Of a stretch of DNA of 64,000 nt, positions 1 through 64,000 are shown piece after piece; positions within the stretch are counted from its first letter, which is position 1, and every line of letters starts with the position of its first letter. Source of the DNA: Deltaproteobacteria bacterium (GTDB lineage: Bacteria > Desulfobacterota > Syntrophobacteria > Syntrophobacterales > Thermodesulforhabdaceae). Both the position numbers and the translations under genes were made by a program. The stretch is from positions 1 through 64,000 of the forward strand of contig JAFDGW010000015.1 of NCBI GenBank assembly GCA_019309115.1. The letters run 5' to 3'. The notes beneath the pieces were generated by a model. It saw only the letters and a list, made by a program, of their open reading frames with translations. It did no database searches and was not told where the DNA came from.

Positions 1-114
1 AATATGGAAGTTGAGCTGATTACGCCTGTGGCATTGGAGAAGGAACTTCGGTTTGCGATACGTGAAGGTGGTCGCACCGTAGGAGCAGGCGTTATTACCG
101 AAATTATTGAGTAA
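1..114 (+). CDS. tuf: Elongation factor Tu, C-terminal end (partial)
   Basis: Only the last 37 codons are in the window, open from base 1 to a TAA at 112-114. The residues match the end of EF-Tu domain 3, including the EGGRTVGAG motif that precedes the C-terminal ITEI(I/L)E. EF-Tu delivers aminoacyl-tRNA to the ribosome as a GTP complex. Its position 30 bp before rpsJ matches the str-S10 junction seen in many bacteria, so this is probably the last gene of the str group rather than an isolated second tuf copy. A second tuf elsewhere cannot be excluded. Confidence 0.95.
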
Positions 115-144
115 GTGGGCTTCTTTGGAGGCGAAGGATAGGCC

Positions 145-456
145 ATGGATACGGGTGAAAGAATACGCATCCGGTTAAAAGCATATGATCACAGGTTGCT
201 GGATCAGGCAGCACGAGAGATAGTCGAAACAGCTCATAAGACAGGTGCCAGAGTAGCGGGACCTATACCGTTACCGACGAAGATTCATCGTTACACGGTA
301 TTGCGATCACCTCATGTTAATAAAAAATCTCGGGAGCAGTTCGAAATACGGGTGCATAAACGACTTATAGACATACTTGAGCCCACGCAGCAGACTATAG
401 ATTCGTTGATGAAGCTGGACCTTTCTGCTGGCATTGATGTGGAGATAAAGTCTTAA
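145..456 (+). CDS. rpsJ: 30S ribosomal protein S10 (NusE)
   Basis: 103 residues, the usual S10 length. It carries the S10 signature around residues 30-45 ([14 protein letters not shown]). S10 sits in the 30S head and, as NusE, pairs with NusB in antitermination. The ATG follows a GGAGGCGAAGG ribosome-binding site. It is the first S10-operon gene and follows tuf by 30 bp; no promoter is evident between them, so co-transcription with the str genes is likely. Confidence 0.97.
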
Positions 457-475
457 AAAAAGAGAGCACGGAGCC

Positions 476-1126
476 ATGATTAGCGGACTGATTGGACGTA
501 AGCTGGGAATGACGCAAATATTCGCTGAAGATGGAACAGTTGTTCCCGTAACAGTTTTAGAAGTTGGACCGTGTGTTGTCACACAGGTAAAAACCCTAGA
601 GCGTGACGGATATCAGGCCGTTCAGCTGGGTTTTGGAGAGAAGAAGGCGAAAAATGTGACGCGTCCTTTGCAGGGACATATGCGCGAAGCTGTTGAAAAG
701 AGCGGTCGGGATAGATTTTTTGCCGTTTTGCGGGAATTTCGAGTTCCGGACGTTAGCAATTTCGAAGTGGGGCAGGAGATCAGGGCGGAAGAGGTATTTC
801 AAATTGGTCAGCGTGTTGATGTCGTGGGCAGGACAAAGGGTAGAGGGTTTTCCGGCACGATAAAACGATGGGGTTTTAGCAGAGGCCCAATGACCCACGG
901 TTGCAAGAACATTCGTGAGCCGGGATCTACCGGGTGTGCCACTTTTCCGGGTCGAGTCATTAAGGGCAAAAAGATGGCCGGTCATTACGGTAATGAGCGC
1001 ATTACCGTACTGAATTTAAAGGTTGTGGATATTCGGCCGGAAGACAATGTAGTTTTAGTGAAGGGTGCGGTTCCCGGGGCTCGTAATGGGATTATTCTCA
1101 TTCGCAAGACTAATAGAGTCAAATAG
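476..1126 (+). CDS. rplC: 50S ribosomal protein L3
   Basis: 216 residues, near the usual 205-215. The L3 signature ([18 protein letters not shown]) lies around residues 127-144, the loop that reaches towards the peptidyl transferase centre. L3 binds early to 23S rRNA and helps start 50S assembly. It is 19 bp downstream of rpsJ, with a GGAG ribosome-binding site a few bases before the ATG. Nothing unusual. Confidence 0.97.
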
Positions 1127-1149
1127 AAGAGAAATATCGAGGTTTAATT

Positions 1150-1773
1150 ATGCCGACTGTGGATGTTTATAACACATTGGGAGAAGTGGTAGGCCAGGTT
1201 AATTTGAGAGATGATATATTCAACGTGCCCTTAAAGATTCATGTTTTGCATCAAGTGGTGCTTTATCAGTTGGCGAAACGTCGCGCCGGAACAGCCAAGA
1301 CAAAAACGCGGGCTGAAGTGTCTGGTGGAGGTAGGAAACCCTGGAGGCAAAAGGGGACCGGTAGGGCCAGGGCTGGTTCAATCCGATCTCCACTGTGGCG
1401 CGGTGGAGGCATAGTACACGGTCCAAGGCCGAGATCGTATGAGATGAAGGTTCCTAAGAAGGTAAGGCGTTTGGCGTTGAGGATGGCGCTTTCTCAGAAG
1501 TTGAGAGATTCTGAACTGACCGTGCTGGATGAATTAAAACTTGACCGGATAAAGACGCGGGACTTCGTGGGCATTTTGAGAAGATTTCAATGGGATAAGC
1601 CGCTCGTTGTAATACCGGAAAAAGATGAAGTGCTGGAAAAGTCGGCACGAAATGTTCCAAGAGTTAAGGTGCTCAGAAGTGAAGGACTTAATGTTTATGA
1701 TATTTTGAACTATCACCACCTGGTTCTTACCCGGGGATCAATTCAAAAAATAGAGGAGTTCCTGGGAAGATGA
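1150..1773 (+). CDS. rplD: 50S ribosomal protein L4
   Basis: 207 residues. The conserved L4 tunnel-loop region is visible at about residues 45-80 ([21 protein letters not shown] is split by the loop and rich in Gly, Arg and Lys), followed by [15 protein letters not shown]4 lines the exit tunnel and in some bacteria represses the S10 operon. No leader is present in the window to judge whether that autoregulation occurs here. The 3' end overlaps the rplW start by 4 bp (ATGA), which suggests translational coupling. Confidence 0.97.
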
Positions 1774-2069
1774 GCGATATACTGAAGGCATACGAGATAA
1801 TTAAAAGACCGATCCTTACTGAGAAAAGCTTGGAACAGAAAGAAAAATATAACAAGCTTCATTTTGAAGTGGATCGCAGAGCCAATAAGATTGAAATTAA
1901 AAAGGCTGTTGAACAGATATTCAAGGTCAACGTCATCAGCGTCCGCACCATAAATATGAAGGGTAAAAGAAAAAGGATCGGTCGTTACTGGACTAAAAGA
2001 CCCGACTGGAAAAAAGCGATTGTTACCATAAAACCCGGACAGCGTGTGGAATTCTTCGAAGGAGTGTAA
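1770..2069 (+). CDS. rplW: 50S ribosomal protein L23
   Basis: 99 residues. It starts with the typical [15 protein letters not shown] segment and has the basic loop [20 protein letters not shown]23 sits at the tunnel exit and is the docking site for trigger factor and the signal recognition particle. It begins inside the rplD stop region (4-bp overlap) and ends 6 bp before rplB. Length and sequence are ordinary. Confidence 0.97.
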
Positions 2070-2075
2070 CGGCTT

Positions 2076-2900
2076 ATGGGCATTAAAAAGGTAAAACCGA
2101 CATCTCCGGGACGACGGTTCCAGACCTACCTGACCTTTGAAGAAATTACGAAAAAGGAACCGGAAAAGAGCCTACTGAGGCCGCTAAAGAAGACAGGCGG
2201 TAGAAATAACTACGGCCGGATTACAGCGTGGCATCGAGGTGGTGGTCATAAGAGGCTTTATCGCATAATTGACTTTCGCAGGGACAAAGAGAACATACCC
2301 GCTAAGGTGGCCGGTATAGAATATGATCCCAATCGTTCGGCCAATATTGCATTATTGCATTATGCTGACGGGGAAAAACGGTACATAATAGCACCCGTGG
2401 GGTTAAAACCGGGGGATACGGTAATTACCAGCGATCAGGCCGATATAAAACCGGGTAACTGTCTGCGCTTGAAGGCTATTCCTGTTGGAACAGTTGTTCA
2501 TAATGTTGAATTGCAGCCGGGTAAAGGTGGACAACTGGCTCGAGCGGCCGGAACATCGGTGCAGCTTATGGCAAAGGAAGGTAAGTATGCCATTTTGAGG
2601 CTTCCTTCGGGAGAGATGCGCATGGTTCTTGCCGAGTGCAAAGCTACCATAGGTCAGGTTGGTAATATAGATCACATCAACGTCTCCATTGGGAAAGCGG
2701 GCAGGAACAGGTGGCGCGGCCGCCGTCCTCATGTGCGCGGTGTTGCAATGAACCCTGTTGATCATCCCATGGGTGGTGGTGAAGGAAGGAGTTCGGGCGG
2801 TCGTCATCCCTGTACCCCTTGGGGTGTGCCTACCAAGGGATACAGAACCCGAAAGCCCAATAAACCCAGTGATAAGTTTATAATTCGTAGAAGGAAGTAA
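2076..2900 (+). CDS. rplB: 50S ribosomal protein L2
   Basis: 274 residues, full length. The highly conserved C-terminal motif around residues 224-240 ([18 protein letters not shown]) includes the His that lies close to the peptidyl transferase centre. L2 is required for 30S-50S association. The N-terminal part has [18 protein letters not shown], the RNA-binding segment. The gene lies tightly between rplW and rpsS. Confidence 0.98.
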
Positions 2901-2921
2901 TTTGGTGCCAAGGAGGGAACT

Positions 2922-3209
2922 GTGCCGCGTTCGTTGAAGAAGGGACCTTTTGTTGATGATCACCTTATGAAAAAGGTGTTAAAGGCAAAACAGACGGGAG
3001 ATCGTAAGGTCATTAAAACCTGGTCCCGTAGATCAACCATTGTTCCAGAGTTTGTAGGGCTGACGATAGCTGTTCATAATGGGCGAAAGTTTATACCCGT
3101 TTACATAACGGAGAACATGATAGGACATAAGCTGGGTGAATTTGCACCGACGAGAACGTTTTATGGTCATGCTGGGGATAAGAAATCTAAGGTCAAAGGG
3201 AAGAAATAA
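2922..3209 (+). CDS. rpsS: 30S ribosomal protein S19
   Basis: 95 residues, starting [11 protein letters not shown], the classical S19 N-terminus. The start is a GTG at 2922, supported by an AGGAGG 5 bp upstream and by the exact family N-terminus. S19 sits in the 30S head next to S13 and contacts the A-site finger. Its TAA overlaps the rplV ATG (TAATG), so the two are probably translationally coupled. Confidence 0.97.
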
Positions 3210-3544
3210 TGGAAGCTAGAGCTGTAACGAAATATGTGCGGATATCTCCCAGGAAAGCTCGGCTAGTGGCCGATCTCATAAGAGGCAAGAGTGTGGATGA
3301 GGCTTATCGTATTCTGAGGTTTACCAGAAAGCGTAAGGCGGCGCGGTTCATTTATAAAACGCTGGCATCGGCGGTTGCCAATGCAGAAAACACGAAGATG
3401 ATGGATGTGGATACACTTTTTGTGAAGGAAATTTACGTTAACGAGGGACCTCGCCTGCGGCGCTGGAGAGCAAGGGCTATGGGCCGGGTTAGGCCGATTG
3501 TAAGAAGGACGAGTCATATTACGGTGGTGGTAGCCGAGGAATAA
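3209..3544 (+). CDS. rplV: 50S ribosomal protein L22
   Basis: 111 residues. The family pattern is clear: VRISPRKARLVADLIRGKSV near the N-terminus and the hairpin RLRRWRARAMGRV(R)PIVRRTSHI near the C-terminus, the loop that lines the exit tunnel and is mutated in macrolide resistance. The start overlaps the rpsS stop by one base. Confidence 0.97.
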   Translation: MEARAVTKYVRISPRKARLVADLIRGKSVDEAYRILRFTRKRKAARFIYKTLASAVANAENTKMMDVDTLFVKEIYVNEGPRLRRWRARAMGRVRPIVRRTSHITVVVAEE

Positions 3545-3561
3545 TGAGGGAGGTGTGAGGC

Positions 3562-4188
3562 TTGGGTCAAAAAGTTCATCCAAAGGGGTTTCGGCTCGGC
3601 ATCATTAAGACGTGGGACTCTAAGTGGTTCTCGGAAAAAGATTATGCAAAGCTGGCCACTGAAGACAAGCGAATCCGGGAACTCATAAAAAATCGGCTCT
3701 ATCACGCGGGGATATCCCGTATTGAAATAGAGCGAGCTGGGAACAAGGTTAAGGTAATCATCCATACGGCCAGACCCGGCATAGTGATCGGTAAGAAGGG
3801 TATTGAGATTGAAGCCTTGAGGGCCGATCTGGAAAAGAAGTTTCCGCGGGAATTTGTTATTGACATAAAGGAAGTTCGTCGTCCTGAACTCGACGCTACC
3901 TTGGTTGCGGAAAATATAGCCTTGCAGTTGGTACGCCGTGTGGCTTTCAGGCGTGCGATGAAAAGGGCGGTTTCTGCGGCTCTTAAGGCGGGTGCTAAGG
4001 GAATTAAGGTGGCCTGTGCAGGGAGGTTAGGTGGGGCGGAGATGGCTCGCCGTGAGTGGTACAGGGAAGGACGAGTGCCCTTACACACAATACGAGCGGA
4101 CATTGATTACGGTACGGCAGTGGCAAAGACTACTTATGGTGTCATAGGTGTAAAAGTCTGGATATTCAAGGGCGAAGTTCTGAGTTAA
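3562..4188 (+). CDS. rpsC: 30S ribosomal protein S3
   Basis: 208 residues, near the usual 210-230. It has the N-terminal [13 protein letters not shown], a type-2 KH domain with GIVIGKKG at about residues 72-79, and the C-terminal domain with [11 protein letters not shown]. The start is a TTG at 3562 behind a GAGGGAGGTG ribosome-binding site; the residue after the start (Gly-Gln-Lys-Val-His-Pro) is the exact family N-terminus, so the TTG is trusted. S3 lines the mRNA entry channel. Confidence 0.97.
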
Positions 4189-4227
4189 AAATCTTTATGT
4201 CCTTTTCGAAAGTGAGGGAAGAAAGCC

Positions 4228-4644
4228 ATGCTTGCACCTAAAAGGGTAAAGTATCGCAAGAGACAAAAAGGGCGGATGAAGGGCACCGCTTATCGGGGGA
4301 ATAAGGTTAGTTTTGGTGATTACGGCTTAAAGGCGTTGGAGTGTGGTTGGCTTACGGCAAAGCAAATAGAAGCTGCGCGAATTGCCATTACCCGTCATAT
4401 AAAAAGAGGTGGTAAGGTTTGGATTAGGGTTTTTCCTGATAAGCCGATTACCAAAAAACCAGCTGAGACTCGAATGGGGAAGGGAAAAGGATCCCCTGAA
4501 GGTTGGGTAGCTGTGATTAAGCCAGGAAGGATTCTCTACGAGATTCAGGGTGTGTCCGAGGAAGTTGCGAGAGAGGCTTTTCGATTGGCATCTCATAAGT
4601 TACCTATAGCCACCAGATTCGTTACGAGGCAGGATGTGCTATGA
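4228..4644 (+). CDS. rplP: 50S ribosomal protein L16
   Basis: 138 residues. It opens [19 protein letters not shown] and has the conserved [22 protein letters not shown] segment, which contacts the A-site tRNA. The gene overlaps rpmC by 4 bp (ATGA). The C-terminal [12 protein letters not shown] is also typical. No anomaly. Confidence 0.97.
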
Positions 4645-4850
4645 AAGCAAGTGAGTTAAGGCAATTGACTGAGCAGGAGTTACACGAGAAATTAAGGGAG
4701 CTTCGAGAAAGTTTGTTTAACCTGAAGATACAACACTCGGCCGGGCAGCTTCAAAATACAGCTCAGTTGAAGAAAACGAAGAAAGATATTGCCCGGGTGT
4801 TAACGGTGCTTCGTGAGAAACAACGTGAGTCGGAGCAGGTGAGGGGATAG
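4641..4850 (+). CDS. rpmC: 50S ribosomal protein L29
   Basis: 69 residues, an all-helical small protein. It starts [14 protein letters not shown] and has the [28 protein letters not shown] core that identifies L29. It lies near the tunnel exit beside L23. The ATG overlaps the rplP stop by 4 bp and rpsQ follows 6 bp downstream. Confidence 0.96.
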
Positions 4851-4856
4851 TAAGGT

Positions 4857-5138
4857 ATGGATAAGAAGGTAAGCCACAGGAAAAGTCGGGTTGGCGTTGT
4901 GGTTAGCGATAAAATGGATAAGACAGTTACGGTTCTGGTGGAGAGGCTTGTTCTGCATCCCAAATACAGGAAATATGTGCGTCGACGCAAAAAATTCAAG
5001 GCTCATGATGAGAAGAACCTGTGTCGGACTGGCGATAAGGTCCTCATTGAAGAGACTCGTCCTTTGAGTAAAACCAAGCGGTGGCGTGTTGTGAGGATTT
5101 TACAGCGCCTGTCAACAGGCACTGATGATAGTGCATAG
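4857..5138 (+). CDS. rpsQ: 30S ribosomal protein S17
   Basis: 93 residues, OB-fold. The family pattern [18 protein letters not shown] near the N-terminus and [18 protein letters not shown] near the C-terminus is present. S17 is a primary 16S rRNA binder in the 30S body. The few extra residues at the C-terminus ([10 protein letters not shown]) are not conserved in the family as I know it and are probably inconsequential. Confidence 0.96.
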
Positions 5139-5154
5139 TGTGGGGGTGTGAGCG

Positions 5155-5523
5155 ATGATCCAGCAAGAAACGCAGCTGAATGCCGCTGATAATTCTGGAG
5201 CGAAGCGTCTGTATTGTATTCGAGTTCTTGGCGGGAGTAAGCGCAGGTATGCAACGGTTGGGGATGTTATCGTAGTATCGGTAAAAGAAGCATTGCCTAA
5301 TTCAAAGGTTAAAAAGGGAGATGTGGTTCGAGCCGTTGTGGTGAGGACGAAGAAAGAGGTCAGACGACCGGACGGGTCGTACATCAAGTTTGACGATAAC
5401 TCTGCTGTGCTGATTAACAGTGCCGGTGAGCCTATCGGAACTCGAATTTTTGGACCCGTCGCTAGGGAGCTGCGGGCGAAGAATTTTATGAAGATCGTTT
5501 CCTTGGCTCCCGAGGTCCTGTAG
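5155..5523 (+). CDS. rplN: 50S ribosomal protein L14
   Basis: 122 residues, the standard length. It starts [19 protein letters not shown] and has the conserved [10 protein letters not shown] and [13 protein letters not shown] segments. L14 forms an intersubunit bridge with 16S rRNA and binds the silencing factor RsfS. It is first of the spc-type block L14-L24-L5-S14-S8-L6-L18-S5-L30-L15-SecY. Confidence 0.98.
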
Positions 5524-5539
5524 CAGGGGGAAGTGGAAA

Positions 5540-5899
5540 ATGGCCAGAAAAAAAGCGGCCTCTGTGCCGAAGTATGAAAAAAAGTTCAAGATAAAAAAGG
5601 ACGATATTGTTATGGTCATTGCCGGTAAGGAAAAGGGTAAAACCGGCAAGGTGTTGAGGGTTATTCGTAAAAAGGACAGGGTACTGGTAGAAAGGCTAAA
5701 TATGGTGAAACGTCACCTGCGCCCGGGTCCTCATTCTCAGGAAGGTGGTATTCTCGAGAGAGAAGCACCAATACATATTTCAAATGTGATGCTTGTTTGC
5801 CCCAAGTGTAGCAAACCAACGAGGGTGGGCTATAAGATCCTCGATGACGGTACGAAGCACAGGTATTGTAAAAAGTGCTCTGAGGTCATCGACGGATGA
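5540..5899 (+). CDS. rplX: 50S ribosomal protein L24 with C-terminal zinc ribbon
   Basis: 119 residues. The KOW motif is at about residues 19-45 ([20 protein letters not shown]). The C-terminal part has CPKC and, about 22 residues later, CKKC, so it is a four-Cys zinc ribbon as seen in many L24 proteins of thermophilic or anaerobic lineages. L24 is one of the two proteins that start 50S assembly. Its 3' end overlaps rplE by 4 bp (ATGA). Confidence 0.96.
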
Positions 5900-6462
5900 C
5901 GTCCACCGAGCTGGAGGAGCTGATGTCGAGACTCAGGCAGGTTTATTTTGACGAAATTCGTCCGATGTTGATGGAAAGGTTTAGGTATAAGAGCCCCATG
6001 CAGGTTCCAAGACTGGAAAAGATTGTTCTTAATATGGGGCTAGGGGAAGCAATACAAAACCCCAAGATTCTGGAGACGGCTTCAGAAGATCTTGCACTTA
6101 TCAGTGGTCAGAGGCCCGTAATAACTCGTGCGCGCAAAAGTATAGCAGCCTTTAAACTTCGTAAAGGGATGCCCATCGGGTGTATGGTTACGCTAAGGCG
6201 AGGCAGGATGTATGATTTTATGTATAAGCTAATAAATGTTGCTCTGCCGCGGATTCGAGATTTTCGGGGGGTATCCCCTAGGTCGTTTGATGGTAGAGGT
6301 AATTATACGTTAGGCATCAGGGAACATATTATTTTTCCCGAGATTGATTATGACAAGGTGGACAAGATTAAAGGGCTAAATGTGACGATTGTTACTACTG
6401 CTGAAACCGACGAGGAAGCTCGAGCTTTGCTTGAAGGCTTCGGGATGCCGTTTAGAGCATAG
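5896..6462 (+). CDS. rplE: 50S ribosomal protein L5
   Basis: 188 residues. The body from [21 protein letters not shown] through [28 protein letters not shown] is typical L5, which binds 5S rRNA and contacts the P-site tRNA. There is a short extra stretch of about 8 residues before the usual N-terminus (MTSTELEE). An internal ATG at residue 9 could be the real start, but the upstream ATG overlaps the rplX stop and suits translational coupling. Confidence 0.97.
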
Positions 6463-6484
6463 GATAGAAGAGGAGGGATAGGCA

Positions 6485-6670
6485 TTGGCACGTAAGGCTT
6501 TGATGGTTAAGGCTCAGAGAAAGCCTAAGTTTAAGGTCAGGGCGTACAATAGATGTCCTCTTTGTGGTCGTGCAAGGGCTTTTTTGCGAAAGTTTGGCAT
6601 GTGCAGGATTTGTTTCCGTACGATGGCTTTGAACGGCGAGTTGCCCGGAGTCAGGAAAGCAAGCTGGTGA
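6485..6670 (+). CDS. rpsN: 30S ribosomal protein S14, zinc-binding type
   Basis: 61 residues, the length of the C+ (zinc) form of S14. The four ligands are in CPLC and CRIC around residues 24-43. The start is a TTG at 6485 after GAGGAGGG; the sequence then reads [15 protein letters not shown], as expected for S14Z. S14 sits in the 30S head. The zinc form here suggests the cell does not carry the paralogous zinc-free version in this operon. Confidence 0.96.
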
Positions 6671-6694
6671 GAAAAAAGCAAGGAGTTTGGCCGC

Positions 6695-7093
6695 ATGGTA
6701 ATGACTGATCCGATAGCCGATTTTCTGGTGCGGATAGCCAACGCCCAGATGGCAAGACATGACAAGGTAGATATACCTGCATCTAAGATGAAGTTGAGTA
6801 TTACGAGGATTCTGAAAGAAGAGGGCTATATAAAACATTATAAGTATATCAAGGATAATAAGCAGGGGATTATAAGGATTCATTTAAAGTACGATGAGAA
6901 TAGGCGTGCCGCCATTATGGGGCTTAAGCGTATTAGCAAACCAGGCCGTCGAGTGTATGTGGGATGTGATGAAATTCCACGTGTCCTGAACGGCCTCGGA
7001 ATTGCGATTCTTTCTACTTCGCAAGGTATATTAACTGACAAGGAAGCCAGAAAAAGGAGAGTTGGCGGCGAACTCTTATGTGCTATCTGGTAG
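6695..7093 (+). CDS. rpsH: 30S ribosomal protein S8
   Basis: 132 residues. It has the N-terminal [15 protein letters not shown] and the C-terminal [22 protein letters not shown], both diagnostic. S8 nucleates the central domain of 16S rRNA and in enterobacteria represses the spc operon at the L5 gene. I see no obvious S8-site mimic here. The ATG at 6695 or the one two codons later (6701) may be used; an AAGGAG lies 10-16 bp upstream. Confidence 0.97.
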
Positions 7094-7111
7094 AAGGAAA
7101 GGAGACGGGTT

Positions 7112-7651
7112 ATGTCCCGTGTGGGAAAGGTTCCGGTTAAGATTCCACCTAAGGTTAAGGTTAAGCTGGAAGGGCAGAGGCTCACGGTAGAAGGTCCCAA
7201 TGGGACGCTGAGTCGTGAGTTTCCGGCGGAAGTGGAAATTATTGTAGAAAATGATGAAATTCGGGTGACGCCCAGAGTTGGAACCCGGCAGGCTAGGGCG
7301 TATCATGGGCTGGTTAGAGCCCTGATAAACAACATGGTAACCGGGGTGCATACGGGGTTTACGAAGGAACTTCAAATTGTCGGTACGGGATATCGAGCTG
7401 AACTAAAAAAGGATGTGATATCTTTGTCCCTTGGTTATTCTCACCCTGTTGAATTTAAGCTTCCTCAGGGTGTCAAGGCCACAGTAGACAAGCAGACGGT
7501 AATTAAGCTTGAATCGGCCGATAAAGAAATACTTGGCTTGACTGCGGCAAGAATAAAAGCGCTTAGACCCGTAGAGCCATACAAGGGAAAAGGGATTCGT
7601 TACGTAGGTGAAGAAGTTAGAAGGAAGGTTGGAAAAGCTGGTGGTAAATAG
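7112..7651 (+). CDS. rplF: 50S ribosomal protein L6
   Basis: 179 residues. The N-terminus SRVGKVPVKIPPKVKV and the second-domain motif PVEPYKGKGIRYVGEEVRRKVGK are the classical L6 landmarks. L6 lies near the sarcin-ricin loop and the GTPase centre. An AGGAAAGGAG lies before the ATG. Ordinary length and composition. Confidence 0.97.
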   Translation: MSRVGKVPVKIPPKVKVKLEGQRLTVEGPNGTLSREFPAEVEIIVENDEIRVTPRVGTRQARAYHGLVRALINNMVTGVHTGFTKELQIVGTGYRAELKKDVISLSLGYSHPVEFKLPQGVKATVDKQTVIKLESADKEILGLTAARIKALRPVEPYKGKGIRYVGEEVRRKVGKAGGK

Positions 7652-7674
7652 TTGGTGTGGGGGAGTTTTTATAG

Positions 7675-8049
7675 ATGATAACATCTGTGATTAAGAAGCG
7701 GGAAGCCTGGCTTAGAAGAAAGAAACGTATTCGCAAGAAAATAAAAGGATCGGCAGAGAGACCTCGATTATGTGTTTTCAGGAGCAATAAACATACTTAC
7801 GCCCAGATAATTGATGACGACAGAGGATGTACCCTTGTAGCTGCTTCGACCCTGGATACCGAACTCAGAGAGGCTATAAGCGAGGTTTCCGGCAAAGTAG
7901 AAAAAGCTCGGAAGGTTGGGGAACTTATTGGCAAGAGAGCAAAAGATAAGGGTATTTCTAGGGTGGTTTTCGATCGTAACGGTTACATGTATCACGGCAG
8001 GGTTCGAGCCGTGGCAGAGGGCGCAAGGGAAGCAGGGCTGGAATTTTAG
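7675..8049 (+). CDS. rplR: 50S ribosomal protein L18
   Basis: 124 residues. The [20 protein letters not shown] segment and the C-terminal [28 protein letters not shown] identify L18, which carries 5S rRNA with L5 and L25. The ATG at 7675 follows GGGGGAG by about 9 bp. It is followed by rpsE after 15 bp. Confidence 0.97.
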
Positions 8050-8064
8050 AGAGGAGGCGAGGCT

Positions 8065-8574
8065 TTGACACGGCAGGCAGGTAGTGAAATACAGGATCTT
8101 CAGCTGATAGACCGTGTGGTTTATATCAACCGTGTTGCGAAAGTGGTCAAAGGTGGGAGGCGTTTTTCTTTTAGCGCACTTGTTGTTGTAGGTGACGGAA
8201 ATGGAAGAGTTGGGTTTGCGCTCGGAAAAGCCAAAGAGGTGCCGGAGGCTATTCGTAAGGGAATGGAAGCCGCGCAGAAAAATATGATTACGATACCCCT
8301 TATCAATGGCACAATTCCCCATGAGATAGAAGGCATATTTGGGGCGTCCAAGGTGGTAATGAGGCCGGCGTCATCTGGTACTGGGGTTATAGCAGGCGGC
8401 GTTGTTCGTGCGGTGATGGAAGCTGCAGGGGTTACCGACGTCCTTACAAAGTGCATAGGTTCGAGGAATCCTCATAATGTGCTCAAAGCTACAATGGAAG
8501 GGTTGAAAGCTTTGCGTAGTCCTGAAGAAGTTGCACGTATTCGCGGTAAGACGGTTGAGGAAATATTGCGTTAG
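8065..8574 (+). CDS. rpsE: 30S ribosomal protein S5
   Basis: 169 residues. The double-stranded RNA-binding part has [44 protein letters not shown], interrupted here only by ordinary substitutions, and the C-terminal half has [16 protein letters not shown]5 controls mRNA entry and fidelity. The start is a TTG at 8065 behind GAGGAGGCGAGG; there is no competing ATG or GTG before the conserved core. Confidence 0.97.
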
Positions 8575-8592
8575 TTAGCAGGAGGACATGAT

Positions 8593-8793
8593 ATGGCCAG
8601 GCCTATTCGGGTGACATTGGTCAGGAGTCCCATAGGGCGTCCGAAGAAACACAGGCGGATATTACGAGCTCTGGGGTTGACCAAACTTAACAAAAGCAGG
8701 GTATTGTACGCCACTCCGACAATAGTGGGGGCAGTGAAGAAGGTGGTGCATCTGGTTGATGTTGAAGAAGTTAATGATATTGAAGGAAAGTGA
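8593..8793 (+). CDS. rpmD: 50S ribosomal protein L30
   Basis: 66 residues. It has the short L30 fold with VTLVRSPIGRPKKHRRILRALGL and RVLYATPTIVGAVKKVVHLV. An AGGAGG precedes the ATG by a few bases. It lies between rpsE and rplO, the normal position. Rather variable in family length; this one is typical. Confidence 0.95.
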   Translation: MARPIRVTLVRSPIGRPKKHRRILRALGLTKLNKSRVLYATPTIVGAVKKVVHLVDVEEVNDIEGK

Positions 8794-8809
8794 GAAAGGG
8801 GATGTAGAT

Positions 8810-9262
8810 ATGACGCCGTTGAGATTACATGATCTGGCACCAGCTCCTGGATCACGTAAGGTTCGCAAGAGGGTAGGTCGTGGGCCTGGTTCTGGATGGG
8901 GGAAGACGGCCGGCAAGGGACATAAAGGTCAAAAGGCAAGATCCGGAGCAAAAATACCACCGTGGTTTGAGGGAGGCCAAATGCCTCTTATCAGGCGGAT
9001 TCCCAAGCGGGGATTCAAAAATATCTTCCGTAAGGAATATGCGGTGGTTAACGTACGTGATTTGAACAGGTTTCCTGAGAATAGCGAAATTGGACCGGAG
9101 GAGTTAAAAAAGGTCGGACTGGTAAAGAAGGTTAAGCATGGGATAAAGCTCCTGGCAGAAGGTGAACTTCAGCATCCGGTGAAGATTAGGGTTCATAAAG
9201 CCAGCGAATCGGCCGTTAAGAAGGTTCAATCTGTAGGGGGTGAGGTGCTGATTATAGAATAG
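8810..9262 (+). CDS. rplO: 50S ribosomal protein L15
   Basis: 150 residues when started at the ATG at 8810, which follows GAAAGGGGATG and gives the family N-terminus (TPLRLHDLAPAPGSRK). An in-frame ATG at 8756 would add 18 residues but lies inside rpmD and has no support. The glycine-rich GRGPGSGWGKTAGKGHKGQKAR region and GFEGGQMPL-like segment (FEGGQMPLIRRIPKRGF) are typical of L15, a late 50S assembly protein. Confidence 0.96.
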   Translation: MTPLRLHDLAPAPGSRKVRKRVGRGPGSGWGKTAGKGHKGQKARSGAKIPPWFEGGQMPLIRRIPKRGFKNIFRKEYAVVNVRDLNRFPENSEIGPEELKKVGLVKKVKHGIKLLAEGELQHPVKIRVHKASESAVKKVQSVGGEVLIIE

Positions 9263-9277
9263 CAGAGAGGCAGGTGA

Positions 9278-10585
9278 ATGCTAACAGGTTTTCAAAATAT
9301 TGGTAAAATTCCTGAGCTTAAACGACGCATTTGGGTAACTTTTTTGTTGCTTGCCGTCTATCGTGTAGGCGTTCATATTCCCACGCCTGGAATAAATGCA
9401 GAAGCCCTAAATGCCTTTTTTAACGCCGGCCAGGGTACGTTGCTTGGACTTTTTGATATGTTCTCAGGGGGCGCCATGAGGCGCCTTTCGGTGTTTGCCC
9501 TTGGTATAATGCCTTACATCAGCGCTTCCATTATTCTTCAGCTTCTTACTGTTGTGATCCCTTACTTGGATCAGCTTAGCAAGGAAGGAGAAGCAGGCCG
9601 AAAAAAGATCGTTCAATACACCCGTTATGGCACGGTGCTTTTGAGCATAATACAGGGGTTTGGAATAGCTTTTGGCTTGGAGGGAATGACTGGTCCAGGA
9701 GGAGAGGCTGTTGTTATTAATCCCGGTTGGGGGTTCAGATTGATGACGGTGATTACCCTCACATCAGGGACGGCCTTTATAATGTGGCTAGGTGAGCAAA
9801 TAACAGAGCGCGGCATAGGGAATGGAATTTCTCTCATCATATTTGCTGGGATTGTGGCCGGAATGCCAGGAGCCTTTGGTAATACTTTGAGGCTTATGGA
9901 AACAGGAGAGATGAGCCTTTTCAGAGGGCTGATCTTGTTGGTTCTCATGGTGTTCGTGGTTGGCTTTATTGTTTTTATGGAAAGGGGCCAGAGGCGGATT
10001 CCGGTACAATATGCTCGCAGAGTTGTGGGTCGAAGGGTGTACGGAGGGCAGAGTACACACATTCCGTTGAAGATAAATACTTCTGGCGTTATTCCCCCTA
10101 TTTTCGCTTCTTCTCTCATAATGTTTCCTGCAACGATTGCTAATTTTGTTCCTCATCCGACATTAAAAGCTGTGGCCGCGGCTTTATCGCCAGGTCACTG
10201 GCTGTACAGTGTTCTCTATGTTGGATTTATCATATTTTTCTGCTACTTTTATACGGCGATAGTGTTTAATCCCGTAGACGTTGCTGACAATATGAAAAAG
10301 TACGGAGGGTTTATTCCAGGTATAAGGCCAGGTAAGGCAACGGCTGAGTACATTGACAAGGTTTTGAGCCGCATCACTTTAGGTGGGGCTCTCTATGTAT
10401 CGGCAGTTTGTATTTTGCCACAGATATTGATTCGCCATTTCAACGTACCTTTCTATTTTGGTGGTACGGCACTTTTAATTGTAGTCGGTGTTGCCCTTGA
10501 TACGGTGGCGCAGATAGAAGCTCACATGTTGACGCGTCATTACGAGGGCTTTTTAAAACAGGGTAAGATCGTGGGCAGGCGTTAA
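9278..10585 (+). CDS. secY: Protein translocase subunit SecY
   Basis: 435 residues with about ten hydrophobic transmembrane segments. The N-terminal region ([18 protein letters not shown]), the plug-helix area ([29 protein letters not shown]) and the cytoplasmic loop with [17 protein letters not shown] are canonical. SecY forms the protein-conducting channel with SecE and SecG, which are not in the window. It ends the spc-type block and is followed by adk after 24 bp, a very common order. Confidence 0.98.
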
Positions 10586-10609
10586 GAGTAACAACAGGAG
10601 GACTGGAAG

Positions 10610-11251
10610 ATGAATATCATTTTGTTGGGACCGCCGGGTGCTGGAAAAGGAACTCAAGCTAAGAGAATGATAGACAGATATGGAATTCCGCAGATTTCCA
10701 CCGGTGATATGCTGAGGGCCGCGGTGCAGGCGGGAACTCCCCTTGGCCTTGAGGCAAAGAAGTATATGGACGCAGGTCAGCTTGTTCCTGATGAAGTTGT
10801 CGTGGGGCTTGTAAAAGAGCGGATACAGCAGGATGATTGTAAAAAAGGTTACATGCTCGATGGATTTCCTCGTAATGTTAGTCAGGCAGAGACCCTTGAT
10901 AAAATGCTTTCCGAGCTAGGGCAAAAGATTGATCATGTGGTGTGCATAGAAGTTCCCGAGGATGAATTGGTCAAGCGGCTTACGGGGCGTAGAACTTGCC
11001 GTCAATGTGGTGCTGGGTATCATGTGATTTTTGATCCGCCCAAGAAAGATGGCGTTTGTGATAAGTGTGGAGGTGAGCTGTATCAGCGTGATGATGACAA
11101 CGAAGAAACGGTTAAGTCTCGTTTGAAGGTTTATAAGGAACAGACAGAACCTCTGATAGAATATTATGAAAAACAGGGTAAGCTTCGCCGCATAGATGGG
11201 GTTGGTTCCATTGATGAAATTTTCAACCGCATAGTGGCGGTACTTGGCTAA
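10610..11251 (+). CDS. adk: Adenylate kinase
   Basis: 213 residues. The P-loop GPPGAGKGT is at residues 7-15 and the DGFPR motif at about 84-88. The enzyme interconverts ATP + AMP and 2 ADP. It has the long LID domain with two Cys pairs (CRQC and CDKC around residues 129-152), the zinc-binding type common in Gram-positive bacteria and many anaerobes. An ACAGGAGG lies before the ATG. Confidence 0.98.
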   Translation: MNIILLGPPGAGKGTQAKRMIDRYGIPQISTGDMLRAAVQAGTPLGLEAKKYMDAGQLVPDEVVVGLVKERIQQDDCKKGYMLDGFPRNVSQAETLDKMLSELGQKIDHVVCIEVPEDELVKRLTGRRTCRQCGAGYHVIFDPPKKDGVCDKCGGELYQRDDDNEETVKSRLKVYKEQTEPLIEYYEKQGKLRRIDGVGSIDEIFNRIVAVLG

Positions 11252-11269
11252 AGTGGTGGTGTCTGAGCG

Positions 11270-12067
11270 TTGATAATCTTAAAGACGCGTGAAGAAATCG
11301 ATAAGATAAAAAGGGCTTGCCAGGTAGTTGCAGAGATTTTATTGCGGCTCAAAGAGGAGGTGGAGCCGGGGGTAACGACCTGGGATTTGAACCGAATAAG
11401 CGAAGAGTTAGCTGCTAAAAAGGGAGTTAAGCCGGCTTTTAAGGGGTATCGGGGATACCCCTTTGCTTTATGCACATCCGTTAATGACGAGATCGTACAC
11501 GGTTTGCCTTCCAAGAAAAAGGTTTTGCGGGAGGGAGATATCATTAGCCTTGATTTTGGGGTAGTTTATGATGGTTTTTACGGGGATGCAGCTATTACGG
11601 TGCCGGTTGGAAAGATTAATGAACGGGCGTGGAGGCTTTGTAAGGTTACGGAAACATCTTTGTATCGCGGTATAGATAAGGCTCGTGTTGGGAACAGGCT
11701 TTCTGATATTTCGCATGCCATTCAGAGCTATGTGGAAAAACATGGGTATTCGGTGGTTCGCGAGTTCGTTGGACATGGGATAGGAAGGCATCTTCACGAG
11801 AGTCCTCAGATACCTAATTATGGTCCCCCGGGTCGAGGTGTGAAACTGAAAGCCGGGATGGTTTTGGCGATTGAACCGATGATAAACGAAGGAACGGCGG
11901 ACATAAAGATTTTGCCTGATAAGTGGACTGCCGTTACGAAAGATGGAAAGCTGTCGGCTCATTATGAGCATACGATAGCTATCCTTCCCGAGGGTCCTGA
12001 AATTTTGAGTTTACCTTACGATGAGGAAAAGGTCGTTTTTTTTGACAGGAAAAAATCTTACAGGTAA
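11270..12067 (+). CDS. map: Methionine aminopeptidase, type I
   Basis: 265 residues. It removes the initiator Met from new proteins. The five metal ligands can be placed: two Asp in SLDFGVVYDGFYGDAA, His in GHGIGRHLHE, Glu in AIEPMI and Glu in YEHTIAI. The start is a TTG at 11270 near a weak GGTGGTG; the N-terminal IILKTREEIDKIKRA fits the family. The C-terminus has about 15 residues beyond the usual end. It follows adk by 18 bp and precedes infA, the usual arrangement. Confidence 0.96.
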   Translation: MIILKTREEIDKIKRACQVVAEILLRLKEEVEPGVTTWDLNRISEELAAKKGVKPAFKGYRGYPFALCTSVNDEIVHGLPSKKKVLREGDIISLDFGVVYDGFYGDAAITVPVGKINERAWRLCKVTETSLYRGIDKARVGNRLSDISHAIQSYVEKHGYSVVREFVGHGIGRHLHESPQIPNYGPPGRGVKLKAGMVLAIEPMINEGTADIKILPDKWTAVTKDGKLSAHYEHTIAILPEGPEILSLPYDEEKVVFFDRKKSYR

Positions 12068-12117
12068 AATAAACTTTTTGAGGTTTTGGAAAAATTTTAA
12101 GAAGGAGTCGAGAGGGC

Positions 12118-12339
12118 ATGCCGAAAGAGGATGCCATAGAAGTTGAAGGTACTGTAGTGGAAACGTTACCCAATGCCATGTTCCGGGTGGAATTGCCCAA
12201 TGGACACAAGGTGTTGGCTCATATATCCGGGAAAATGAGAATGCACTTTATCAGAATACTTCCGGGCGATAAGGTAACGGTGGAATTGTCTCCGTATGAT
12301 TTGACAAGGGGTAGGATTGTGTACAGAGCGAAATCTTGA
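12118..12339 (+). CDS. infA: Translation initiation factor IF-1
   Basis: 73 residues, the standard length. The S1-like OB-fold is complete, with [39 protein letters not shown] (read here in two adjoining blocks) and the C-terminal [13 protein letters not shown]-1 occupies the 30S A site during initiation. It is preceded by AAGAAGGAGTCGAG. It lies between map and rpmJ. Confidence 0.97.
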
Positions 12340-12359
12340 TTACCTTCGGGGGGTTGAGA

Positions 12360-12473
12360 ATGAAGGTTCGAAGTTCCGTTAAGAAGATATGCAAAAAATG
12401 TAAAATAATTAAAAGGCACGGTTCAGTGCGGGTAATTTGTGAAAACCCCAGGCACAAACAAAGACAGGGTTAA
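12360..12473 (+). CDS. rpmJ: 50S ribosomal protein L36, zinc type
   Basis: 37 residues, read directly at 12360-12473: starts [20 protein letters not shown] and ends RHKQRQG. The zinc ligands are Cys11, Cys14, Cys27 and His32, so this is the C+ form. L36 is the smallest 50S protein. The ATG follows GGGGGGTTGAGA. Its place between infA and rpsM is the standard alpha-operon order. Confidence 0.96.
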
Positions 12474-12487
12474 CAGGAGGAGGAACT

Positions 12488-12862
12488 TTGGCACGAATTG
12501 CTGGAGTGGATTTGCCTAAAAACAAGAGGATTGAAATAGGGCTAACTTACATCTATGGAATTGGGAGAACAACGTCGAAGAAAATTTTGGAACAGGCACA
12601 GATCGACCCTAATATCAAAACTGATAATCTTACTGACGAACAGATCACTACTCTAAGGCGGATTATCGATACTCAGTACAAGGTTGAAGGGGATCTTCGA
12701 GCTGAAGTTTCAATGAACATCAAGCGGTTGATGGATATGGGGTGCTATCGAGGGTTGCGCCATAGAAGGGGATTGCCTGTTCGCGGTCAGAGAACCCATT
12801 CCAATGCCCGCACTCGGAAGGGACCCAGAAGATCCGTTATCGGTAAAAGGAAGAAGTCTTGA
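12488..12862 (+). CDS. rpsM: 30S ribosomal protein S13
   Basis: 124 residues. It begins [25 protein letters not shown] and ends with the basic tail [20 protein letters not shown], both diagnostic. The start is a TTG at 12488 just after AGGAGGAGG. S13 is in the 30S head and forms bridges with L5 and L31. It leads the S13-S11-S4-alpha-L17 block. Confidence 0.97.
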
Positions 12863-12881
12863 GGTTTCGGGAGGAGATTGA

Positions 12882-13271
12882 ATGGCTAGGCATGGTGGCC
12901 CCAGGCGGAAGAAGGAAAAGAAAAATATTCAAAACGGAATTGCTCATATTCAGTCAACCTTTAATAATACTATCGTTACGATAACAGACATGAGTGGTAA
13001 TACCATCGCCTGGGCTAGCGGTGGTACTCAGGGGTTTAAGGGTTCGAGGAAATCCACTCCCTTTGCTGCTCAGGTAGCTGCTGAAGCTGCGGCGAAAAAG
13101 GCAATGGAGCACGGATTGCAAAATGTGGAAGTCCATATAAAAGGTCCGGGATCTGGCAGAGAAGCTGCCCTCAGAGCCCTTCAAGCAGCGGGGTTAAACA
13201 TTGTAGCAATTAAGGACGTTACACCTATCCCCCATAACGGATGTAGACCACCAAAACGTCGTCGTGTGTGA
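12882..13271 (+). CDS. rpsK: 30S ribosomal protein S11
   Basis: 129 residues. The family segments [22 protein letters not shown] and VKGPGSGRE-like [15 protein letters not shown] are present, and it ends with [19 protein letters not shown]11 lies on the 30S platform near the E site. A GGGAGGAG lies upstream of the ATG. Confidence 0.98.
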
Positions 13272-13286
13272 AAGGAGGAAATAACC

Positions 13287-13913
13287 TTGGCTCGATACAC
13301 TGGACCGGTTTGCAGGTTGTGTCGTCGAGAAAACATGAAGCTCTACCTGAAGGGTGAGCGGTGTTACAGTGATAAGTGTGCCTACGAGCGTAGAAGTTAT
13401 GCTCCAGGGCAGCATGGGCGCTTGCGAACTAAAATGTCTGACTACGGCGTTCGACTGAGGGAGAAGCAGAAACTTAAAAGAATGTATGGCCTTTGCGAAA
13501 AGCAGTTCAAGCGCTATTTCAAAGAGGCTGATAGACAAAAGGGTGTGACAGGTACGAACTTTCTGATTCTTCTCGAGCGACGATTAGATAACACCGTTTA
13601 CCGCTTGGGATTTGCTCAGTCCAGAGCTCAGGCAAGGCAGCTTGTGCGTCATGGGCATATTATGGTTAACGGAAAGCGGGTAGATATCCCCTCGTACCTT
13701 CTCAAGCCCGGTGATGTTGTGGCAGTGCGGGAGAAAAGTCGACAAATGGCGGTAATAAACGAAGCTCTGGAGGCTGTGCCACGAAGGGGTGTTCCTCCAT
13801 GGCTTGAACTGAATAAGGAAGCCTACGAAGGTGTTTTCAAATACTATCCAACCCGGGAAGAGATGAATATCCCGGTGAAAGAGCAACTGATAGTGGAGTT
13901 TTACTCCAAGTAG
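13287..13913 (+). CDS. rpsD: 30S ribosomal protein S4, zinc type
   Basis: 208 residues. The N-terminal region has Cys residues in CRLC and CYSDKC, the zinc-binding form of S4, followed by [10 protein letters not shown]. The S4 RNA-binding domain has [31 protein letters not shown] spread over residues ~98-128. The start is a TTG at 13287 behind AAAGGAGG. S4 starts 16S assembly and often represses the alpha operon. Confidence 0.97.
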
Positions 13914-14026
13914 CGGTCGCTTTAATAGTTTTCTGGAACCGGTTGGCGAGCGCCTGAAGTAGAAAGGGTGTTCGAAACCGGTTTTTGTTGTCTCGATAGA
14001 AAAACAAGCCGGCGAGGATACATACC
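13914..14026 (+). other. rpsD-rpoA gap with an AACCGGTT inverted repeat
   Basis: This is the only spacing above 100 bp inside the ribosomal supercluster. AACCGGTT occurs at 13938-13945 and AACCGGTT(TTT) again near 13976-13986, which can pair over a loop of about 30 bases, with a short T run after the second copy. It could be an attenuator or processing site controlling rpoA-rplQ relative to upstream genes. The T run is short and the loop long, so I do not call it a terminator. Confidence 0.3.
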
Positions 14027-15061
14027 ATGCAGATTGAAAAGAACTGGCGAGAGTTGATAAAACCTAAGGGCTTGAGGATCGAAAAAGGTGAAGATCCGTC
14101 CAGGTATGCCAAGTTTGTGTGTGAGCCTCTGGAAAGGGGGTTTGGCATAACGCTCGGGAATGCCTTACGACGTGTCCTCTTGTCTTCATTGCGTGGAGCA
14201 GCCATCACAAGCATTAAAATAGACGGTATTGCGCATGAATTTTCTAGCATACCTGGGGTGGTTGAAGACGTTACGGACATTATTTTGAATCTCAAAGAAG
14301 TACGCTTTAAAATGGACACCGAAGAACCTGTCAGGCTCTACATTCGCAAAGAAGGTGAAGGTGTTGTCACAGCGGCGGATATACATGGAAGCGATCTTGT
14401 TACGGTATTGAATCCGGATCAATATATATGCACCACTGCTCGGGATGCTAACCTCAACATGGAGCTTATAGTCAAGACCGGTAAGGGGTATGTACCGGCC
14501 AGTAAGCTAGCTGATCCTGAGGCTCCCATAGGGACCATACCGGTGGATGCGATATTTTCCCCTATAAAAAAGGTCAGCTATACGGTAACCCAGGCTCGCG
14601 TCGGCCAGGTTACGGATTACGATTGCTTGACAATGGAAGTGTGGACAGATGGAAGTGTTACCCCTGAAGATGCTGTGGCTTTTGCAGCGAAGATTCTGAA
14701 AGAACAGTTCACGGTGTTTATCAATTTTGAAGAGCCGGAGGAGCCTGAAGTAGAGGTGAAGGAAGAAGAAAAGCCCAAGTGGAACGAAAATCTGTTCAGG
14801 AGGGTGGATGAGCTTGAGCTTTCCGTCAGGTCGGCAAATTGCTTGAAAAATGCTGACATTCGCTATATAGGAGAGCTCGTTCAGAAGACGGAATCTGAAA
14901 TGCTCAAGACGAAGAATTTTGGAAGGAAGTCTCTCAATGAAATAAAAGAAATTCTTGCAGAGATGGGGCTTTCTCTTGGTATGAAGCTGGAAGGGTTTCC
15001 AAGCAGGGAGGAACTGGAGAAACTAGAACAGGAAAGGGAAAAGGAAAGCTATGCGACATAG
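14027..15061 (+). CDS. rpoA: DNA-directed RNA polymerase subunit alpha
   Basis: 344 residues. The N-terminal dimerisation domain has [24 protein letters not shown], the standard alpha landmark, and the C-terminal domain has the helix-hairpin region [28 protein letters not shown] that binds UP-elements and activators. An acidic linker ([19 protein letters not shown]) joins the two. It overlaps rplQ by 11 bp. Confidence 0.98.
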
Positions 15062-15434
15062 AGTGGCGGGAAGAAAACTTGGGAGAAAGACGGAGCACAG
15101 GTTGGCCATGTTTCGGAATATGGCCACTTCTCTTCTGGAGCATGAGAGAATTTATACGACTGTTCCCAAAGCTAAGGATTTGCGCACCTGGATTGACTGG
15201 CTTATAACGCTGGGAAAGCGAGGGGACCTGCATGCAAGGCGCCAGGCCTTAGGATTTGTTAGGAGCAAAAAGGTGGTACATAGGTTGTTTGCAGAGATTG
15301 CTCCTAGGTATGCCAATCGTTCAGGCGGTTACACAAGAATTGTCAAGATGGGTTACCGCAGGGGGGATGGTGCTCCGATGTGTATTATGGAGCTCGTTTC
15401 GGAAGAAATCGGGGAGTCGAGTGGCAACGCCTGA
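15051..15434 (+). CDS. rplQ: 50S ribosomal protein L17
   Basis: 127 residues. It starts [20 protein letters not shown] and ends with [24 protein letters not shown], both typical. The ATG lies inside the end of rpoA, 11 bp before its stop. It is the last gene of the supercluster, and a strong hairpin with a T-run follows 42 bp downstream. Confidence 0.97.
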
Positions 15435-15475
15435 GAAAAACAGCTTGAAGGGTAACAGTGTAATAGCGGATTTGG

Positions 15476-15502
15476 AGCCGGCTGCCAGAGGCCGGCTTTT
15501 TT
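15476..15502 (+). terminator. Intrinsic terminator after rplQ
   Basis: AGCCGGC (15476-15482) pairs with GCCGGCT (15491-15497) over an 8-base loop and is followed by five more T residues. This is a perfect 7-bp GC-rich stem with a T-tract, directly after the last ribosomal gene, so it most likely ends the alpha-operon transcript. Confidence 0.85.
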
Positions 15503-15895
15503 ATCTTTTACGGTAAGGTAAAGACCTACAAAGTTCCTGCTACATGCGGGAATAGGTAAGGATAGCCTACCAAATTCCGTCAGAAGCTCTGTTCGTAAGG
15601 GCGGAGTAATTCACTTGAGGCTGAAGAGGGTTGTTAACAGTTACTTGATTTTTTGATTTTATTTGCTTATTTGTATGCGTGCACACGAACGAGTTATAGT
15701 GTTATAGATTTATGAGCTGTGGGCAACTAAAGGGGCTTGTCTCCAATGGTGTCAGGCAACATAAGCCGTTACGCCTGACTCCACAGCTCATTGAAGTGGA
15801 TGTTCATCTGAGCAGAAATAGGAAGCTGTTAGTAGGAAAAAGGTAACGGTTTTGTGCCCTTTGCCATCGAGTGTGCGATTTTTGCGGAGTTTTTT
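15503..15895 (+). other. Gene-free region with several inverted repeats; candidate structured RNA
   Basis: I see no coding sequence here. Several pairings are visible on the plus strand: a hairpin at 15524-15557 (ACCTA/TAGGT enclosing TTCCTGC/GCGGGAA, loop TACAT), a weaker one at 15587-15606 (CTCTG/CGGAG), and a longer element at 15712-15791. The last has an 11-bp perfect closing stem, ATGAGCTGTGG with CCACAGCTCAT, enclosing a possible 4-bp hairpin (GGGG/CTCC, 15732-15744) and a 7-bp hairpin (GTCAGGC at 15751-15757 with GCCTGAC at 15773-15779), i.e. a possible three-way junction. It does not match RNase P RNA, tmRNA, SRP RNA or a riboswitch that I recognise. It could be a leader of rimO, an independent small RNA, or a small inverted-repeat insertion. 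Confidence 0.35.
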
Positions 15896-15921
15896 AATAC
15901 CTGCAGATTATCGGTAAAAAC

Positions 15922-17256
15922 TTGGAAGATAGTCGCCTTCTGTGTCATTTTTTGCGTTATCTTCTGGGTTTATTTTCCAGCAAGGGGCATTTGCCCGTTC
16001 ATAGTCCGGATGATGCTGATGTTATTGTCGTAAACACTTGTGCCTTCCTTGAAAGTGCTGTTGAAGAAGCTATTGACACAATACTGAAGTTCGCTCAGAT
16101 CAAAGAAAAAGCTCCAGAGAAAAAACTCGTTGTTTGTGGCTGCCTTGTGCAAAGATATGGAAAGAAGCTGATACCCCTGTTGCCCGAAGTGGATTATTTT
16201 TTTGGTACGGCTCACTATGAAAACGTACCATCTGTGTTGAGCAATTTGAAACAGGTTTATTCTAAAATCCTTATTTCCAATCCGGGACAGCGAATAGAAA
16301 ATTTTCGCCATCGCCTCGTTTCGACCTTACCTTCTCACGCTTATTTGAAGGTTGCGGAAGGATGCTCCAACGGGTGCACCTACTGTTACATTCCTAAGCT
16401 AAGGGGGCCGCTGCGGAGCAGGCCCGTTGAAGATCTGCTAAAAGAGGTTGAGTTTCTCGATAAGCAGGGTGTTTCCGAGCTAATAGTAGTAGCCCAAGAT
16501 GTTGCCGCCTATGGGATAGACCTGTACGGTGGTCTGAGACTGGTTACACTTCTGGAATGTATCGAGGAAAGGGTTAAGAACATTCGGTGGATTCGCTTGC
16601 TTTATGCTTATCCAGACCACATAAACGACGAGTTGCTCCTTTTTATGGCAGATTCGGAAAGGGTAGTTCCTTATCTGGACGTGCCCTTTCAGCATTGTTC
16701 GAGAAGAATACTTAAGGCAATGGGACGCCGTGGGTTGGCGCTGAATCCGGCAAAGGTTGTTGAGAAGATAAAAAAGATTCTACCCCATATTACTCTCAGG
16801 ACCACTTTTATTGTTGGTTTTCCGGGTGAAAGTGACAGGGATTTCAAGGAACTGGAGCGCTTTATGACCGAGATGCAGTTCGATTATGTCGGAGTATTTT
16901 CCTATTCCAGAGAAAGGGGCACGAGGGCGGCTAGATTGAAGGAGCAGATACCAGAGGATGTTAAAGAGGAGCGCCGAATCAGGCTCTACGAGGTGCAAAG
17001 GGCAATAACAAGTAAGAACCTGGCAAAGTATGTTGGGAAGGTAGTTCCGGTGCTAGTTGATGGGTATCATCCGGACAGTGATCTGCTTCTTGCGGGGAGA
17101 ACTCCTGGACAGGCACCGGAAGTTGACGGGGTGGTAATCATTACTGAAGGCACGGCGGAAGCCGGGAGAATTGTTCCGGTCGAGATTTTACGTATACACG
17201 ACTATGATATGGAGGGGCGTATTGTAGAATCGCATTGTAAGCCGCCTGTGTTATAG
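15922..17256 (+). CDS. rimO: Ribosomal protein S12 methylthiotransferase RimO, abnormal N-terminus
   Basis: 444 residues from the TTG at 15922. The radical SAM motif CSNGCTYC is at residues 148-155, the N-terminal methylthiotransferase domain has NTCAF (Cys40) and VCGC (Cys72/74), and RIRLLYAYP-like IRLLYAYP plus a C-terminal TRAM-type domain point to RimO rather than MiaB. RimO adds a methylthio group to an Asp of S12 using SAM. Odd point: the family normally starts with about ten more residues ending GCPKNLVDSE, whose Cys is the first of three ligands of the auxiliary 4Fe-4S cluster. Here the frame reads YLQIIG-KNLEDSR after an in-frame TAA at 15895, so the Cys-Pro pair is missing. A GGAG at 15886-15889 would suit a CTG start at 15901; TTG 15922 has no ribosome-binding site. 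Either the N-terminus is damaged, or there is a sequence error. Confidence 0.8.
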   Translation: MEDSRLLCHFLRYLLGLFSSKGHLPVHSPDDADVIVVNTCAFLESAVEEAIDTILKFAQIKEKAPEKKLVVCGCLVQRYGKKLIPLLPEVDYFFGTAHYENVPSVLSNLKQVYSKILISNPGQRIENFRHRLVSTLPSHAYLKVAEGCSNGCTYCYIPKLRGPLRSRPVEDLLKEVEFLDKQGVSELIVVAQDVAAYGIDLYGGLRLVTLLECIEERVKNIRWIRLLYAYPDHINDELLLFMADSERVVPYLDVPFQHCSRRILKAMGRRGLALNPAKVVEKIKKILPHITLRTTFIVGFPGESDRDFKELERFMTEMQFDYVGVFSYSRERGTRAARLKEQIPEDVKEERRIRLYEVQRAITSKNLAKYVGKVVPVLVDGYHPDSDLLLAGRTPGQAPEVDGVVIITEGTAEAGRIVPVEILRIHDYDMEGRIVESHCKPPVL

Positions 17257-17291
17257 CTGCCGAATTTTACAGTAATTGTTGTCATGAAAAC

Positions 17292-17320
17292 TTGACTTAG
17301 GGAGAACAAAAAGCTAAGTA
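17292..17320 (+). promoter_or_regulatory. Possible promoter for tRNA-Gly
   Basis: TTGACT at 17292-17297 is a good -35 match. The best-placed -10 at 17-bp spacing, TAAGTA (17315-17320), is poor. Transcription would start around 17327, about ten bases before the mature tRNA 5' end, which is the expected distance. The weak -10 keeps confidence low. Confidence 0.3.
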
Positions 17321-17337
17321 AAGATTACTTACATTGG

Positions 17338-17413
17338 GCGGGCATAGCTCAGTTGGTAGAGCACAAGCTTCCCAAGCTTGGGGTCGCGGGTTCGAGGCCC
17401 GTTGCCCGCTCCA
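17338..17413 (+). tRNA. tRNA-Gly (anticodon CCC)
   Basis: A complete cloverleaf can be drawn. The acceptor stem is GCGGGCA (17338-17344) with TGCCCGC (17403-17409), then discriminator T and encoded CCA (17411-17413). The D-arm is GCTC-AGTTGGTAGA-GAGC type, the anticodon stem CAAGC/GCTTG encloses loop TTCCCAA with anticodon CCC at 17371-17373, and the T-arm has GGTTCGAGGCC. It decodes GGG. It lies between rimO and rimP; a tRNA in front of rimP-nusA is a recurring arrangement in bacteria, though the species of tRNA varies. Confidence 0.97.
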
Positions 17414-17588
17414 TGTGATGTCCCTTTTTGAGGGGGCGTGGAGCCGTTGAGCAAGCGGTAACATGCCTGCTTCGATTAGTGGACGGATCGTTGAACAATG
17501 GTGATGGCTTATGTGAGGTATCGCTGAAGCTGAACCGATCTGGTCTTAGTCTGCTAAGAGAAGTGGGCGTTTTGCCCACTTTTTTTTT
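17414..17588 (+). ncRNA. Structured leader or small RNA between tRNA-Gly and rimP
   Basis: This 175-base stretch has no credible gene but ends in a strong terminator. Within it, TCTTAG (17544-17549) pairs with CTAAGA (17554-17559) directly before the terminator stem, and GATCG-TT pairs with AA-C-CGATC (about 17487-17539). It could be the trailer of the tRNA transcript, a small RNA, or an attenuator in front of rimP-nusA-infB. I looked for the SRP RNA core (GGAAGGAAGCAGCC-like) and did not find it. No known RNA family is recognised. Confidence 0.3.
17561..17588 (+). terminator. Intrinsic terminator upstream of rimP
   Basis: AAGTGGGC (17561-17568) pairs perfectly with GCCCACTT (17574-17581) over the loop GTTTT and is followed by a run of T residues to 17588. 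It lies 20 bp before the rimP ATG, so it must either end the tRNA/leader transcript or act as an attenuator for the rimP-nusA operon. Confidence 0.85.
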
Positions 17589-17607
17589 GATTTGTTCGAG
17601 AGAGAGC

Positions 17608-18120
17608 ATGGATAGGAAGAGTAGAGATGAGTTTATAAAAAAGATTTGGGAAATGGTGGAGCCCGTTGTGGTGGCTGAGGGAGTGGAGTTACTGGAGGTT
17701 GAGTTTCAAAGGGAGCCTGTTGGGTATGTACTGAGACTTTATATCGACCATCCTGACGGGGTTACAATCGATGACTGCGCCAGGATTAGCAGCGTCGTTG
17801 GAGATTTTCTGGATGTAACCGATCCGATAGACCATTCCTATAATCTTGAAGTGTCTTCACCCGGTCTGGATCGTCCATTGAGAAAGGTTGAGCATTTTAT
17901 GGCTCATAAGGGCAGTATCGTGAAAATAAAAACAGTGGAACCAATTGAGAACCGGAAAAGTTTCAAGGGATCTTTGATAGGAGTTACGGAAGGAAGGGTC
18001 GAGATGGAATGTGATGGAGTTATTTTTAAAATCCCTTTGGAGGCCATTGAAAAAGCGAGGCTCATGTATTTTGATACCCAGAGGTTGAGCAAAACTCCAG
18101 GGCGGATAAGACGTAAATAA
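17608..18120 (+). CDS. rimP: Ribosome maturation factor RimP
   Basis: 170 residues from the ATG at 17608, preceded by GAGAGAGAGC. The frame is open further upstream to 17428, but that stretch covers the terminator and is not coding. Typical RimP segments are VEFQREPVGYVLRLYIDHPDGVTIDDCA and LEVSSPGLDRPL (about residues 87-98). RimP helps 30S head assembly. It leads the rimP-nusA-ylxR-infB-ylxP-rbfA operon. Confidence 0.95.
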   Translation: MDRKSRDEFIKKIWEMVEPVVVAEGVELLEVEFQREPVGYVLRLYIDHPDGVTIDDCARISSVVGDFLDVTDPIDHSYNLEVSSPGLDRPLRKVEHFMAHKGSIVKIKTVEPIENRKSFKGSLIGVTEGRVEMECDGVIFKIPLEAIEKARLMYFDTQRLSKTPGRIRRK

Positions 18121-18144
18121 TATATTCCGGGGAGAAATATAAAT

Positions 18145-19413
18145 ATGGCCAGTAATTTATTTCAGTTAGTGGATCAGGTTAGTCGGGAAAAAGGGATTGA
18201 AAAAAATGTACTGATAGAAGCCCTTGTCGAAGCGGTAACGACTGCTGTGCGAAAGAGGTATGGCGGTAAGGCCGACATTGAAGTAGGTTTCAATCATGAA
18301 ACGGGAGAAATAGAAGCCTACAGGTTTTATGAAATTGTTGACGTTGTGGAAGATCCGGAGCGGGAGATATCGCTTGAGGAGGCTCGGGAATACGATCCAG
18401 AAGCCGAAATAGGAGAAGAGTTAGGTGTTCCGCTGGAGCCCGAAAATCTGGGAAGGATTGCCGCTCAGACGGCCAAGCAGGTCATAATGCAGAAAATGCG
18501 TGATGCCGAGCGTGAGGCGATTTACGAAGAGTTTATACATCATAGAGGAAGCATTGTTGGTGGTATTGTGCAAAGGGTGGATAGGTCGGGAATAATTGTT
18601 AATCTTGGCAAGGCGGAAGCTTTTTTGCCAGCCAGCGAGCAGATTCCTCAGGACATATATCGCCCGGGTGACAGGATTAGGGCGTATGTTCTGGATGTGA
18701 GACGTTCAGGTAAAGGGCCTCAAATAATCCTGAGTCGCACCCATCCATCTTTCCTGATACAGCTATTTCACACCGAAGTTCCGGAAGTTCAGGAAGGATT
18801 GGTCAGTATAATAAGTGCAGCTCGTGAACCCGGTTCTAGGGCTAAAATCGCTGTGGTTTCCAGGGATCCGGACGTTGATCCAGTTGGTGCCTGTGTAGGA
18901 GTAAAAGGAAGCCGGGTGCAAAAGGTTGTTCAGGAGTTGCGGGGTGAAAAGATTGACATTGTTCCTTGGAACCTAGATCCGGCCAAGTTTGTTGTTAATG
19001 CACTGCAGCCGGCTGTAGTATCGAAAGTCATCATAGACCAGGCAAATCAGACGATGGAAGTTGTTGTCCCTGACGATCAACTATCGCTGGCCATAGGGAA
19101 GCGAGGACAAAATGTTCGTCTTGCCGCTAAACTGACCAACTGGCGCATAGATGTGATCAGCGAGAGCAGATATGGTCGGCTGAAGGATCCTGGTTATCAA
19201 TCTCTGTTGCGGCTTGAGGGCATGACAGAGGAGCTGGCAGATTTGTTATACGATGAAGGTATTACCTCGCTGGAAAGCCTAATTAGAGCGGATGAGGAAG
19301 AACTAGAAGAAATAGCCGGTTTATCTAGAGCCACTGTAGCCGGCCTGAAGGAAGAGGCAAAAAGGATTTTAGATGACAAGGCATTAAATGAAGTGACCGG
19401 TGAAGAGCGGTGA
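18145..19413 (+). CDS. nusA: Transcription termination/antitermination protein NusA
   Basis: 422 residues. The order is an N-terminal RNA-polymerase-binding domain, an S1 domain around residues 135-200 (HHRGSIVGGIVQRVDRSGI), two KH domains (GACVGVKGSRVQKVV and LAIGKRGQNVRLAAKL) and a C-terminal helix-hairpin-helix stretch with one acidic repeat. NusA modulates pausing, termination and antitermination. Its TGA overlaps the ylxR GTG. Confidence 0.97.
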   Translation: MASNLFQLVDQVSREKGIEKNVLIEALVEAVTTAVRKRYGGKADIEVGFNHETGEIEAYRFYEIVDVVEDPEREISLEEAREYDPEAEIGEELGVPLEPENLGRIAAQTAKQVIMQKMRDAEREAIYEEFIHHRGSIVGGIVQRVDRSGIIVNLGKAEAFLPASEQIPQDIYRPGDRIRAYVLDVRRSGKGPQIILSRTHPSFLIQLFHTEVPEVQEGLVSIISAAREPGSRAKIAVVSRDPDVDPVGACVGVKGSRVQKVVQELRGEKIDIVPWNLDPAKFVVNALQPAVVSKVIIDQANQTMEVVVPDDQLSLAIGKRGQNVRLAAKLTNWRIDVISESRYGRLKDPGYQSLLRLEGMTEELADLLYDEGITSLESLIRADEEELEEIAGLSRATVAGLKEEAKRILDDKALNEVTGEER

Positions 19414-19682
19414 TTCAATCAGGAAATGGTAAGAAAAAGCACATTCCGATAAGGACCTGTATTGTGTGTGGTAGAAAATCATCAAAGTGGGAATTGCGGA
19501 GACTGGCGCTGGATAGAGATGGGTTTGTGGTTATCGATGCAAAACAGGCTATGCAGGGGCGTGGTGCCTATTGCTGTGAGGATTGTCTGGGTTCTTTAAA
19601 GTGGGATAAAAAACTTCAGCGGGCTTTTCGGGGGAAGGCGAAAGGGTTACGGTTAGAGCCTTCGTTGACATCTTCTTTTTAG
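19410..19682 (+). CDS. ylxR: YlxR/RnpM family (DUF448) RNA-binding protein
   Basis: 90 residues from a GTG at 19410 that overlaps the nusA stop (GTGA). The family signature [20 protein letters not shown] is at residues 12-31, and [10 protein letters not shown] follows, giving four Cys. Members are reported to bind nucleic acid, and one has been linked to RNase P modulation; the role here is not shown by the sequence. The nusA-ylxR-infB order is the usual one. Confidence 0.92.
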
Positions 19683-19693
19683 GGGGAACTTGT

Positions 19694-22636
19694 ATGGCGC
19701 GTATGAGAGTTCATGAGTTGGCAAAAGAGCTTAAAATGACAACAAAAGAGCTCATGGAAAAGATGATCGAGATGGGTATCCCCGTCAAAAACCACATGAG
19801 CATGGTTAGTGATTCTGATGTGGCGTATCTTAAAAGGCATTTCAAAAAGGAAGTTAGAAAGACCAGGGTTATTAACAAAAAGGTAGAACCTACCAAGATA
19901 ATCAGGAGAAGACGCGCCAGAAAGGATGAACCAAAGCCGGAATCTCTGGAACCCTCGGAAGTATCCGAAGGGTTGGAGAAGTCTGGGGAGGTTGTTCAGG
20001 TCGAGGCAGAACCTGAACAGGATGTGCAAGAAGTGATGGCAGAAAAATCGAAGCCTGAAGCGGCTGAGCCTGAAGTGGTTGAAGAGAAAACCCCGGAGGA
20101 GGAAGAAGAAATTCAAGTTCCCCCCAAAGATGGTACGGAACCTATTGCGGTTCAGGAGACAGAGGCAGCAAGGGAAGAAAAGAAGGAGGAAAAGATAGAA
20201 GAGGAGGAATCAACTGATGGCAAATCCGAAGTAGCGATGGAGCCACCTCTGGAAGAGTCCGAGCAAGAGGGAATTGCCGAGGAAGTTCCGGTGGTTGAAG
20301 AACCTGAGGAAGCTGAGAAAACGGCTGAGGAGAAGGCTAAACCGGAGGTGAAAGGACCTGAAGAGCCGGTTACGGCTGTGCAAAACGAGGTAATGGCTCC
20401 GGAAAAGGAAAAAGCTAAGGAAGAACGAGGGAAAAAAGAGGAGAAACGTTCTAAAGCTAGAAGATCGAGAAGAAGGCGCAAAAAGAGAAGTCACAAGGTT
20501 GAGGCTGCCAAGATTATCCAGTTGCCAGAGTTTATCCCGGAAACTGAGGAAGAGGCGAGGGATGAAGATTTAGAATCCAAAGTAAGGGTAAAGCTTGACG
20601 AGGCTCCTGTTAAAAAGGCCGCCAAGGGTGGAAAGAAATTCAAGGCCAGGTCAGAAAAGGATGAAGAACGGGGAGAAAAAGAAATTCCTCCACGGGTAGG
20701 TAAAGAAAAGCGAGTCAAGGGAAAGAAAGCGGAAGCTGAGGTTGAAGAGAAAAAGGTTGTAGAAGCAAAGGAAGAAATTCCGAAAGAGAGCGAACCTGCA
20801 CCATCGCCAACAGCGCCTCCAAAACCCAGCAAGCGCAAGATTCGCGTAGAAGAGGCCATTGTTGTTGGGGATCTTGCTAAGCAAATGGGCATTAAGGCTA
20901 ACGAGGTTATCAAGAAACTGTTGTTACTGGGATTGCCCGTTACGGTCAATCAGTCTATCGATTTTGATACTGCAGCCTTGGTTGCTTCGGAATTCGGGTT
21001 TGAGGTGGAAAAGAAGGGTTTTGAGGAAGAAGATATTCTCCATACCGCTGAAGATAAGCCGGAAGATTTACAACCGAGACCTCCTGTCGTTACGGTTATG
21101 GGCCATGTGGATCACGGCAAAACATCGCTTCTGGACGCCATTCGCCATACCAACGTAACGGCCCGAGAAGCCGGGGGGATTACTCAGCACATAGGGGCTT
21201 ATCATGTAACCCTTGATAAGGGCAGCATAGTTTTTCTAGACACCCCGGGGCACGAAGCCTTCACAGCGATGCGTGCAAGGGGAGCCAGAGTGACCGATAT
21301 TGTTATTCTTGTGGTTGCCGCCGATGATGGAGTTATGGAGCAGACGGTTGAAGCAATTAACCACGCCAAGGCGGCTGATGTTCCCATTATTGTAGCGATA
21401 AATAAGATTGATAAGCCTAACGCGAATCCCGAGCGAGTGAAGCGAGAACTTGCAGAGTATGGTCTTGTTCCTGAAGAGTGGGGTGGGGACACTATAATGG
21501 TAGAAGTGTCTGCCAAGAAGAATGTAGGGATTGACGAGCTTCTGGAGATGGTCCTTCTTCAGGCAGAGCTTATGGAATTGAAAGCCAATCCCAATAAGCC
21601 TGCTCGTGGACGCGTGATTGAAGCCAAGCTGGAGAAGGGCAGAGGACCTGTCGCGACGGTGCTTATTCAAGAAGGGACAATCCATGTTGGTGATGCCTAT
21701 GTGTGCGGTCTTCATTACGGAAAGGTCCGAAACCTTTTTGATGACAGAGGGCGCAGAGTTAGCGAGGCGGGTCCGTCCATGCCGGTGGAGGTAATAGGTA
21801 TATCAGGGGTGCCTCAGGCGGGAGACGACTTCGTCGTGGTTGCTGATGAAAAGCAGGCAAAGCTTGTTGCCGAACATCGCCAGCGGAAGCAGAGAGAGAA
21901 AGAACTTTCTAAGGCCACCAAAGTCACTTTAGAAAAGCTTTATGAACAAATGCGAGAAGGGGAACTCAAGGAGCTCAATATTGTACTCAAAGCAGACGTG
22001 CAAGGGTCTCTTGAAGCCCTTTCCACGGCGATTAGTCGCCTGAGACATCCTGAAATAAAAATAAACGTAATTCATGCCGCAACAGGTTCCATTAATGAAA
22101 CGGACGTCATGCTTGCTTCGGCATCTAATGCCATCGTTATCGGTTTCAATGTTCGCCCTGATGCGAAGGTGGAAGAATTGGCCAAGAAAGAGCATGTGGA
22201 TGTTCGATTTTATGATGTAATTTATCAGGTTATAAGCGACATCAAAGATGCAATGGCTGGGCTTCTGGAGCCTGAATATCGTGAAAAGATTCTGGGGCGT
22301 GCAGAAGTCAGGCAAACCTTTCACATATCTAAGGTTGGCACGGTGGCCGGTTGTTATGTCTTGGACGGTGTAGTGATGAGAAATGCCCAGGTGCGTGTAC
22401 TCAGAGATCAGGTGGTGATTTATGACAGTAAGATAGCTTCTCTAAAGCGATTTAAGGACGACGTGAAAGAAGTTAAGGCCGGATTTGAATGCGGGATTCT
22501 GGTTGCTAATTTTAACGATGTCAAAGTGGGAGACGTTCTGGAAGTGTACACAGTAGAAGAGGTAAGACCTTCTATTGATGGTGTTATGGAAGAGCAGGAT
22601 GAAAAGGATTCCACGGAAAACGGGAATCAAAAATGA
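19694..22636 (+). CDS. infB: Translation initiation factor IF-2
   Basis: 980 residues, at the long end for the family. An IF2-N domain ([21 protein letters not shown]) opens the protein, followed by some 350 residues of highly charged, Glu/Lys-rich low-complexity linker, a second IF2-N-like domain ([22 protein letters not shown]), and the GTPase. G motifs are GHVDHGKT (470-477), DTPGH, NKID and SAKK. IF-2 brings fMet-tRNA to the 30S subunit. The linker is expected to vary in length and is not evidence of damage. Confidence 0.98.
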
Positions 22637-22920
22637 CTGTGGGGATAGCAAAGATTTCCTTTTTTTTACCGGGGGTCATGTCTCTAAAAGCAAAACGCAA
22701 AATCGTTAAAAGCTTGGTAGAAAAGAGTAAGCACAGGTTTAACGTATCTGTTGCCGAGGTTGCCGATCAAGACGTTTATCAGAGAGCTACTATAGCGATA
22801 GCAGTGGTTGGAAACAACGGGCGGGAAATGAATTCTCTTCTTGATCGCGTTATAGATTTTATGGAGTCCCTTGGACTCGCCGAGATTATGGATCAGGAGA
22901 TCGAGCTTATAAGTATGTAG
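22633..22920 (+). CDS. ylxP: YlxP-like protein (DUF503)
   Basis: 95 residues. The family pattern [32 protein letters not shown] lies in the first 45 residues, read here in adjoining blocks, then [16 protein letters not shown]503 proteins have a ferredoxin-like fold and are usually found between infB and rbfA, as here; the molecular function is not established. The ATG overlaps the infB stop (ATGA). Confidence 0.9.
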
Positions 22921-22952
22921 CATATCCTGATTCAAAAAAATGTGAGGCTTTC

Positions 22953-23303
22953 ATGAAAGGTTATCAAAGAAGTGAGCGTTTATCGGATCTTATTCAAAGA
23001 GAAGTAGCAGACATATTACAGAAGCGGGTCAAAGATCCCCGGTTGCAGGGTTTGACAATAACGGCAGTGAAAGTGTCTGGAGATTTACGTCATGCCACGA
23101 TTTTCTACAGAGATACCTTCAGAAAGGAGGAACCCTCAGTGCTGGGAGATGCACTCGGTAAGGCAACAGGATTTATTCGGCGTGAGCTTGCAGGGCGCCT
23201 GTACCTCAGATACACACCGAAACTTTCCTTTTCTTATGACGATTCTGCTGATTATGGCGAAAAAATAGACAGGCTGTTGAGGATGTTGGATGAGGAAAAG
23301 TAG
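22953..23303 (+). CDS. rbfA: Ribosome-binding factor A
   Basis: 116 residues. RbfA is a KH-like protein that binds pre-30S subunits and helps 16S 5'-end maturation. The N-terminal YQRSERLSDLIQREVADILQK and the segment VKDPRLQGLTITAVKVSGDLRHATIFY are diagnostic. The gene overlaps the next ATG by 14 bp. Confidence 0.95.
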   Translation: MKGYQRSERLSDLIQREVADILQKRVKDPRLQGLTITAVKVSGDLRHATIFYRDTFRKEEPSVLGDALGKATGFIRRELAGRLYLRYTPKLSFSYDDSADYGEKIDRLLRMLDEEK

Positions 23304-24297
23304 GCTAACAGAGGTTTCGTCAGTTTTGTTCGATCCCGCCTACAGCAATTGCCTTATTGTCACCCATGTAAGACCAGACGGTGATGCAATAGGCTCGTTA
23401 CTGGCTCTAAGGCTTGTTTTGCTTTCCCGGGGAAAAAGGGTTGTTGCCTTTTGTGAGGATCCTGTACCGAACAATCTTGGATTTCTGCCTGGATCGGACA
23501 GGATTGTTCACAGTGTCATGGATGTATCAGAGTTTGACGTTGTCGTTTTTGTTGATTGCGGAGCACCTGACAGGGCAGGTAGGTCTATAACCCCGGAAAA
23601 GCTTGCAGGAACTCTTACGGTAAACATAGATCATCACGTTGCTGAAAATCCCTTTGGTGATGTTTACTGGGTTGACAGGGAATTCAGTAGCACTTGTGAA
23701 ATGCTTTACGAAATTTTTCGTCAGAAGGGGCTGGAATTTACGCCTGATGTGGCCACATGTCTATATACCGGTATACTTACGGATACCGGTTCATTTCAGT
23801 TTTCCAACACGACAGGCAGAGTGCTTCGGATAGCGTCCAGCTTGGTGGAATGCGGGGCAGATCCGCGAGCCATTTCTGAAAATGTCTTTGAATCTGCCAC
23901 ACCCCAACGGCTTATCTTATTGGGTAAGATGCTTGATACCCTCAGATACCACGCCAACTACAGAATAGCATCAGCTCGCCTTACTCAGGCCATGCTTCAG
24001 GAAACTGCTGCCACCACAATGGACAGCGAAGGATTTGTTAACATGCTTAGGCAGGTAAAAACCGTCAGGGTAGGGGTTCTTTTCAGAGAGGATCGGGACA
24101 GACGCATTCACGTAGGACTCCGTTCCAAGGGTGCTGTGGATGTAGCCCGTTTTGCTAAAATGTTTGGTGGAGGTGGTCATGTTCATGCAGCTGCATGCAG
24201 ATTAGACGGTTCTATAGAAGACGTAGAAAAGCTCATTATTCCGGCTCTAGAAAACTACATCATGGAAACAGAAGTTCAGGAAGGACAGGTTAGCTGA
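23290..24297 (+). CDS. nrnA: DHH/DHHA1 phosphoesterase, NrnA-like (oligoribonuclease/pAp phosphatase)
   Basis: 335 residues. The DHH domain carries THVRPDGDAIGS (metal-binding Asp), VDCG and the IDHH motif (about residues 115-118), followed by a DHHA1 domain with the substrate-binding GGGGHVHAAAC. These enzymes degrade nanoRNAs or pAp using manganese. The location rbfA-nrnA-truB is common in Gram-positive and delta-type genomes. It overlaps rbfA by 14 bp and truB by one base. Confidence 0.93.
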   Translation: MRKSRLTEVSSVLFDPAYSNCLIVTHVRPDGDAIGSLLALRLVLLSRGKRVVAFCEDPVPNNLGFLPGSDRIVHSVMDVSEFDVVVFVDCGAPDRAGRSITPEKLAGTLTVNIDHHVAENPFGDVYWVDREFSSTCEMLYEIFRQKGLEFTPDVATCLYTGILTDTGSFQFSNTTGRVLRIASSLVECGADPRAISENVFESATPQRLILLGKMLDTLRYHANYRIASARLTQAMLQETAATTMDSEGFVNMLRQVKTVRVGVLFREDRDRRIHVGLRSKGAVDVARFAKMFGGGGHVHAAACRLDGSIEDVEKLIIPALENYIMETEVQEGQVS

Positions 24298-25205
24298 TGA
24301 TTAATGGCGTGTTAGTTGTTAACAAACCAGTTGATATGACCTCCTTTCAAGTGGTTGAAGCTATAAAGAAGGTCATAAAGTCCAAAAAGATTGGACATGG
24401 TGGCACTTTGGATCCATTTGCAAGTGGGGTTCTAGTTGTTCTGATAAACAAAGCAACCAAGATTGCCGATCAGTTCTTGGAAGGCAACAAGGGTTACCGT
24501 TTTGTGTTGCGCCTTGATGCTGAGACGGACACGCTCGACAGGACGGGGCAGATCGTTCACCGATATGAGGGTCCACCAGTTGAAAGAGAATTTTTTGAAG
24601 GTGTGCTTGAACGATTCCGAGGTGAGGTTGAACATCGAACCCCGGCTTATGCTGCCGCTAGAATTAAAGGGCAGAGACTGTACAAGCTTGCAAGAAAAGG
24701 TGTTGAAACAGAGCGGCCTCTTAAACGTGTGACCATTTATCGTCTTGAGCTGATTTCCTACGAATGGCCGAGAGCTGTTCTTGAGATGGAGTGTTCAAAG
24801 GGAACTTATGTCAGGCAGATAGGTGCCGACATTGCTAGGGAAATTGGTGCTTTTGGCCATATAGAAAAACTGGTCAGAACCAAAAGCGGTCCTTTTACCA
24901 TCGAAGATGCATGGGAGTTGTCAGAGGTACTGGATGCTGTCAGAGAAGGAAACATCGAAAAATTTTTGATACCCATGGTTGATGCCCTGGAACATCTTCC
25001 TGCCGTTGTAATGGAAAAATCGGAGCAGGTACGTAAGCTGAGACACGGGCTTTTGGACCGAGAATGGGAGCAGGAAAAGAAAGAAGAAGTGGGGGAATAC
25101 GACGGCGCCGTTCGCATAGTAACCCCCGATTATGACAGGTTACTTGCGTTGTGGTGGCCATTTGGCAGTAAAGACCGAAAAAGGCGCTTACGAGTACTAA
25201 TTTAA
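24297..25205 (+). CDS. truB: tRNA pseudouridine(55) synthase TruB
   Basis: 302 residues. The catalytic motif [13 protein letters not shown] holds the nucleophile Asp39. The typical [13 protein letters not shown]-like stretch ([16 protein letters not shown]) follows. TruB makes pseudouridine 55 in the T-loop of tRNAs. The ATG overlaps the nrnA TGA (TGATG). The C-terminal region is the usual PUA-like domain. Confidence 0.96.
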
Positions 25206-25251
25206 CGTCGTTAGTGTGCCTAAACAAATTCAAAAAAGGAGGGATAAAACA

Positions 25252-25521
25252 GTGGCTCTCACTCCTGAAAGGAAAAGGGAAATCATAGAAAGCTTCAGAA
25301 TTCACCCTAACGATACGGGATCTCCTGAAGTGCAGATTGCTTTACTCAGTGAGCGAATTAATTACCTAACCGAGCATTTCAAAGTTCATAAAAAAGATCA
25401 TCATTCCCGCAGGGGATTACTAAAGCTGGTCGGTCAGAGAAGAAGGCTTTTGAACTATTTGAAGCGTAAAGACATTAATCGTTACCTCAGTGTGGTGGAG
25501 AAGCTGGGGTTGCGCGGGTAG
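25252..25521 (+). CDS. rpsO: 30S ribosomal protein S15
   Basis: 89 residues when started at the GTG at 25252, which gives exactly the family length and the N-terminus [12 protein letters not shown]; an AGGAGGG lies 10-16 bp upstream. The upstream in-frame codon at 25216 is not supported. The family core [22 protein letters not shown] and [21 protein letters not shown] is complete. The order truB-rpsO-pnp is widespread. Confidence 0.97.
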
Positions 25522-25528
25522 AAAATCC

Positions 25529-25571
25529 TGTTTCCTGTAGAGGGAACAACGAAGACTCCACAAAAAGGAGT
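25529..25571 (+). promoter_or_regulatory. Two hairpins in the pnp leader, second includes the ribosome-binding site
   Basis: TGTTTCC (25529-25535) can pair with GGGAACA (25542-25548). Directly after, ACTCC (25555-25559) can pair with GGAGT (25567-25571), and that GGAG is the ribosome-binding site of pnp, whose ATG is at 25582. Such hairpins could mediate processing or feedback on pnp, as known for PNPase autoregulation in enterobacteria. Stems are short, so this is tentative. Confidence 0.35.
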
Positions 25572-25581
25572 ATGTGAATCT

Positions 25582-27687
25582 ATGAAAAGGTCGGTAACAG
25601 CAGAAATTGGCGGTCGAAGTATAACAATTGAAACCGGTGCAATGGCCCGCCAGGCGAGCGGAGCGGTCATTGTTAAGTCAGGCGATACTGTCGTTCTTGT
25701 TTCGGCAGTAAAAGAAGACAAAGTCCGAGAAGGCATAGATTTTGTTCCGCTAATGGTTGACTATCAAGAAATGAGCTATGCCGCCGGTCGTATTCCAGGG
25801 GGATTTTTCCGTCGCGAAATCGGGCGTCCCAGTGAAAAAGAGACTCTTACCTCTCGACTCATTGACCGTCCAATACGCCCACTCTTTCCGAAGGGTTACA
25901 ATTGCGAAACCCAGATAATCGCCACTGTGCTTTCAGTGGATCAGGAGAATGAACCTGATGTTCTAGCGATAACGGGTGCATCGGCAGCACTTCACATTTC
26001 GCCCGTGCCTTTCCAAGGTCCTATCGCGGCCGTTCGTATAGGACGAGTTGATGGAAGGTTTGTCGTGAATCCGAGCGCCGCTCAGCTCGAGAAAAGTGAC
26101 TTGAACCTGGTCGTTGCAGGGAGCAGAAACGCCATTGTTATGGTTGAAGGTGAAGCCAGTTTTGTTCCTGAAGGGGACGTTATTGAAGCCCTTGAATTTG
26201 CCCATGAAGCCCTTCAACCTCTTTTGGACTTACAGGAAAGGCTAAGGGCAGAAGTTGGGAAGCCCAAAGAAGAGGTTGTTGTTCCTGAGGTTGATAAAGA
26301 GCTGGTCGAAGTTGTAAAGGAAAAGGCCATTACGGCTCTGAGAGAAGTGATGACCACACCGGATAAGGTGTTGCGCAAGACCAGGAAAAAAGAGCTATAT
26401 TCAGCTGTCGTGGAAGAGCTGGCTGATGCCTATCCGGACAGGCAGAGTGAGATTTTGGAAATCCTGGGAGAGCTGGAAAAGAAAGTTGTGCGCGAGATGA
26501 TGTTGCAGGAAAAGCGACGGATAGATGGGCGAGGCTTTGAGGACATTCGTCCTATTGAGATCGAGGTTGGGCTTCTTCCCAGGACCCATGGTTCGGCCAT
26601 GTTCCGCCGCGGTGAAACCCAGGTTTTGTGTATAACAACTCTGGGATCCTCTGCCGATGAGCAAAAGATAGAAGCCCTTACCGGCGAGACCTTTAAGTCG
26701 TTTATGCTTCATTATAACTTCCCACCTTATTGCGTTGGAGAAGTAAAGCCATTAAGGGGGCCAAGTCGTAGAGAAATAGGGCACGGTGCGTTGGCGGAGC
26801 GGGCCGTTAAGCCGATTTTGCCGGATAGCGATTCCTTTCCTTATACTATAAGGGTTGTTTCAGAGGTTCTGGAATCCAACGGTTCAAGTTCTATGGCGAC
26901 AGTCTGTGGTGCCACGCTTTCCCTTATGGATGCCGGGGTGCCGGTGAAAGACATGGTTGCTGGCATTGCCATGGGATTGGTCAAGGAGGGTGACGAAGTA
27001 GTGATCTTGACCGACATCATCGGTGATGAAGATCACCTTGGTGACATGGACTTTAAGGTAACGGGAAACGAAAAGGGAATCACCGCTCTCCAGATGGATA
27101 TTAAGATTACCGGCATAACCCGTAGCATAATGGAAGAAGCCCTTAGTCGTGCCCGTAAGGCTCGCCTTGAAATCCTCGATAAAATGCGAAGTGTGCTTTC
27201 TACTCCGCGTCCGGATCTTTCTCCTTATGCTCCACGGGTGGCGGTCACCAAGGTTTCACCTGACAAGATAAGGGACATAATTGGCCCTGGTGGTAAGGTT
27301 ATCAAGCACATCATTGCGGAAACGGATACCAAGATTGACATAGAAGAAGATGGCAGGATTGCCGTCATGGGGCCCAGTACAGAGGCCTGTGAAAAGGCCA
27401 TAGAGATGATCAAAGAGCTCACGATAGAGCCTGAACTTGGTCAGGTGTATCTAGCCAAGATCACGAGAATAACAGACTTTGGAGCTTTCGCAGAGATAAG
27501 GCCAAATCTGGAGGGATTGATTCATATATCGCAGCTGGATAATAAGCGTGTGCGAAAAGTGAGCGATGTGGTGAAAGAGGGCGACGAGGTTCTTGTCAAG
27601 GTGATAGAGATTGATAAGGACGGCAGGGTCAAGCTGAGTCGCAAGGCCGTAATGGAAAAGTCCAGTCATAGTCATAACAGACGCTGA
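25582..27687 (+). CDS. pnp: Polyribonucleotide nucleotidyltransferase (PNPase)
   Basis: 701 residues, full length. Two RNase PH-like domains are joined by the all-helical linker; a KH domain ([20 protein letters not shown]) is near residues 557-576 and an S1 domain ([23 protein letters not shown]) is at the C-terminus. PNPase degrades RNA 3' to 5' with phosphate and is a degradosome component. The GGAG before the ATG lies in a small hairpin. Confidence 0.98.
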
Positions 27688-27702
27688 TAGCGTGTGCTGA
27701 GT

Positions 27703-28965
27703 ATGGTTCGGAAAACGGTTCTTGATAACGGATTGCGATTACTTTCCAGACGGTTGGAGGGAACGCGGGCAGTATCCCTTGGGATATGGATAGACTCTGG
27801 TTCCAGAGACGAACCTGAGTCCAAAGAAGGAATAACCCATTTCCTTGAACATATGTTCTTCAAGGGTACTCGCCGCCGTTCCACTCATGATATTGCTGTG
27901 GAGCTCGATCTGCTGGGTGGTCATTCCAACGCTTACACGACCAAAGAGTATCTCTGTTTTTACGCCAAAGTTCTTAACACTCACCTGCCGAAGCTGCTTG
28001 ACATATTTTTCGACATCCTGCTGGACTCCACCATGGATGAGAACGAGCTGGAAAAAGAGCGCTTTGTAATTTTGCAGGAAATCAAGATGGTGGATGATTC
28101 CCCGGAGGATTGTATTCACTCCCTTTTGTGTGAGAAATTCTGGCAGGGTAATCCATTGGGACATCCCGTTTGTGGGTACCGGGACTCCATAGGAAGATTA
28201 ACCCGAAGTGATTTGCTCCAGTTCAAGGATAGCTTGCTTCATCCAGGCCAGATTGTGCTAGCCGCGGCGGGGGCAATTGATCATGATGAGCTTGTATCGT
28301 GGGTTGCACCGGTTCTTGGGACGTTGAAGGAAAACGGTAGGGGGCGTCCCGAACGAGTTAGACCTGATCACACAGTGTTCCGTGAAGCTGTTTGTAGGGA
28401 ACTGGAGCAAACCCATTTTTGTCTTGCCATGCCAGGAGTTTCGTTTCGGGACGAGGACCGTTTTGCTGTGTATCTTGCGAATACCATATTTGGAAGCAGC
28501 ATGAGTAGCCGGCTTTTTCAAGAAATTCGAGAACGCAGGGGCCTTGCTTATTCCGTTTATTCTTTCGTGAATTGTTACGAGGATACCGGAATGTTCGGCA
28601 TTTATGCTGCTGTATCTCCGGAAAATCTGGGAGAGACTTTCAATGTGGTTATTTCTGAACTCGAAACGCTGGTTGAGCGAGGAGTTTCCCAGGAAGAGTT
28701 GAAACGGGCCAAGGACTGCGTGATTGGGAATATGTACCTTAACCTTGACAGCACGGATGCTCACATGAGTCGTATAGCCAGGAACGAACTCCTTTACGGT
28801 TGTAATGTTCGGCCTGAGGAAATAGAAAAAAAAGTGCAGCAGGTTACAGCTGAGGATATTCAACGGTATCTTAGGCATTCTTATCAAAGAGATTGCCTTT
28901 CCGTCTTAATACTTGGCTCAGATGCAGATAATGCTTTGCAATCAGTAACAAGGAACCTGTTCTGA
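27703..28965 (+). CDS. M16 family zinc peptidase (processing-peptidase-like)
   Basis: 420 residues from the ATG at 27703; a GTG three codons upstream (27694) is an alternative. The inverted zinc motif is H46-F-L-E49-H50, and the third ligand Glu lies about 75 residues downstream, as in M16B proteins. The C-terminal half has the non-catalytic lobe with the R/Y pair region (RERRGLAYSVYSF). These enzymes resemble mitochondrial processing peptidase and are often next to pnp in bacteria, as here. The substrate is unknown. Its stop overlaps the next ATG by one base. Confidence 0.92.
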   Translation: MVRKTVLDNGLRLLSRRLEGTRAVSLGIWIDSGSRDEPESKEGITHFLEHMFFKGTRRRSTHDIAVELDLLGGHSNAYTTKEYLCFYAKVLNTHLPKLLDIFFDILLDSTMDENELEKERFVILQEIKMVDDSPEDCIHSLLCEKFWQGNPLGHPVCGYRDSIGRLTRSDLLQFKDSLLHPGQIVLAAAGAIDHDELVSWVAPVLGTLKENGRGRPERVRPDHTVFREAVCRELEQTHFCLAMPGVSFRDEDRFAVYLANTIFGSSMSSRLFQEIRERRGLAYSVYSFVNCYEDTGMFGIYAAVSPENLGETFNVVISELETLVERGVSQEELKRAKDCVIGNMYLNLDSTDAHMSRIARNELLYGCNVRPEEIEKKVQQVTAEDIQRYLRHSYQRDCLSVLILGSDADNALQSVTRNLF

Positions 28966-29747
28966 TGGGATCTCTCCGTTTTCAGATTCTAGCAAGCGGT
29001 TCCAAAGGCAATGCCACCCTGGTGTGGAGTGACAATACCTGTGTGCTTATAGATGCAGGGTTATCGTGCAAGAGAATCTTGGAACGAATGGACAACTCCC
29101 CCGTAAATCCTGATGACGTCTGTGCCATTGTTGTTTCTCACGAACATGCCGATCACATCAAGGGTGTAGGTGTATTTAGCCGTCGTTACCGGGTTCCTGT
29201 TTACTTCAGTGAAGGCACCTTTAACTGTTTGCCTCGATCGGTTGGAAACCTTCACGAAAGGCGGCTTTTCTTTCGAGGGCGTCGCTTTTCAATAGGCGAT
29301 TTGACATTTTTTCCTTTTTCGGTCTCCCATGACGCCGAAGACCCCGTGGGGTTTATAGTAAACTCCAACGGCCGGAAACTGGCACTCTGTACTGATCTAG
29401 GCATTGTAACTAACCTTGTAAGGGAAAGTCTTAAAGGCTGCCATGCACTGGTGATTGAAGCAAATCACGAAATTGGAAAGCTCGTGGAAGGCCCTTACCC
29501 GTGGCATCTGAAACAGAGAATAAAAAGCAGGATTGGACATCTTTCCAATGACGATAGTTTGAAATTGTGTCAGGAGTTGTATCATTCTGAGTTGCACGTT
29601 GTTGAGTTTGCCCATCTCAGTGAGGTCAACAATTCACCAGAGATTTTATCGGGAAAAATCAAATCTAGACTGTCCCATAGCTGCTGGCGATATGTCACTT
29701 TGGAAATAGCCGATCAACACACGCCCGGACGGGTTTTCGAGCTTTAA
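28965..29747 (+). CDS. Metallo-beta-lactamase-fold hydrolase, YycJ/WalJ-like
   Basis: 260 residues. It opens FQILASGSKGNATLV and has the metal motif HEHADH at residues 59-64, and later SHDAEDPVGFIV and IEANHE, the pattern of the YycJ (WalJ) group of exonuclease-like metallo-beta-lactamase proteins. The reaction is probably phosphodiester hydrolysis of DNA or RNA, but this is inferred from family alone. It overlaps the M16 peptidase gene by one base, so the two are co-transcribed. Confidence 0.88.
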   Translation: MGSLRFQILASGSKGNATLVWSDNTCVLIDAGLSCKRILERMDNSPVNPDDVCAIVVSHEHADHIKGVGVFSRRYRVPVYFSEGTFNCLPRSVGNLHERRLFFRGRRFSIGDLTFFPFSVSHDAEDPVGFIVNSNGRKLALCTDLGIVTNLVRESLKGCHALVIEANHEIGKLVEGPYPWHLKQRIKSRIGHLSNDDSLKLCQELYHSELHVVEFAHLSEVNNSPEILSGKIKSRLSHSCWRYVTLEIADQHTPGRVFEL

Positions 29748-29801
29748 GGAAATTACGTAATTTGGATAAACGTAGCGTTTTTGTTCCAGGAAGGAGTTTT
29801 T

Positions 29802-30722
29802 ATGGAATATTTACCTAAAGCCTTTTTGATTCCCATAGATGAAAACGAATCTTATGTCCGGTGTCTCGAGTTTTTAAACAATCTTTATCCTCGGAAAGAC
29901 CATCTTACACTCATCTTGAATTACATTGAACCTTCCCTTGCGCCCGTGTATAAGGGCACGCCTGCGACATCGTCCATGCGCGAGAAGAAAAAAGACCTTC
30001 TTCATGAAAGAAAAGGGCAGACCAGGTGGATTCTCGATAATGCAAGGGAAAAGCTCATTGAACTTGGATTTTCCGAAGAACTTGTTCAAGAGCACGTACA
30101 GGAAAAGCAGGTGAGTTTTGCACATCACTCGTGCCGGCTTGCGGACATGAAGAAGGTAGATGCGGTTGTTGTTTCGCAAAGCATAACAAGTGCTTTGGAA
30201 GGGTTTTTGAAAGGCAATCCTACCCCGGAGTTTCTGCATCACTGTCTGGTCAGTCCGATATGGTTCGTTGAAGGAAAACCCCAAGTAGAGCGCGCCGTGG
30301 TTTGTGTTGGAGCCGAAAATGCTGCTTTGCGGGCAGTAGATCACGCAGGATTTATGCTTGCAGAAACAAATGTGGCCGTTGACCTTGTGCATGTTACTCC
30401 GAAGGTGTCCAGACTTCAGCATTTTTCTCTTGATTCGAAGGATTGGGAAAAATTTTTGCCAAATCGAGAAGCCAAAACCTTTATGAAAGAGTCTGTTCGT
30501 ATTTTGACCAACGGTGGTATTGCTTCAGAACGAATTAGGATAGTTCTACTCCCCGGCAAGAAGATTGCTGATGAGGTGCTCGCTTACGCTCGGAGTCAAA
30601 AGGCAGGTATAATCGTTCTGGGACATTCAAGACCCGGTGGTACGTGGGGATTTTTAAAAAGTTCGGTTACCGAACGGATCCTTCATTCCATGAGGGACCT
30701 CAGCGTCTGGGTTAACCAGTAA
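29802..30722 (+). CDS. Tandem universal stress protein
   Basis: 306 residues from the ATG at 29802, which has AAGGAG seven bases upstream; a start at 29781 is not supported. It looks like two Usp domains: the first (residues 1-145) is weakly conserved, the second (about 155-306) has the nucleotide-binding region GIIVLGHSRPGGTWGFLKSSVTERIL near the C-terminus. Usp proteins bind ATP or nucleotides in stress responses. No partner gene in the neighbourhood suggests a specific role. Confidence 0.8.
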   Translation: MEYLPKAFLIPIDENESYVRCLEFLNNLYPRKDHLTLILNYIEPSLAPVYKGTPATSSMREKKKDLLHERKGQTRWILDNAREKLIELGFSEELVQEHVQEKQVSFAHHSCRLADMKKVDAVVVSQSITSALEGFLKGNPTPEFLHHCLVSPIWFVEGKPQVERAVVCVGAENAALRAVDHAGFMLAETNVAVDLVHVTPKVSRLQHFSLDSKDWEKFLPNREAKTFMKESVRILTNGGIASERIRIVLLPGKKIADEVLAYARSQKAGIIVLGHSRPGGTWGFLKSSVTERILHSMRDLSVWVNQ

Positions 30723-30742
30723 ATGCAAGGGTCGCAGGCGAA

Positions 30743-31915
30743 ATGTTGATAGCTTATTGCGATTGTTTTTCCGGCGTTAGTGGAGACATGTTTCTGGGAG
30801 CGCTCATTGATGTCGGAGTTGAAAGAAGAGAGCTCGTCGATATGGTACAATCGGTTTTGCCCGGTGATGAATTTAAATTGAGGGTTCGCAGGGAGAAGCG
30901 AGGCGCTCTGTGCGGCTCACGGGTCATGGTTGAGTCTTTTTCCGAGCGTCGCAGGAATTATAAGGATATACGTGAGGCCATTAACAGAGCTGAATTGCCA
31001 GATTGGGTCAAGAGCAAAGCCGCCCGTGTGTTTTTGAAGTTGGCGGAGGCAGAAGCGAAGATTCACGGCATTCCTGTTGAAGATGTCCACTTTCACGAAC
31101 TCGGAGCAGTGGACACGATTGTAGATGTAATCGGTGCGGTGGCCGGGTTGTATCTCTTGGGGGTTAAAAGGCTGTATGCTTCTCTGTTGCCCATGGGACG
31201 GGGCTTTATCGAATGTGAACACGGCGTCATTCCTAACCCTTCACCAGCAACTCTAGAGATCTTGCGGGGCATACCTGTTGAGGGTCGCGATACAAACGCA
31301 GAGTTAGTTACCCCTACGGGCGCAGCCCTCATTGCGACACTTTGCAGTTCTTATGGATCTTTGCCTAGCATGGCCGTTAACAGAGTCGGATACGGAGTCG
31401 GAGCAAGGGAAGAACATCATCCACCCAATTTATTCAGGCTTATTGTTGGTGAAGCCCTTCGTGAGTCGGCTGTTGAGGAAGACCTTTTACTCGTGGAGAC
31501 CACTGTTGATGATATGACACCGCAAATCTTTAGCCATCTCTTTGATGACTTGCTTTCTCAAGGAGCTCTCGACCTGTGGGTATCTCCCGTTGTGATGAAG
31601 AAAAATCGTCCTGGATGGGTAATTTCGATCCTCGTGCAGCCGGGTTTGCGCGATGTGGTAATGGGATTACTATTTTCTGAAACCACCACAAGTGGAGTTC
31701 GCTACTATAATGTTAAAAGGGTTTCCCTTCCCAGATCTCATTCAACGGTCAAGACTTCTTGGGGCGAAATCAGGATCAAACGATTTTGCCTGCCCGACGG
31801 TTCCACCAAGGTTTATCCGGAGTATGAGGATTGTCTCAAGGCGGCCAGGGAAAACGAAGTACCCTTTGAAAAGGTTTACAGAAGTGTTCTCGCAATTCTG
31901 GAGAATGAACCGTAA
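30743..31915 (+). CDS. larC: Nickel pincer cofactor biosynthesis protein LarC
   Basis: 390 residues. The start IAYCDCFSGVSGDMFLGALIDVG, the HFHELGAVDTIVDVIG motif and GRGFIECEHGVIPNPSPAT are hallmarks of the LarC family, which inserts nickel into the pincer cofactor of lactate racemase-like enzymes. In Lactobacillus LarC requires a frameshift; here the frame is continuous. No larA, larB or larE is in the window, so the partner enzymes would have to be elsewhere. The stop overlaps the cinA start. Confidence 0.9.
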   Translation: MLIAYCDCFSGVSGDMFLGALIDVGVERRELVDMVQSVLPGDEFKLRVRREKRGALCGSRVMVESFSERRRNYKDIREAINRAELPDWVKSKAARVFLKLAEAEAKIHGIPVEDVHFHELGAVDTIVDVIGAVAGLYLLGVKRLYASLLPMGRGFIECEHGVIPNPSPATLEILRGIPVEGRDTNAELVTPTGAALIATLCSSYGSLPSMAVNRVGYGVGAREEHHPPNLFRLIVGEALRESAVEEDLLLVETTVDDMTPQIFSHLFDDLLSQGALDLWVSPVVMKKNRPGWVISILVQPGLRDVVMGLLFSETTTSGVRYYNVKRVSLPRSHSTVKTSWGEIRIKRFCLPDGSTKVYPEYEDCLKAARENEVPFEKVYRSVLAILENEP

Positions 31916-33180
31916 TGTGTAGAACGGCCAGAAGTGTGGAAGGGACTTTGATTGTTGTCGGAAATGAGGTGCTTTATGGTGATGTGGTAGATATTAACAC
32001 GTCCACAATAGGTAAAACTCTTTTTCAAGAGGGCTTTTTAATTGCTCGATCATTGGTCCTTTCAGACAACCGGTCAGAGTTGGCTAAAGCAATTCGCTAC
32101 TGGCACCATAGATCTGATTTTCTGATAACTACCGGAGGCTTGGAACCAGCCACCAACAATGTTATCTGCGATGCCCTATGCGATGCCTTTGGCCTTCAGC
32201 AAGTTAGAAACAGAGCCTATTGTGAGACGTTTCGTAAAAGGATTAACGATGCCGGATTATCATGGGCAGATGAAACTGATCTGCCAGAGGGAGCAGTGGA
32301 ACTGACAATGGACAGACCTTATATGGGTTTTCGTATGGTCGTAGAAAATAAGCCTCTGTACTGCTTGCCCGGCGTTCCAACAGAGGTAGCTTACCTGGTG
32401 GAGCGGGAGGTTTTACCGGATTTAAAGAATCATTATCCCGAAAGAACCTGCTTCAGGCGACGCATTATCAGGGTTCAGAGACTTTCAGAATGGGAAGTAG
32501 CCAAAAGGGTCGGTAAGCTTGACCTTACGGCTGTTGGAGTGGGGTATTTATCAAGAATAGAAGGAGAAACCTGGGTTACGCTGACGGTATGCGCAGATAA
32601 TGGCAATAAAGCCGACGAATTTTTGAACGAAGCTGAGCGGCGTGTAGTTAATGCAATCGGTAGGAAGTTCGTGAGCGGAAAAGATGGTGAGGAGTTAGAG
32701 AAGGTCGTTGGAGATATGCTCAGAAGCAGAGGAATGAAACTTGCCGTTGCCGAGTCCTGCACGGGAGGAATGCTCGCTGCGAGGATAATATCCGTTCCGG
32801 GCGCATCGGATTACTTTGAACGAGGTTATATAGTTTACAGTAACAAAGCAAAAATAGAAGAACTCGGTGTTAACCCGGATGTGCTGGAAAGGTACGGAGC
32901 AGTAAGTGAGCAAACGGCGCGGGCTATGGCCGTTGGGGCGAAGGAAAAGGCGGGAGTGGATGTCGCTCTTGGCATCACAGGTATAGCCGGCCCGACTGGT
33001 GGAACGAGGGAAAAACCTGTTGGAACCGTTTTCATCGGCTGTGCCTGTGATGATAGAACCGTCGTGGAACATCATGTTTTACGAGGCGAGAGGCAGATAG
33101 TTCAGATGAGGAGTGTACAGGCTGCCTTGAGGTTACTTTGGGAGTTGCTAACGCATGATTCGAGCATTCATAGCAGTTGA
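31915..33180 (+). CDS. cinA: CinA-like protein, N-terminal domain degenerate
   Basis: 421 residues in the two-domain CinA layout: N-terminal MoaB-like (COG1058) and C-terminal PncC-like nicotinamide-nucleotide amidase. The C-terminal part is well conserved (ESCTGGMLAARIISVPGAS, GYIVYSNKAK, GITGIAGPTGG). The N-terminal signature, normally GGLGPTxDDxT, reads GGLEPATNN at residues 74-82, so both Asp are Asn. The amidase probably still converts NMN to NaMN, while the N-terminal ADP-ribose pyrophosphatase is doubtful. The 3' end overlaps thpR by 26 bp. Confidence 0.88.
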   Translation: MCRTARSVEGTLIVVGNEVLYGDVVDINTSTIGKTLFQEGFLIARSLVLSDNRSELAKAIRYWHHRSDFLITTGGLEPATNNVICDALCDAFGLQQVRNRAYCETFRKRINDAGLSWADETDLPEGAVELTMDRPYMGFRMVVENKPLYCLPGVPTEVAYLVEREVLPDLKNHYPERTCFRRRIIRVQRLSEWEVAKRVGKLDLTAVGVGYLSRIEGETWVTLTVCADNGNKADEFLNEAERRVVNAIGRKFVSGKDGEELEKVVGDMLRSRGMKLAVAESCTGGMLAARIISVPGASDYFERGYIVYSNKAKIEELGVNPDVLERYGAVSEQTARAMAVGAKEKAGVDVALGITGIAGPTGGTREKPVGTVFIGCACDDRTVVEHHVLRGERQIVQMRSVQAALRLLWELLTHDSSIHSS

Positions 33181-33724
33181 TATTCCAGAGTCTGTACGGC
33201 GTGATCTGAAGGAGCTTATCGATGGACTCAGGCCTTATGGTGGCTCAAGTGTCCGATGGGTTCCACCGGAAAATATTCACGTCACATTAAAATTTCTCGG
33301 TAACATAGAAGAAAATCAGGTTGGGATCGTGGAGTCGGCCATTCGGGAGGGTGTAAAAAGCCAGGGGCCTTTTGTTCTTGAAGTCTGCGGCACCGGAGCG
33401 TTCCCATCGATTAAGCGTATGCGAGTTCTGTGGGCCGGGCTTCAAGGAGACATTCTTTCGCTTGCCCGCGTCCAGAGCTCAATAGAAGGAGTACTTGAAA
33501 AGCAGGGCTTCGAGAGGGAAAAACGCGAGTTTAAACCGCACCTTACTATTGGCAGAATTAAAGGCTCGTCATTCGACAGGAGGCTGGCTAAAAAACTCGT
33601 GGAGTATGGGACTTCTTTTCGTAGTGGGCCTTTTGAGATTGAAAAAGTAACTCTTTACCGAAGCATATTGAAGCCTTCAGGGGCTAAGTACGAACCTCTT
33701 GTTAGTGTATTTTTTACGGGTTAA
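33155..33724 (+). CDS. thpR: RNA 2',3'-cyclic phosphodiesterase ThpR
   Basis: 189 residues, standard for the 2H family. The two HxT motifs are HVT (residues 42-44) and HLT (about 131-133). The start IRAFIAVDIPESV is typical. The enzyme opens 2',3'-cyclic phosphates on RNA; its physiological role is unclear. The cinA-thpR-recA order is widespread among Desulfobacterota and Firmicutes. Confidence 0.93.
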   Translation: MIRAFIAVDIPESVRRDLKELIDGLRPYGGSSVRWVPPENIHVTLKFLGNIEENQVGIVESAIREGVKSQGPFVLEVCGTGAFPSIKRMRVLWAGLQGDILSLARVQSSIEGVLEKQGFEREKREFKPHLTIGRIKGSSFDRRLAKKLVEYGTSFRSGPFEIEKVTLYRSILKPSGAKYEPLVSVFFTG

Positions 33725-33765
33725 ACTATTTCAATTTCAGAAAAAATCGTGGAGGTTGCTAGGAT

Positions 33766-34842
33766 ATGTCTGTGTCTGAAGAACGCCGTAGGGTTATAGA
33801 TGCCGCTCTTGCTCAGATTGAAAAACAGTGGGGCAAGGGCGCAATAATGAGAATGGGAGAGAAAGTTGAGGATGTTGCACTGTCGGTGATTCCAACCGGT
33901 TCTCTTTCGCTGGATATTGCGGTTGGAATTGGTGGAGTGCCTCGGGGTAGAATAGTTGAAATATACGGACAGGAATCGTCCGGTAAAACCACACTGGCGT
34001 TGCACATTATTGCTGAAGCGCAAAAGCAGGGAGGTGTGGCTGCTTTTATAGACGCGGAGCACGCACTTGACATCACCTATGCTAGAAAATTGGGCGTTAA
34101 CGTGGAAGATTTGCTCATAAGTCAGCCAGATTATGGAGAGCAGGCCCTTGAGATCGCGGAGATACTTGTTCGAAGTAATGCTGTTGACGTTATAGTGATA
34201 GATTCGGTGGCCGCACTTGTGCCCAAGGCCGAAATAGATGGTGAGATGGGAGATGCCCACGTTGGTCTTCAGGCTCGCCTCATGAGTCAGGCTCTGCGGA
34301 AACTTGTGGCGGCCATAAACAAGTCGCGAACCTGTGTGATTTTCATTAATCAGATTCGTTCGAAGATAGGAGTGATGTACGGGCCATCGGAAACCACAAC
34401 AGGTGGCAACGCCCTAAAGTTTTATTCCACGGTGAGGCTTGAAATACGTCGCATAGCTCCCGTGAAGGATGGAACGGAACAGATTGGTAACAGGGTTCGT
34501 GTTAAAGTCGTTAAAAACAAGATTGCTCCGCCGTTTCGAGAAACAGAATTTGACATAATATTTGCCGAAGGTATTTCGAAAGAAGGCGATGTGCTTGATC
34601 TGGCCGCTGATTGTGGGGTCGTTTCAAAGTCAGGCGCGTGGTATTCCTATGGTGATATGCGTCTGGGGCAAGGTCGGGAAAATGCAAAGAAGTTTCTAAA
34701 GGAACATCCGGAAGTCATGCTAGAAATTGAAAGTAAAGTGCGTGAAATTAAAGGTATGCCTTTGGTTCAGGGTGGAACTCCCAGTCAAACAGCGCAGATC
34801 GATGAAGTTCAGAACCAAAAGACTGTAGAACTTGCAGATTAG
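33766..34842 (+). CDS. recA: Recombinase RecA
   Basis: 358 residues. Walker A GQESSGKT is at residues 68-75; the MAW and L2 regions (GGNALKFY) and the DNA-binding region ([12 protein letters not shown]) are canonical. RecA drives homologous recombination and SOS induction. I see no LexA-like palindrome in the 41 bp before the start, so control may come from the upstream cinA-thpR transcript. No recX follows; alaS comes next. Confidence 0.98.
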
Positions 34843-34939
34843 GATGGATGTGAACCTGTGATTTTACCGATAGTGCAGTAGTGCAGAAGCTGTCTGAGAA
34901 CAAATAACAAGGATTTTGCGGGGAATTCAGGAGAAGGTT

Positions 34940-37606
34940 ATGAAAACAGCATCGGAAATCCGATCTGAGTTCCTAAATTATTTCAAGGAACATGGGCATA
35001 CTGTGGTGAAGAGCTCGTCGCTGATACCGCGTGATGATCCTACTTTGCTTTTCACCAATGCCGGTATGGTTCAGTTTAAGCGATGTTTCTTGGGAGAAGA
35101 GAAGAGAGGGTATGTACGGGCGACTTCTAGCCAGAAGTGCATGAGAGCAGGAGGCAAACACAACGATCTTGAAAATGTCGGTTATACGGCGAGGCATCAC
35201 ACCTTCTTTGAAATGCTGGGTAATTTTTCTTTCGGCGATTATTTCAAAAAAGAAGCCATTGATTTTGCTTGGGAGTTTTTAACAAAGCACATGGGCCTAC
35301 CGGTGGATAAGCTTTACGCTACGATACATGAAGGCGACAGGGACATGAACCTTGGCCCGGATGAAGAGGCCAGAGAGCTGTGGGCACGTTACCTACCGGA
35401 GGATAGAATTCTTGAGTTTTCCACGAAGGATAACTTCTGGGCAATGGGCGATACGGGACCATGCGGACCGTGTTCTGAAATCATCATAGATCAGGGGCCT
35501 GAATTTGGCTGTGGCTCCCCTGATTGTCGCCCTGGTTGCGATTGTGATAGGTACCTTGAGTTGTGGAACCTTGTGTTCATGCAGTTCAACCGCAGGGAAG
35601 ATGGTAGCCTGGAGCCTTTGCCTAAACCCAGCATAGATACAGGGATGGGACTGGAACGAATAGCCGCGGTGGTCCAAGGTGTTCGCTCTAACTACGATAT
35701 TGACCTCTTTGTTCCCATTATGGATCGGATTGGTGAACTAAGTGGCCATCATTACGGAGAAAAGCCCGAGATAGACGTTTCCATGAAGGTGATCGCAGAT
35801 CACAGCAGGGCGGCGGCATTTTTGATAGGTGATGGGGTACTGCCCGGTAACGAGGGTCGAGGATACGTACTTCGCAGGGTAATAAGGCGAGCCTTGAGGC
35901 ATGGAAGGTTCTTGGGCTTGAACGAGCCTTTCCTGTATGATGTGGCAGTTGCTGTTATGGAAGCCATGCGAGATGCTTACCCTGAGTTGCTCGAAAATAG
36001 GAAGTACATAACTGAGATAATAAGGCACGAGGAAGAAAGATTCAACGAAACGCTGGACTTTGGTCTTAAACTTCTGAATCAGGAGATTGAACGCCTTAAA
36101 GAGAGCGGGGCAAAGGAAATTCCTGGCGATTTAATTTTTAAGCTCTACGACACTTACGGTTTTCCCGTTGACATCGTTACGGACATGGCACGGAACATGG
36201 GTTTTACCGTGGATCTTGACGGATATGAGCAACGAATGGCACAGCAAAAGGAGCAATCTCGTAAACACTGGAAAGGGAGCGGCGAAAGAGAACTGCACGA
36301 TGTTTATCGTGAGTTGGTAGCAGAGCTGGAGCCGACGGAGTTTCTTGGCTACAAAACATTGCAGGCCGAGTCTCGGGTTGTTGCCCTGGTGAAAAAGGAT
36401 GTTGGTAGGGTATCAGAAATTCTGGAAGGCGAAGAAGTGGAGGTCATAACAGCAGATACGCCCTTTTACGGTGAATCGGGAGGGCAGGTTGGTGATCGTG
36501 GGGTTATTATCGGACCATCTGGGCGAGTGGAAGTGGTCGATACTCAAAGGTTGCCAGGCGATGTGTTTGTTCACATAGGAAAAGTCGTTGAAGGCAAGGT
36601 GCGGGTTGGTGAGGTTGTTAAACTTGCGGTTGATGAAGAAGCCAGAAGGGCTACAGCTCGGCACCACACCGCAACGCATATTCTGCACAGCGTACTAAGA
36701 CGTGTGCTTGGGGAACACGTGAAGCAGTCAGGCTCTCTTGTTGCACCAGATCGATTAAGGTTCGACTTTTCACATTTTAAGGCATTAACCCGAGAAGAAC
36801 TACATAAGATTGAGGATCTTGTTAACGAAGAGATATGGAACGGACGATCTGTGCGAGTTACGCAGATGGCTTTTGATGAAGCTATCAAAAGCGGGGCTAT
36901 TGCACTTTTTGAGGAAAAATACGGTGACGTGGTGCGGCTTGTGGAAATTCCCGGCTTGAGCAAGGAATTGTGTGGTGGAACCCATGTTAGTAATACCGCT
37001 GATATTGGCGTATTTTTTATAGTACAGGAATCTAGTGTTGCTGGAGGTGTCAGGCGAATTGAAGCTGTTGCTGGTAAGAAAGCGCTGGAATGGGTGAGAT
37101 CTCAGCGATTGGTTCTTCAGGAATCCGCTCAGATGTTGAAAACTCAGCCCAACATGATTCCAGAAAGAATTCGGAAAATTCTGGATCGAGAACGAGCCCT
37201 GGAGAAAGAAATTGAGTCTTTACAACATACCGTCATGGCGTTTAAGTTCAGAAGTATCTTTGAGTCTCCGGAACAATACGGCGACATTTCGGCTATTATT
37301 GCCAAGGTTTCAGTGGATAATCCTAAGACTTTGCTGGAAATGTATGATAAATTTAAAGAACAGTTTAAGGAAAACACCGTGCTTGTCCTGGCGAGCGAAC
37401 ATAAAGGAAAAGCCCTTCTCTTGGTTGGTGTAACGAAAGATCTGACCGGTAAGCTCCATGCCGGTAAACTGGTAGGGCGGCTGGCCGAGGTCATTGGCGG
37501 CCGTGGTGGTGGGCGACCTGATATGGCTCAGGCCGGAGGCCCCTACGCCGATAGAATAGATAGTGCCTTGGAGAAGGCGAGGGGGTTTCTTAGAGAGTTA
37601 CAATAA
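34940..37606 (+). CDS. alaS: Alanine--tRNA ligase
   Basis: 888 residues from the ATG at 34940, preceded by CAGGAGAAGG; an earlier in-frame codon at 34916 is unlikely. The aminoacylation domain starts SEIRSEFLNYFKEHGHT, the editing domain has HHTATHILHSVLRRVLG and CGGTH, and the C-terminal C-Ala domain ends in GGRGGGRPDMAQAGG. Like many AlaS proteins it has a Cys-rich loop (CGSPDCRPGCDCDRY) near the active site that may bind zinc. Confidence 0.98.
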   Translation: MKTASEIRSEFLNYFKEHGHTVVKSSSLIPRDDPTLLFTNAGMVQFKRCFLGEEKRGYVRATSSQKCMRAGGKHNDLENVGYTARHHTFFEMLGNFSFGDYFKKEAIDFAWEFLTKHMGLPVDKLYATIHEGDRDMNLGPDEEARELWARYLPEDRILEFSTKDNFWAMGDTGPCGPCSEIIIDQGPEFGCGSPDCRPGCDCDRYLELWNLVFMQFNRREDGSLEPLPKPSIDTGMGLERIAAVVQGVRSNYDIDLFVPIMDRIGELSGHHYGEKPEIDVSMKVIADHSRAAAFLIGDGVLPGNEGRGYVLRRVIRRALRHGRFLGLNEPFLYDVAVAVMEAMRDAYPELLENRKYITEIIRHEEERFNETLDFGLKLLNQEIERLKESGAKEIPGDLIFKLYDTYGFPVDIVTDMARNMGFTVDLDGYEQRMAQQKEQSRKHWKGSGERELHDVYRELVAELEPTEFLGYKTLQAESRVVALVKKDVGRVSEILEGEEVEVITADTPFYGESGGQVGDRGVIIGPSGRVEVVDTQRLPGDVFVHIGKVVEGKVRVGEVVKLAVDEEARRATARHHTATHILHSVLRRVLGEHVKQSGSLVAPDRLRFDFSHFKALTREELHKIEDLVNEEIWNGRSVRVTQMAFDEAIKSGAIALFEEKYGDVVRLVEIPGLSKELCGGTHVSNTADIGVFFIVQESSVAGGVRRIEAVAGKKALEWVRSQRLVLQESAQMLKTQPNMIPERIRKILDRERALEKEIESLQHTVMAFKFRSIFESPEQYGDISAIIAKVSVDNPKTLLEMYDKFKEQFKENTVLVLASEHKGKALLLVGVTKDLTGKLHAGKLVGRLAEVIGGRGGGRPDMAQAGGPYADRIDSALEKARGFLRELQ

Positions 37607-37628
37607 AGGTGTAATGAGGAGAAAATAA

Positions 37629-38552
37629 ATGTTATCCGAGGTGGTTGACGGACCACCTGTGAGAATCCTGGTCGTTGACGATGAAACGGATGTGGCTGAG
37701 TCTCTTGCTCAGCTACTTGTAAGGGAGGGGTATTATGTTCGCACAGCAAAAGATGGAGAGGACGCGTTAAGCCAATTTATTTCTACTCCTTTTGATGTGG
37801 TTATCACGGACATGAGAATGCCAAAAATGGATGGCCTTGAGCTTACTAAGGAGTTGAAGAAGATATACCGATACACCGATGTTATAGTAATTACAGGATT
37901 TCAGGACAGCTATCGCTATTCGCAGGTGGTGGAGGCTGGTGCAGCGGATTTCCTGAGTAAACCTTTTAAAATCCAGGAATTGCTGGCTAAGTTGCGGCGA
38001 GTGTTGAGAGATAGGCGTGATAGGATAGCTCTTGTAGAGCTTGTTTTACGGGACGCCTTGACAGGTGCTTATAACCGTTACGCTTTTGATTCAATTCTGC
38101 TTCGTGAAATTACTCGTGCCATAAGGCTACGTTACCCTGTGGCTATTCTTTTTATGGATTTTGATGATTTTAAAAAATTCAATGACGCGTATGGGCATCT
38201 TGCAGGAGATCAGTTGCTTAAGAATTTTGTTGGTATTGTTTTAGCCAATATTCGAAAAGACCTGGATTACCTGTTTCGCTACGGTGGCGATGAATTTGTG
38301 CTTTTTGTTGTCAATGTAGATATCGATGGTGTTGAAAAATTAGCAAAGAGAATTATTTATGCGTTTTGCGAACTGAGCGGGGGAAAGGTAGAGATTTCTA
38401 TTGGGATTGCTTATATTGACCGCGAGGTTCTGGACCAATCTGATGACCTCGAACTGGAATCGTTGTTGAAAACCGCTGACGAAGCCCTCTACGAGGCGAA
38501 AAAGAAAAAGGGCTCTTCGATCGTTACAAGAATTGTATCCTTAGCAACCTAA
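37629..38552 (+). CDS. Response regulator with GGDEF domain (diguanylate cyclase)
   Basis: 307 residues. A CheY-like receiver domain (residues 10-125) has the phospho-acceptor Asp61 in ITDMRMPKMDG. A short linker leads to a GGDEF domain (about 137-300) with an intact GGDEF at 219-223, so it should make cyclic di-GMP. The inhibitory I-site, normally RxxD six residues before the GG pair, reads K210-x-x-D213, so feedback may be weaker. No histidine kinase is next to it. It follows alaS by 22 bp. Confidence 0.92.
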   Translation: MLSEVVDGPPVRILVVDDETDVAESLAQLLVREGYYVRTAKDGEDALSQFISTPFDVVITDMRMPKMDGLELTKELKKIYRYTDVIVITGFQDSYRYSQVVEAGAADFLSKPFKIQELLAKLRRVLRDRRDRIALVELVLRDALTGAYNRYAFDSILLREITRAIRLRYPVAILFMDFDDFKKFNDAYGHLAGDQLLKNFVGIVLANIRKDLDYLFRYGGDEFVLFVVNVDIDGVEKLAKRIIYAFCELSGGKVEISIGIAYIDREVLDQSDDLELESLLKTADEALYEAKKKKGSSIVTRIVSLAT

Positions 38553-38589
38553 TACCCCTCAAGATTTATCTGCACGATTCACTCTTTTC

Positions 38590-38619
38590 TTGACATGGGA
38601 CTAAACTGACCTTTATATA
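38590..38619 (+). promoter_or_regulatory. Sigma-70-type promoter for the XRE-cupin gene
   Basis: A perfect -35 TTGACA (38590-38595) and a good -10 TATATA (38614-38619) are spaced 18 bp apart, 40 bp before the start codon. It is the clearest promoter in the window. The upstream gene ends 38 bp before it. Confidence 0.7.
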
Positions 38620-38646
38620 GTGCCGCTTTACTAAACTAACGGTTTA
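38601..38646 (+). promoter_or_regulatory. Repeated CTAAACT motifs, possible operator
   Basis: CTAAACTGAC (38601-38610) and CTAAACTAAC (38631-38640) are direct repeats 30 bp apart, about three helical turns. The second copy is also part of an inverted repeat, TAAAC-TAACG-GTTTA (38632-38646). They overlap the promoter and start region of an XRE-cupin regulator, which is the right place for autoregulation. No footprint evidence can be seen from sequence. Confidence 0.45.
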
Positions 38647-38659
38647 ATATAGGTAAACC

Positions 38660-39217
38660 ATGGAGGACGGTTTAAAGATAGGCGAGAAGCTGCGGCGTCT
38701 GCGCATGGAGAATGGGTTGACTCAAGAAGAGTTGGCAAACCGGGCTTATCTCACGAAGGGATTTATATCCCAACTCGAACGTGATCTCACTTCTCCGTCT
38801 ATTTCGACCCTGAAGTCTATTCTCGATGTGCTGGGCGTAAATCTTGCCGATTTCTTTCGGGACGTTCAGGATACTTCGGTGGTGCGTTACGAAAAGCAAC
38901 GTGTACTCAGTTCAGCTTCAACGCAGGAGTGTCAGGTTTATTACCTTTTGCCCAGAGCAACAGGTCGGTTGATGGACCCGGTTTTGCTCCGGCTAAGTCA
39001 GGGTGCAAAAACGCCGAACGAAGATTCGCATGCTGGTGAGGAGTTCGGATTTGTGTTGAAGGGCAGGATAAGGCTATGGCTTGACAACCAAAGTTTTCGC
39101 TTGAAGAGTGGGGATTGCTTTTATTTTAAGAGCTCGGTGAGGCACAGGATCGAAAACATAGGAAAAAGCGATGCAGAAGTCCTGTGGATTGCTAGCCCAA
39201 CGCGTTTTGAATGGTAA
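38660..39217 (+). CDS. XRE-family regulator with cupin domain
   Basis: 185 residues. A Cro/CI helix-turn-helix domain is at about residues 9-65 (LRRLRMENGLTQEELANRAYLTKGFISQLERD, read in two blocks), and a cupin domain at about 105-180 with HAGEEFGFVLKGRIRLW. This is the layout of PuuR-type regulators that sense polyamines or amino acids. The next two genes are polyamine enzymes (speD, speB), so it probably controls them. A perfect -35 and a repeated motif lie upstream. Confidence 0.88.
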   Translation: MEDGLKIGEKLRRLRMENGLTQEELANRAYLTKGFISQLERDLTSPSISTLKSILDVLGVNLADFFRDVQDTSVVRYEKQRVLSSASTQECQVYYLLPRATGRLMDPVLLRLSQGAKTPNEDSHAGEEFGFVLKGRIRLWLDNQSFRLKSGDCFYFKSSVRHRIENIGKSDAEVLWIASPTRFEW

Positions 39218-39346
39218 TTGCTGTTAATGCTCGAGTATGCAGGTAAGAGCATGGGCGTTGGAGTAGAGCAGATCGGTTTTGATGGATATGTGGTCGCTCC
39301 TTTTAAAATTGTAGGGACTAGAGTTTGAGAGGGGGAGGTAGTCGAG

Positions 39347-39793
39347 ATGGGCATGAGGAAACCTGAATTTGGTTTTGGCGTGCACTTGATGCTTGATGGT
39401 TATGGGTGCGACCGAGCTGTCTTGGAAGACATTCAGGCCATATATGATTTTCTCGACCGGTATCCCGACGAAATGGAAATGACCAAGATCATGCCCCCTT
39501 ATGTTTTCAGATACATTGGGTCGGTACCTGAAGACTGGGGAATTTCCGGTTTTGTGCTGATTGCGGAAAGTCATATTAGCATTCACACATTTCCGGAAAA
39601 ACAGTATGTCAGCGTGGATATGTTTTCCTGTAAGCCCTTTGATACGGGAAAAGCTGTGGAGGCGTTGAAAGAATTCTTTTCCATTAAGAAATGTGAAATT
39701 CACGTCCTGGACCGAGGGCAGGAATTTCCGAACAATGTGAAAGAATCGGCTCAGATTGTTCGGATGGACAGGATTTTGAAAACAAGGAGTTGA
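39347..39793 (+). CDS. speD: S-adenosylmethionine decarboxylase proenzyme
   Basis: 148 residues, class 1B length. The self-cleavage site is E74-S75 in [12 protein letters not shown]; Ser75 becomes the pyruvoyl group. The His in HISIHT and the Cys in FSCKPF are the other conserved catalytic residues. The enzyme supplies decarboxylated SAM for aminopropyl transfer. A GAGGGGGAGG lies before the ATG. No speE follows immediately; speB follows after 12 bp. Confidence 0.95.
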
Positions 39794-39805
39794 GTTACGG
39801 GAAGC

Positions 39806-40735
39806 ATGGCAGTAGTAAATGATCAGTTGGAGGGGATTCCGCTGGATTGGGGGTCCCCTTACTCGTTTTATGGATTAAAGAACGACCCTGAGTCTTGGGA
39901 AAAGGCAAGAGCCGTCATTATCCCGGTGCCTTATGATGGAACTACTACGTATGTTTCGGGAACTAGGGAGGGACCGAGGGCGGTCATACTTGCATCCAGA
40001 GAACTTGAGCCGTACGATGAGGAAACGGGCACTGAACCCTGGAAGTTTGGAATTTTTACCTTAGAGGAATTGCCAGTTGTTGTTTCCTCACCTGAGGAGA
40101 TGGTTGCTCTCGTAAAAGACGTGAGCCTCAGAGTAATTCAGTCTGGTAAGATCCCGGTTCTGCTCGGCGGTGAACATCTTATGAGCCTTGGGGTTATCCA
40201 GGCAATTGGGTCGGGATACGGAAAGGAGGAAGTAACAATCCTTCACTTTGATGCTCATGCGGATCTGCGCGATGAATACCAGTCGAGCCGTTATAGTAAC
40301 GCCTGCGTAATGCGAAGAGCACTTGAGTTTTTCCCCGTCGTATCCATAGGTGTAAGATCGCTGACCAGGGAAGAACACGAATTTGCCATTGGAAACAGCG
40401 ATGTAAACATTTTTTTTGCTCAAAATATATGGGAAAGCCCAAAAATTCTGGATGAAGCTATAAAATTACTCAATCCGCACGTATATGTAACTATTGACCT
40501 GGACGTGCTCGATCCTTCAATCATGCCTGCCGTAGGTACCCCTGAGCCCGGAGGGATAACCTGGTATCAATTGCTTAAAATCCTCCGTCACACTAGTGAA
40601 ACCAGAAAAATCATCGGCTTCGACGTAATGGAACTCCGCCCCATTCCCGGGAACGTTGCCCCCGATTTCACCGCTGCCCGTTTGATTTACAAGATGCTCG
40701 CCTACGTTTTTTCTTCTCCCTTTTACGGCGAATAA
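39806..40735 (+). CDS. speB: Agmatinase-family ureohydrolase
   Basis: 309 residues. The two-manganese site motifs GGEH, DAHADL and DLDVLDPS are all present, as is the MELRP end segment. Agmatinase hydrolyses agmatine to putrescine and urea. With speD directly before it, it could instead act on N1-aminopropylagmatine as in thermophiles; sequence alone does not decide. The 3' end overlaps the convergent ABM-family gene by 13 bp. Confidence 0.9.
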   Translation: MAVVNDQLEGIPLDWGSPYSFYGLKNDPESWEKARAVIIPVPYDGTTTYVSGTREGPRAVILASRELEPYDEETGTEPWKFGIFTLEELPVVVSSPEEMVALVKDVSLRVIQSGKIPVLLGGEHLMSLGVIQAIGSGYGKEEVTILHFDAHADLRDEYQSSRYSNACVMRRALEFFPVVSIGVRSLTREEHEFAIGNSDVNIFFAQNIWESPKILDEAIKLLNPHVYVTIDLDVLDPSIMPAVGTPEPGGITWYQLLKILRHTSETRKIIGFDVMELRPIPGNVAPDFTAARLIYKMLAYVFSSPFYGE

Positions 40736-41013
40736 AGGTAAATGCTGGTTTTAGACGGGGATTTCAAGTACGGAGCAATCTCTGCTTCGATCGCCTTGCG
40801 TTCTTCGCTCTTTTCCCATTCTTTCCATTCCTCTACGCTGTTCCATGTACTTACGACCAAATACCTGTGAGGATCATCGTAGGAACGAAGGGTCTCGCCG
40901 GAAATATACCCGGGTGCCATCATTGCCCTAGACCTTAGTTTTATTAAGGCATTGTGAATATCCAATTCCCGACCCGGTTCTATTTCCCGTTCTATAAAAA
41001 CCTTTATTGCCAT
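40723..41013 (-). CDS. Antibiotic biosynthesis monooxygenase (ABM) family protein
   Basis: 96 residues from the ATG that begins MAIKVFIEREI; on the minus strand a GAGGAG lies just upstream of it. The ferredoxin-like ABM fold is suggested by YLVVSTWNSVEEWKEWEKSEER, a region typical of small heme- or quinol-related ABM proteins. A further 6 residues upstream are open but less likely. Its function is not known; members range from heme oxygenases to quinol monooxygenases. It converges with speB. Confidence 0.75.
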   Translation of the reverse strand: MAIKVFIEREIEPGRELDIHNALIKLRSRAMMAPGYISGETLRSYDDPHRYLVVSTWNSVEEWKEWEKSEERKAIEAEIAPYLKSPSKTSIYLYSP

Positions 41014-41144
41014 GGTAGTCTCCTCGTCCAATGCGTTTAAAAGATTTTGGCTTGACTAAGTTCACTTATTTTATTCTATCAAAGGTTCCGAAAAAAGCAT
41101 CTGGAAATGAGTATTTCTAATGATTATCAGAGGATTTTCCCAAG

Positions 41145-41912
41145 ATGGATAATTTGGACAACGCTATATTGAGGCATGTTAGGTTTTATTACGAGCGGAT
41201 TTATCGCGAACGGCAGATCCCTTCAGTGAAAGTTCCGGCCGGTGTGGAATTTGCCGTTTCCTTGGGATATCCGGAAGGGTTTGTTTATAAAGTTTCAAAA
41301 GCAGACATTAACTGGGAAAAGGTTTTTCCTTGTGGGTGTCCTTTGAAAGACATTTCCCTTTCCGACGGTGTGCTGATTTTGAATGTCGGATCGGGAATAG
41401 GACTGGATGCCTTTTTTGCAGAGTGGAAAGCAGGATTACAGGGTCAATGTCCTGTCACAATTAATGTAGATGTTGTTCCGGAAGTGCTAATAGAAGGCAA
41501 TCAACTGGCTGAGCGGCTGAATGCTACCGGTATTTTCTGGGTTTGTGCCAATGGCGCAAAACTACCTTTCCAGGACAACGTCTTTGACCTCATTTTGATG
41601 AATGGTGTTTTCAATATATTTCCGAACAAAAACACCATCCTGAGGGAAGTGTACCGCGTTTTAAAAAATGACGGTATATTATGCCTTGCAGATCTTTTTG
41701 TATCAAAGAGCCTGCCTCCGTATTTTTTGAAGGAAATGGACGCCTGGGCTTGGTGTATGAGTGGTGCCATGACACCAGATAGTGTCATGAATACGTTCAA
41801 AAATTGCGGTTTCCAAGACACCAGATTTTCCCATCTTGTGTGGTTGGACAAAGAAAAACTTTTCGCAAGGGGAGTGGTTTACTCGCGAAAATCAGATTCT
41901 TCCACCATCTGA
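41145..41912 (+). CDS. Class I SAM-dependent methyltransferase
   Basis: 255 residues. The SAM-binding motif VLILNVGSGIGLDAFFA is at about residues 83-99 and the acidic motif NVDVVP follows at 109-114; the LILMNGVFNIFPNKNTILREVYRVLKNDG region is typical of class I enzymes. There is CGCPLKD near residue 63, faintly like arsenite methyltransferases, but the substrate is not recognised. The 3' end overlaps the convergent ferredoxin gene by 34 bp, and the gene has no partner on the same strand. Confidence 0.82.
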   Translation: MDNLDNAILRHVRFYYERIYRERQIPSVKVPAGVEFAVSLGYPEGFVYKVSKADINWEKVFPCGCPLKDISLSDGVLILNVGSGIGLDAFFAEWKAGLQGQCPVTINVDVVPEVLIEGNQLAERLNATGIFWVCANGAKLPFQDNVFDLILMNGVFNIFPNKNTILREVYRVLKNDGILCLADLFVSKSLPPYFLKEMDAWAWCMSGAMTPDSVMNTFKNCGFQDTRFSHLVWLDKEKLFARGVVYSRKSDSSTI

Positions 41913-42181
41913 ATCGCTTTAGTGGGACATTCTTCTGCACAAATGCCACAACCCTTGCAGTAGTCGTAATCTATGGTCACCGGAATGGAACGCTTTACCA
42001 CTCCTTCGGGGCAGTAGAGCCAGCAGAGGAAACAAGAAGGCCGTTTGTTCTTGCTGGGTGTGCATCGCTCGTAATCTATAACCGGTCTATAGCTCCTCCA
42101 GCCACCGGTTTTTCCAGCTTCACCTATGCAAAGTTTTGAATGAGCGAAGGTAAAATGATCCTTTGCCAGGTTTTCCTTCAT
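41879..42181 (-). CDS. porD: Ferredoxin-type subunit (PorD) of a 2-oxoacid:ferredoxin oxidoreductase
   Basis: 100 residues from the ATG at 42181, which has AAGGTGG just upstream; a GTG at 42190 is an alternative. Two 4Fe-4S motifs: the second is CKGCGICAEECP, the first has an enlarged loop, C-x8-C-x2-C-x4-CP (CTPSKNKRPSCFLC), a variant also seen in other PorD proteins. PorD passes electrons from pyruvate-ferredoxin oxidoreductase to external ferredoxin. It follows porG by a short gap on the minus strand. The alpha and beta genes are not beside it. Confidence 0.88.
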   Translation of the reverse strand: MKENLAKDHFTFAHSKLCIGEAGKTGGWRSYRPVIDYERCTPSKNKRPSCFLCWLYCPEGVVKRSIPVTIDYDYCKGCGICAEECPTKAIQMVEESDFRE

Positions 42182-42203
42182 TTCCGCCACCTTTCACGTC
42201 CTC

Positions 42204-42797
42204 TTATGCGCATTTAATTGTGCATGTTCTCAGTATTTGTGTGGATTCAAAAGCCAGTTTGGCTCCTATCACGTTTTTTTCCGCCGCTTCGCCACGAAAA
42301 TGCTTTCTAAGGGCTTTTTCAATACTGTCCATAGAAATGAGCCCCGTTGCTTTTGCAAAACCACCGAGTATGGTGGTGTTGAAAAGCACATTTCCTGCAA
42401 CTGTAAGATCGGCCTTTATTGCGCAGTGGAAAGCATCAGATGTTGCAACATTGAATCTGTCGGCAATTTCGTATTCATTTGGAGCTTTTGTTGAATTGAT
42501 AAGGACAAGTCCGTCCGTTTTCAGGCCGCTGGTTACGTCAACTATCGAAAGAAGGGACTCATCAAGAACAACCACTATGTCCGGTTCGTTGACGAGCGAA
42601 AACGTCTTAATAGGTCTGGGACCGAAGCGATTGGTTGCAATGACCGGGGCACCTCGTCTTTCTGCCCCGAAAAATGGCGCAGCCGTAACCCCTTTGTAAC
42701 CTTCAATGTACGCTGCTTCTGCAAGTATCATAGCGGCAGTTACCGCTCCCTGACCTCCTCTACCGTGCCACCTTACTTCAACCCGATCTCTTTTCAT
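42204..42797 (-). CDS. porG: Gamma subunit (PorG) of a 2-oxoacid:ferredoxin oxidoreductase
   Basis: 197 residues. The motif WHGRGGQGAVTAA at residues 10-22 and the AAPFFGAERRGAPV segment are diagnostic for the gamma subunit of pyruvate/2-oxoacid ferredoxin oxidoreductases. Gamma holds part of the coenzyme A site. Which oxoacid is used cannot be told from this subunit. It sits between an unknown protein gene and porD; porA and porB would normally follow but here the next gene is convergent. Confidence 0.9.
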   Translation of the reverse strand: MKRDRVEVRWHGRGGQGAVTAAMILAEAAYIEGYKGVTAAPFFGAERRGAPVIATNRFGPRPIKTFSLVNEPDIVVVLDESLLSIVDVTSGLKTDGLVLINSTKAPNEYEIADRFNVATSDAFHCAIKADLTVAGNVLFNTTILGGFAKATGLISMDSIEKALRKHFRGEAAEKNVIGAKLAFESTQILRTCTIKCA

Positions 42798-42816
42798 TTC
42801 ACCGTCCTGATCTTGC

Positions 42817-43215
42817 TTATTTTAGTTCGAGATGCACATGTTCAATGTCCGGTTTCAGGAAAAACCGACTCTCGTCAACCTTTTTCTTCAAAGAGTGGGT
42901 CGTAAATATCACTTTTTGGGACGCATCGAAAGAGCTAAGGCTTCTTACCGCATAAAGGGTAACTAGCTCGTCGATGCAGAAAGCCCATTCTATTTTTTTG
43001 TCATCTTCACGATTTAACACTGCAACATCCACAGGCCTGTCAGAAATGCGAGGTGGATAGAAATCGGCAATAACTGGCCACCCCTCAGCTGACCACACCG
43101 CAAACAGCCGACATTGAAGCGTTCTCCTGATTGTGGCCGAATTGCGGAAATGTTTCGGTATTTTCGCCCATGCCTGCAGCAATTCCGATGCAACCCGGTC
43201 TAGATCTAGCGCCAT
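42817..43215 (-). CDS. Hypothetical protein
   Basis: 132 residues, not recognised. It has no signal peptide, no transmembrane segment and no obvious metal motif; the middle region (RPVDVAVLNREDDKKIEWAF) is charged and the end (ESRFFLKPDIEHVHLELK) is typical of a small soluble alpha/beta protein. Its ATG lies one base after the stop of the DUF89 gene, with a GGAGG in front, so it is very likely real and co-transcribed with DUF89, porG and porD. Confidence 0.6.
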   Translation of the reverse strand: MALDLDRVASELLQAWAKIPKHFRNSATIRRTLQCRLFAVWSAEGWPVIADFYPPRISDRPVDVAVLNREDDKKIEWAFCIDELVTLYAVRSLSSFDASQKVIFTTHSLKKKVDESRFFLKPDIEHVHLELK

Positions 43216-43216
43216 T

Positions 43217-44101
43217 TTAGAAACCTCCGCCTTTTACAAAACAGGCAACTCCGCTGTTCAACGGCACGCCTATCGTTTCAGCAACGGGCCTGCATTTTGC
43301 CTGAAAAAGCAAGAATACCCTTTCGTCTCCGGAGTTACCCAGCGTTTCAAAGTGCCCCATACCTTTACCAATAATGATATCTGCCTTCCCGTAGAGCTCT
43401 CGAAAATAACCCGAACATCGGTCAAGCTCAAGCCCAACCATAGCTGCTCCAGTGCTTACCACTTGAATCCCGTTCCATTCGATACACAGCCGGGAAACAT
43501 CATCCCAGCTCAAATCATTCTGAATTGGAGCGCCCTTTACCCCGTAGAAAACCTCATGACCTTGTGAAGCAAGTACCCGAAGTAACGGCAGGTCGAAGAA
43601 AACCTCCCCTGCATTGTCACACAACACAAGAACCTTTTTCGAAGCTCCACGAAGTTTCTGAATTAATTGCTCCCTTTCATCTCTTGCTACCGTAAGCCCC
43701 TCGTTCAGGTACTCTTCCAGCTTTTCGGGATTTCTAAAAAAGTCAATACTGTTGCCTATCAGGCTGTATTTTACGTAGTCCTTAAACGTCCACTCTTTTC
43801 CAGGCGGGTATTTTGCTGCCAACTCCTCGGCGGTTAGAATTTCCCTTTCCTTCATTTTCCTGAAGGGGTCAGGATTTTCGCAGATCGTCTTAATAACCGG
43901 ATGAAAACGATTGGCTATGTGTGCCGGGTTAATCCCCGGCATGCTTTTTAACTTTTCCAGTATCTGATTTGCCGACTTGACGGCTTTTTCTCTTATGGCC
44001 TCATCGGAAGTTGCTTGCTCGGCCGTAAGTTTTATTAGCCTTTGCAAACATTTCTCGCAATCAGGCAAAATCCCTGTCCCAAAGAGTTTTCTTGCTTGCA
44101 A
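43217..44101 (-). CDS. DUF89/ARMT1-like phosphatase family protein
   Basis: 294 residues from the TTG at 44101, chosen because GGGAGGAAAAG lies directly before it; a farther TTG at 44146 is possible. The family core is LCDNAGEVFFDLPLL (about residues 180-194), with the Asp-Asn pair that binds metal, then GKADIIIGKGMGHFE. The N-terminal part has a Cys pair (LPDCEKC). DUF89 proteins act as metal-dependent phosphatases on damaged metabolites or cofactors; the substrate here is unknown. It heads a four-gene minus-strand operon. Confidence 0.85.
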   Translation of the reverse strand: MQARKLFGTGILPDCEKCLQRLIKLTAEQATSDEAIREKAVKSANQILEKLKSMPGINPAHIANRFHPVIKTICENPDPFRKMKEREILTAEELAAKYPPGKEWTFKDYVKYSLIGNSIDFFRNPEKLEEYLNEGLTVARDEREQLIQKLRGASKKVLVLCDNAGEVFFDLPLLRVLASQGHEVFYGVKGAPIQNDLSWDDVSRLCIEWNGIQVVSTGAAMVGLELDRCSGYFRELYGKADIIIGKGMGHFETLGNSGDERVFLLFQAKCRPVAETIGVPLNSGVACFVKGGGF

Positions 44102-44168
44102 CTTTTCCTCCCTGTTGATAATGGAAGCTTCCGATGTAAAATGCAATTGAATAGGGCAATGGAATACA

Positions 44169-44984
44169 ATGAAATTTCCGATAAATCTTTGCCAGCCCGA
44201 TGGTCGGAAATCCTGTGGCGCCTGTTGCGGTATTTATAATTTCAAAAACAATTCCAAAAGCCATCTTTCACATCGCCTCTGCCGCAACACGCGTTCGCTT
44301 CAAAGTCGATCTTCTTCCTTCGAATCCGTCGTTCTTTTTCATTCTGCAAAGTATCGTGCAGAAGATAACGGTCAGGCAAAACTATTTCAAACTATTTTTA
44401 ATTGCGAATATGTAGGTTTTCTTGATGAAAATCGTTTAAGAGTTGGATGTTTACTGCATCCATCGCTTCATCGCGGACGGGACTATCGGGATTTTTCTTT
44501 TTACGGGGCTGAACTATGTGCCGGACACTTTTGTCTTTCTTACTATTACCTGACCGCTGAGGAACAACGGCTGGTTATCGATACGGTTCACGACTGGTAT
44601 CTGTACGGGCTTACGATAACCGATATAGATCTGGTCAAGGGTGTGTTCAGGGTACTGTCCGACAGGGTAGGGGAAGCGATCGATCCTGAGAAAGTCGGTT
44701 CAAGGGAAGTTCTGGCTTCCATAGTGAGAACCTTTTTTAAGTTGAAGCTGGACTGGCCTTATCGGCCTAACGATGGAAACCGTTTCGGCAAATACGTGTT
44801 TCGAGGAGACGAATACAGGCAGGTTTCCGTTCCCTATGAGAAATTTGGTCTGAAGCGATCTTTCTTCGACAGCATTTTTGTTGCGTATGGTTCGGAGTTT
44901 TCTTCTTCGGATGAGATTATGAAAGCTGAAAGGAAGATGGAAGAACTGGTGGAAGCTTTTGCAAGAAAGTATCGGCAAGTTTAA
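44169..44984 (+). CDS. YkgJ-like Cys-cluster protein
   Basis: 271 residues. The N-terminal motif C8-...-C16-G-A-C19-C20-G and later single Cys in NCEYVGF, VGCLLHP and GAELCAGHFC are typical of the YkgJ/PF03692 family, proposed to bind zinc or iron-sulfur. The rest is helical and unassigned. It is divergent from the DUF89 gene, only 67 bp apart, and no strong ribosome-binding site precedes the ATG. A LysR-type regulator follows after 21 bp. Confidence 0.6.
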   Translation: MKFPINLCQPDGRKSCGACCGIYNFKNNSKSHLSHRLCRNTRSLQSRSSSFESVVLFHSAKYRAEDNGQAKLFQTIFNCEYVGFLDENRLRVGCLLHPSLHRGRDYRDFSFYGAELCAGHFCLSYYYLTAEEQRLVIDTVHDWYLYGLTITDIDLVKGVFRVLSDRVGEAIDPEKVGSREVLASIVRTFFKLKLDWPYRPNDGNRFGKYVFRGDEYRQVSVPYEKFGLKRSFFDSIFVAYGSEFSSSDEIMKAERKMEELVEAFARKYRQV

Positions 44985-45005
44985 TCAATAAAAGAGGGTG
45001 CGGTG

Positions 45006-45929
45006 ATGGACCTTCATCGCCTCGAAATTTTCTGCAAGGTCGTGGATCTTAAGAGCTTTACCCGAGCTGCCGAGGCTATGTTGTTGTCTCAGCCGACGGT
45101 TAGCGAACACATAAAGCACCTTGAAGAGGTTGTTGGTGGCACTTTGCTTGACCGGCTTGGACGTGACGTGGTTCCAACCCCTCTTGGTCGCATGCTTTAC
45201 AAATACGCCAGACAGATGCTTCGCCTTCGCGACCGTACCTTGGAAGCGTTGCGTGAATTTCAGGGAACAGTGTCTGGACTTCTGGTAATGGGAGCCAGCA
45301 CCATTCCTGCTACTTACATATTGCCAAGAATAATAGGGGACTTTCGAAAGCAGTATCCTGATGTCTGCGTAAGCTTGAAAACGGCAGGTTCAAGGCTCAT
45401 TGTTGACATGGTGTTGAATGGAGATTTGGAACTTGGGTTTACCGGTGCCAGATGGAACGAGAAGAAACTTGAATGGATGGAATTATGTCGTGATGAACTT
45501 ATTTTAGCAGCTCCTCCTGGCATGATAAATTCCACTTCCGACGAGGTGCCACCAGATGTTCTCTGCGACATTCCCATGATTGTGCGCGAAAGTGGTTCCG
45601 GCACGAGAAAGGTCATGGAAGATGTGTTGACAAAACATGGCCTTTCTCCATCTAAACTTAACGTGGTTGCTCAGCTGGGAAGCACAGAAGCTGTCAAGCA
45701 GGGGATAATTGCCGGCATCGGGGCATCTTTTGTGTCACGTTTAGCTGTAAGGGATGAAACCAGAGCGGGGCGAATGGCTGTTTTTAGGATAAAAGACGTA
45801 AGGATTTTTCGTTCTTTCTATGTGGTTAGAATTGCCAGAAAGCAGCTTTCACCAGCCGGCAGGGCTTTTATAAGCATGTTCGAAGCCAGGAGTGGAGTGG
45901 ATTTTAGAAGGAGCAGTAAGTGGCGATGA
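45006..45929 (+). CDS. LysR-family transcriptional regulator, possibly the selenium-associated type
   Basis: 307 residues from the ATG at 45006 (GTG at 45003 is an alternative). The N-terminal winged helix-turn-helix (residues 1-60: LEIFCKVVDLKSFTRAAEAM, then SQPTVSEHIKHLEE) is followed by a substrate-binding domain. The pattern GASTIPATYILPRIIGDFRKQYP is close to LysR regulators that I associate with selenium-using Desulfobacterota; I cannot confirm this by search. Given a selenoprotein candidate 8 kb downstream, the link is attractive but unproven. Confidence 0.82.
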   Translation: MDLHRLEIFCKVVDLKSFTRAAEAMLLSQPTVSEHIKHLEEVVGGTLLDRLGRDVVPTPLGRMLYKYARQMLRLRDRTLEALREFQGTVSGLLVMGASTIPATYILPRIIGDFRKQYPDVCVSLKTAGSRLIVDMVLNGDLELGFTGARWNEKKLEWMELCRDELILAAPPGMINSTSDEVPPDVLCDIPMIVRESGSGTRKVMEDVLTKHGLSPSKLNVVAQLGSTEAVKQGIIAGIGASFVSRLAVRDETRAGRMAVFRIKDVRIFRSFYVVRIARKQLSPAGRAFISMFEARSGVDFRRSSKWR

Positions 45930-45996
45930 TCTGTTACGGTAGTGTTTTTGCTGCCCGATGGGGGGAATTCGTGCGTTAGAAAGTACTTTTAAGGTA

Positions 45997-46025
45997 TTGG
46001 CAATTGTAAAGTGGTGCGGATGATA
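45997..46025 (+). promoter_or_regulatory. Possible promoter upstream of resB
   Basis: TTGGCA (45997-46002) and ATGATA (46020-46025) are spaced 17 bp, in the 141-bp gap between the LysR gene and resB. Both hexamers are two mismatches or so from consensus. A GGAGG for resB lies closer to its ATG. Confidence 0.3.
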
Positions 46026-46070
46026 CCATTCAGATCGTTTTTCAAACAGGCCCGGAGGTAAATTTGTTTC

Positions 46071-47444
46071 ATGCAGAATATTATTAAATCTACTTATAGG
46101 TTTATAACGTCTCTTCGCTGTGCCATTGTACTTTTAATAGTACTGGCAATTTCTTCGATAATCGGAACGGTAATTCCTCAGGGAATGCCAGATGAAGCTG
46201 TTATTGCCACTTATGGAAGAGATTCTTTAAAAGCATGGTTCATAACCCACCTACATCTGAACGACCTTTATCATTCTCCCTGGTTTCAATTCCTTTTGAC
46301 CGTACTAGCAGTGAACATAATACTTTGCACCGTGGAGCACTTTCCCAAGACTATGAAACTTTGGACTCACGAACATAGGGATCTGTCGCCAGAGCGTCTC
46401 AAAAAATTTTCTCTGTCTCGTGAATTCAAAAGCGATTTTGGTTTCAAGCAGACCGTGGAAACCATCCGAAAAGTTTTAGGCAACCGCTTTGGCAATATAA
46501 AAGAGTTTAACAAGCCTATCGATGGACAATGGGGCTGTATTGCTCATAAGGGACGGTTTTCTCTGTTCATGGTGTATGGTATTCATCTCTCCATAATCCT
46601 GATTCTATTGGGAGCTTTTGTTGGTTCGGTGCTGGGTTTTAGAGGGATGATGACCATAGTTGAAGGTGATTCCGACAATCTTGTAAGGCTGGCCCGAAAA
46701 AATAAGGCCATAAAACTTCCCTTCACAGTGCGATGCGACGATTTTCGCGTTGAATTTTACGAAAACGGCATGCCCAAAGAATACATTTCGTTCATCACCG
46801 TTTTGAAAGGGAAGATGGAAGTTCAAAAAGCCAGGATTAAAGTAAATGAACCATTTACTTATGAAGGTGTAACCTTTTATCAGGCGTCTTATGGTTCACT
46901 TATCAATGAAGTAACCCTGGTGCTAACCGATCCAGAAGCAGGGAAGTCTTGGACGGTTACTGTAAAACCAGACAAGCCGGCTTTTTTGGAATCTCAAGGA
47001 ATAACGGTGCATGTGCTTGATTTCCGAGAAGACTTCAGCGGATTTGGGCCCGCCGTTGCCGTTGCCATTATGGAACCGAACAAAAAACCAGAAGGTTCGT
47101 GGATTCTTATTAAGTTTCCTAAATTTCACGGAAACAGAATCGGGAAATACCGCGTAGCTGTCGAAGACTACAAAACTATTTATTACACCGGCCTTCAAGT
47201 AAAGAGAGATCCAGGTGTCTGGATTGTGTGGATTGGCTTTGGTGCCTTCATCGTGTTTCTCTTTGCTACTTTTTACTGGAGCTATCGTAACGTGTGGGTA
47301 TCGGTGGTACATGATAATGATGGAACCAGGGTTTTCATGGCCGGGCGGTCCAGCAGGAATTCCTTTGCTTTTGAAAGGGAATTCGATAAGGTTTGTGCGG
47401 AAATTATGCGTGCCTTTTCGATGATGGAGGCAGAAGGGAGATGA
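46071..47444 (+). CDS. resB: Cytochrome c biogenesis protein ResB
   Basis: 457 residues. ResB family layout: transmembrane segments near residues 15-35, 75-90 and 168-190, a large periplasmic domain (about 200-385), and a last transmembrane segment around 388-410 (VWIVWIGFGAFIVFLFATFYW in shorter blocks). It works with CcsA in System II heme delivery to c-type cytochromes. A GGAGG precedes the ATG. The ccsA ATG overlaps its stop. Confidence 0.92.
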   Translation: MQNIIKSTYRFITSLRCAIVLLIVLAISSIIGTVIPQGMPDEAVIATYGRDSLKAWFITHLHLNDLYHSPWFQFLLTVLAVNIILCTVEHFPKTMKLWTHEHRDLSPERLKKFSLSREFKSDFGFKQTVETIRKVLGNRFGNIKEFNKPIDGQWGCIAHKGRFSLFMVYGIHLSIILILLGAFVGSVLGFRGMMTIVEGDSDNLVRLARKNKAIKLPFTVRCDDFRVEFYENGMPKEYISFITVLKGKMEVQKARIKVNEPFTYEGVTFYQASYGSLINEVTLVLTDPEAGKSWTVTVKPDKPAFLESQGITVHVLDFREDFSGFGPAVAVAIMEPNKKPEGSWILIKFPKFHGNRIGKYRVAVEDYKTIYYTGLQVKRDPGVWIVWIGFGAFIVFLFATFYWSYRNVWVSVVHDNDGTRVFMAGRSSRNSFAFEREFDKVCAEIMRAFSMMEAEGR

Positions 47445-48277
47445 GCAGTTCTTTTGTTCTGAGCCTGGTTACCTTTGGGTGGCTCGCCTGTTCGATACTT
47501 TATGTTTCGTTGATGGTTTACAGGAAACCGTTTCTGGGTCATGTTGCAAAGCTCTCCGCTTTTCTGGTCTTGTTTGCTCACACGGCCGGGCTATTGTTAA
47601 GATGGAAGGAATCTTACGATATGGGTATTGGCCATGCCCCACTGTCAAACCTGTATGAATCGCTGGTTTTCGGAGCGTGGGCGCTCATGGCCGTGTATCT
47701 GTTCTTCGAGCAGAAATACGGGAACCCTGTTTTTGGTGCGGTTCCATCGCTTCTTGCCTTTCTGGCAATGGCGTATGCGTCTTTCTCGCCAGGTGTCGAT
47801 AGCAGAATTCAGCCCCTGATTCCAGCTCTTAAAAGCAACTGGCTGATAGCTCACGTGATTACATGCTTTTTGGGCTACGCCGCCTTTGGTGTATCTTTTG
47901 GTATAAGTCTGGTATATATCGTTAAAAAGAAATTTCCCCATTCCAAGCTTGCGTCTCTTTTTACAGACATGCGCGTCCTGGAAGAGTTTAACTATCAGAC
48001 GATCATGTTCGGTTTCCTCTGGCTCACGATCGGTATTATAACCGGATCGGTTTGGGCCAATTCGGCTTGGGGTTCCTATTGGAGCTGGGATCCGAAAGAG
48101 ACTTGGTCGCTTATTACATGGCTTGTCTATGCAGCGGTTTTGCATGCCCGATCTGTAAGGAATTGGCGGGGAATGAGAGTTGCTGTTATGTCCATTGCCG
48201 GTTTTGGTTGCGTGCTTTTTACGTATTTTGGGGTTAACTTTTTACTTAGCGGGCTTCATGCCTACGCTACAAAATGA
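47441..48277 (+). CDS. ccsA: Cytochrome c biogenesis protein CcsA (ResC)
   Basis: 278 residues from the ATG at 47441, which overlaps the resB TGA (ATGA); an upstream in-frame codon at 47393 is inside resB. About eight transmembrane segments are seen. The tryptophan-rich heme-handling signature is WGSYWSWDPKETW, preceded by His in the membrane (LIAHV) and followed by His in AVLHAR. CcsA and ResB together form the System II heme-lyase. The need for c-type cytochromes fits a respiratory anaerobe. Confidence 0.93.
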   Translation: MSSSFVLSLVTFGWLACSILYVSLMVYRKPFLGHVAKLSAFLVLFAHTAGLLLRWKESYDMGIGHAPLSNLYESLVFGAWALMAVYLFFEQKYGNPVFGAVPSLLAFLAMAYASFSPGVDSRIQPLIPALKSNWLIAHVITCFLGYAAFGVSFGISLVYIVKKKFPHSKLASLFTDMRVLEEFNYQTIMFGFLWLTIGIITGSVWANSAWGSYWSWDPKETWSLITWLVYAAVLHARSVRNWRGMRVAVMSIAGFGCVLFTYFGVNFLLSGLHAYATK

Positions 48278-48286
48278 GAAAAGCTT

Positions 48287-48565
48287 ATGTTTAATTTAGG
48301 TTTTCAGGAATTGCTTGTTATTCTCATAGTTGCAGTAATCGTGGTCGGGCCAAAGAATTTGCCGAACGTGGCCAGAGCCTTGGGAAAGGCCTATGCAGAA
48401 TTCAGAAGAGCCATGCGAGATTTGCAGGAGACGGTGGAGTCCACTGATGTGGTGAAAGAATTCAAGGAAGAAGTCAATAGGGTGCAGCATGGAATCCGTA
48501 AGCTTCCGCATGAACTCCAACAGCCTGAAAGAGAGCAGAACTCTTCTGCTAAAACTGAGCGATGA
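48287..48565 (+). CDS. Sec-independent translocase TatA/TatB family protein
   Basis: 92 residues. One N-terminal transmembrane helix (FQELLVILIVAVIVVGP) is followed by an amphipathic helix (LPNVARALGKAYAEFRRAMRDL) and a charged tail, the Tat A/B layout. The EL before the helix and the GP after it fit TatB slightly better than TatA, but a single bifunctional protein is possible. It overlaps tatC by 4 bp. Confidence 0.88.
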   Translation: MFNLGFQELLVILIVAVIVVGPKNLPNVARALGKAYAEFRRAMRDLQETVESTDVVKEFKEEVNRVQHGIRKLPHELQQPEREQNSSAKTER

Positions 48566-49332
48566 GTGTCCACGGACCAGAAGATAAAGCCCCGTTTCTC
48601 GAGCATCTGGAAGAACTCCGGAAGCGTCTCATAATCTGTCTGGCCGCGGTGGCCGTTGGGTTTGTCATAAGCTATGGTTTTAAAGAAAAGATTTTTGAAA
48701 TTCTAATGTTGCCCCTCGTAAATGCCCTTCCATCAGGGCAGGGCAAGCACCTGATTTACACTGCCCCTCATGAAGCATTCCTTACTTACCTGAAGGTATC
48801 ACTACTTGGCGGCATAGCTCTTGCCATACCAGTCATCATCTTTGAATTCTGGCGCTTTGTGGCTCCAGGACTTTATGAACACGAAAAAAAATATCTCTTT
48901 CCGATTGTTATCCTTTCGGTGCTGTTTTTCCTTGGAGGTGCGTTGTTTGGCTATTTCGTTGTGTTTCCGTTCGGTTTTCGGTTTTTTGTGTCTTTTGCTT
49001 CTCCGCATATTGTCCCCATGATTTCCACCAGAGAATTTTTCTCCTTTGCAGTTAGGCTTCTTCTGGTTTTCGGTTTGATATTTGAAATGCCACTCGTGGT
49101 ATTTTTCATGGCAAGACTTGGTCTGATTTCTGATAATTTTCTTAGAAGGCAAAGAAAGTATGCAATTGTTTTAGTTTTTACCGTAGCAGCCATATTAACG
49201 CCGCCGGACGTGATGACCCAGCTTTTCATGGCAGGACCGCTACTGGTGCTTTATGAATTGAGCGTGTGGATTGCTTACTTTTTTTCAAAGAAAGATGTGA
49301 AAGGTGAAGAACAGAATGGTGAGGTGAGTTGA
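48562..49332 (+). CDS. tatC: Sec-independent translocase TatC
   Basis: 256 residues with six transmembrane segments. The N-terminal FLEHLEELRKRLI motif and the second-loop F(E)FWRFVAPGLYEHEKKY are the signal-peptide recognition features of TatC. It exports folded cofactor proteins with twin-arginine signals. Its ATG overlaps the tatA/B stop. Confidence 0.96.
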   Translation: MSVHGPEDKAPFLEHLEELRKRLIICLAAVAVGFVISYGFKEKIFEILMLPLVNALPSGQGKHLIYTAPHEAFLTYLKVSLLGGIALAIPVIIFEFWRFVAPGLYEHEKKYLFPIVILSVLFFLGGALFGYFVVFPFGFRFFVSFASPHIVPMISTREFFSFAVRLLLVFGLIFEMPLVVFFMARLGLISDNFLRRQRKYAIVLVFTVAAILTPPDVMTQLFMAGPLLVLYELSVWIAYFFSKKDVKGEEQNGEVS

Positions 49333-49333
49333 G

Positions 49334-49993
49334 ATGAGTGAACCCTTGATGCTTGTTATAGCTACCAGAAATGCCGGAAAATCAGCGGAAATAAAGGATC
49401 TACTGAAGGATTTTCCCATTGAAGTGCGGGATTTGAACGACTTTGGACCAATCCCCGAGCCTGCTGAAGACGGAGAAACTTTTGAAGAAAACGCATACAA
49501 AAAGGCTTCCTTTACAGCAAAGGTTCTGGGGATTCCTGCTCTTGCCGACGATTCTGGGCTTGAAGTGGAAGCCCTCGATGGTCGTCCTGGAGTTCATTCG
49601 GCGCGGTTTGCCGGACCCAACGCAACGGATGAAGAAAACAATGCCAAGCTTCTGGAAGAGCTAAAAGGCGCTTCTAACCGAAAGGCACGGTTTACCTGTG
49701 TAATATCCATAGCTGTACCGGCTGGGTTTGCCCTGACCTATGAAGGAACCTGCGAGGGGATTATACTTGAGGAACCTCGTGGGAGTGGAGGATTTGGCTA
49801 CGATCCGCTTTTCTTTTACCCACCTGCTGGAAAGACTTTTGCGGAGATGACCAGAGAGGAGAAGTCGCGGGTAAGTCATCGAGGTAAGGCTTTGAGAGAG
49901 CTAAGAGCAGAATTTGACAAGGTGATAGTGTGGCTTCGTCAGAGGCTTGAGGAAGAGCGAAGAATGCTTGGATTAGGCGATCATGAACACTGA
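49334..49993 (+). CDS. rdgB: XTP/dITP diphosphatase (RdgB/HAM1)
   Basis: 219 residues. The N-terminal LVIATRNAGKSAEIKDLL, then EDGETFEENAYKKA and ADDSGLEVEALDGRPGVHSARFAG, and GGFGYDPLFFYP and SHRGKAL are all family landmarks. The enzyme removes non-canonical purine triphosphates. The C-terminus has about 15 extra residues. It overlaps the next gene by 11 bp. Confidence 0.95.
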   Translation: MSEPLMLVIATRNAGKSAEIKDLLKDFPIEVRDLNDFGPIPEPAEDGETFEENAYKKASFTAKVLGIPALADDSGLEVEALDGRPGVHSARFAGPNATDEENNAKLLEELKGASNRKARFTCVISIAVPAGFALTYEGTCEGIILEEPRGSGGFGYDPLFFYPPAGKTFAEMTREEKSRVSHRGKALRELRAEFDKVIVWLRQRLEEERRMLGLGDHEH

Positions 49994-50480
49994 TAGGGCA
50001 GTATTCTTGGACAGATTGAATGGACTTTTAAGTGAGTGGGAGAAGAAAAAACCTCCGCTTTGGACCTTACTCAAGGAGCTTGACGACCTGGCTCGCCAGA
50101 GAAAAGAATTCATTATCGATCCGCTGGTTCAAAACGATGTTTTCATGTGCACAGGCACTCTTGATGACGGCTGGGGACATGGCCTTCAGGTTATACATAA
50201 GGCATTGGACGTTCTGGGAGTGCGTTACAGGTTTCTGGGGCTTCTCCTTGACTGGCGGGATGTAATAGATGCATGTCAATCATTCAGGCCAAACCTTCTG
50301 GGCCTGACGGTCCTTCACGAAAGCAGCGAGGATGAGCTTAGGCGGGTAGTGGAAAACATCCCTGGTGGGATCACTGTTATGGTTGGAGGCAATCCCTGCT
50401 GGGCTGAGCTTTCTTTGTGGCCCCAAGTGATATATATGCAAAACGTAATCAAGTTTTTCAGGTTTTTTCTTAATTTGTAA
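49983..50480 (+). CDS. Protein with a degenerate B12-binding-like fold
   Basis: 165 residues. Residues about 50-150 read like a cobalamin-binding domain of the methyltransferase/mutase type, with alternating strands and helices and a GG near the end (TVMVGGNPC). The usual D-x-H-x-x-G, whose His ligates cobalt, corresponds to DGWGHG here, with Trp in the His position, so base-off B12 binding is doubtful. It overlaps rdgB by 11 bp and precedes a radical SAM gene. I make no specific assignment. Confidence 0.55.
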   Translation: MNTDRAVFLDRLNGLLSEWEKKKPPLWTLLKELDDLARQRKEFIIDPLVQNDVFMCTGTLDDGWGHGLQVIHKALDVLGVRYRFLGLLLDWRDVIDACQSFRPNLLGLTVLHESSEDELRRVVENIPGGITVMVGGNPCWAELSLWPQVIYMQNVIKFFRFFLNL

Positions 50481-50496
50481 GGGGGGAAACTGAGCA

Positions 50497-51444
50497 ATGG
50501 AAAAACAACTTAAATACTATATCCCTGACAGAGAGATATCACTCGCTGAAAAGATAAAAAGGCTGGTGTTGAAGCGGGAGTGGCCGGTGTGGGATTTTCC
50601 AAGGATTATTCAGATTCAAACCGTTGCCGCATGCAATGCCCACTGTGTTTTCTGTCCTCATGGAAAGACCAAGAATCCATTGCCCAAGGGTCGCATGGAC
50701 TGGGATTTGTACCGTGCCATAATTGACGAGTGCACCAGATACCGTATGTGGCGTATAAGCCCTTATCTGATGAATGAACCCCTGATGGATCCAGAAATAG
50801 GCGAAAGAATACGCTACATATCGTCTCGAAAGAAGTTTCCTACCTATACCAAAATAAACACAAATGCGAGTTTGTTAACTGAAGAAATGTCCAGGGATCT
50901 GATAGATTCGGGTCTGGATATTCTGACATGTAGCGTACACGGAATAGATAAAGAAAAGTACGAAAGCACCATGGTTGGCTTGAGACTTGAACAGGTGCTG
51001 GAAAACATTGATCGCTTTCTTGAATTGCAAAAAAAGCTCAAAAGGAAAAAGCCTGAGCTCAGGGTTACAATGGTGCGCACAAAGCTGATAGAGCCTGATG
51101 TGCCCAAAATACTGAGTTATTGGAAAAAGCGTGGGGTTAAAGTAAGCATTCGTCCCATGAGCAATCGAGTGAATGCGAAAGTTGCATCACTTGGCATAAA
51201 TGCGAGGCCTCTTGAACCCTTTGATTGGTGCGTGAGAATGATGCAACAGGCGTATGTAAATGTCAGAGGAGAGTTGCTTCTTTGCTGCAATGACTGGGAA
51301 CAGACAACTATACTGGGCGACGTTCGAAAACAGAGTATCCGTGAAATATGGAATGGCGAGAAGTACAACGACATCAGGCGGCGCTTTCTTGCTGGTAAGT
51401 GGAAAGGACTGCTGTGTGCTGCCTGCCGTATGCAACGTGAATAA
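50497..51444 (+). CDS. Radical SAM/SPASM-domain protein
   Basis: 315 residues. The radical SAM motif is C46-x3-C50-x2-C53 (CNAHCVFC). The C-terminal SPASM-like region has Cys in CVRMM, LLLCCNDW and LLCAACRM together with GDV and SIREIWNGEKYNDIRRRF, the classic pattern for auxiliary cluster binding. Its substrate could be a peptide, protein or small molecule; no short precursor peptide gene is visible next to it. The ATG follows AAGGGGGG by 13 bp. It may act with the preceding B12-fold-like protein. Confidence 0.85.
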   Translation: MEKQLKYYIPDREISLAEKIKRLVLKREWPVWDFPRIIQIQTVAACNAHCVFCPHGKTKNPLPKGRMDWDLYRAIIDECTRYRMWRISPYLMNEPLMDPEIGERIRYISSRKKFPTYTKINTNASLLTEEMSRDLIDSGLDILTCSVHGIDKEKYESTMVGLRLEQVLENIDRFLELQKKLKRKKPELRVTMVRTKLIEPDVPKILSYWKKRGVKVSIRPMSNRVNAKVASLGINARPLEPFDWCVRMMQQAYVNVRGELLLCCNDWEQTTILGDVRKQSIREIWNGEKYNDIRRRFLAGKWKGLLCAACRMQRE

Positions 51445-51468
51445 CGTTACGTAAAAGGAAGACATGCT

Positions 51469-52872
51469 ATGGATGACGAGCGGATAGGTAAGGTATTTAG
51501 GGTTATTGAGGAAAGAAGAGATGCATTCATTGAGGAACTTTTGGATTTTCTGAAGATACCCAGTGTTAGTGCGGACTCAAGCTACAGGATTGATGTTCGC
51601 AGGGCTGCTGAATGGTTGGTCGCTTCTTTGGCTCGTCTCGGCATGGAAACAAAAATCTTTGAGACAGGAAACCATCCCATCGTTTTTGGGGAGCTTTTTA
51701 CGTCTTTTGATAGGCCAACCCTTCTCGTTTACGGTCACTACGATGTTCAGCCACCAGATCCGCTGGATGAATGGACAAACAATCCCTTCGATCCTTCAAT
51801 ACGGGACGGCTATGTTTACGCTAGAGGAGCCAGTGATGACAAGGGACAACTCTTTGCCCATATGAAAGCACTTGATGCCTGGCGCCAGTGTGGCTTTGAA
51901 CTGCCCGTTAATCTGAAATTTGTTTTCGAGGGTGAGGAAGAGATCGGCAGTCCAAGTCTTGAGGCTTTTTTGAAAAACAATGAAGATCTGCTGAAGGCAG
52001 ATGCCGTCGTTATTTCCGATGGCCATCAGTTTGCGAAAGGAATACCCGCGATTACCTATGGCCTCCGGGGCCTTGCCTATTTTGAAGTGGAAGTAGAGGG
52101 TCCGAAAATGGATCTTCACTCCGGTGGATTTGGCGGATTGGTGATGAACCCTATTCATGCCCTTATTTTTATCCTTTCTCGTCTTAAGGACTTAAAAGAT
52201 TGCATTCTGATAGACAATTTCTACGATGATGTAATAATGCCCGACGAAGAAGAGCGAGAAATGATAAGACAGCTTCCCTTCGATGAAGAAGCTCTGAGAA
52301 AGGAACTTGGTGTCCGAGAGCTTTTCGGTGAAGATGGATTTCTACCTTTGGAGCGAAAGTCTTTCAGGCCAACCCTTGACATTAACGGCATCTGGGGCGG
52401 GTACCAGAAAGAGGGGGCCAAAACGATTATTCCTTCAAGAGCTGGGGCAAAAGTCAGCATCAGGCTGGTTCCAAATCAACGCCACGATGTGGTGACTCGA
52501 CTTTTTGTCGAGTATTTGAAGAAAATTGCACCTCCGGCCGTAAAGGTAAATGTCAGGGTTTTAGCTGGCGCTAATCCTGTTCTGGTGGACAGGAAATTGC
52601 CTGAAATGAAAGCAGCGGAACATGCCATTGAGATTGGATTCGGGAAAAAGCCCGTTTTTATTCGTGAAGGCGGAACTATTCCGGTGGTGAATATGTTTTA
52701 CGAAATCCTGGGGGTTAGACCTCTTTTGATGATAGGCTTTGGACGCCCAGACGATAGAATTCACGGTCCCGATGAGAGGTTTCACCTTGACGACTTCCTG
52801 TGCGGGATGAAAACAGCGGTTGCGCTTTGGATTGAGCTTGCGAAGCTATCTTTTCGTAGCGAAGGAAGCTGA
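51469..52872 (+). CDS. M20-family dipeptidase (CNDP-like)
   Basis: 467 residues. Metal and catalytic motifs are GHYDVQPPDPLDEW (about residues 88-101), GASDDKGQL and EGEEEIGSPSL (general base Glu). The lid domain is between them and FIREGGTIPVV. These are zinc peptidases of the M20F type that act on dipeptides. An independent role from the redox cluster downstream is likely; a 255-bp gap separates them. Confidence 0.92.
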   Translation: MDDERIGKVFRVIEERRDAFIEELLDFLKIPSVSADSSYRIDVRRAAEWLVASLARLGMETKIFETGNHPIVFGELFTSFDRPTLLVYGHYDVQPPDPLDEWTNNPFDPSIRDGYVYARGASDDKGQLFAHMKALDAWRQCGFELPVNLKFVFEGEEEIGSPSLEAFLKNNEDLLKADAVVISDGHQFAKGIPAITYGLRGLAYFEVEVEGPKMDLHSGGFGGLVMNPIHALIFILSRLKDLKDCILIDNFYDDVIMPDEEEREMIRQLPFDEEALRKELGVRELFGEDGFLPLERKSFRPTLDINGIWGGYQKEGAKTIIPSRAGAKVSIRLVPNQRHDVVTRLFVEYLKKIAPPAVKVNVRVLAGANPVLVDRKLPEMKAAEHAIEIGFGKKPVFIREGGTIPVVNMFYEILGVRPLLMIGFGRPDDRIHGPDERFHLDDFLCGMKTAVALWIELAKLSFRSEGS

Positions 52873-52907
52873 ACTGTTCGTCAAGAATGGCAAGAGAATG
52901 TTCCAGC

Positions 52908-52928
52908 GGACCCGCTTTAGGGCGGGCC
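52908..52928 (+). terminator. GC-rich hairpin after the M20 peptidase
   Basis: CCCGC (52911-52915) pairs with GCGGG (52922-52926), extended by GG-CC beyond one unpaired A, with loop TTTAGG. A T-run does not follow immediately (CCAGTGAGTTTT), so it is a weak terminator candidate. The rest of 52929-53127 is AT-rich and has no clear gene or promoter; it probably holds the promoter of the redox cluster. Confidence 0.35.
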
Positions 52929-53127
52929 AGTGAGTTTTAAAACAAGGCTCGGAAATGTTGCCTGTACTCTTTGAACCTTAAATTTACTGTTGCAGGACAG
53001 TGTAAAGTTATATTAAACTCGTGTTTGAAGGTTGTGTGATTATGGGCACAAAGCATTCACGCAAATAATGGTATATTTTGGATATATTTGCATAAATGCT
53101 AAAAACAGTCATGTGGAGGGTTCTTAA

Positions 53128-54108
53128 ATGGTTCAGCAGCTACAAGGGTCGGTACTTGTGGTTGGAGGAGGAATTGCCGGGATGCAGGCAGCTCTGGATC
53201 TCGCCGATTCCGGTTATTTTGTATATCTCGTCGAAAAAGAGCCATGCATTGGTGGGGTGATGGCTCAATTGGACAAGACATTTCCCACCAATGATTGTGC
53301 TATGTGAATTATATCACCAAAACTGGTCGAGGTCGGCCGGCATCCGAATATAGAGCTTATTCCTTATGCAGATGTTGAAGAAGTAACGGGTGAAGCGGGA
53401 AACTTTCGAGCCAAGGTAAGAAGGCGTCCGCGGTATGTCAGCCTTGAGAAGTGTACCGGTTGCGGTGAATGCACCGCGACCCAAATTGACGAAGAACATC
53501 CCCCGAAAGAGAAAGACGGGCTCTTGTGGGTTGATCGTATACACATTGATGAACAGGCCTGTGTGCACTGTGGTGAATGTGTGCGAGCTTGCATGAAGGA
53601 AAACCCCGAAAATCCTGCCATGACAAACATTGCCGTCAATAGAATAATTGAGGTTTCTAGATCAAAGGGCGAAATCGAAGAAGAGCCGGTGCTTTTACAG
53701 AAGCTCATTAGAATGAGCATTCAGGAGAGGCGTGATTTTTGGGATGCTCAGTTTCGTAAGTGCATAAAGTGTTATGGTTGCATCGAGATGTGCCCTGTGT
53801 ATCTGGAGCCTCCCGAGAGTCTTCGCTTTGAGAGGTGGATTCCGAAAGGTGAGGTTCCGCCACCATATCCGGCTTTTCATCTACTTAGGGCCTATCATGT
53901 TCTGGACGTTTGTGTTCTTTGTGGTGAGTGTGAACTGACCTGCCCGGTTGGTATTCCCTTGAAGACCCTGCAGGACATTACCCAGTATTTCCCGCCGGAA
54001 AAGGTGTTTGAGCTGGTTCCGGGGCTGGATGAAGATATCCAGAAGGCTATTGTGGAACACTTTACCGGGGTGAGGGGGCAACTCAGGAGGATGGACTATG
54101 CCGTTTGA
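53128..54108 (+). CDS. HdrA N-terminal half with selenocysteine, fused to an FlxC/HdrC-like iron-sulfur tail
   Basis: 326 residues if the in-frame TGA at 53305-53307 is read as selenocysteine (residue 60). Residues 1-60 are the FAD-binding N-terminus of HdrA ([20 protein letters not shown], then FPTNDCAMU, where other HdrA have DCxMC). Residues 61-115 continue as HdrA ([15 protein letters not shown] ... KCTGCGEC). After that the protein leaves the HdrA pattern: a ferredoxin motif [11 protein letters not shown] (145-155), then [12 protein letters not shown] (212-223) and [12 protein letters not shown] (262-273), with FHLLRAYH between them as in the FlxC-like protein at 59898. A SECIS-like hairpin follows the TGA at 53323-53340. 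GTGGAGGG precedes the ATG. A point mutation to a stop is the alternative, but the match both sides of the TGA argues for readthrough. Overlaps fdhA by 11 bp. Confidence 0.85.
53305..53307 (+). other. In-frame UGA, predicted selenocysteine codon
   Basis: The codon lies in frame 60 codons after the ATG and the family sequence is continuous on both sides, with DCAM before it and [15 protein letters not shown] after. In HdrA homologues this position is Cys or selenocysteine and binds an iron-sulfur cluster or takes part in it. Needs selA, selB, selC and selD elsewhere in the genome. Confidence 0.82.
53323..53340 (+). promoter_or_regulatory. Bacterial SECIS-like hairpin
   Basis: Starting 15 bases after the TGA, CTGGTC (53323-53328) pairs with GGCCGG (53335-53340) in six pairs (two G-U) over the loop GAGGUC. 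The apical GGU at 53331-53333 resembles the SelB-binding loop of E. coli fdhF (AGGUCU). The spacing is a few bases longer than the 11 in fdhF, within the range reported for bacteria. Confidence 0.6.
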
Positions 54109-56143
54109 TATTGTACAAACCACCTGTCCTTTTTGCGGCACCGGTTGCAATATGTATCTGGAAGTTTTGGACGATGAGATCATAGGGGTGAACCCTGTGA
54201 GGAAGCATCCAGTCAGTAGGGGACGGTTATGTGTGCTTGGCAGGAATGCTCACCGCTTCGTGCGCCATCCTGAAAGGCTTACGAAGCCACTTAAAAGGGT
54301 TGACGGAAACTTTGTAGAAATATCGTGGGAGCAGGCGATAGATGAGATAGCATCCCGGCTTTCCAAGGTTAAAGAAAATCACGGCTCTGACGCGATCGGG
54401 GTGTTTTCTAGTGCAAAATGCACCAATGAAGAGAATTATCTAATGATGAAATTTACCAGGGCTGTGCTGGGAACCAATAATGTGGACCATTGCGCCCGTC
54501 TTTGTCATGCATCTACCGTTACGGGTTTGGCGGCTTCCTTTGGTGCCGGTGCCATGACCAATTCTATTCCGGAAATTTCCGACACCAATTGCATGCTTAT
54601 AACAGGCAGCAACCCCACCAGTCAGCATCCTATAATTGCGGGATGGATGTTGGAAGCAAAAGAAAGGGGAGCGAAGCTGATTGTAATTGACCCTCGACGA
54701 ATTCCCATAAGCCTCCATGCAGACCTCTGCCTTCCTATCCGCCCCGGCACAAACATTGCCCTTTTTAACGGGTTGGCTCACGTAATCATAAAGAAAGGCT
54801 TGGTGGATGAGGCTTTCATAAAGGAAAGAACCGAGGGGTTTGAAGAGCTAGAAAAGAAGGTTCAGGAGTACGATCCCGAGAGGGTTTCAAAAATAACGGG
54901 CGTTGATGCATCCCTTATAGAAAAAGCGGCTCTCATGTATGCAGAAGCCGAAAAGGCCATGATCTTTTACGCAATGGGAATTACTCAGCACTCAAGCGGT
55001 ACCGATAATGTCAAAGCAATTGCTAACCTGGCCATGCTGACCGGTAATGTGGGGCGTCCATCAACGGGCGTTAACCCACTCAGAGGTCAGAACAACGTCC
55101 AGGGTGCTTGCGATATGGGAGCACTTCCCAATGTGTTCAGCGGATATCAGCCCGTATCCGATGATGCATCGAGACAGAAATTTGAAAATGCCTGGGGGGT
55201 AAAGCTTCCATCGTCTCCGGGACTTACCGTGGTTGAAATGACCGATGCTGCCCTCCGAGGTGATATGAAGGCCATGATTATTATGGGTGAAAACCCGGCC
55301 ATTACAGATCCCGACATATCCCATGTATCGCGTGCCCTTGATGCACTGGATCTTCTCGTCGTTATAGACATCTTCATGACGGAGACGGCAAAACATGCTG
55401 ATTATGTGCTTCCTGCTGCAACTTTTGCGGAAAAAGACGGGACCTTTACGAACACAGACAGGCGGGTGCAGCGTGTGCGTTCCGCACTGAAACCCGTTGG
55501 CGAATCAAGACCTGATTGGGAAATAATTTGCGCGCTGGCAAAGGCTTTAGGAAGCGCGGGCTTTTCTTATGAGTCACCCGAAGAGGTGATGGAGGAGATA
55601 AGGAAACTTACCCCATCCTACGCTGGCATTTCTTATGGGCGGTTGGAAGCAGGAGAAAACATCCAATGGCCCTGCCCGTCGGAAGAGCATCCCGGCACAC
55701 CTTATCTACACAAGGATGGCTTTCCTCGTGGAAAAGGGCGGTTTTTCGGTATTGATCATGTTCCTTCGAAAGAACTTCCCGATGACAAATATCCATTCAT
55801 TATGACAACGGGCAGAGTACCTTTTCATTGGCACTCGGGTAGCGTAACACGCAGGATTGATATGCTCGATCGTGAAGTTCCAACCGGCTTTGTTACGATA
55901 AGTTTCGAAGATGCGGAGCGGCTCGGGATTCAAGACGGCGATGAGGTTGCGGTATCATCCAGACGTGGGAGTATTCGAGTTCGCGCCATGGTGTCCGGCG
56001 ACGTAAAGCCTGGCGTTATATTTGTGCCCATGCATTTTGCAGAGTGCGCCGCTAATGAATTGACAAGCCATGAAGGGCTGGATCCGGTGGCCAAAATACC
56101 GGAATTCAAGGTTTGCCCGGTGAAGATTGAAAAGCAGAGTTGA
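54098..56143 (+). CDS. fdhA: Formate dehydrogenase catalytic subunit (molybdopterin), Cys type, without N-terminal ferredoxin domain
   Basis: 681 residues. It starts directly with the 4Fe-4S-binding domain (CPFCGTGC at residues 10-17, CVLG Cys45) of the molybdopterin oxidoreductase family. The catalytic residue lies in HCARLCHASTVTGL: Cys136 aligns with selenocysteine 140 of E. coli FdhF (CCARVUHGPSV). Mo/W-bis-MGD binding segments (GSNPTSQHP, GENPAITDPD, TETAKHADYVLPAA and the C-terminal dinucleotide-binding domain) are present. There are no extra ferredoxin domains or Tat signal, so it is a cytoplasmic, short form that needs partner subunits for electron transfer. It overlaps the Sec-HdrA gene by 11 bp. 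Other CO2-like reductases of this family cannot be excluded. Confidence 0.92.
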   Translation: MPFDIVQTTCPFCGTGCNMYLEVLDDEIIGVNPVRKHPVSRGRLCVLGRNAHRFVRHPERLTKPLKRVDGNFVEISWEQAIDEIASRLSKVKENHGSDAIGVFSSAKCTNEENYLMMKFTRAVLGTNNVDHCARLCHASTVTGLAASFGAGAMTNSIPEISDTNCMLITGSNPTSQHPIIAGWMLEAKERGAKLIVIDPRRIPISLHADLCLPIRPGTNIALFNGLAHVIIKKGLVDEAFIKERTEGFEELEKKVQEYDPERVSKITGVDASLIEKAALMYAEAEKAMIFYAMGITQHSSGTDNVKAIANLAMLTGNVGRPSTGVNPLRGQNNVQGACDMGALPNVFSGYQPVSDDASRQKFENAWGVKLPSSPGLTVVEMTDAALRGDMKAMIIMGENPAITDPDISHVSRALDALDLLVVIDIFMTETAKHADYVLPAATFAEKDGTFTNTDRRVQRVRSALKPVGESRPDWEIICALAKALGSAGFSYESPEEVMEEIRKLTPSYAGISYGRLEAGENIQWPCPSEEHPGTPYLHKDGFPRGKGRFFGIDHVPSKELPDDKYPFIMTTGRVPFHWHSGSVTRRIDMLDREVPTGFVTISFEDAERLGIQDGDEVAVSSRRGSIRVRAMVSGDVKPGVIFVPMHFAECAANELTSHEGLDPVAKIPEFKVCPVKIEKQS

Positions 56144-56197
56144 GACGTAAGACGTAGGGCGTGAGACGTGAGACGTAAGACGTAAGACGTGAGACGT
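56142..56197 (+). repeat. Tandem 7-bp repeat array (8 units, RAGACGT)
   Basis: Eight consecutive 7-bp units: GAGACGT, AAGACGT, AGGGCGT, GAGACGT, GAGACGT, AAGACGT, AAGACGT, GAGACGT. The array begins inside the fdhA TGA stop codon and ends 48 bp before the start of the next gene. A second, diverged array of the same size lies at 59394. Similar heptameric CGT arrays are known from intergenic regions of several Desulfobacterota, from memory; function is unknown. Confidence 0.9.
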
Positions 56198-56244
56198 GAT
56201 TGGAACCAATGTATGCTCAAAGTGATCAGAGGGAGCTTTTGAAT

Positions 56245-59200
56245 ATGGCGGACTGGATGGAACAGGTCAGAGAAGAAGCCAGGAAATTACTTCAGGAAGG
56301 ATATGATGGCGTTCTGGGATTCAGGTTCAGAGCGGGCCAGATTGGGCCGTATTTATTCAGAACCCCTGAAGAGATAGACCACCTGGAAGTTGACACGCGA
56401 ATTCCAACCCAGATGCCTCCGCTTTTTTCTCAAATTCAGGAGGGTGTACCCAAGTATAACCTTGCAAAGACACTAAGGCTTATCCTGAGGAAACGGCCGG
56501 ACATGCGCATAGGAGCGGTGCTCCGGGGGTGTGAGGTTCGAGCCATTCGAGCGCTTCAGGAAAAAGGCGAAATTGACGCATCTAACCTGAAAATAATCAA
56601 TTTGGTTTGCCCCCCCGAGCAGGCTGCAATATGTAATTGTGAAAAGCCTTCTTACGATGTTTTCAAGTGTACAGGTTGCTGGAGTTGCATTGAGGCCTGT
56701 CCTGAAGATGCAATTACTCGCATAAATGTTTGTCCCATCCTAAGCCCCAGCGAATACAACGAAGGGCTTTCTTACAGAAAGGCCATTTACATAAAATATC
56801 CCCAGGGCGTACCGTTGAAAGCGGTACGGGATGCTGAAACCTGTTTGAAAATAACCGGGAAGCTGGACTGCAAGGGGTGTGAGCGGGTTTGTCAAGCAGA
56901 AGCTATCTTTCACGACGACGAAGAAAAAATAGAAGAGCTGAATGTTGGATCCGTTATACTTGCTCCCGGGTTCAGGTCCTTTGATCCCAAGGCCTTCGAT
57001 GTTTATCTTTACTCCAACCATCCGAATGTGATCACTTCCTTAGAGTTTGAACGGCTTCTGGCTGCATCAGGACCGACAATGGGGCATGTCGTAAGGCTAT
57101 CCGATCACAAGGAACCCAAGAAGATTGCCTGGTTTCAATGCGTCGGCTCTCGTGACATAAATCGTTGTGACAACGGCTATTGTTCTGCCGTTTGTTGCAT
57201 GTATGCCATAAAGCAGGCCGTTATAGCCAAGGAGCACGTCGGGAAAGATCTCGATACAGCCATTTTCTTTATGGACATGCGGACCCATGGCAAAGATTTT
57301 GAGCGGTACTATGAAAAGGCGAGGGAAGAGCATGGTGTTAGGTTCATACGGTCCAGGGTTCACAGTGTAGAAGTCGTTTCGGGCACGGATCAGCTTGAGA
57401 TAACTTATGTCACCGATGATGGGTCGGTGAGTCAGGAACGGTTCGATCTTGTTGTACTTTCCGTGGGTCTTGAAATCACCGATGAAATAAGGGACCTTGC
57501 AAAACGAATCGGGGTGGAGCTGAATCAAAACGGTTTTTGCAACTTCAGCGCTTTTAAACCGGTAGCCACCAACCGGCCGGGCGTCTATGTTTGCGGAGCT
57601 TTCCAGGGTCCGAAGGATATTCCTCAGTCGGTCATGGAAGCCAGCGCGGCAGCGGCTGATGCCGGTGCGTTGCTAAGCCCCGTCCGTGGAAGCCTCATAA
57701 AAGAGCGAGAATTCCCGCCTCAGGTGAATGTTGTAAATGAGCCACCTCGAGTAGGCGTTTTTATCTGTCACTGTGGGATTAACATAGCCGGCATGGTGGA
57801 TGTTCAGGCCGTAAAAGATTTTGCAAAAACGCTTCCTTACGTTGAGTATGTAGCAGACAACCTTTATACCTGCTCGCAAGATACTCAGGCTTTAATGCGT
57901 GAGGCGATAAAAGAACATAACCTCAACCGGGTTGTTGTAGCCGCCTGTACGCCGAGAACCCATGAGCCGCTGTTTCAAGAAACTCTGGAAGCAGCCGGCC
58001 TGAACAAGTACCTCTTTGAAATGGCCAACATCCGAAATCAAGATTCCTGGGTGCATGATGACCCGGAGGCTGCAACCAAGAAAGCAAAAGATTTGGTTCG
58101 TATGGCCGTAGCAAAGGCGGCACTTTTAAAACCACTGGATGAACCAGAACTCAGTGTCAATCAGGAAGCCCTAGTTGTTGGGGGTGGAGTTGCCGGAATG
58201 ACGGCAGCCAAGAGCCTGGCTGATCAGGGGTTTAAGGTTCATCTTGTCGAGCGGAGTAGCAGGCTTGGAGGAGCTGCACTGAAGCTTAATTCGGCGTGGA
58301 CGGGTGAAAAGGTTGAAGATTTCGTCAGGGAGCTGGTGTCGGATGTGGAAGCACACCCGAACATAAGCATTTATCTTTCCAGCGAAATCGAGTCTGTTGA
58401 CGGTTTTGTCGGCAATTTCAGAACGGTTATCAAAAATGGTGCTGGATCTAAGGAAATAAATCACGGCGTAGCTATACTTGCCGTTGGCGGTAAGGAGTAC
58501 AAACCAACAGAGTACGGCTACGGAACGGACCCAAGAATTTTAACCCATCTGGAAATGGATGAACTTCTGAAAAACGGTGATGCTCGAATTAAAGATGCCA
58601 AATGCGTTGTGTTCATCCAGTGTGTTGGTTCCAGGGAGCCTGAACGGCCTTACTGCAGTCGAGTATGTTGCACCCACACCCTGGTGAGTGCGCTAGAGAT
58701 AAAGGAGAAGAATCCTGAGTGCTCGGTTTTTGTTCTTTACAGGGATATGCGAAGCTACGGTGAACGGGAAGAACTTTACCAGAAGGCCAGAGAAAAAGGG
58801 GTCATATTTATTCGCTTTGACAGGGATAGAAAACCTATTGTGTCTTCCGAAAATGGTTCAATCAAAATTGAAGTGGTTGATCATGTGTTACAGAGACCCG
58901 TTGCATTGACCCCTGATCTTCTGGTTCTTGCATCTGCCATTGTCCCGGGTGATTTTGAAAAGATAGCTCAGTTCTTCAAAGTACCTTTGAATGAAGACGG
59001 CTTTTTTGTGGAAGCTCATGCCAAGCTGAGGCCTGTTGATTTTGCCACGGACGGCGTGTACGTTTGTGGGCTTGCCCATTATCCAAAATCCATAGATGAA
59101 AGCATTGCGCAGGCAAAGGCCGCAGCGGCAAGGGCTGTAACGGTATTGTCCAAGGAAACCGTTAGGTTTGCGGGCACGGTGGCGGTAACCGACCAGAGGC

Positions 59201-59394
59201 TTTGCAGTAGTTGTGGTACATGTGTGAATATATGTCCGTTTTCGGCGCCGAGTTTCAACGACAAGGGCAAAGCCGAAGTCAATCCTGCGCTTTGTAAGGG
59301 TTGCGGGCTTTGTGTTGCTTCGTGCCGCAGTGGAGCGATCCAGCTACTTGGTTTTGACGATGCTGAGATTTTCTCAATGATCGAGTGTGCCTAG
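56245..59394 (+). CDS. Large HdrA-like protein with FlxC-like N-terminal domain (HdrA-type electron-bifurcating flavoprotein)
   Basis: 1049 residues from the ATG at 56245 (GAGGGAG 8 bp upstream); a TTG at 56200 is not supported. Order: an N-terminal domain (1-135) like that of the FlxC-like protein at 59898 (RIGAVLRGCEVRAI compares with RIGIVAKGCDTRSI); 4Fe-4S motif CTGCWSCIEACP (142-153); the second half of a first HdrA module from about residue 168 (SEYNEGLSYRKAIY, CKGCERVC, then VGSRDINRCDNGYCSAVCC and a FAD-binding end GVYVCGAFQGPKDIPQS); a complete second HdrA module from about 500 (VGVFICHCGINIAG; FAD motif LVVGGGVAGMTAAKS, 643-657); and a final 2[4Fe-4S] ferredoxin (CSSCGTCVNICP, CKGCGLCVASC). 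This lacks the DCxMC segment in module 2. The protein is expected to bind FAD and many clusters, and to be the bifurcating core of a complex with FdhA and FlxABCD. Length exceeds normal HdrA (about 650). Confidence 0.9.
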   Translation: MADWMEQVREEARKLLQEGYDGVLGFRFRAGQIGPYLFRTPEEIDHLEVDTRIPTQMPPLFSQIQEGVPKYNLAKTLRLILRKRPDMRIGAVLRGCEVRAIRALQEKGEIDASNLKIINLVCPPEQAAICNCEKPSYDVFKCTGCWSCIEACPEDAITRINVCPILSPSEYNEGLSYRKAIYIKYPQGVPLKAVRDAETCLKITGKLDCKGCERVCQAEAIFHDDEEKIEELNVGSVILAPGFRSFDPKAFDVYLYSNHPNVITSLEFERLLAASGPTMGHVVRLSDHKEPKKIAWFQCVGSRDINRCDNGYCSAVCCMYAIKQAVIAKEHVGKDLDTAIFFMDMRTHGKDFERYYEKAREEHGVRFIRSRVHSVEVVSGTDQLEITYVTDDGSVSQERFDLVVLSVGLEITDEIRDLAKRIGVELNQNGFCNFSAFKPVATNRPGVYVCGAFQGPKDIPQSVMEASAAAADAGALLSPVRGSLIKEREFPPQVNVVNEPPRVGVFICHCGINIAGMVDVQAVKDFAKTLPYVEYVADNLYTCSQDTQALMREAIKEHNLNRVVVAACTPRTHEPLFQETLEAAGLNKYLFEMANIRNQDSWVHDDPEAATKKAKDLVRMAVAKAALLKPLDEPELSVNQEALVVGGGVAGMTAAKSLADQGFKVHLVERSSRLGGAALKLNSAWTGEKVEDFVRELVSDVEAHPNISIYLSSEIESVDGFVGNFRTVIKNGAGSKEINHGVAILAVGGKEYKPTEYGYGTDPRILTHLEMDELLKNGDARIKDAKCVVFIQCVGSREPERPYCSRVCCTHTLVSALEIKEKNPECSVFVLYRDMRSYGEREELYQKAREKGVIFIRFDRDRKPIVSSENGSIKIEVVDHVLQRPVALTPDLLVLASAIVPGDFEKIAQFFKVPLNEDGFFVEAHAKLRPVDFATDGVYVCGLAHYPKSIDESIAQAKAAAARAVTVLSKETVRFAGTVAVTDQRLCSSCGTCVNICPFSAPSFNDKGKAEVNPALCKGCGLCVASCRSGAIQLLGFDDAEIFSMIECA

Positions 59395-59449
59395 AGGCGT
59401 GAGGCGTGATACGTGATACGTGAGACGTGATACGTGAGACGTGAGGTGT
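59394..59449 (+). repeat. Tandem 7-bp repeat array (8 units, GAKRCGT)
   Basis: Eight 7-bp units: GAGGCGT twice, GATACGT twice, GAGACGT, GATACGT, GAGACGT, GAGGTGT. It begins on the last base of the TAG stop of the large HdrA gene and ends 16 bp before the flxD-like ATG. It has the same unit number and length (56 bp) as the array at 56142, but a different mix of variants. Confidence 0.9.
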
Positions 59450-59465
59450 GAATGGAGGAAAAATA

Positions 59466-59897
59466 ATGGCCGAGTGGGAACCGAAGATTCTCGCTTTTTT
59501 GTGTAATTGGTGTTCTTACGGTGCGGCGGATCTTGCTGGTGTGAGTCGTCTGAAACAGCCGCCCAATATTCGAATTATCCGTATTCCTTGTTCTGGGAGA
59601 ATGAATCCCAAGTTTATCCTTCAGGCCCTTCGTAAAGGTGCTGATGGGGTATGGGTGTCGGGATGTCATCCGGGGGATTGTCACTACATAGAAGGAAATT
59701 ACTACGCTCGCAGAAAGTTTGCCCTTTTTAAAAATCTTCTTGAATATGTCGGTATTGAACCGGAAAGGCTTCACTTTTCGTGGATTTCATCGGCGGAAGC
59801 GACCAAGTTTGCCGCTGTTGCAAAGGATGTAGTAGAGAGTGTGAAAAAGGTGGGACCGTCGAGTCGTTTGATAAAGAGGGAAGCTGAGGTGGAGTAA
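59466..59897 (+). CDS. FlxD/MvhD-like [2Fe-2S] protein
   Basis: 143 residues from the ATG at 59466, preceded by GGAGGAAA. MvhD-type pattern: FLCNWCSYGAADLAG (Cys13, Cys16), IPCSGRM (Cys42), VSGCHPGDCHY (Cys67, Cys72). MvhD/FlxD carries a [2Fe-2S] cluster and links the NADH or hydrogen side to HdrA. An earlier in-frame codon at 59448 is not needed. The next gene starts directly after the stop (TAAATG). Confidence 0.93.
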   Translation: MAEWEPKILAFLCNWCSYGAADLAGVSRLKQPPNIRIIRIPCSGRMNPKFILQALRKGADGVWVSGCHPGDCHYIEGNYYARRKFALFKNLLEYVGIEPERLHFSWISSAEATKFAAVAKDVVESVKKVGPSSRLIKREAEVE

Positions 59898-60845
59898 ATG
59901 TTCGACTACACGGAAAAGATTAGGGAAATTGCCCGAAGGTTGCTGCAAGAAAAGAAGGTTGATGGGATCATCGGGTTCAAGAAAGGCACGATCCCGATGA
60001 TGAATCAACCTGTTTTTATAACCAGCCCCGACAGGGTAGAGCTCTTGCACTGGGATAGCTGGTGTGGAGTGAATCTGGCAAACTACCTGCCCAAGAGGGA
60101 AGGCAGGATTGGTATTGTTGCCAAGGGATGCGATACGAGGTCCATTGTCGTGCTGAGTCAGGAAAATCAGGTGCAGCGTGACCAGCTTTATATAATCGGT
60201 GTACCATGTCGGGGGATGCTGGACAGGCGCAAGGTTTGGGAAGTTGTGGGCAGTACTGACGTTAAGGGCATTGAAGAGGGCAACGGTAAAGTTAGGGTCT
60301 GGGGCAATGGGTTTGATTTGAAGCTTGAGCGCTCTGAATTGCTTCAGAACAATTGTGTTATTTGCGTTCACAGGAATCCCGTTGTTTTTGATGAGCTTGT
60401 GGCCGATGAGGTGGAAGAACAGTCGGTGGATCGCTACGGGGACATTCGCAATATAGAAGCCATGAGCTCTGACGAGAAGTGGAATCTTTTTCAAGAAATC
60501 TTTTCTCGCTGTATCAGGTGCTATGCCTGTCGGAATGCGTGTCCCTTTTGTTATTGCCCTCAGTGCTTTGTGGATGAGTCAAGGCCTCAGTGGGTTGGAA
60601 AAACCATTGATAGGACCGATACCCTGACCTTTCACCTGCTGAGGGCTTTTCACATGGCAGGGCGATGCACCGACTGTGGTGCCTGTGAAAGGGCCTGCCC
60701 GGTGGGTATTCCCGTGAGGTTACTCACGAAGAAGCTGGAAAAGGATGTCAAAGAATTATACGGCTACGAAGCGGGTGTGCAGCTTGATGAGAGACCTCCT
60801 CTGGATACTTACAAGCCCGACGATCCAGAGGATTTCATAAAGTAG
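59898..60845 (+). CDS. FlxC-like iron-sulfur protein
   Basis: 315 residues. The N-terminal domain (residues 1-155) resembles the FrhB/FdhB-type beta domain and has RIGIVAKGCDTRSI; the C-terminal part has two ferredoxin motifs, CIRCYACRNACP (205-216) and CTDCGACERACP (257-268), with FHLLRAFH between them. The overall design matches the FlxC subunit of the flavin oxidoreductase FlxABCD, as far as can be told without a search. Its two halves are mirrored by the N-terminus of the large HdrA and the C-terminus of the Sec-HdrA. Confidence 0.85.
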   Translation: MFDYTEKIREIARRLLQEKKVDGIIGFKKGTIPMMNQPVFITSPDRVELLHWDSWCGVNLANYLPKREGRIGIVAKGCDTRSIVVLSQENQVQRDQLYIIGVPCRGMLDRRKVWEVVGSTDVKGIEEGNGKVRVWGNGFDLKLERSELLQNNCVICVHRNPVVFDELVADEVEEQSVDRYGDIRNIEAMSSDEKWNLFQEIFSRCIRCYACRNACPFCYCPQCFVDESRPQWVGKTIDRTDTLTFHLLRAFHMAGRCTDCGACERACPVGIPVRLLTKKLEKDVKELYGYEAGVQLDERPPLDTYKPDDPEDFIK

Positions 60846-60860
60846 GGAGAAGGTTGATCA

Positions 60861-61925
60861 ATGAAGAGGCTAGTTCTTACGAAGGATGAGCTTACTGCCT
60901 GGGTTAGACGAATGACCGAAGGCGTTAGGGTTTTTGCTCCTGTTGCGGTTGGGGATTATGATGAATTCCGTCTTGTGGATTCCGATCAGGCGGATCTTAT
61001 TCGGTGGAGTTACCAAAATACGCGGCTGTCCCCTAAGGGGCTTTTTCACCCTCAAGCTGAACGAATGTTCAAATTTTCGACATCAAAGGAAGATCCCGAA
61101 TGGAACATTTTGAAGGAAGTCCCGAAGGATTTTTCGCCACGGGTCATTGTGGGCATGAGGCCCTGCGATGCGGCGGCATTGAAAATAATGGATGTGAACT
61201 TTGATACTCCTGAATATAAAGATCCCTGGTGGGTTCGAAGAAGAGAGGCTACGACGATAGTTGGCCTTGCCTGCACTAGTCCATCTTCTACATGCTTTTG
61301 CACATCGGTGAATTCGGGCCCGTTCGATACCAAAGGCCTTGATGTTTTGCTGGTGCCTTTGGGTGATGGTCGGTTTCTGCTGGATGTGGTGAGTGAGCGA
61401 GGTGAAGAGCTTTGCCAGCAGTTTGGTCCGGGAGGAAAAGAAGCCGATTCGGAAGCGATTGCTACCTACGAAGGGTTGAAGAAAAAAGCCGAGGCAGCAC
61501 TCGTTCCCATAGGAGATTTATCGCCGCTCAAAGAGCGCGACATGCTGGAGTTTTTCAATTCTCCGATCTGGGATGAAGTTCAGTTTGCTTGTATAAACTG
61601 TGGAGTTTGTACGTACCTGTGTCCGACCTGCTGGTGTTTTGATATTCAGGACGAAGTGTATGAATCAGAGGGTTGCAGGCTGAGGCTTTGGGACTCCTGT
61701 ATGTTTCCTTTGTTTACGTTGCACGGGTCGGGGCATAATCCCAGGGCGGAAAAACTCCAGAGGGTTCGTCAGAGGTTTATGCATAAGCTTAAATACTACG
61801 TTGACAAATATGGACAGGGGGTTGCCTGTGTTGGCTGTGGCCGATGTGTTCAGTTTTGTCCTGTTAACATAGACATCCGTGAAGTGATACGCCTTATGCT
61901 GGTGCAGTGTGAATGCGCGGTTTAA
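60861..61925 (+). CDS. FlxB-like / AsrA-like 4Fe-4S protein
   Basis: 354 residues. Residues about 95-130 have VGMRPCDAAALKIMD, and the central part a Cys-rich stretch (ACTSPSSTCFC). The C-terminal region has CINCGVCTYLCPTCWC and CVGCGRCVQFCP, two 4Fe-4S clusters. This layout is that of AsrA or the beta subunits of sulfhydrogenases and FlxB. It passes electrons between the FAD subunit and the FlxC/FlxD proteins. The stop overlaps the frame of the next gene, whose start is 33 bp downstream. Confidence 0.87.
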   Translation: MKRLVLTKDELTAWVRRMTEGVRVFAPVAVGDYDEFRLVDSDQADLIRWSYQNTRLSPKGLFHPQAERMFKFSTSKEDPEWNILKEVPKDFSPRVIVGMRPCDAAALKIMDVNFDTPEYKDPWWVRRREATTIVGLACTSPSSTCFCTSVNSGPFDTKGLDVLLVPLGDGRFLLDVVSERGEELCQQFGPGGKEADSEAIATYEGLKKKAEAALVPIGDLSPLKERDMLEFFNSPIWDEVQFACINCGVCTYLCPTCWCFDIQDEVYESEGCRLRLWDSCMFPLFTLHGSGHNPRAEKLQRVRQRFMHKLKYYVDKYGQGVACVGCGRCVQFCPVNIDIREVIRLMLVQCECAV

Positions 61926-61957
61926 ATGCATGGTTCGACGATGGAGGAGATAAGGCC

Positions 61958-62800
61958 GTGAATAATCCCTACAGACCATATCCGGTCGTGATAGATGACA
62001 TAATTGTTGAAACCGATGATAAAAACCTACGGACTTATCATCTTAAATTTTTGAATCCTGAAGACGAAAGGGCCTTTCAGTTTTTGCCCGGCCAGTTTGC
62101 GGAGATATCCGTGCCTGGTCAGGGTGAAATTCCCATAGGAATAGCTAGTTCTCCGACGGAAAAAGGCTTTTTGAAATTCACAATAAACAAAGTCGGTAAG
62201 GTTACCACATATTTGCACAATGCAAGACCCGGGGAAGTAATCGGCGTGCGAGGACCGTTGGGAAAGCCTTATCCTTGGGATAAACTAGAAGGCAGCAACG
62301 TGGTGATAATCGGTGGAGGTTTCGCCTTTACGACGCTTCGCTCGTCTTTGGTTTACATGCTGCATCCGGATAATCGCTCCCTTTTTGGGGACATAACGGT
62401 TGTGTATGGTGCAAGAAATCCGGGATTGTTGCTTTATAAAGACGAGCTTTTTGAGTGGGAAAAGCGCGATGACGTAACCTTGCATATAACCGTTGACGCA
62501 ACTGATGATCCTAACTGGAAATACAATGTGGGGTTTGTCCCGGCGATAACAAAGGAAAAAGCTCCAAGCTCCGAAAATGCCTATGCCATTGTTTGCGGCC
62601 CACCCATAATGATTAAGTTTACGCTTCCTGTGCTGACAGATCTTGGCTTTCCGCCCGACAGAATAATCACAAGCCTTGAGATGCGAATGAAGTGCGGAAT
62701 TGGCATGTGCGGACGGTGTAATATTGGAACCGAATACGTTTGCAAGGACGGACCTGTTTTCACGTTTGAGCAGCTATCCAGGTTGCCTAATGAATACTGA
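61958..62800 (+). CDS. FlxA-like NAD(P)H:FAD oxidoreductase subunit
   Basis: 280 residues from the GTG at 61958, which has a strong GGAGGAG 10 bp before it; a start at 61913 would lie inside the previous gene. A flavodoxin-reductase-type FAD domain (PGQFAEISVPG and later PIGIASSP) is followed by an NAD(P) domain (VVIIGGGFAFTTLRSSL, GPPIMIKFT) and ends with a [2Fe-2S] motif MKCGIGMCGRCNIG...CKDGPVF. This is the design of FlxA, AsrB, HydG and PyrK. It probably supplies the NADH-reacting site of the cluster. Confidence 0.9.
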   Translation: MNNPYRPYPVVIDDIIVETDDKNLRTYHLKFLNPEDERAFQFLPGQFAEISVPGQGEIPIGIASSPTEKGFLKFTINKVGKVTTYLHNARPGEVIGVRGPLGKPYPWDKLEGSNVVIIGGGFAFTTLRSSLVYMLHPDNRSLFGDITVVYGARNPGLLLYKDELFEWEKRDDVTLHITVDATDDPNWKYNVGFVPAITKEKAPSSENAYAIVCGPPIMIKFTLPVLTDLGFPPDRIITSLEMRMKCGIGMCGRCNIGTEYVCKDGPVFTFEQLSRLPNEY

Positions 62801-62838
62801 TGTTAAAAGATCAAGTGCAAGAGCTATCATAGTGCATT

Positions 62839-62915
62839 ATTTACCGCCGAGGACACAGGGAGCACCGGCAGAGAAATAAAAGTTTCGGTGTCCTCTGCAT
62901 ACTCGGCGGTTAAAT
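62839..62915. repeat. Palindromic intergenic element
   Basis: A 77-bp imperfect palindrome. The outer arms are ATTTA-CCGCCGAG (62839-62851) and CTCGGCGG-TTAAAT (62902-62915). Inside, GAGGACAC (62849-62856) can pair with GTGTCCTC (62888-62895) and GCAGAG (62868-62873) with CTCTGC (62893-62898), partly alternative or pseudoknot-like pairings. Such CCGCCGAG/CTCTGC palindromes recur in many bacterial genomes, from memory. It may also serve as a transcription terminator for the redox operon; the following region to 63021 is AT-rich and without a gene. Confidence 0.75.
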
Positions 62916-63021
62916 CTAATTTTTTCGCCAGATCAGCGCTCTTATACAAAAATCCACATTCCAGTTACGGTTACCTTGCGATCCCTTATCTTCACATAAC
63001 CAATCTCGAAATTTTTTATGT

Positions 63022-64000
63022 CTAACCTTTCCGGAATCGCACAATTGGCTTATTCATTAAAAGTTTGATACGCTGTTCTACTTTTTTTCCTATTTTTTCC
63101 CAGGTGTAATATTTGTACACGACATTTCTTGCTAACTGGGCTTTATGCTTAGCTTCACCATAATTGTGTATCACATATTTCATTATTACTTTCAAAGCGT
63201 TTTTATTAGGTTCTAGCATTCTAGCAAACTTTGTTACAAGTTCATCACCACCGAAAGGAACTAAAGTCCACCGTGCTGGTATAGTATACGCCCATTCAGG
63301 CTTGCAAAAGTCGTCTGTAGCCCCTCCTTTTGTTACTATAACTGGCAGCTCACAGGCCATTGCTTCTAGGACAGGCATAGCAAATCCTTCGCCTCTGTAT
63401 GGGTGAACTAAACAATCACAAGCAACGTACAATCCTGCCATCTCTTGTTCAGTTAGCTTATCCTGTATGTAGATAATTTCAGGAGATTGTTCGTTAGCCT
63501 GAATTTTCTTAATTTTTTCACCGTAATTCATATGCTTATAAAAACTGTCTTGACCAATATCTTTTATCACCAAAGCCACATCGTCGTTTGCATTAAAAGT
63601 CTCTGTGAAGACTTCCAAAAGTATGTCTATACCTTTTCTCCAAATAGTACCTCCAACGAAAAGAAATTTAAACCGTTTTTTAGTAGGGATAGGAAGAGGA
63701 AAAGCATACGGGTTAAAAACTTGTGTGTTTACCCCATTTGGAATTACGAAGATCTTGTCTCTGGAAACGCCGCTATAAATGTAGCTTTTCTTTACATAAT
63801 TACTGGGAACCCAAATTTCATCTATAAGATGGTTTAAAGGTTTTACCCATGATTTGGGGAGTGATCCGTATTCCCAAGGTTGGATGATTACCCAATGGCC
63901 CATTGCAGGTGGGTTAAAATTTGGCGGCCATTGATGTCGAACGTGAACATCTATTTTAGGCAAAGGTTTACCAAACCTCTCTGCAATTACTCTAAATCTT
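63022..64000 (-). CDS. Glycosyltransferase, GT4 family (5' end outside window)
   Basis: At least 326 residues; the frame is open to the right edge of the window, so the start lies beyond. A C-terminal GT4 donor-binding domain is clear: RFKFLFVGGTIWRKGIDILLE-type start, then EGFAMPVLEAMACELPVIVTKGG with the conserved E-x7-E. The N-terminal part (WVIIQPWEYGS, HLIDEIWVPSNYVKKS, VIPNGVNTQVFNP) is also typical. The substrate sugar is not recognised. The gene is visibly richer in A and T than its neighbours and on the opposite strand, which suggests acquisition by transfer. Confidence 0.88.
   Translation of the reverse strand, partial: RFRVIAERFGKPLPKIDVHVRHQWPPNFNPPAMGHWVIIQPWEYGSLPKSWVKPLNHLIDEIWVPSNYVKKSYIYSGVSRDKIFVIPNGVNTQVFNPYAFPLPIPTKKRFKFLFVGGTIWRKGIDILLEVFTETFNANDDVALVIKDIGQDSFYKHMNYGEKIKKIQANEQSPEIIYIQDKLTEQEMAGLYVACDCLVHPYRGEGFAMPVLEAMACELPVIVTKGGATDDFCKPEWAYTIPARWTLVPFGGDELVTKFARMLEPNKNALKVIMKYVIHNYGEAKHKAQLARNVVYKYYTWEKIGKKVEQRIKLLMNKPIVRFRKG

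Follow-up and report, generated by a model that had tools for sequence, protein, structure and literature searches.

PATEs are miniature derivatives of IS200/IS605, and guide RNAs of IS605 and IscB that occur without their protein are the subject of prior work. In the IS607 family, represented by IS607, IS1535, ISC1926 and ISXfa1, the elements have neither terminal inverted repeats nor target duplication, use a GG target and carry short direct repeats at the left end, as reported in PMC6188088. According to PMC10711439, the right-end RNA of ISXfa1 contains an apical-loop pseudoknot required for activity, and its scaffold includes a fixed nucleotide of the right flank. For other IS607 TnpBs, AG-rich TAMs are given in PMC11061315. 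Among the titles and abstract openings listed, a literature search found no description of a protein-less IS607 element with a guide RNA.

The locus described here lies in the rplQ-rimO spacer of the window, the whole 64,000-nucleotide stretch of DNA that was analysed. It contains a 222-bp repeated element that resembles the IS607 family in its GG ends, in having no terminal inverted repeat and, as far as can be seen by eye, no target duplication, in its short direct repeats at the left end and in a right-end RNA that overlaps the tail of TnpB. Moreover, a related element encodes TnpB together with a TnpA composed of a MerR-type HTH and a serine recombinase. Unlike the described family members, the window element has neither tnpA nor tnpB and is only 222 bp long. 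Its right end is similar to the IS607 reRNAs (ISXfa1, and the RAGATH-18-derived reRNA of ISFba1), since it forms a structured RNA of stem-loops and a pseudoknot whose scaffold stops approximately at the transposon boundary, with the guide beyond. It differs from them in having no Rfam match, a three-way junction of its own and no TAM found, and about 63 nt that its own relatives have in their right ends are missing from it. Like MITE-type IS derivatives, the element is protein-less and multi-copy, and a transposase like that of its parent presumably moves it in trans, whereas its IS607 ends and its apparently retained guide-RNA core set it apart from MITEs and PATEs.

We interpret 15628-15849 as a TnpA-mobilised, internally deleted, non-autonomous IS607-family element that keeps an omegaRNA core, and assign this reading a probability of roughly 90%. 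The assignment to a miniature IS607 element is made because the copies have a fixed length and GG ends, and because these ends are homologous to those of a TnpA-bearing element on contig C65. The guide-RNA core is considered to be retained because TnpB tail codons are present together with a three-way junction and a pseudoknot that show pair-keeping changes. The features of the spacer and its surroundings are as follows.

15474-15499, + strand: terminator-like hairpin 3' of rplQ, belonging to the host.
15555-15614, + strand: right-end remnant of an IS200/IS605-type TnpB element, ending in ..GTAATTCAC (85% to locus L056 over 15555-15616).
15628-15849, + strand: protein-less miniature element of very probable IS607 type, 222 bp, GG at both ends (from copies, flanks and end patterns).
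15628-15703, + strand: left-end part of this element, with tandem TTGATTTT at 15645-15652 and 15653-15660 (from likeness to the C65 left end).
15712-15791, + strand: three-way junction, omegaRNA-like core (stem 15712-15723/15780-15791, arms 15726-15750 and 15751-15779).
15712-15846, + strand: 44-aa open frame, a remnant of the TnpB C-terminal tail and no gene of its own.
15766-15772, + strand: pseudoknot arm 1, CCGTTAC, in the loop of helix 3, which can pair with 15843-15849.
15843-15849, + strand: pseudoknot arm 2, GTAACGG, which includes the terminal GG of the element.
15850-15869, + strand: right flank, the would-be guide if the RNA is used (position taken from the IS607 TnpB papers).
15922-17256, + strand: rimO without the canonical start and the first-cysteine motif (from the alignment of relatives and Pfam UPF0004).

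A DNA search of the element's own genome with 15503-15895 gave 35 matches in two groups, which do not overlap in the window and cover approximately 15627-15850 and 15555-15616. In an ungapped alignment of the first group, the likeness stops at sharp ends and the flanks beyond are unrelated. Eight copies of exactly 222 bp were located, including that of the window; the other seven are 92-96% identical, and partial and divergent copies occur besides. The mean difference among the eight is 4.7%. When the end patterns were tried on 11 copies, nine were located (the eight of 222 bp and the divergent C1 of 268 bp), and C25b and C64 were not. The 25-nt left-end pattern occurs at 13 places in the genome against 0 for a reversed-pattern control, and the 17-nt right-end pattern at 18 places against 2. 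Fifteen rows were aligned; in L046 the right end is lost, and L047 reaches its contig edge. The left-end GG (15628-15629) is present in 10/10 of these rows that show the left end in register, and the right-end GG (15848-15849) in all 13 that show the right end. Inspected by eye, the 15 rows reveal no target duplication; a terminal inverted repeat was not seen in them either. From this comparison of copies, the element is seen to have multiplied in the genome. Joining the flanks of the nine located copies (11 tried) did not prove any interrupted gene; by eye, some joined frames overlap a yhbY-like ORF (C25) and a pth-like ORF (C58), with the junction near the left edge of the ORFs. The C25 copy, used as a DNA query against 196 genomes, was present in the source genome only, plus one 24-nt match in G145; at most four candidates were scored per genome, and the nearest relatives listed share the family and none the genus.

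Both ends of the window element resemble those of a 2.1-kb IS607-type element on contig C65 (L079), which has coding sequence between its ends. The left ends are 77% identical over 44 nt (L079:1290-1333), and the right ends 85% over 86 nt and 81% over 48 nt. The right end of the C65 element coincides with the contig end, and contigs C70 and C37 start with the identical 114 nt, followed by differing flanks. The C65 TnpA (L079:1344-1958) is an open frame of 204 aa with MerR-type HTH and resolvase domains. It scores 186 bits with NCBIfam NF033518 transpos_IS607 (cut-off 110), and its nearest PDB match is ISC1926 TnpA (E 4.5e-36). The C65 TnpB is in pieces, with one stop and one frame change. Its last piece harbors a Cas12f1-like TNB domain above the cut-off and the TIGR01766 TnpB-related domain at 39.3 bits, exceeding the cut-off of 32. 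The same piece of the broken protein, used as the query, falls below the cut-offs of NCBIfam IS607_TnpB NF038280 (34.5 vs 350 bits), guided_TnpB (84.2; cut-off 100) and Cas12f2 (95.1; cut-off 450). The 44-aa frame of the window element is 60% identical to the C65 TnpB tail over 35 aa (single-comparison E 4e-9), and the longer C25b copy has the same likeness. In addition, G285, a genome of the same phylum, contains two right ends of the element's kind with a TnpB tail (87% over 76 nt). A second kind of IS607 TnpA, 41-42% identical to that of C65, is found in the source genome near contig ends, at C38 (L102:1113-1733, 206 aa) and at C10:80-637.

Among 295 relatives, the last TnpB piece matched four genomes, namely the source genome, G285 and, weakly, G007 and G212; the RNA model had no match at the G007 and G212 loci. 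In the search for an intact parent, this piece gave 64 pattern matches in genome contigs and 7 in viral contigs, of which 0 were confirmed, and plasmids and phages gave no DNA match. No parent was found whose ends match as closely as the copies match one another, the C65 left end reaching just the 77% over 44 nt given above. Across 395 genomes of the phylum, searched with strict filters and few candidates scored per genome, the RNA model (R1) matched in three: the source genome, G285 and G073. It matches the right ends of C65 and G285, both of which were in its alignment. The match in G073 (L113:1501-1648, equal to G073:C29:8657-8804; 33 bits) was treated as chance; it sits by eye between etfB- and etfA-like ORFs, and no TnpB was noticed in the 3.1 kb listed. 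At C3 (L077:84-142), where the model matches just the last ~50 bases of the right end, the score is 29.6 bits; a TnpB fragment lies farther along on the other strand, and the match is perhaps another relic.

The right-end part of the window element contains a perfect 11-nt inverted repeat, 15712-15722 with 15781-15791, exactly where the first-pass annotation had placed it. That annotation had also drawn a possible three-way junction closed by the repeat, and the 96 nt around it indeed fold into such a junction, with -35.6 kcal/mol, where shuffles average -25.4 (z -3.3; 0/200 shuffles as good). Other hairpins are present as well, namely the junction arms 15726-15750 and 15751-15779 and one inside the IS605-type right end, and the terminator-like hairpin after rplQ is at 15474-15499. 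The fold of the whole 393-nt spacer has a z of -4.35 (0/100 shuffles as good), and the 222-bp element folded as single-stranded DNA is ordinary (z -0.76; 48/200 shuffles). As for the Rfam covariance search that had been proposed as a check, none of 4227 models matched 15480-15960 even at E<=5, and the sole match in the window at gathering cut-offs is a tRNA. Pairing-preserving changes are present in our own alignment.

This alignment, A1, contains 14 sequences: the eight short copies, the divergent C25b, C1 and C64 of the source genome, C65, and two of G285. The partial copies C37, C21, C19, C2, C49 and C27 and the contig-start right ends of C70 and C37 were left out. The junction and pseudoknot are paired in 98.1% of 476 cells, compared with 35-43% when the structure is slid along the alignment, a comparison in which the structure has an advantage over its slid versions, as it came from the window sequence. 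All seven pseudoknot pairs are kept in 14/14 sequences, one of them changing from UA to CG in 3/14. Two-sided changes occur in four pairs. One belongs to the junction stem and one to the pseudoknot (each UA to CG), and the other two to the arm 15726-15750, in which the pair 15729-15747 is broken in 5/14 sequences. Because the rows of A1 are related copies, these counts are not independent events. Two-sided-change cells number 12 against 4.5 in shuffles (0/500 reach this value), and paired cells, two-sided-change cells and the covariation score all beat 500/500 shuffles. Pairs with a two-sided change number 4, a value that 86/500 shuffles reach, and further pair types number 17, which 309/500 reach. 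RNAalifold recovered the junction from A1 unaided; the pseudoknot, which it cannot predict, is absent from its output, where two of the pseudoknot bases are paired inside the loop.

Within the eight full copies, six core pairs vary and five of them remain paired in all eight. Variable sites make up 7/68 of the paired core, 4/27 of the unpaired core, 5/51 of the linker and 13/76 of the left end, so that no clear extra constraint on the core is apparent. The right-end structure overlaps the TnpB tail and ends at the right end of the element, as in omegaRNA/reRNA. The folded structure is most likely the core of the parent's right-end RNA (omegaRNA), kept by the miniature element, and not a riboswitch of the host. 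The 20 nt that follow it at 15850-15869 occur once in the genome when up to 3 mismatches are allowed.

To the left, the element faces the IS605-type remnant across a gap of 13 nt. Among the loci listed, the remnant's end TTCAC is common to 15/15 others, after which the flanks are unrelated; one of these loci overlaps the 3' end of a 469-aa TnpB (guided_TnpB 145.8 bits, cut-off 100). In one alignment, a weak likeness may extend to ~15510. The 222-bp element itself joins ~75 bp of left end to ~146 bp of right end and has lost all proteins, which suggests that an IS607 element was deleted internally and left its two ends. TnpA from another element, of the C65 kind or that of C38, would then have moved it in trans, and crossover at the GG dinucleotide would have placed the copies. 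The tandem TTGATTTT repeats are candidate TnpA-binding sites, by their likeness to the direct repeats described in PMC6188088. The copy in the window probably landed in the rplQ-rimO spacer just beside the IS605 remnant, which would be the older of the two.

To the right, the coding sequence of rimO is damaged at its start, as the first-pass annotation had recognized. The rimO starts of the relatives L010 and L012 read VSLGCAKNLVDS and ISLGCDKNLVDG, whereas in the window YLQIIGKNLEDS comes after an in-frame stop and the SLGC motif is absent. Neither a canonical start nor this motif is present between the element and 15922, and the Pfam UPF0004 match begins at profile position 18 of 98. This rimO is the sole strong RimO match among five matches in the genome. 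The beginning of the rimO frame is also overlapped by a GTG frame at 15854, which is read in a different phase. By hand count, the right end of the element at 15849 lies ~28-34 nt upstream of the equivalent of the L012/L010 ATG. An insertion inside the rimO coding sequence is unsupported at this distance, and the earlier suggestion that a mobile element had altered rimO is likewise unsupported, the decayed start being outside the element. The gene rplQ is near rimO in 7/29 loci of relatives, including all four of the same family (L010-L013); most loci extend just 1.5 kb beyond rimO. This neighborhood disfavors a misassembly at the repeat. Hand-counted spacers between the two genes measure ~70 nt in L012, ~1 kb in L010 and ~445 nt here, at least 280 nt of the last being made up by the two transposon pieces.

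The position right upstream of rimO and the stable fold speak for the small RNA or riboswitch-like leader that the first-pass annotation had considered. Of this proposal the fold stands, with its pairs preserved among the copies, but it belongs to a transposon that is repeated elsewhere and is not rimO's own. A riboswitch, attenuator or small RNA controlling rimO is very improbable and was rejected because the same 222 bp occur at other places in the genome and no Rfam family matches; apart from the 24-nt match, the sequence is also restricted to the source genome among the 196 searched. The alternative given by the same annotation, a small mobile element, was correct in kind, as a search for copies elsewhere in the genome returned many (eight of them located at exactly 222 bp) with sharp ends and unrelated flanks. 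The locus gives a caution, in that a well-folded spacer RNA beside a host gene can be a piece of a transposon. Short length, repetition, internal palindromes and a CAGTTAC near the left end that resembles the reversed right end CCGTTAC could also be expected of a miniature inverted-repeat element from an unrelated family with a DDE transposase. That neither a terminal inverted repeat nor a target duplication was seen speaks against such an origin, as does the resemblance of both ends to the IS607 element of C65, and we consider it highly unlikely.

The miniature IS607 reading is compatible with a further one that goes beyond it, in which the core is a working guide RNA in trans: the copies would be transcribed, the TnpB of another element would bind the core and cut empty sites with the right flank of each copy as its guide, and the copy would be retained. 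TnpB has been described as a gene drive of IS200/605 in PMC11870625, and use of the core by TnpB in trans is possible judging from what the element retains, namely the complete junction and pseudoknot, with five of the six varying core pairs still paired in every full copy. Moreover, the 222-bp and the longer C25b kinds differ in the length of their left ends, and in both the right part starts near the 5' side of the junction. This common right boundary may, however, just mean that one derivative arose from the other. The sole TnpB of this kind seen in the assembly is broken, ~63 nt present in the right ends of C65 and G285 are missing from the element, the variable sites reveal no clear extra constraint on the core, and inspection of the left flanks by eye gives no shared TAM. 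On balance, a working trans-acting guide is rather unlikely. The element might also be regarded as a guide-RNA-only selfish unit, which dropped both proteins, kept the omegaRNA and borrows TnpA for movement and TnpB for the destruction of its own empty sites; we hold this to be unlikely, and if it were true, the guide would come from the landing site and differ from copy to copy. Protein-less IS607 copies with a whole guide-RNA core raise the question of whether parasites of a transposon can share its TnpB nuclease, and they also bear on how guide RNAs become separate genes.

Two other loci of the genome combine parts of the 222-bp element with further coding sequence. At C49:357-700 (L052), a copy of the element minus 23 nt is abutted by an IS605-type tnpB fragment on the opposite strand, and the abutment point is the equivalent of window position 15783. 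At C2 (L080:2062-3306), an open frame of 414 aa has the right half of the element as its C-terminal end, so a protein may have gained a transposon tail.
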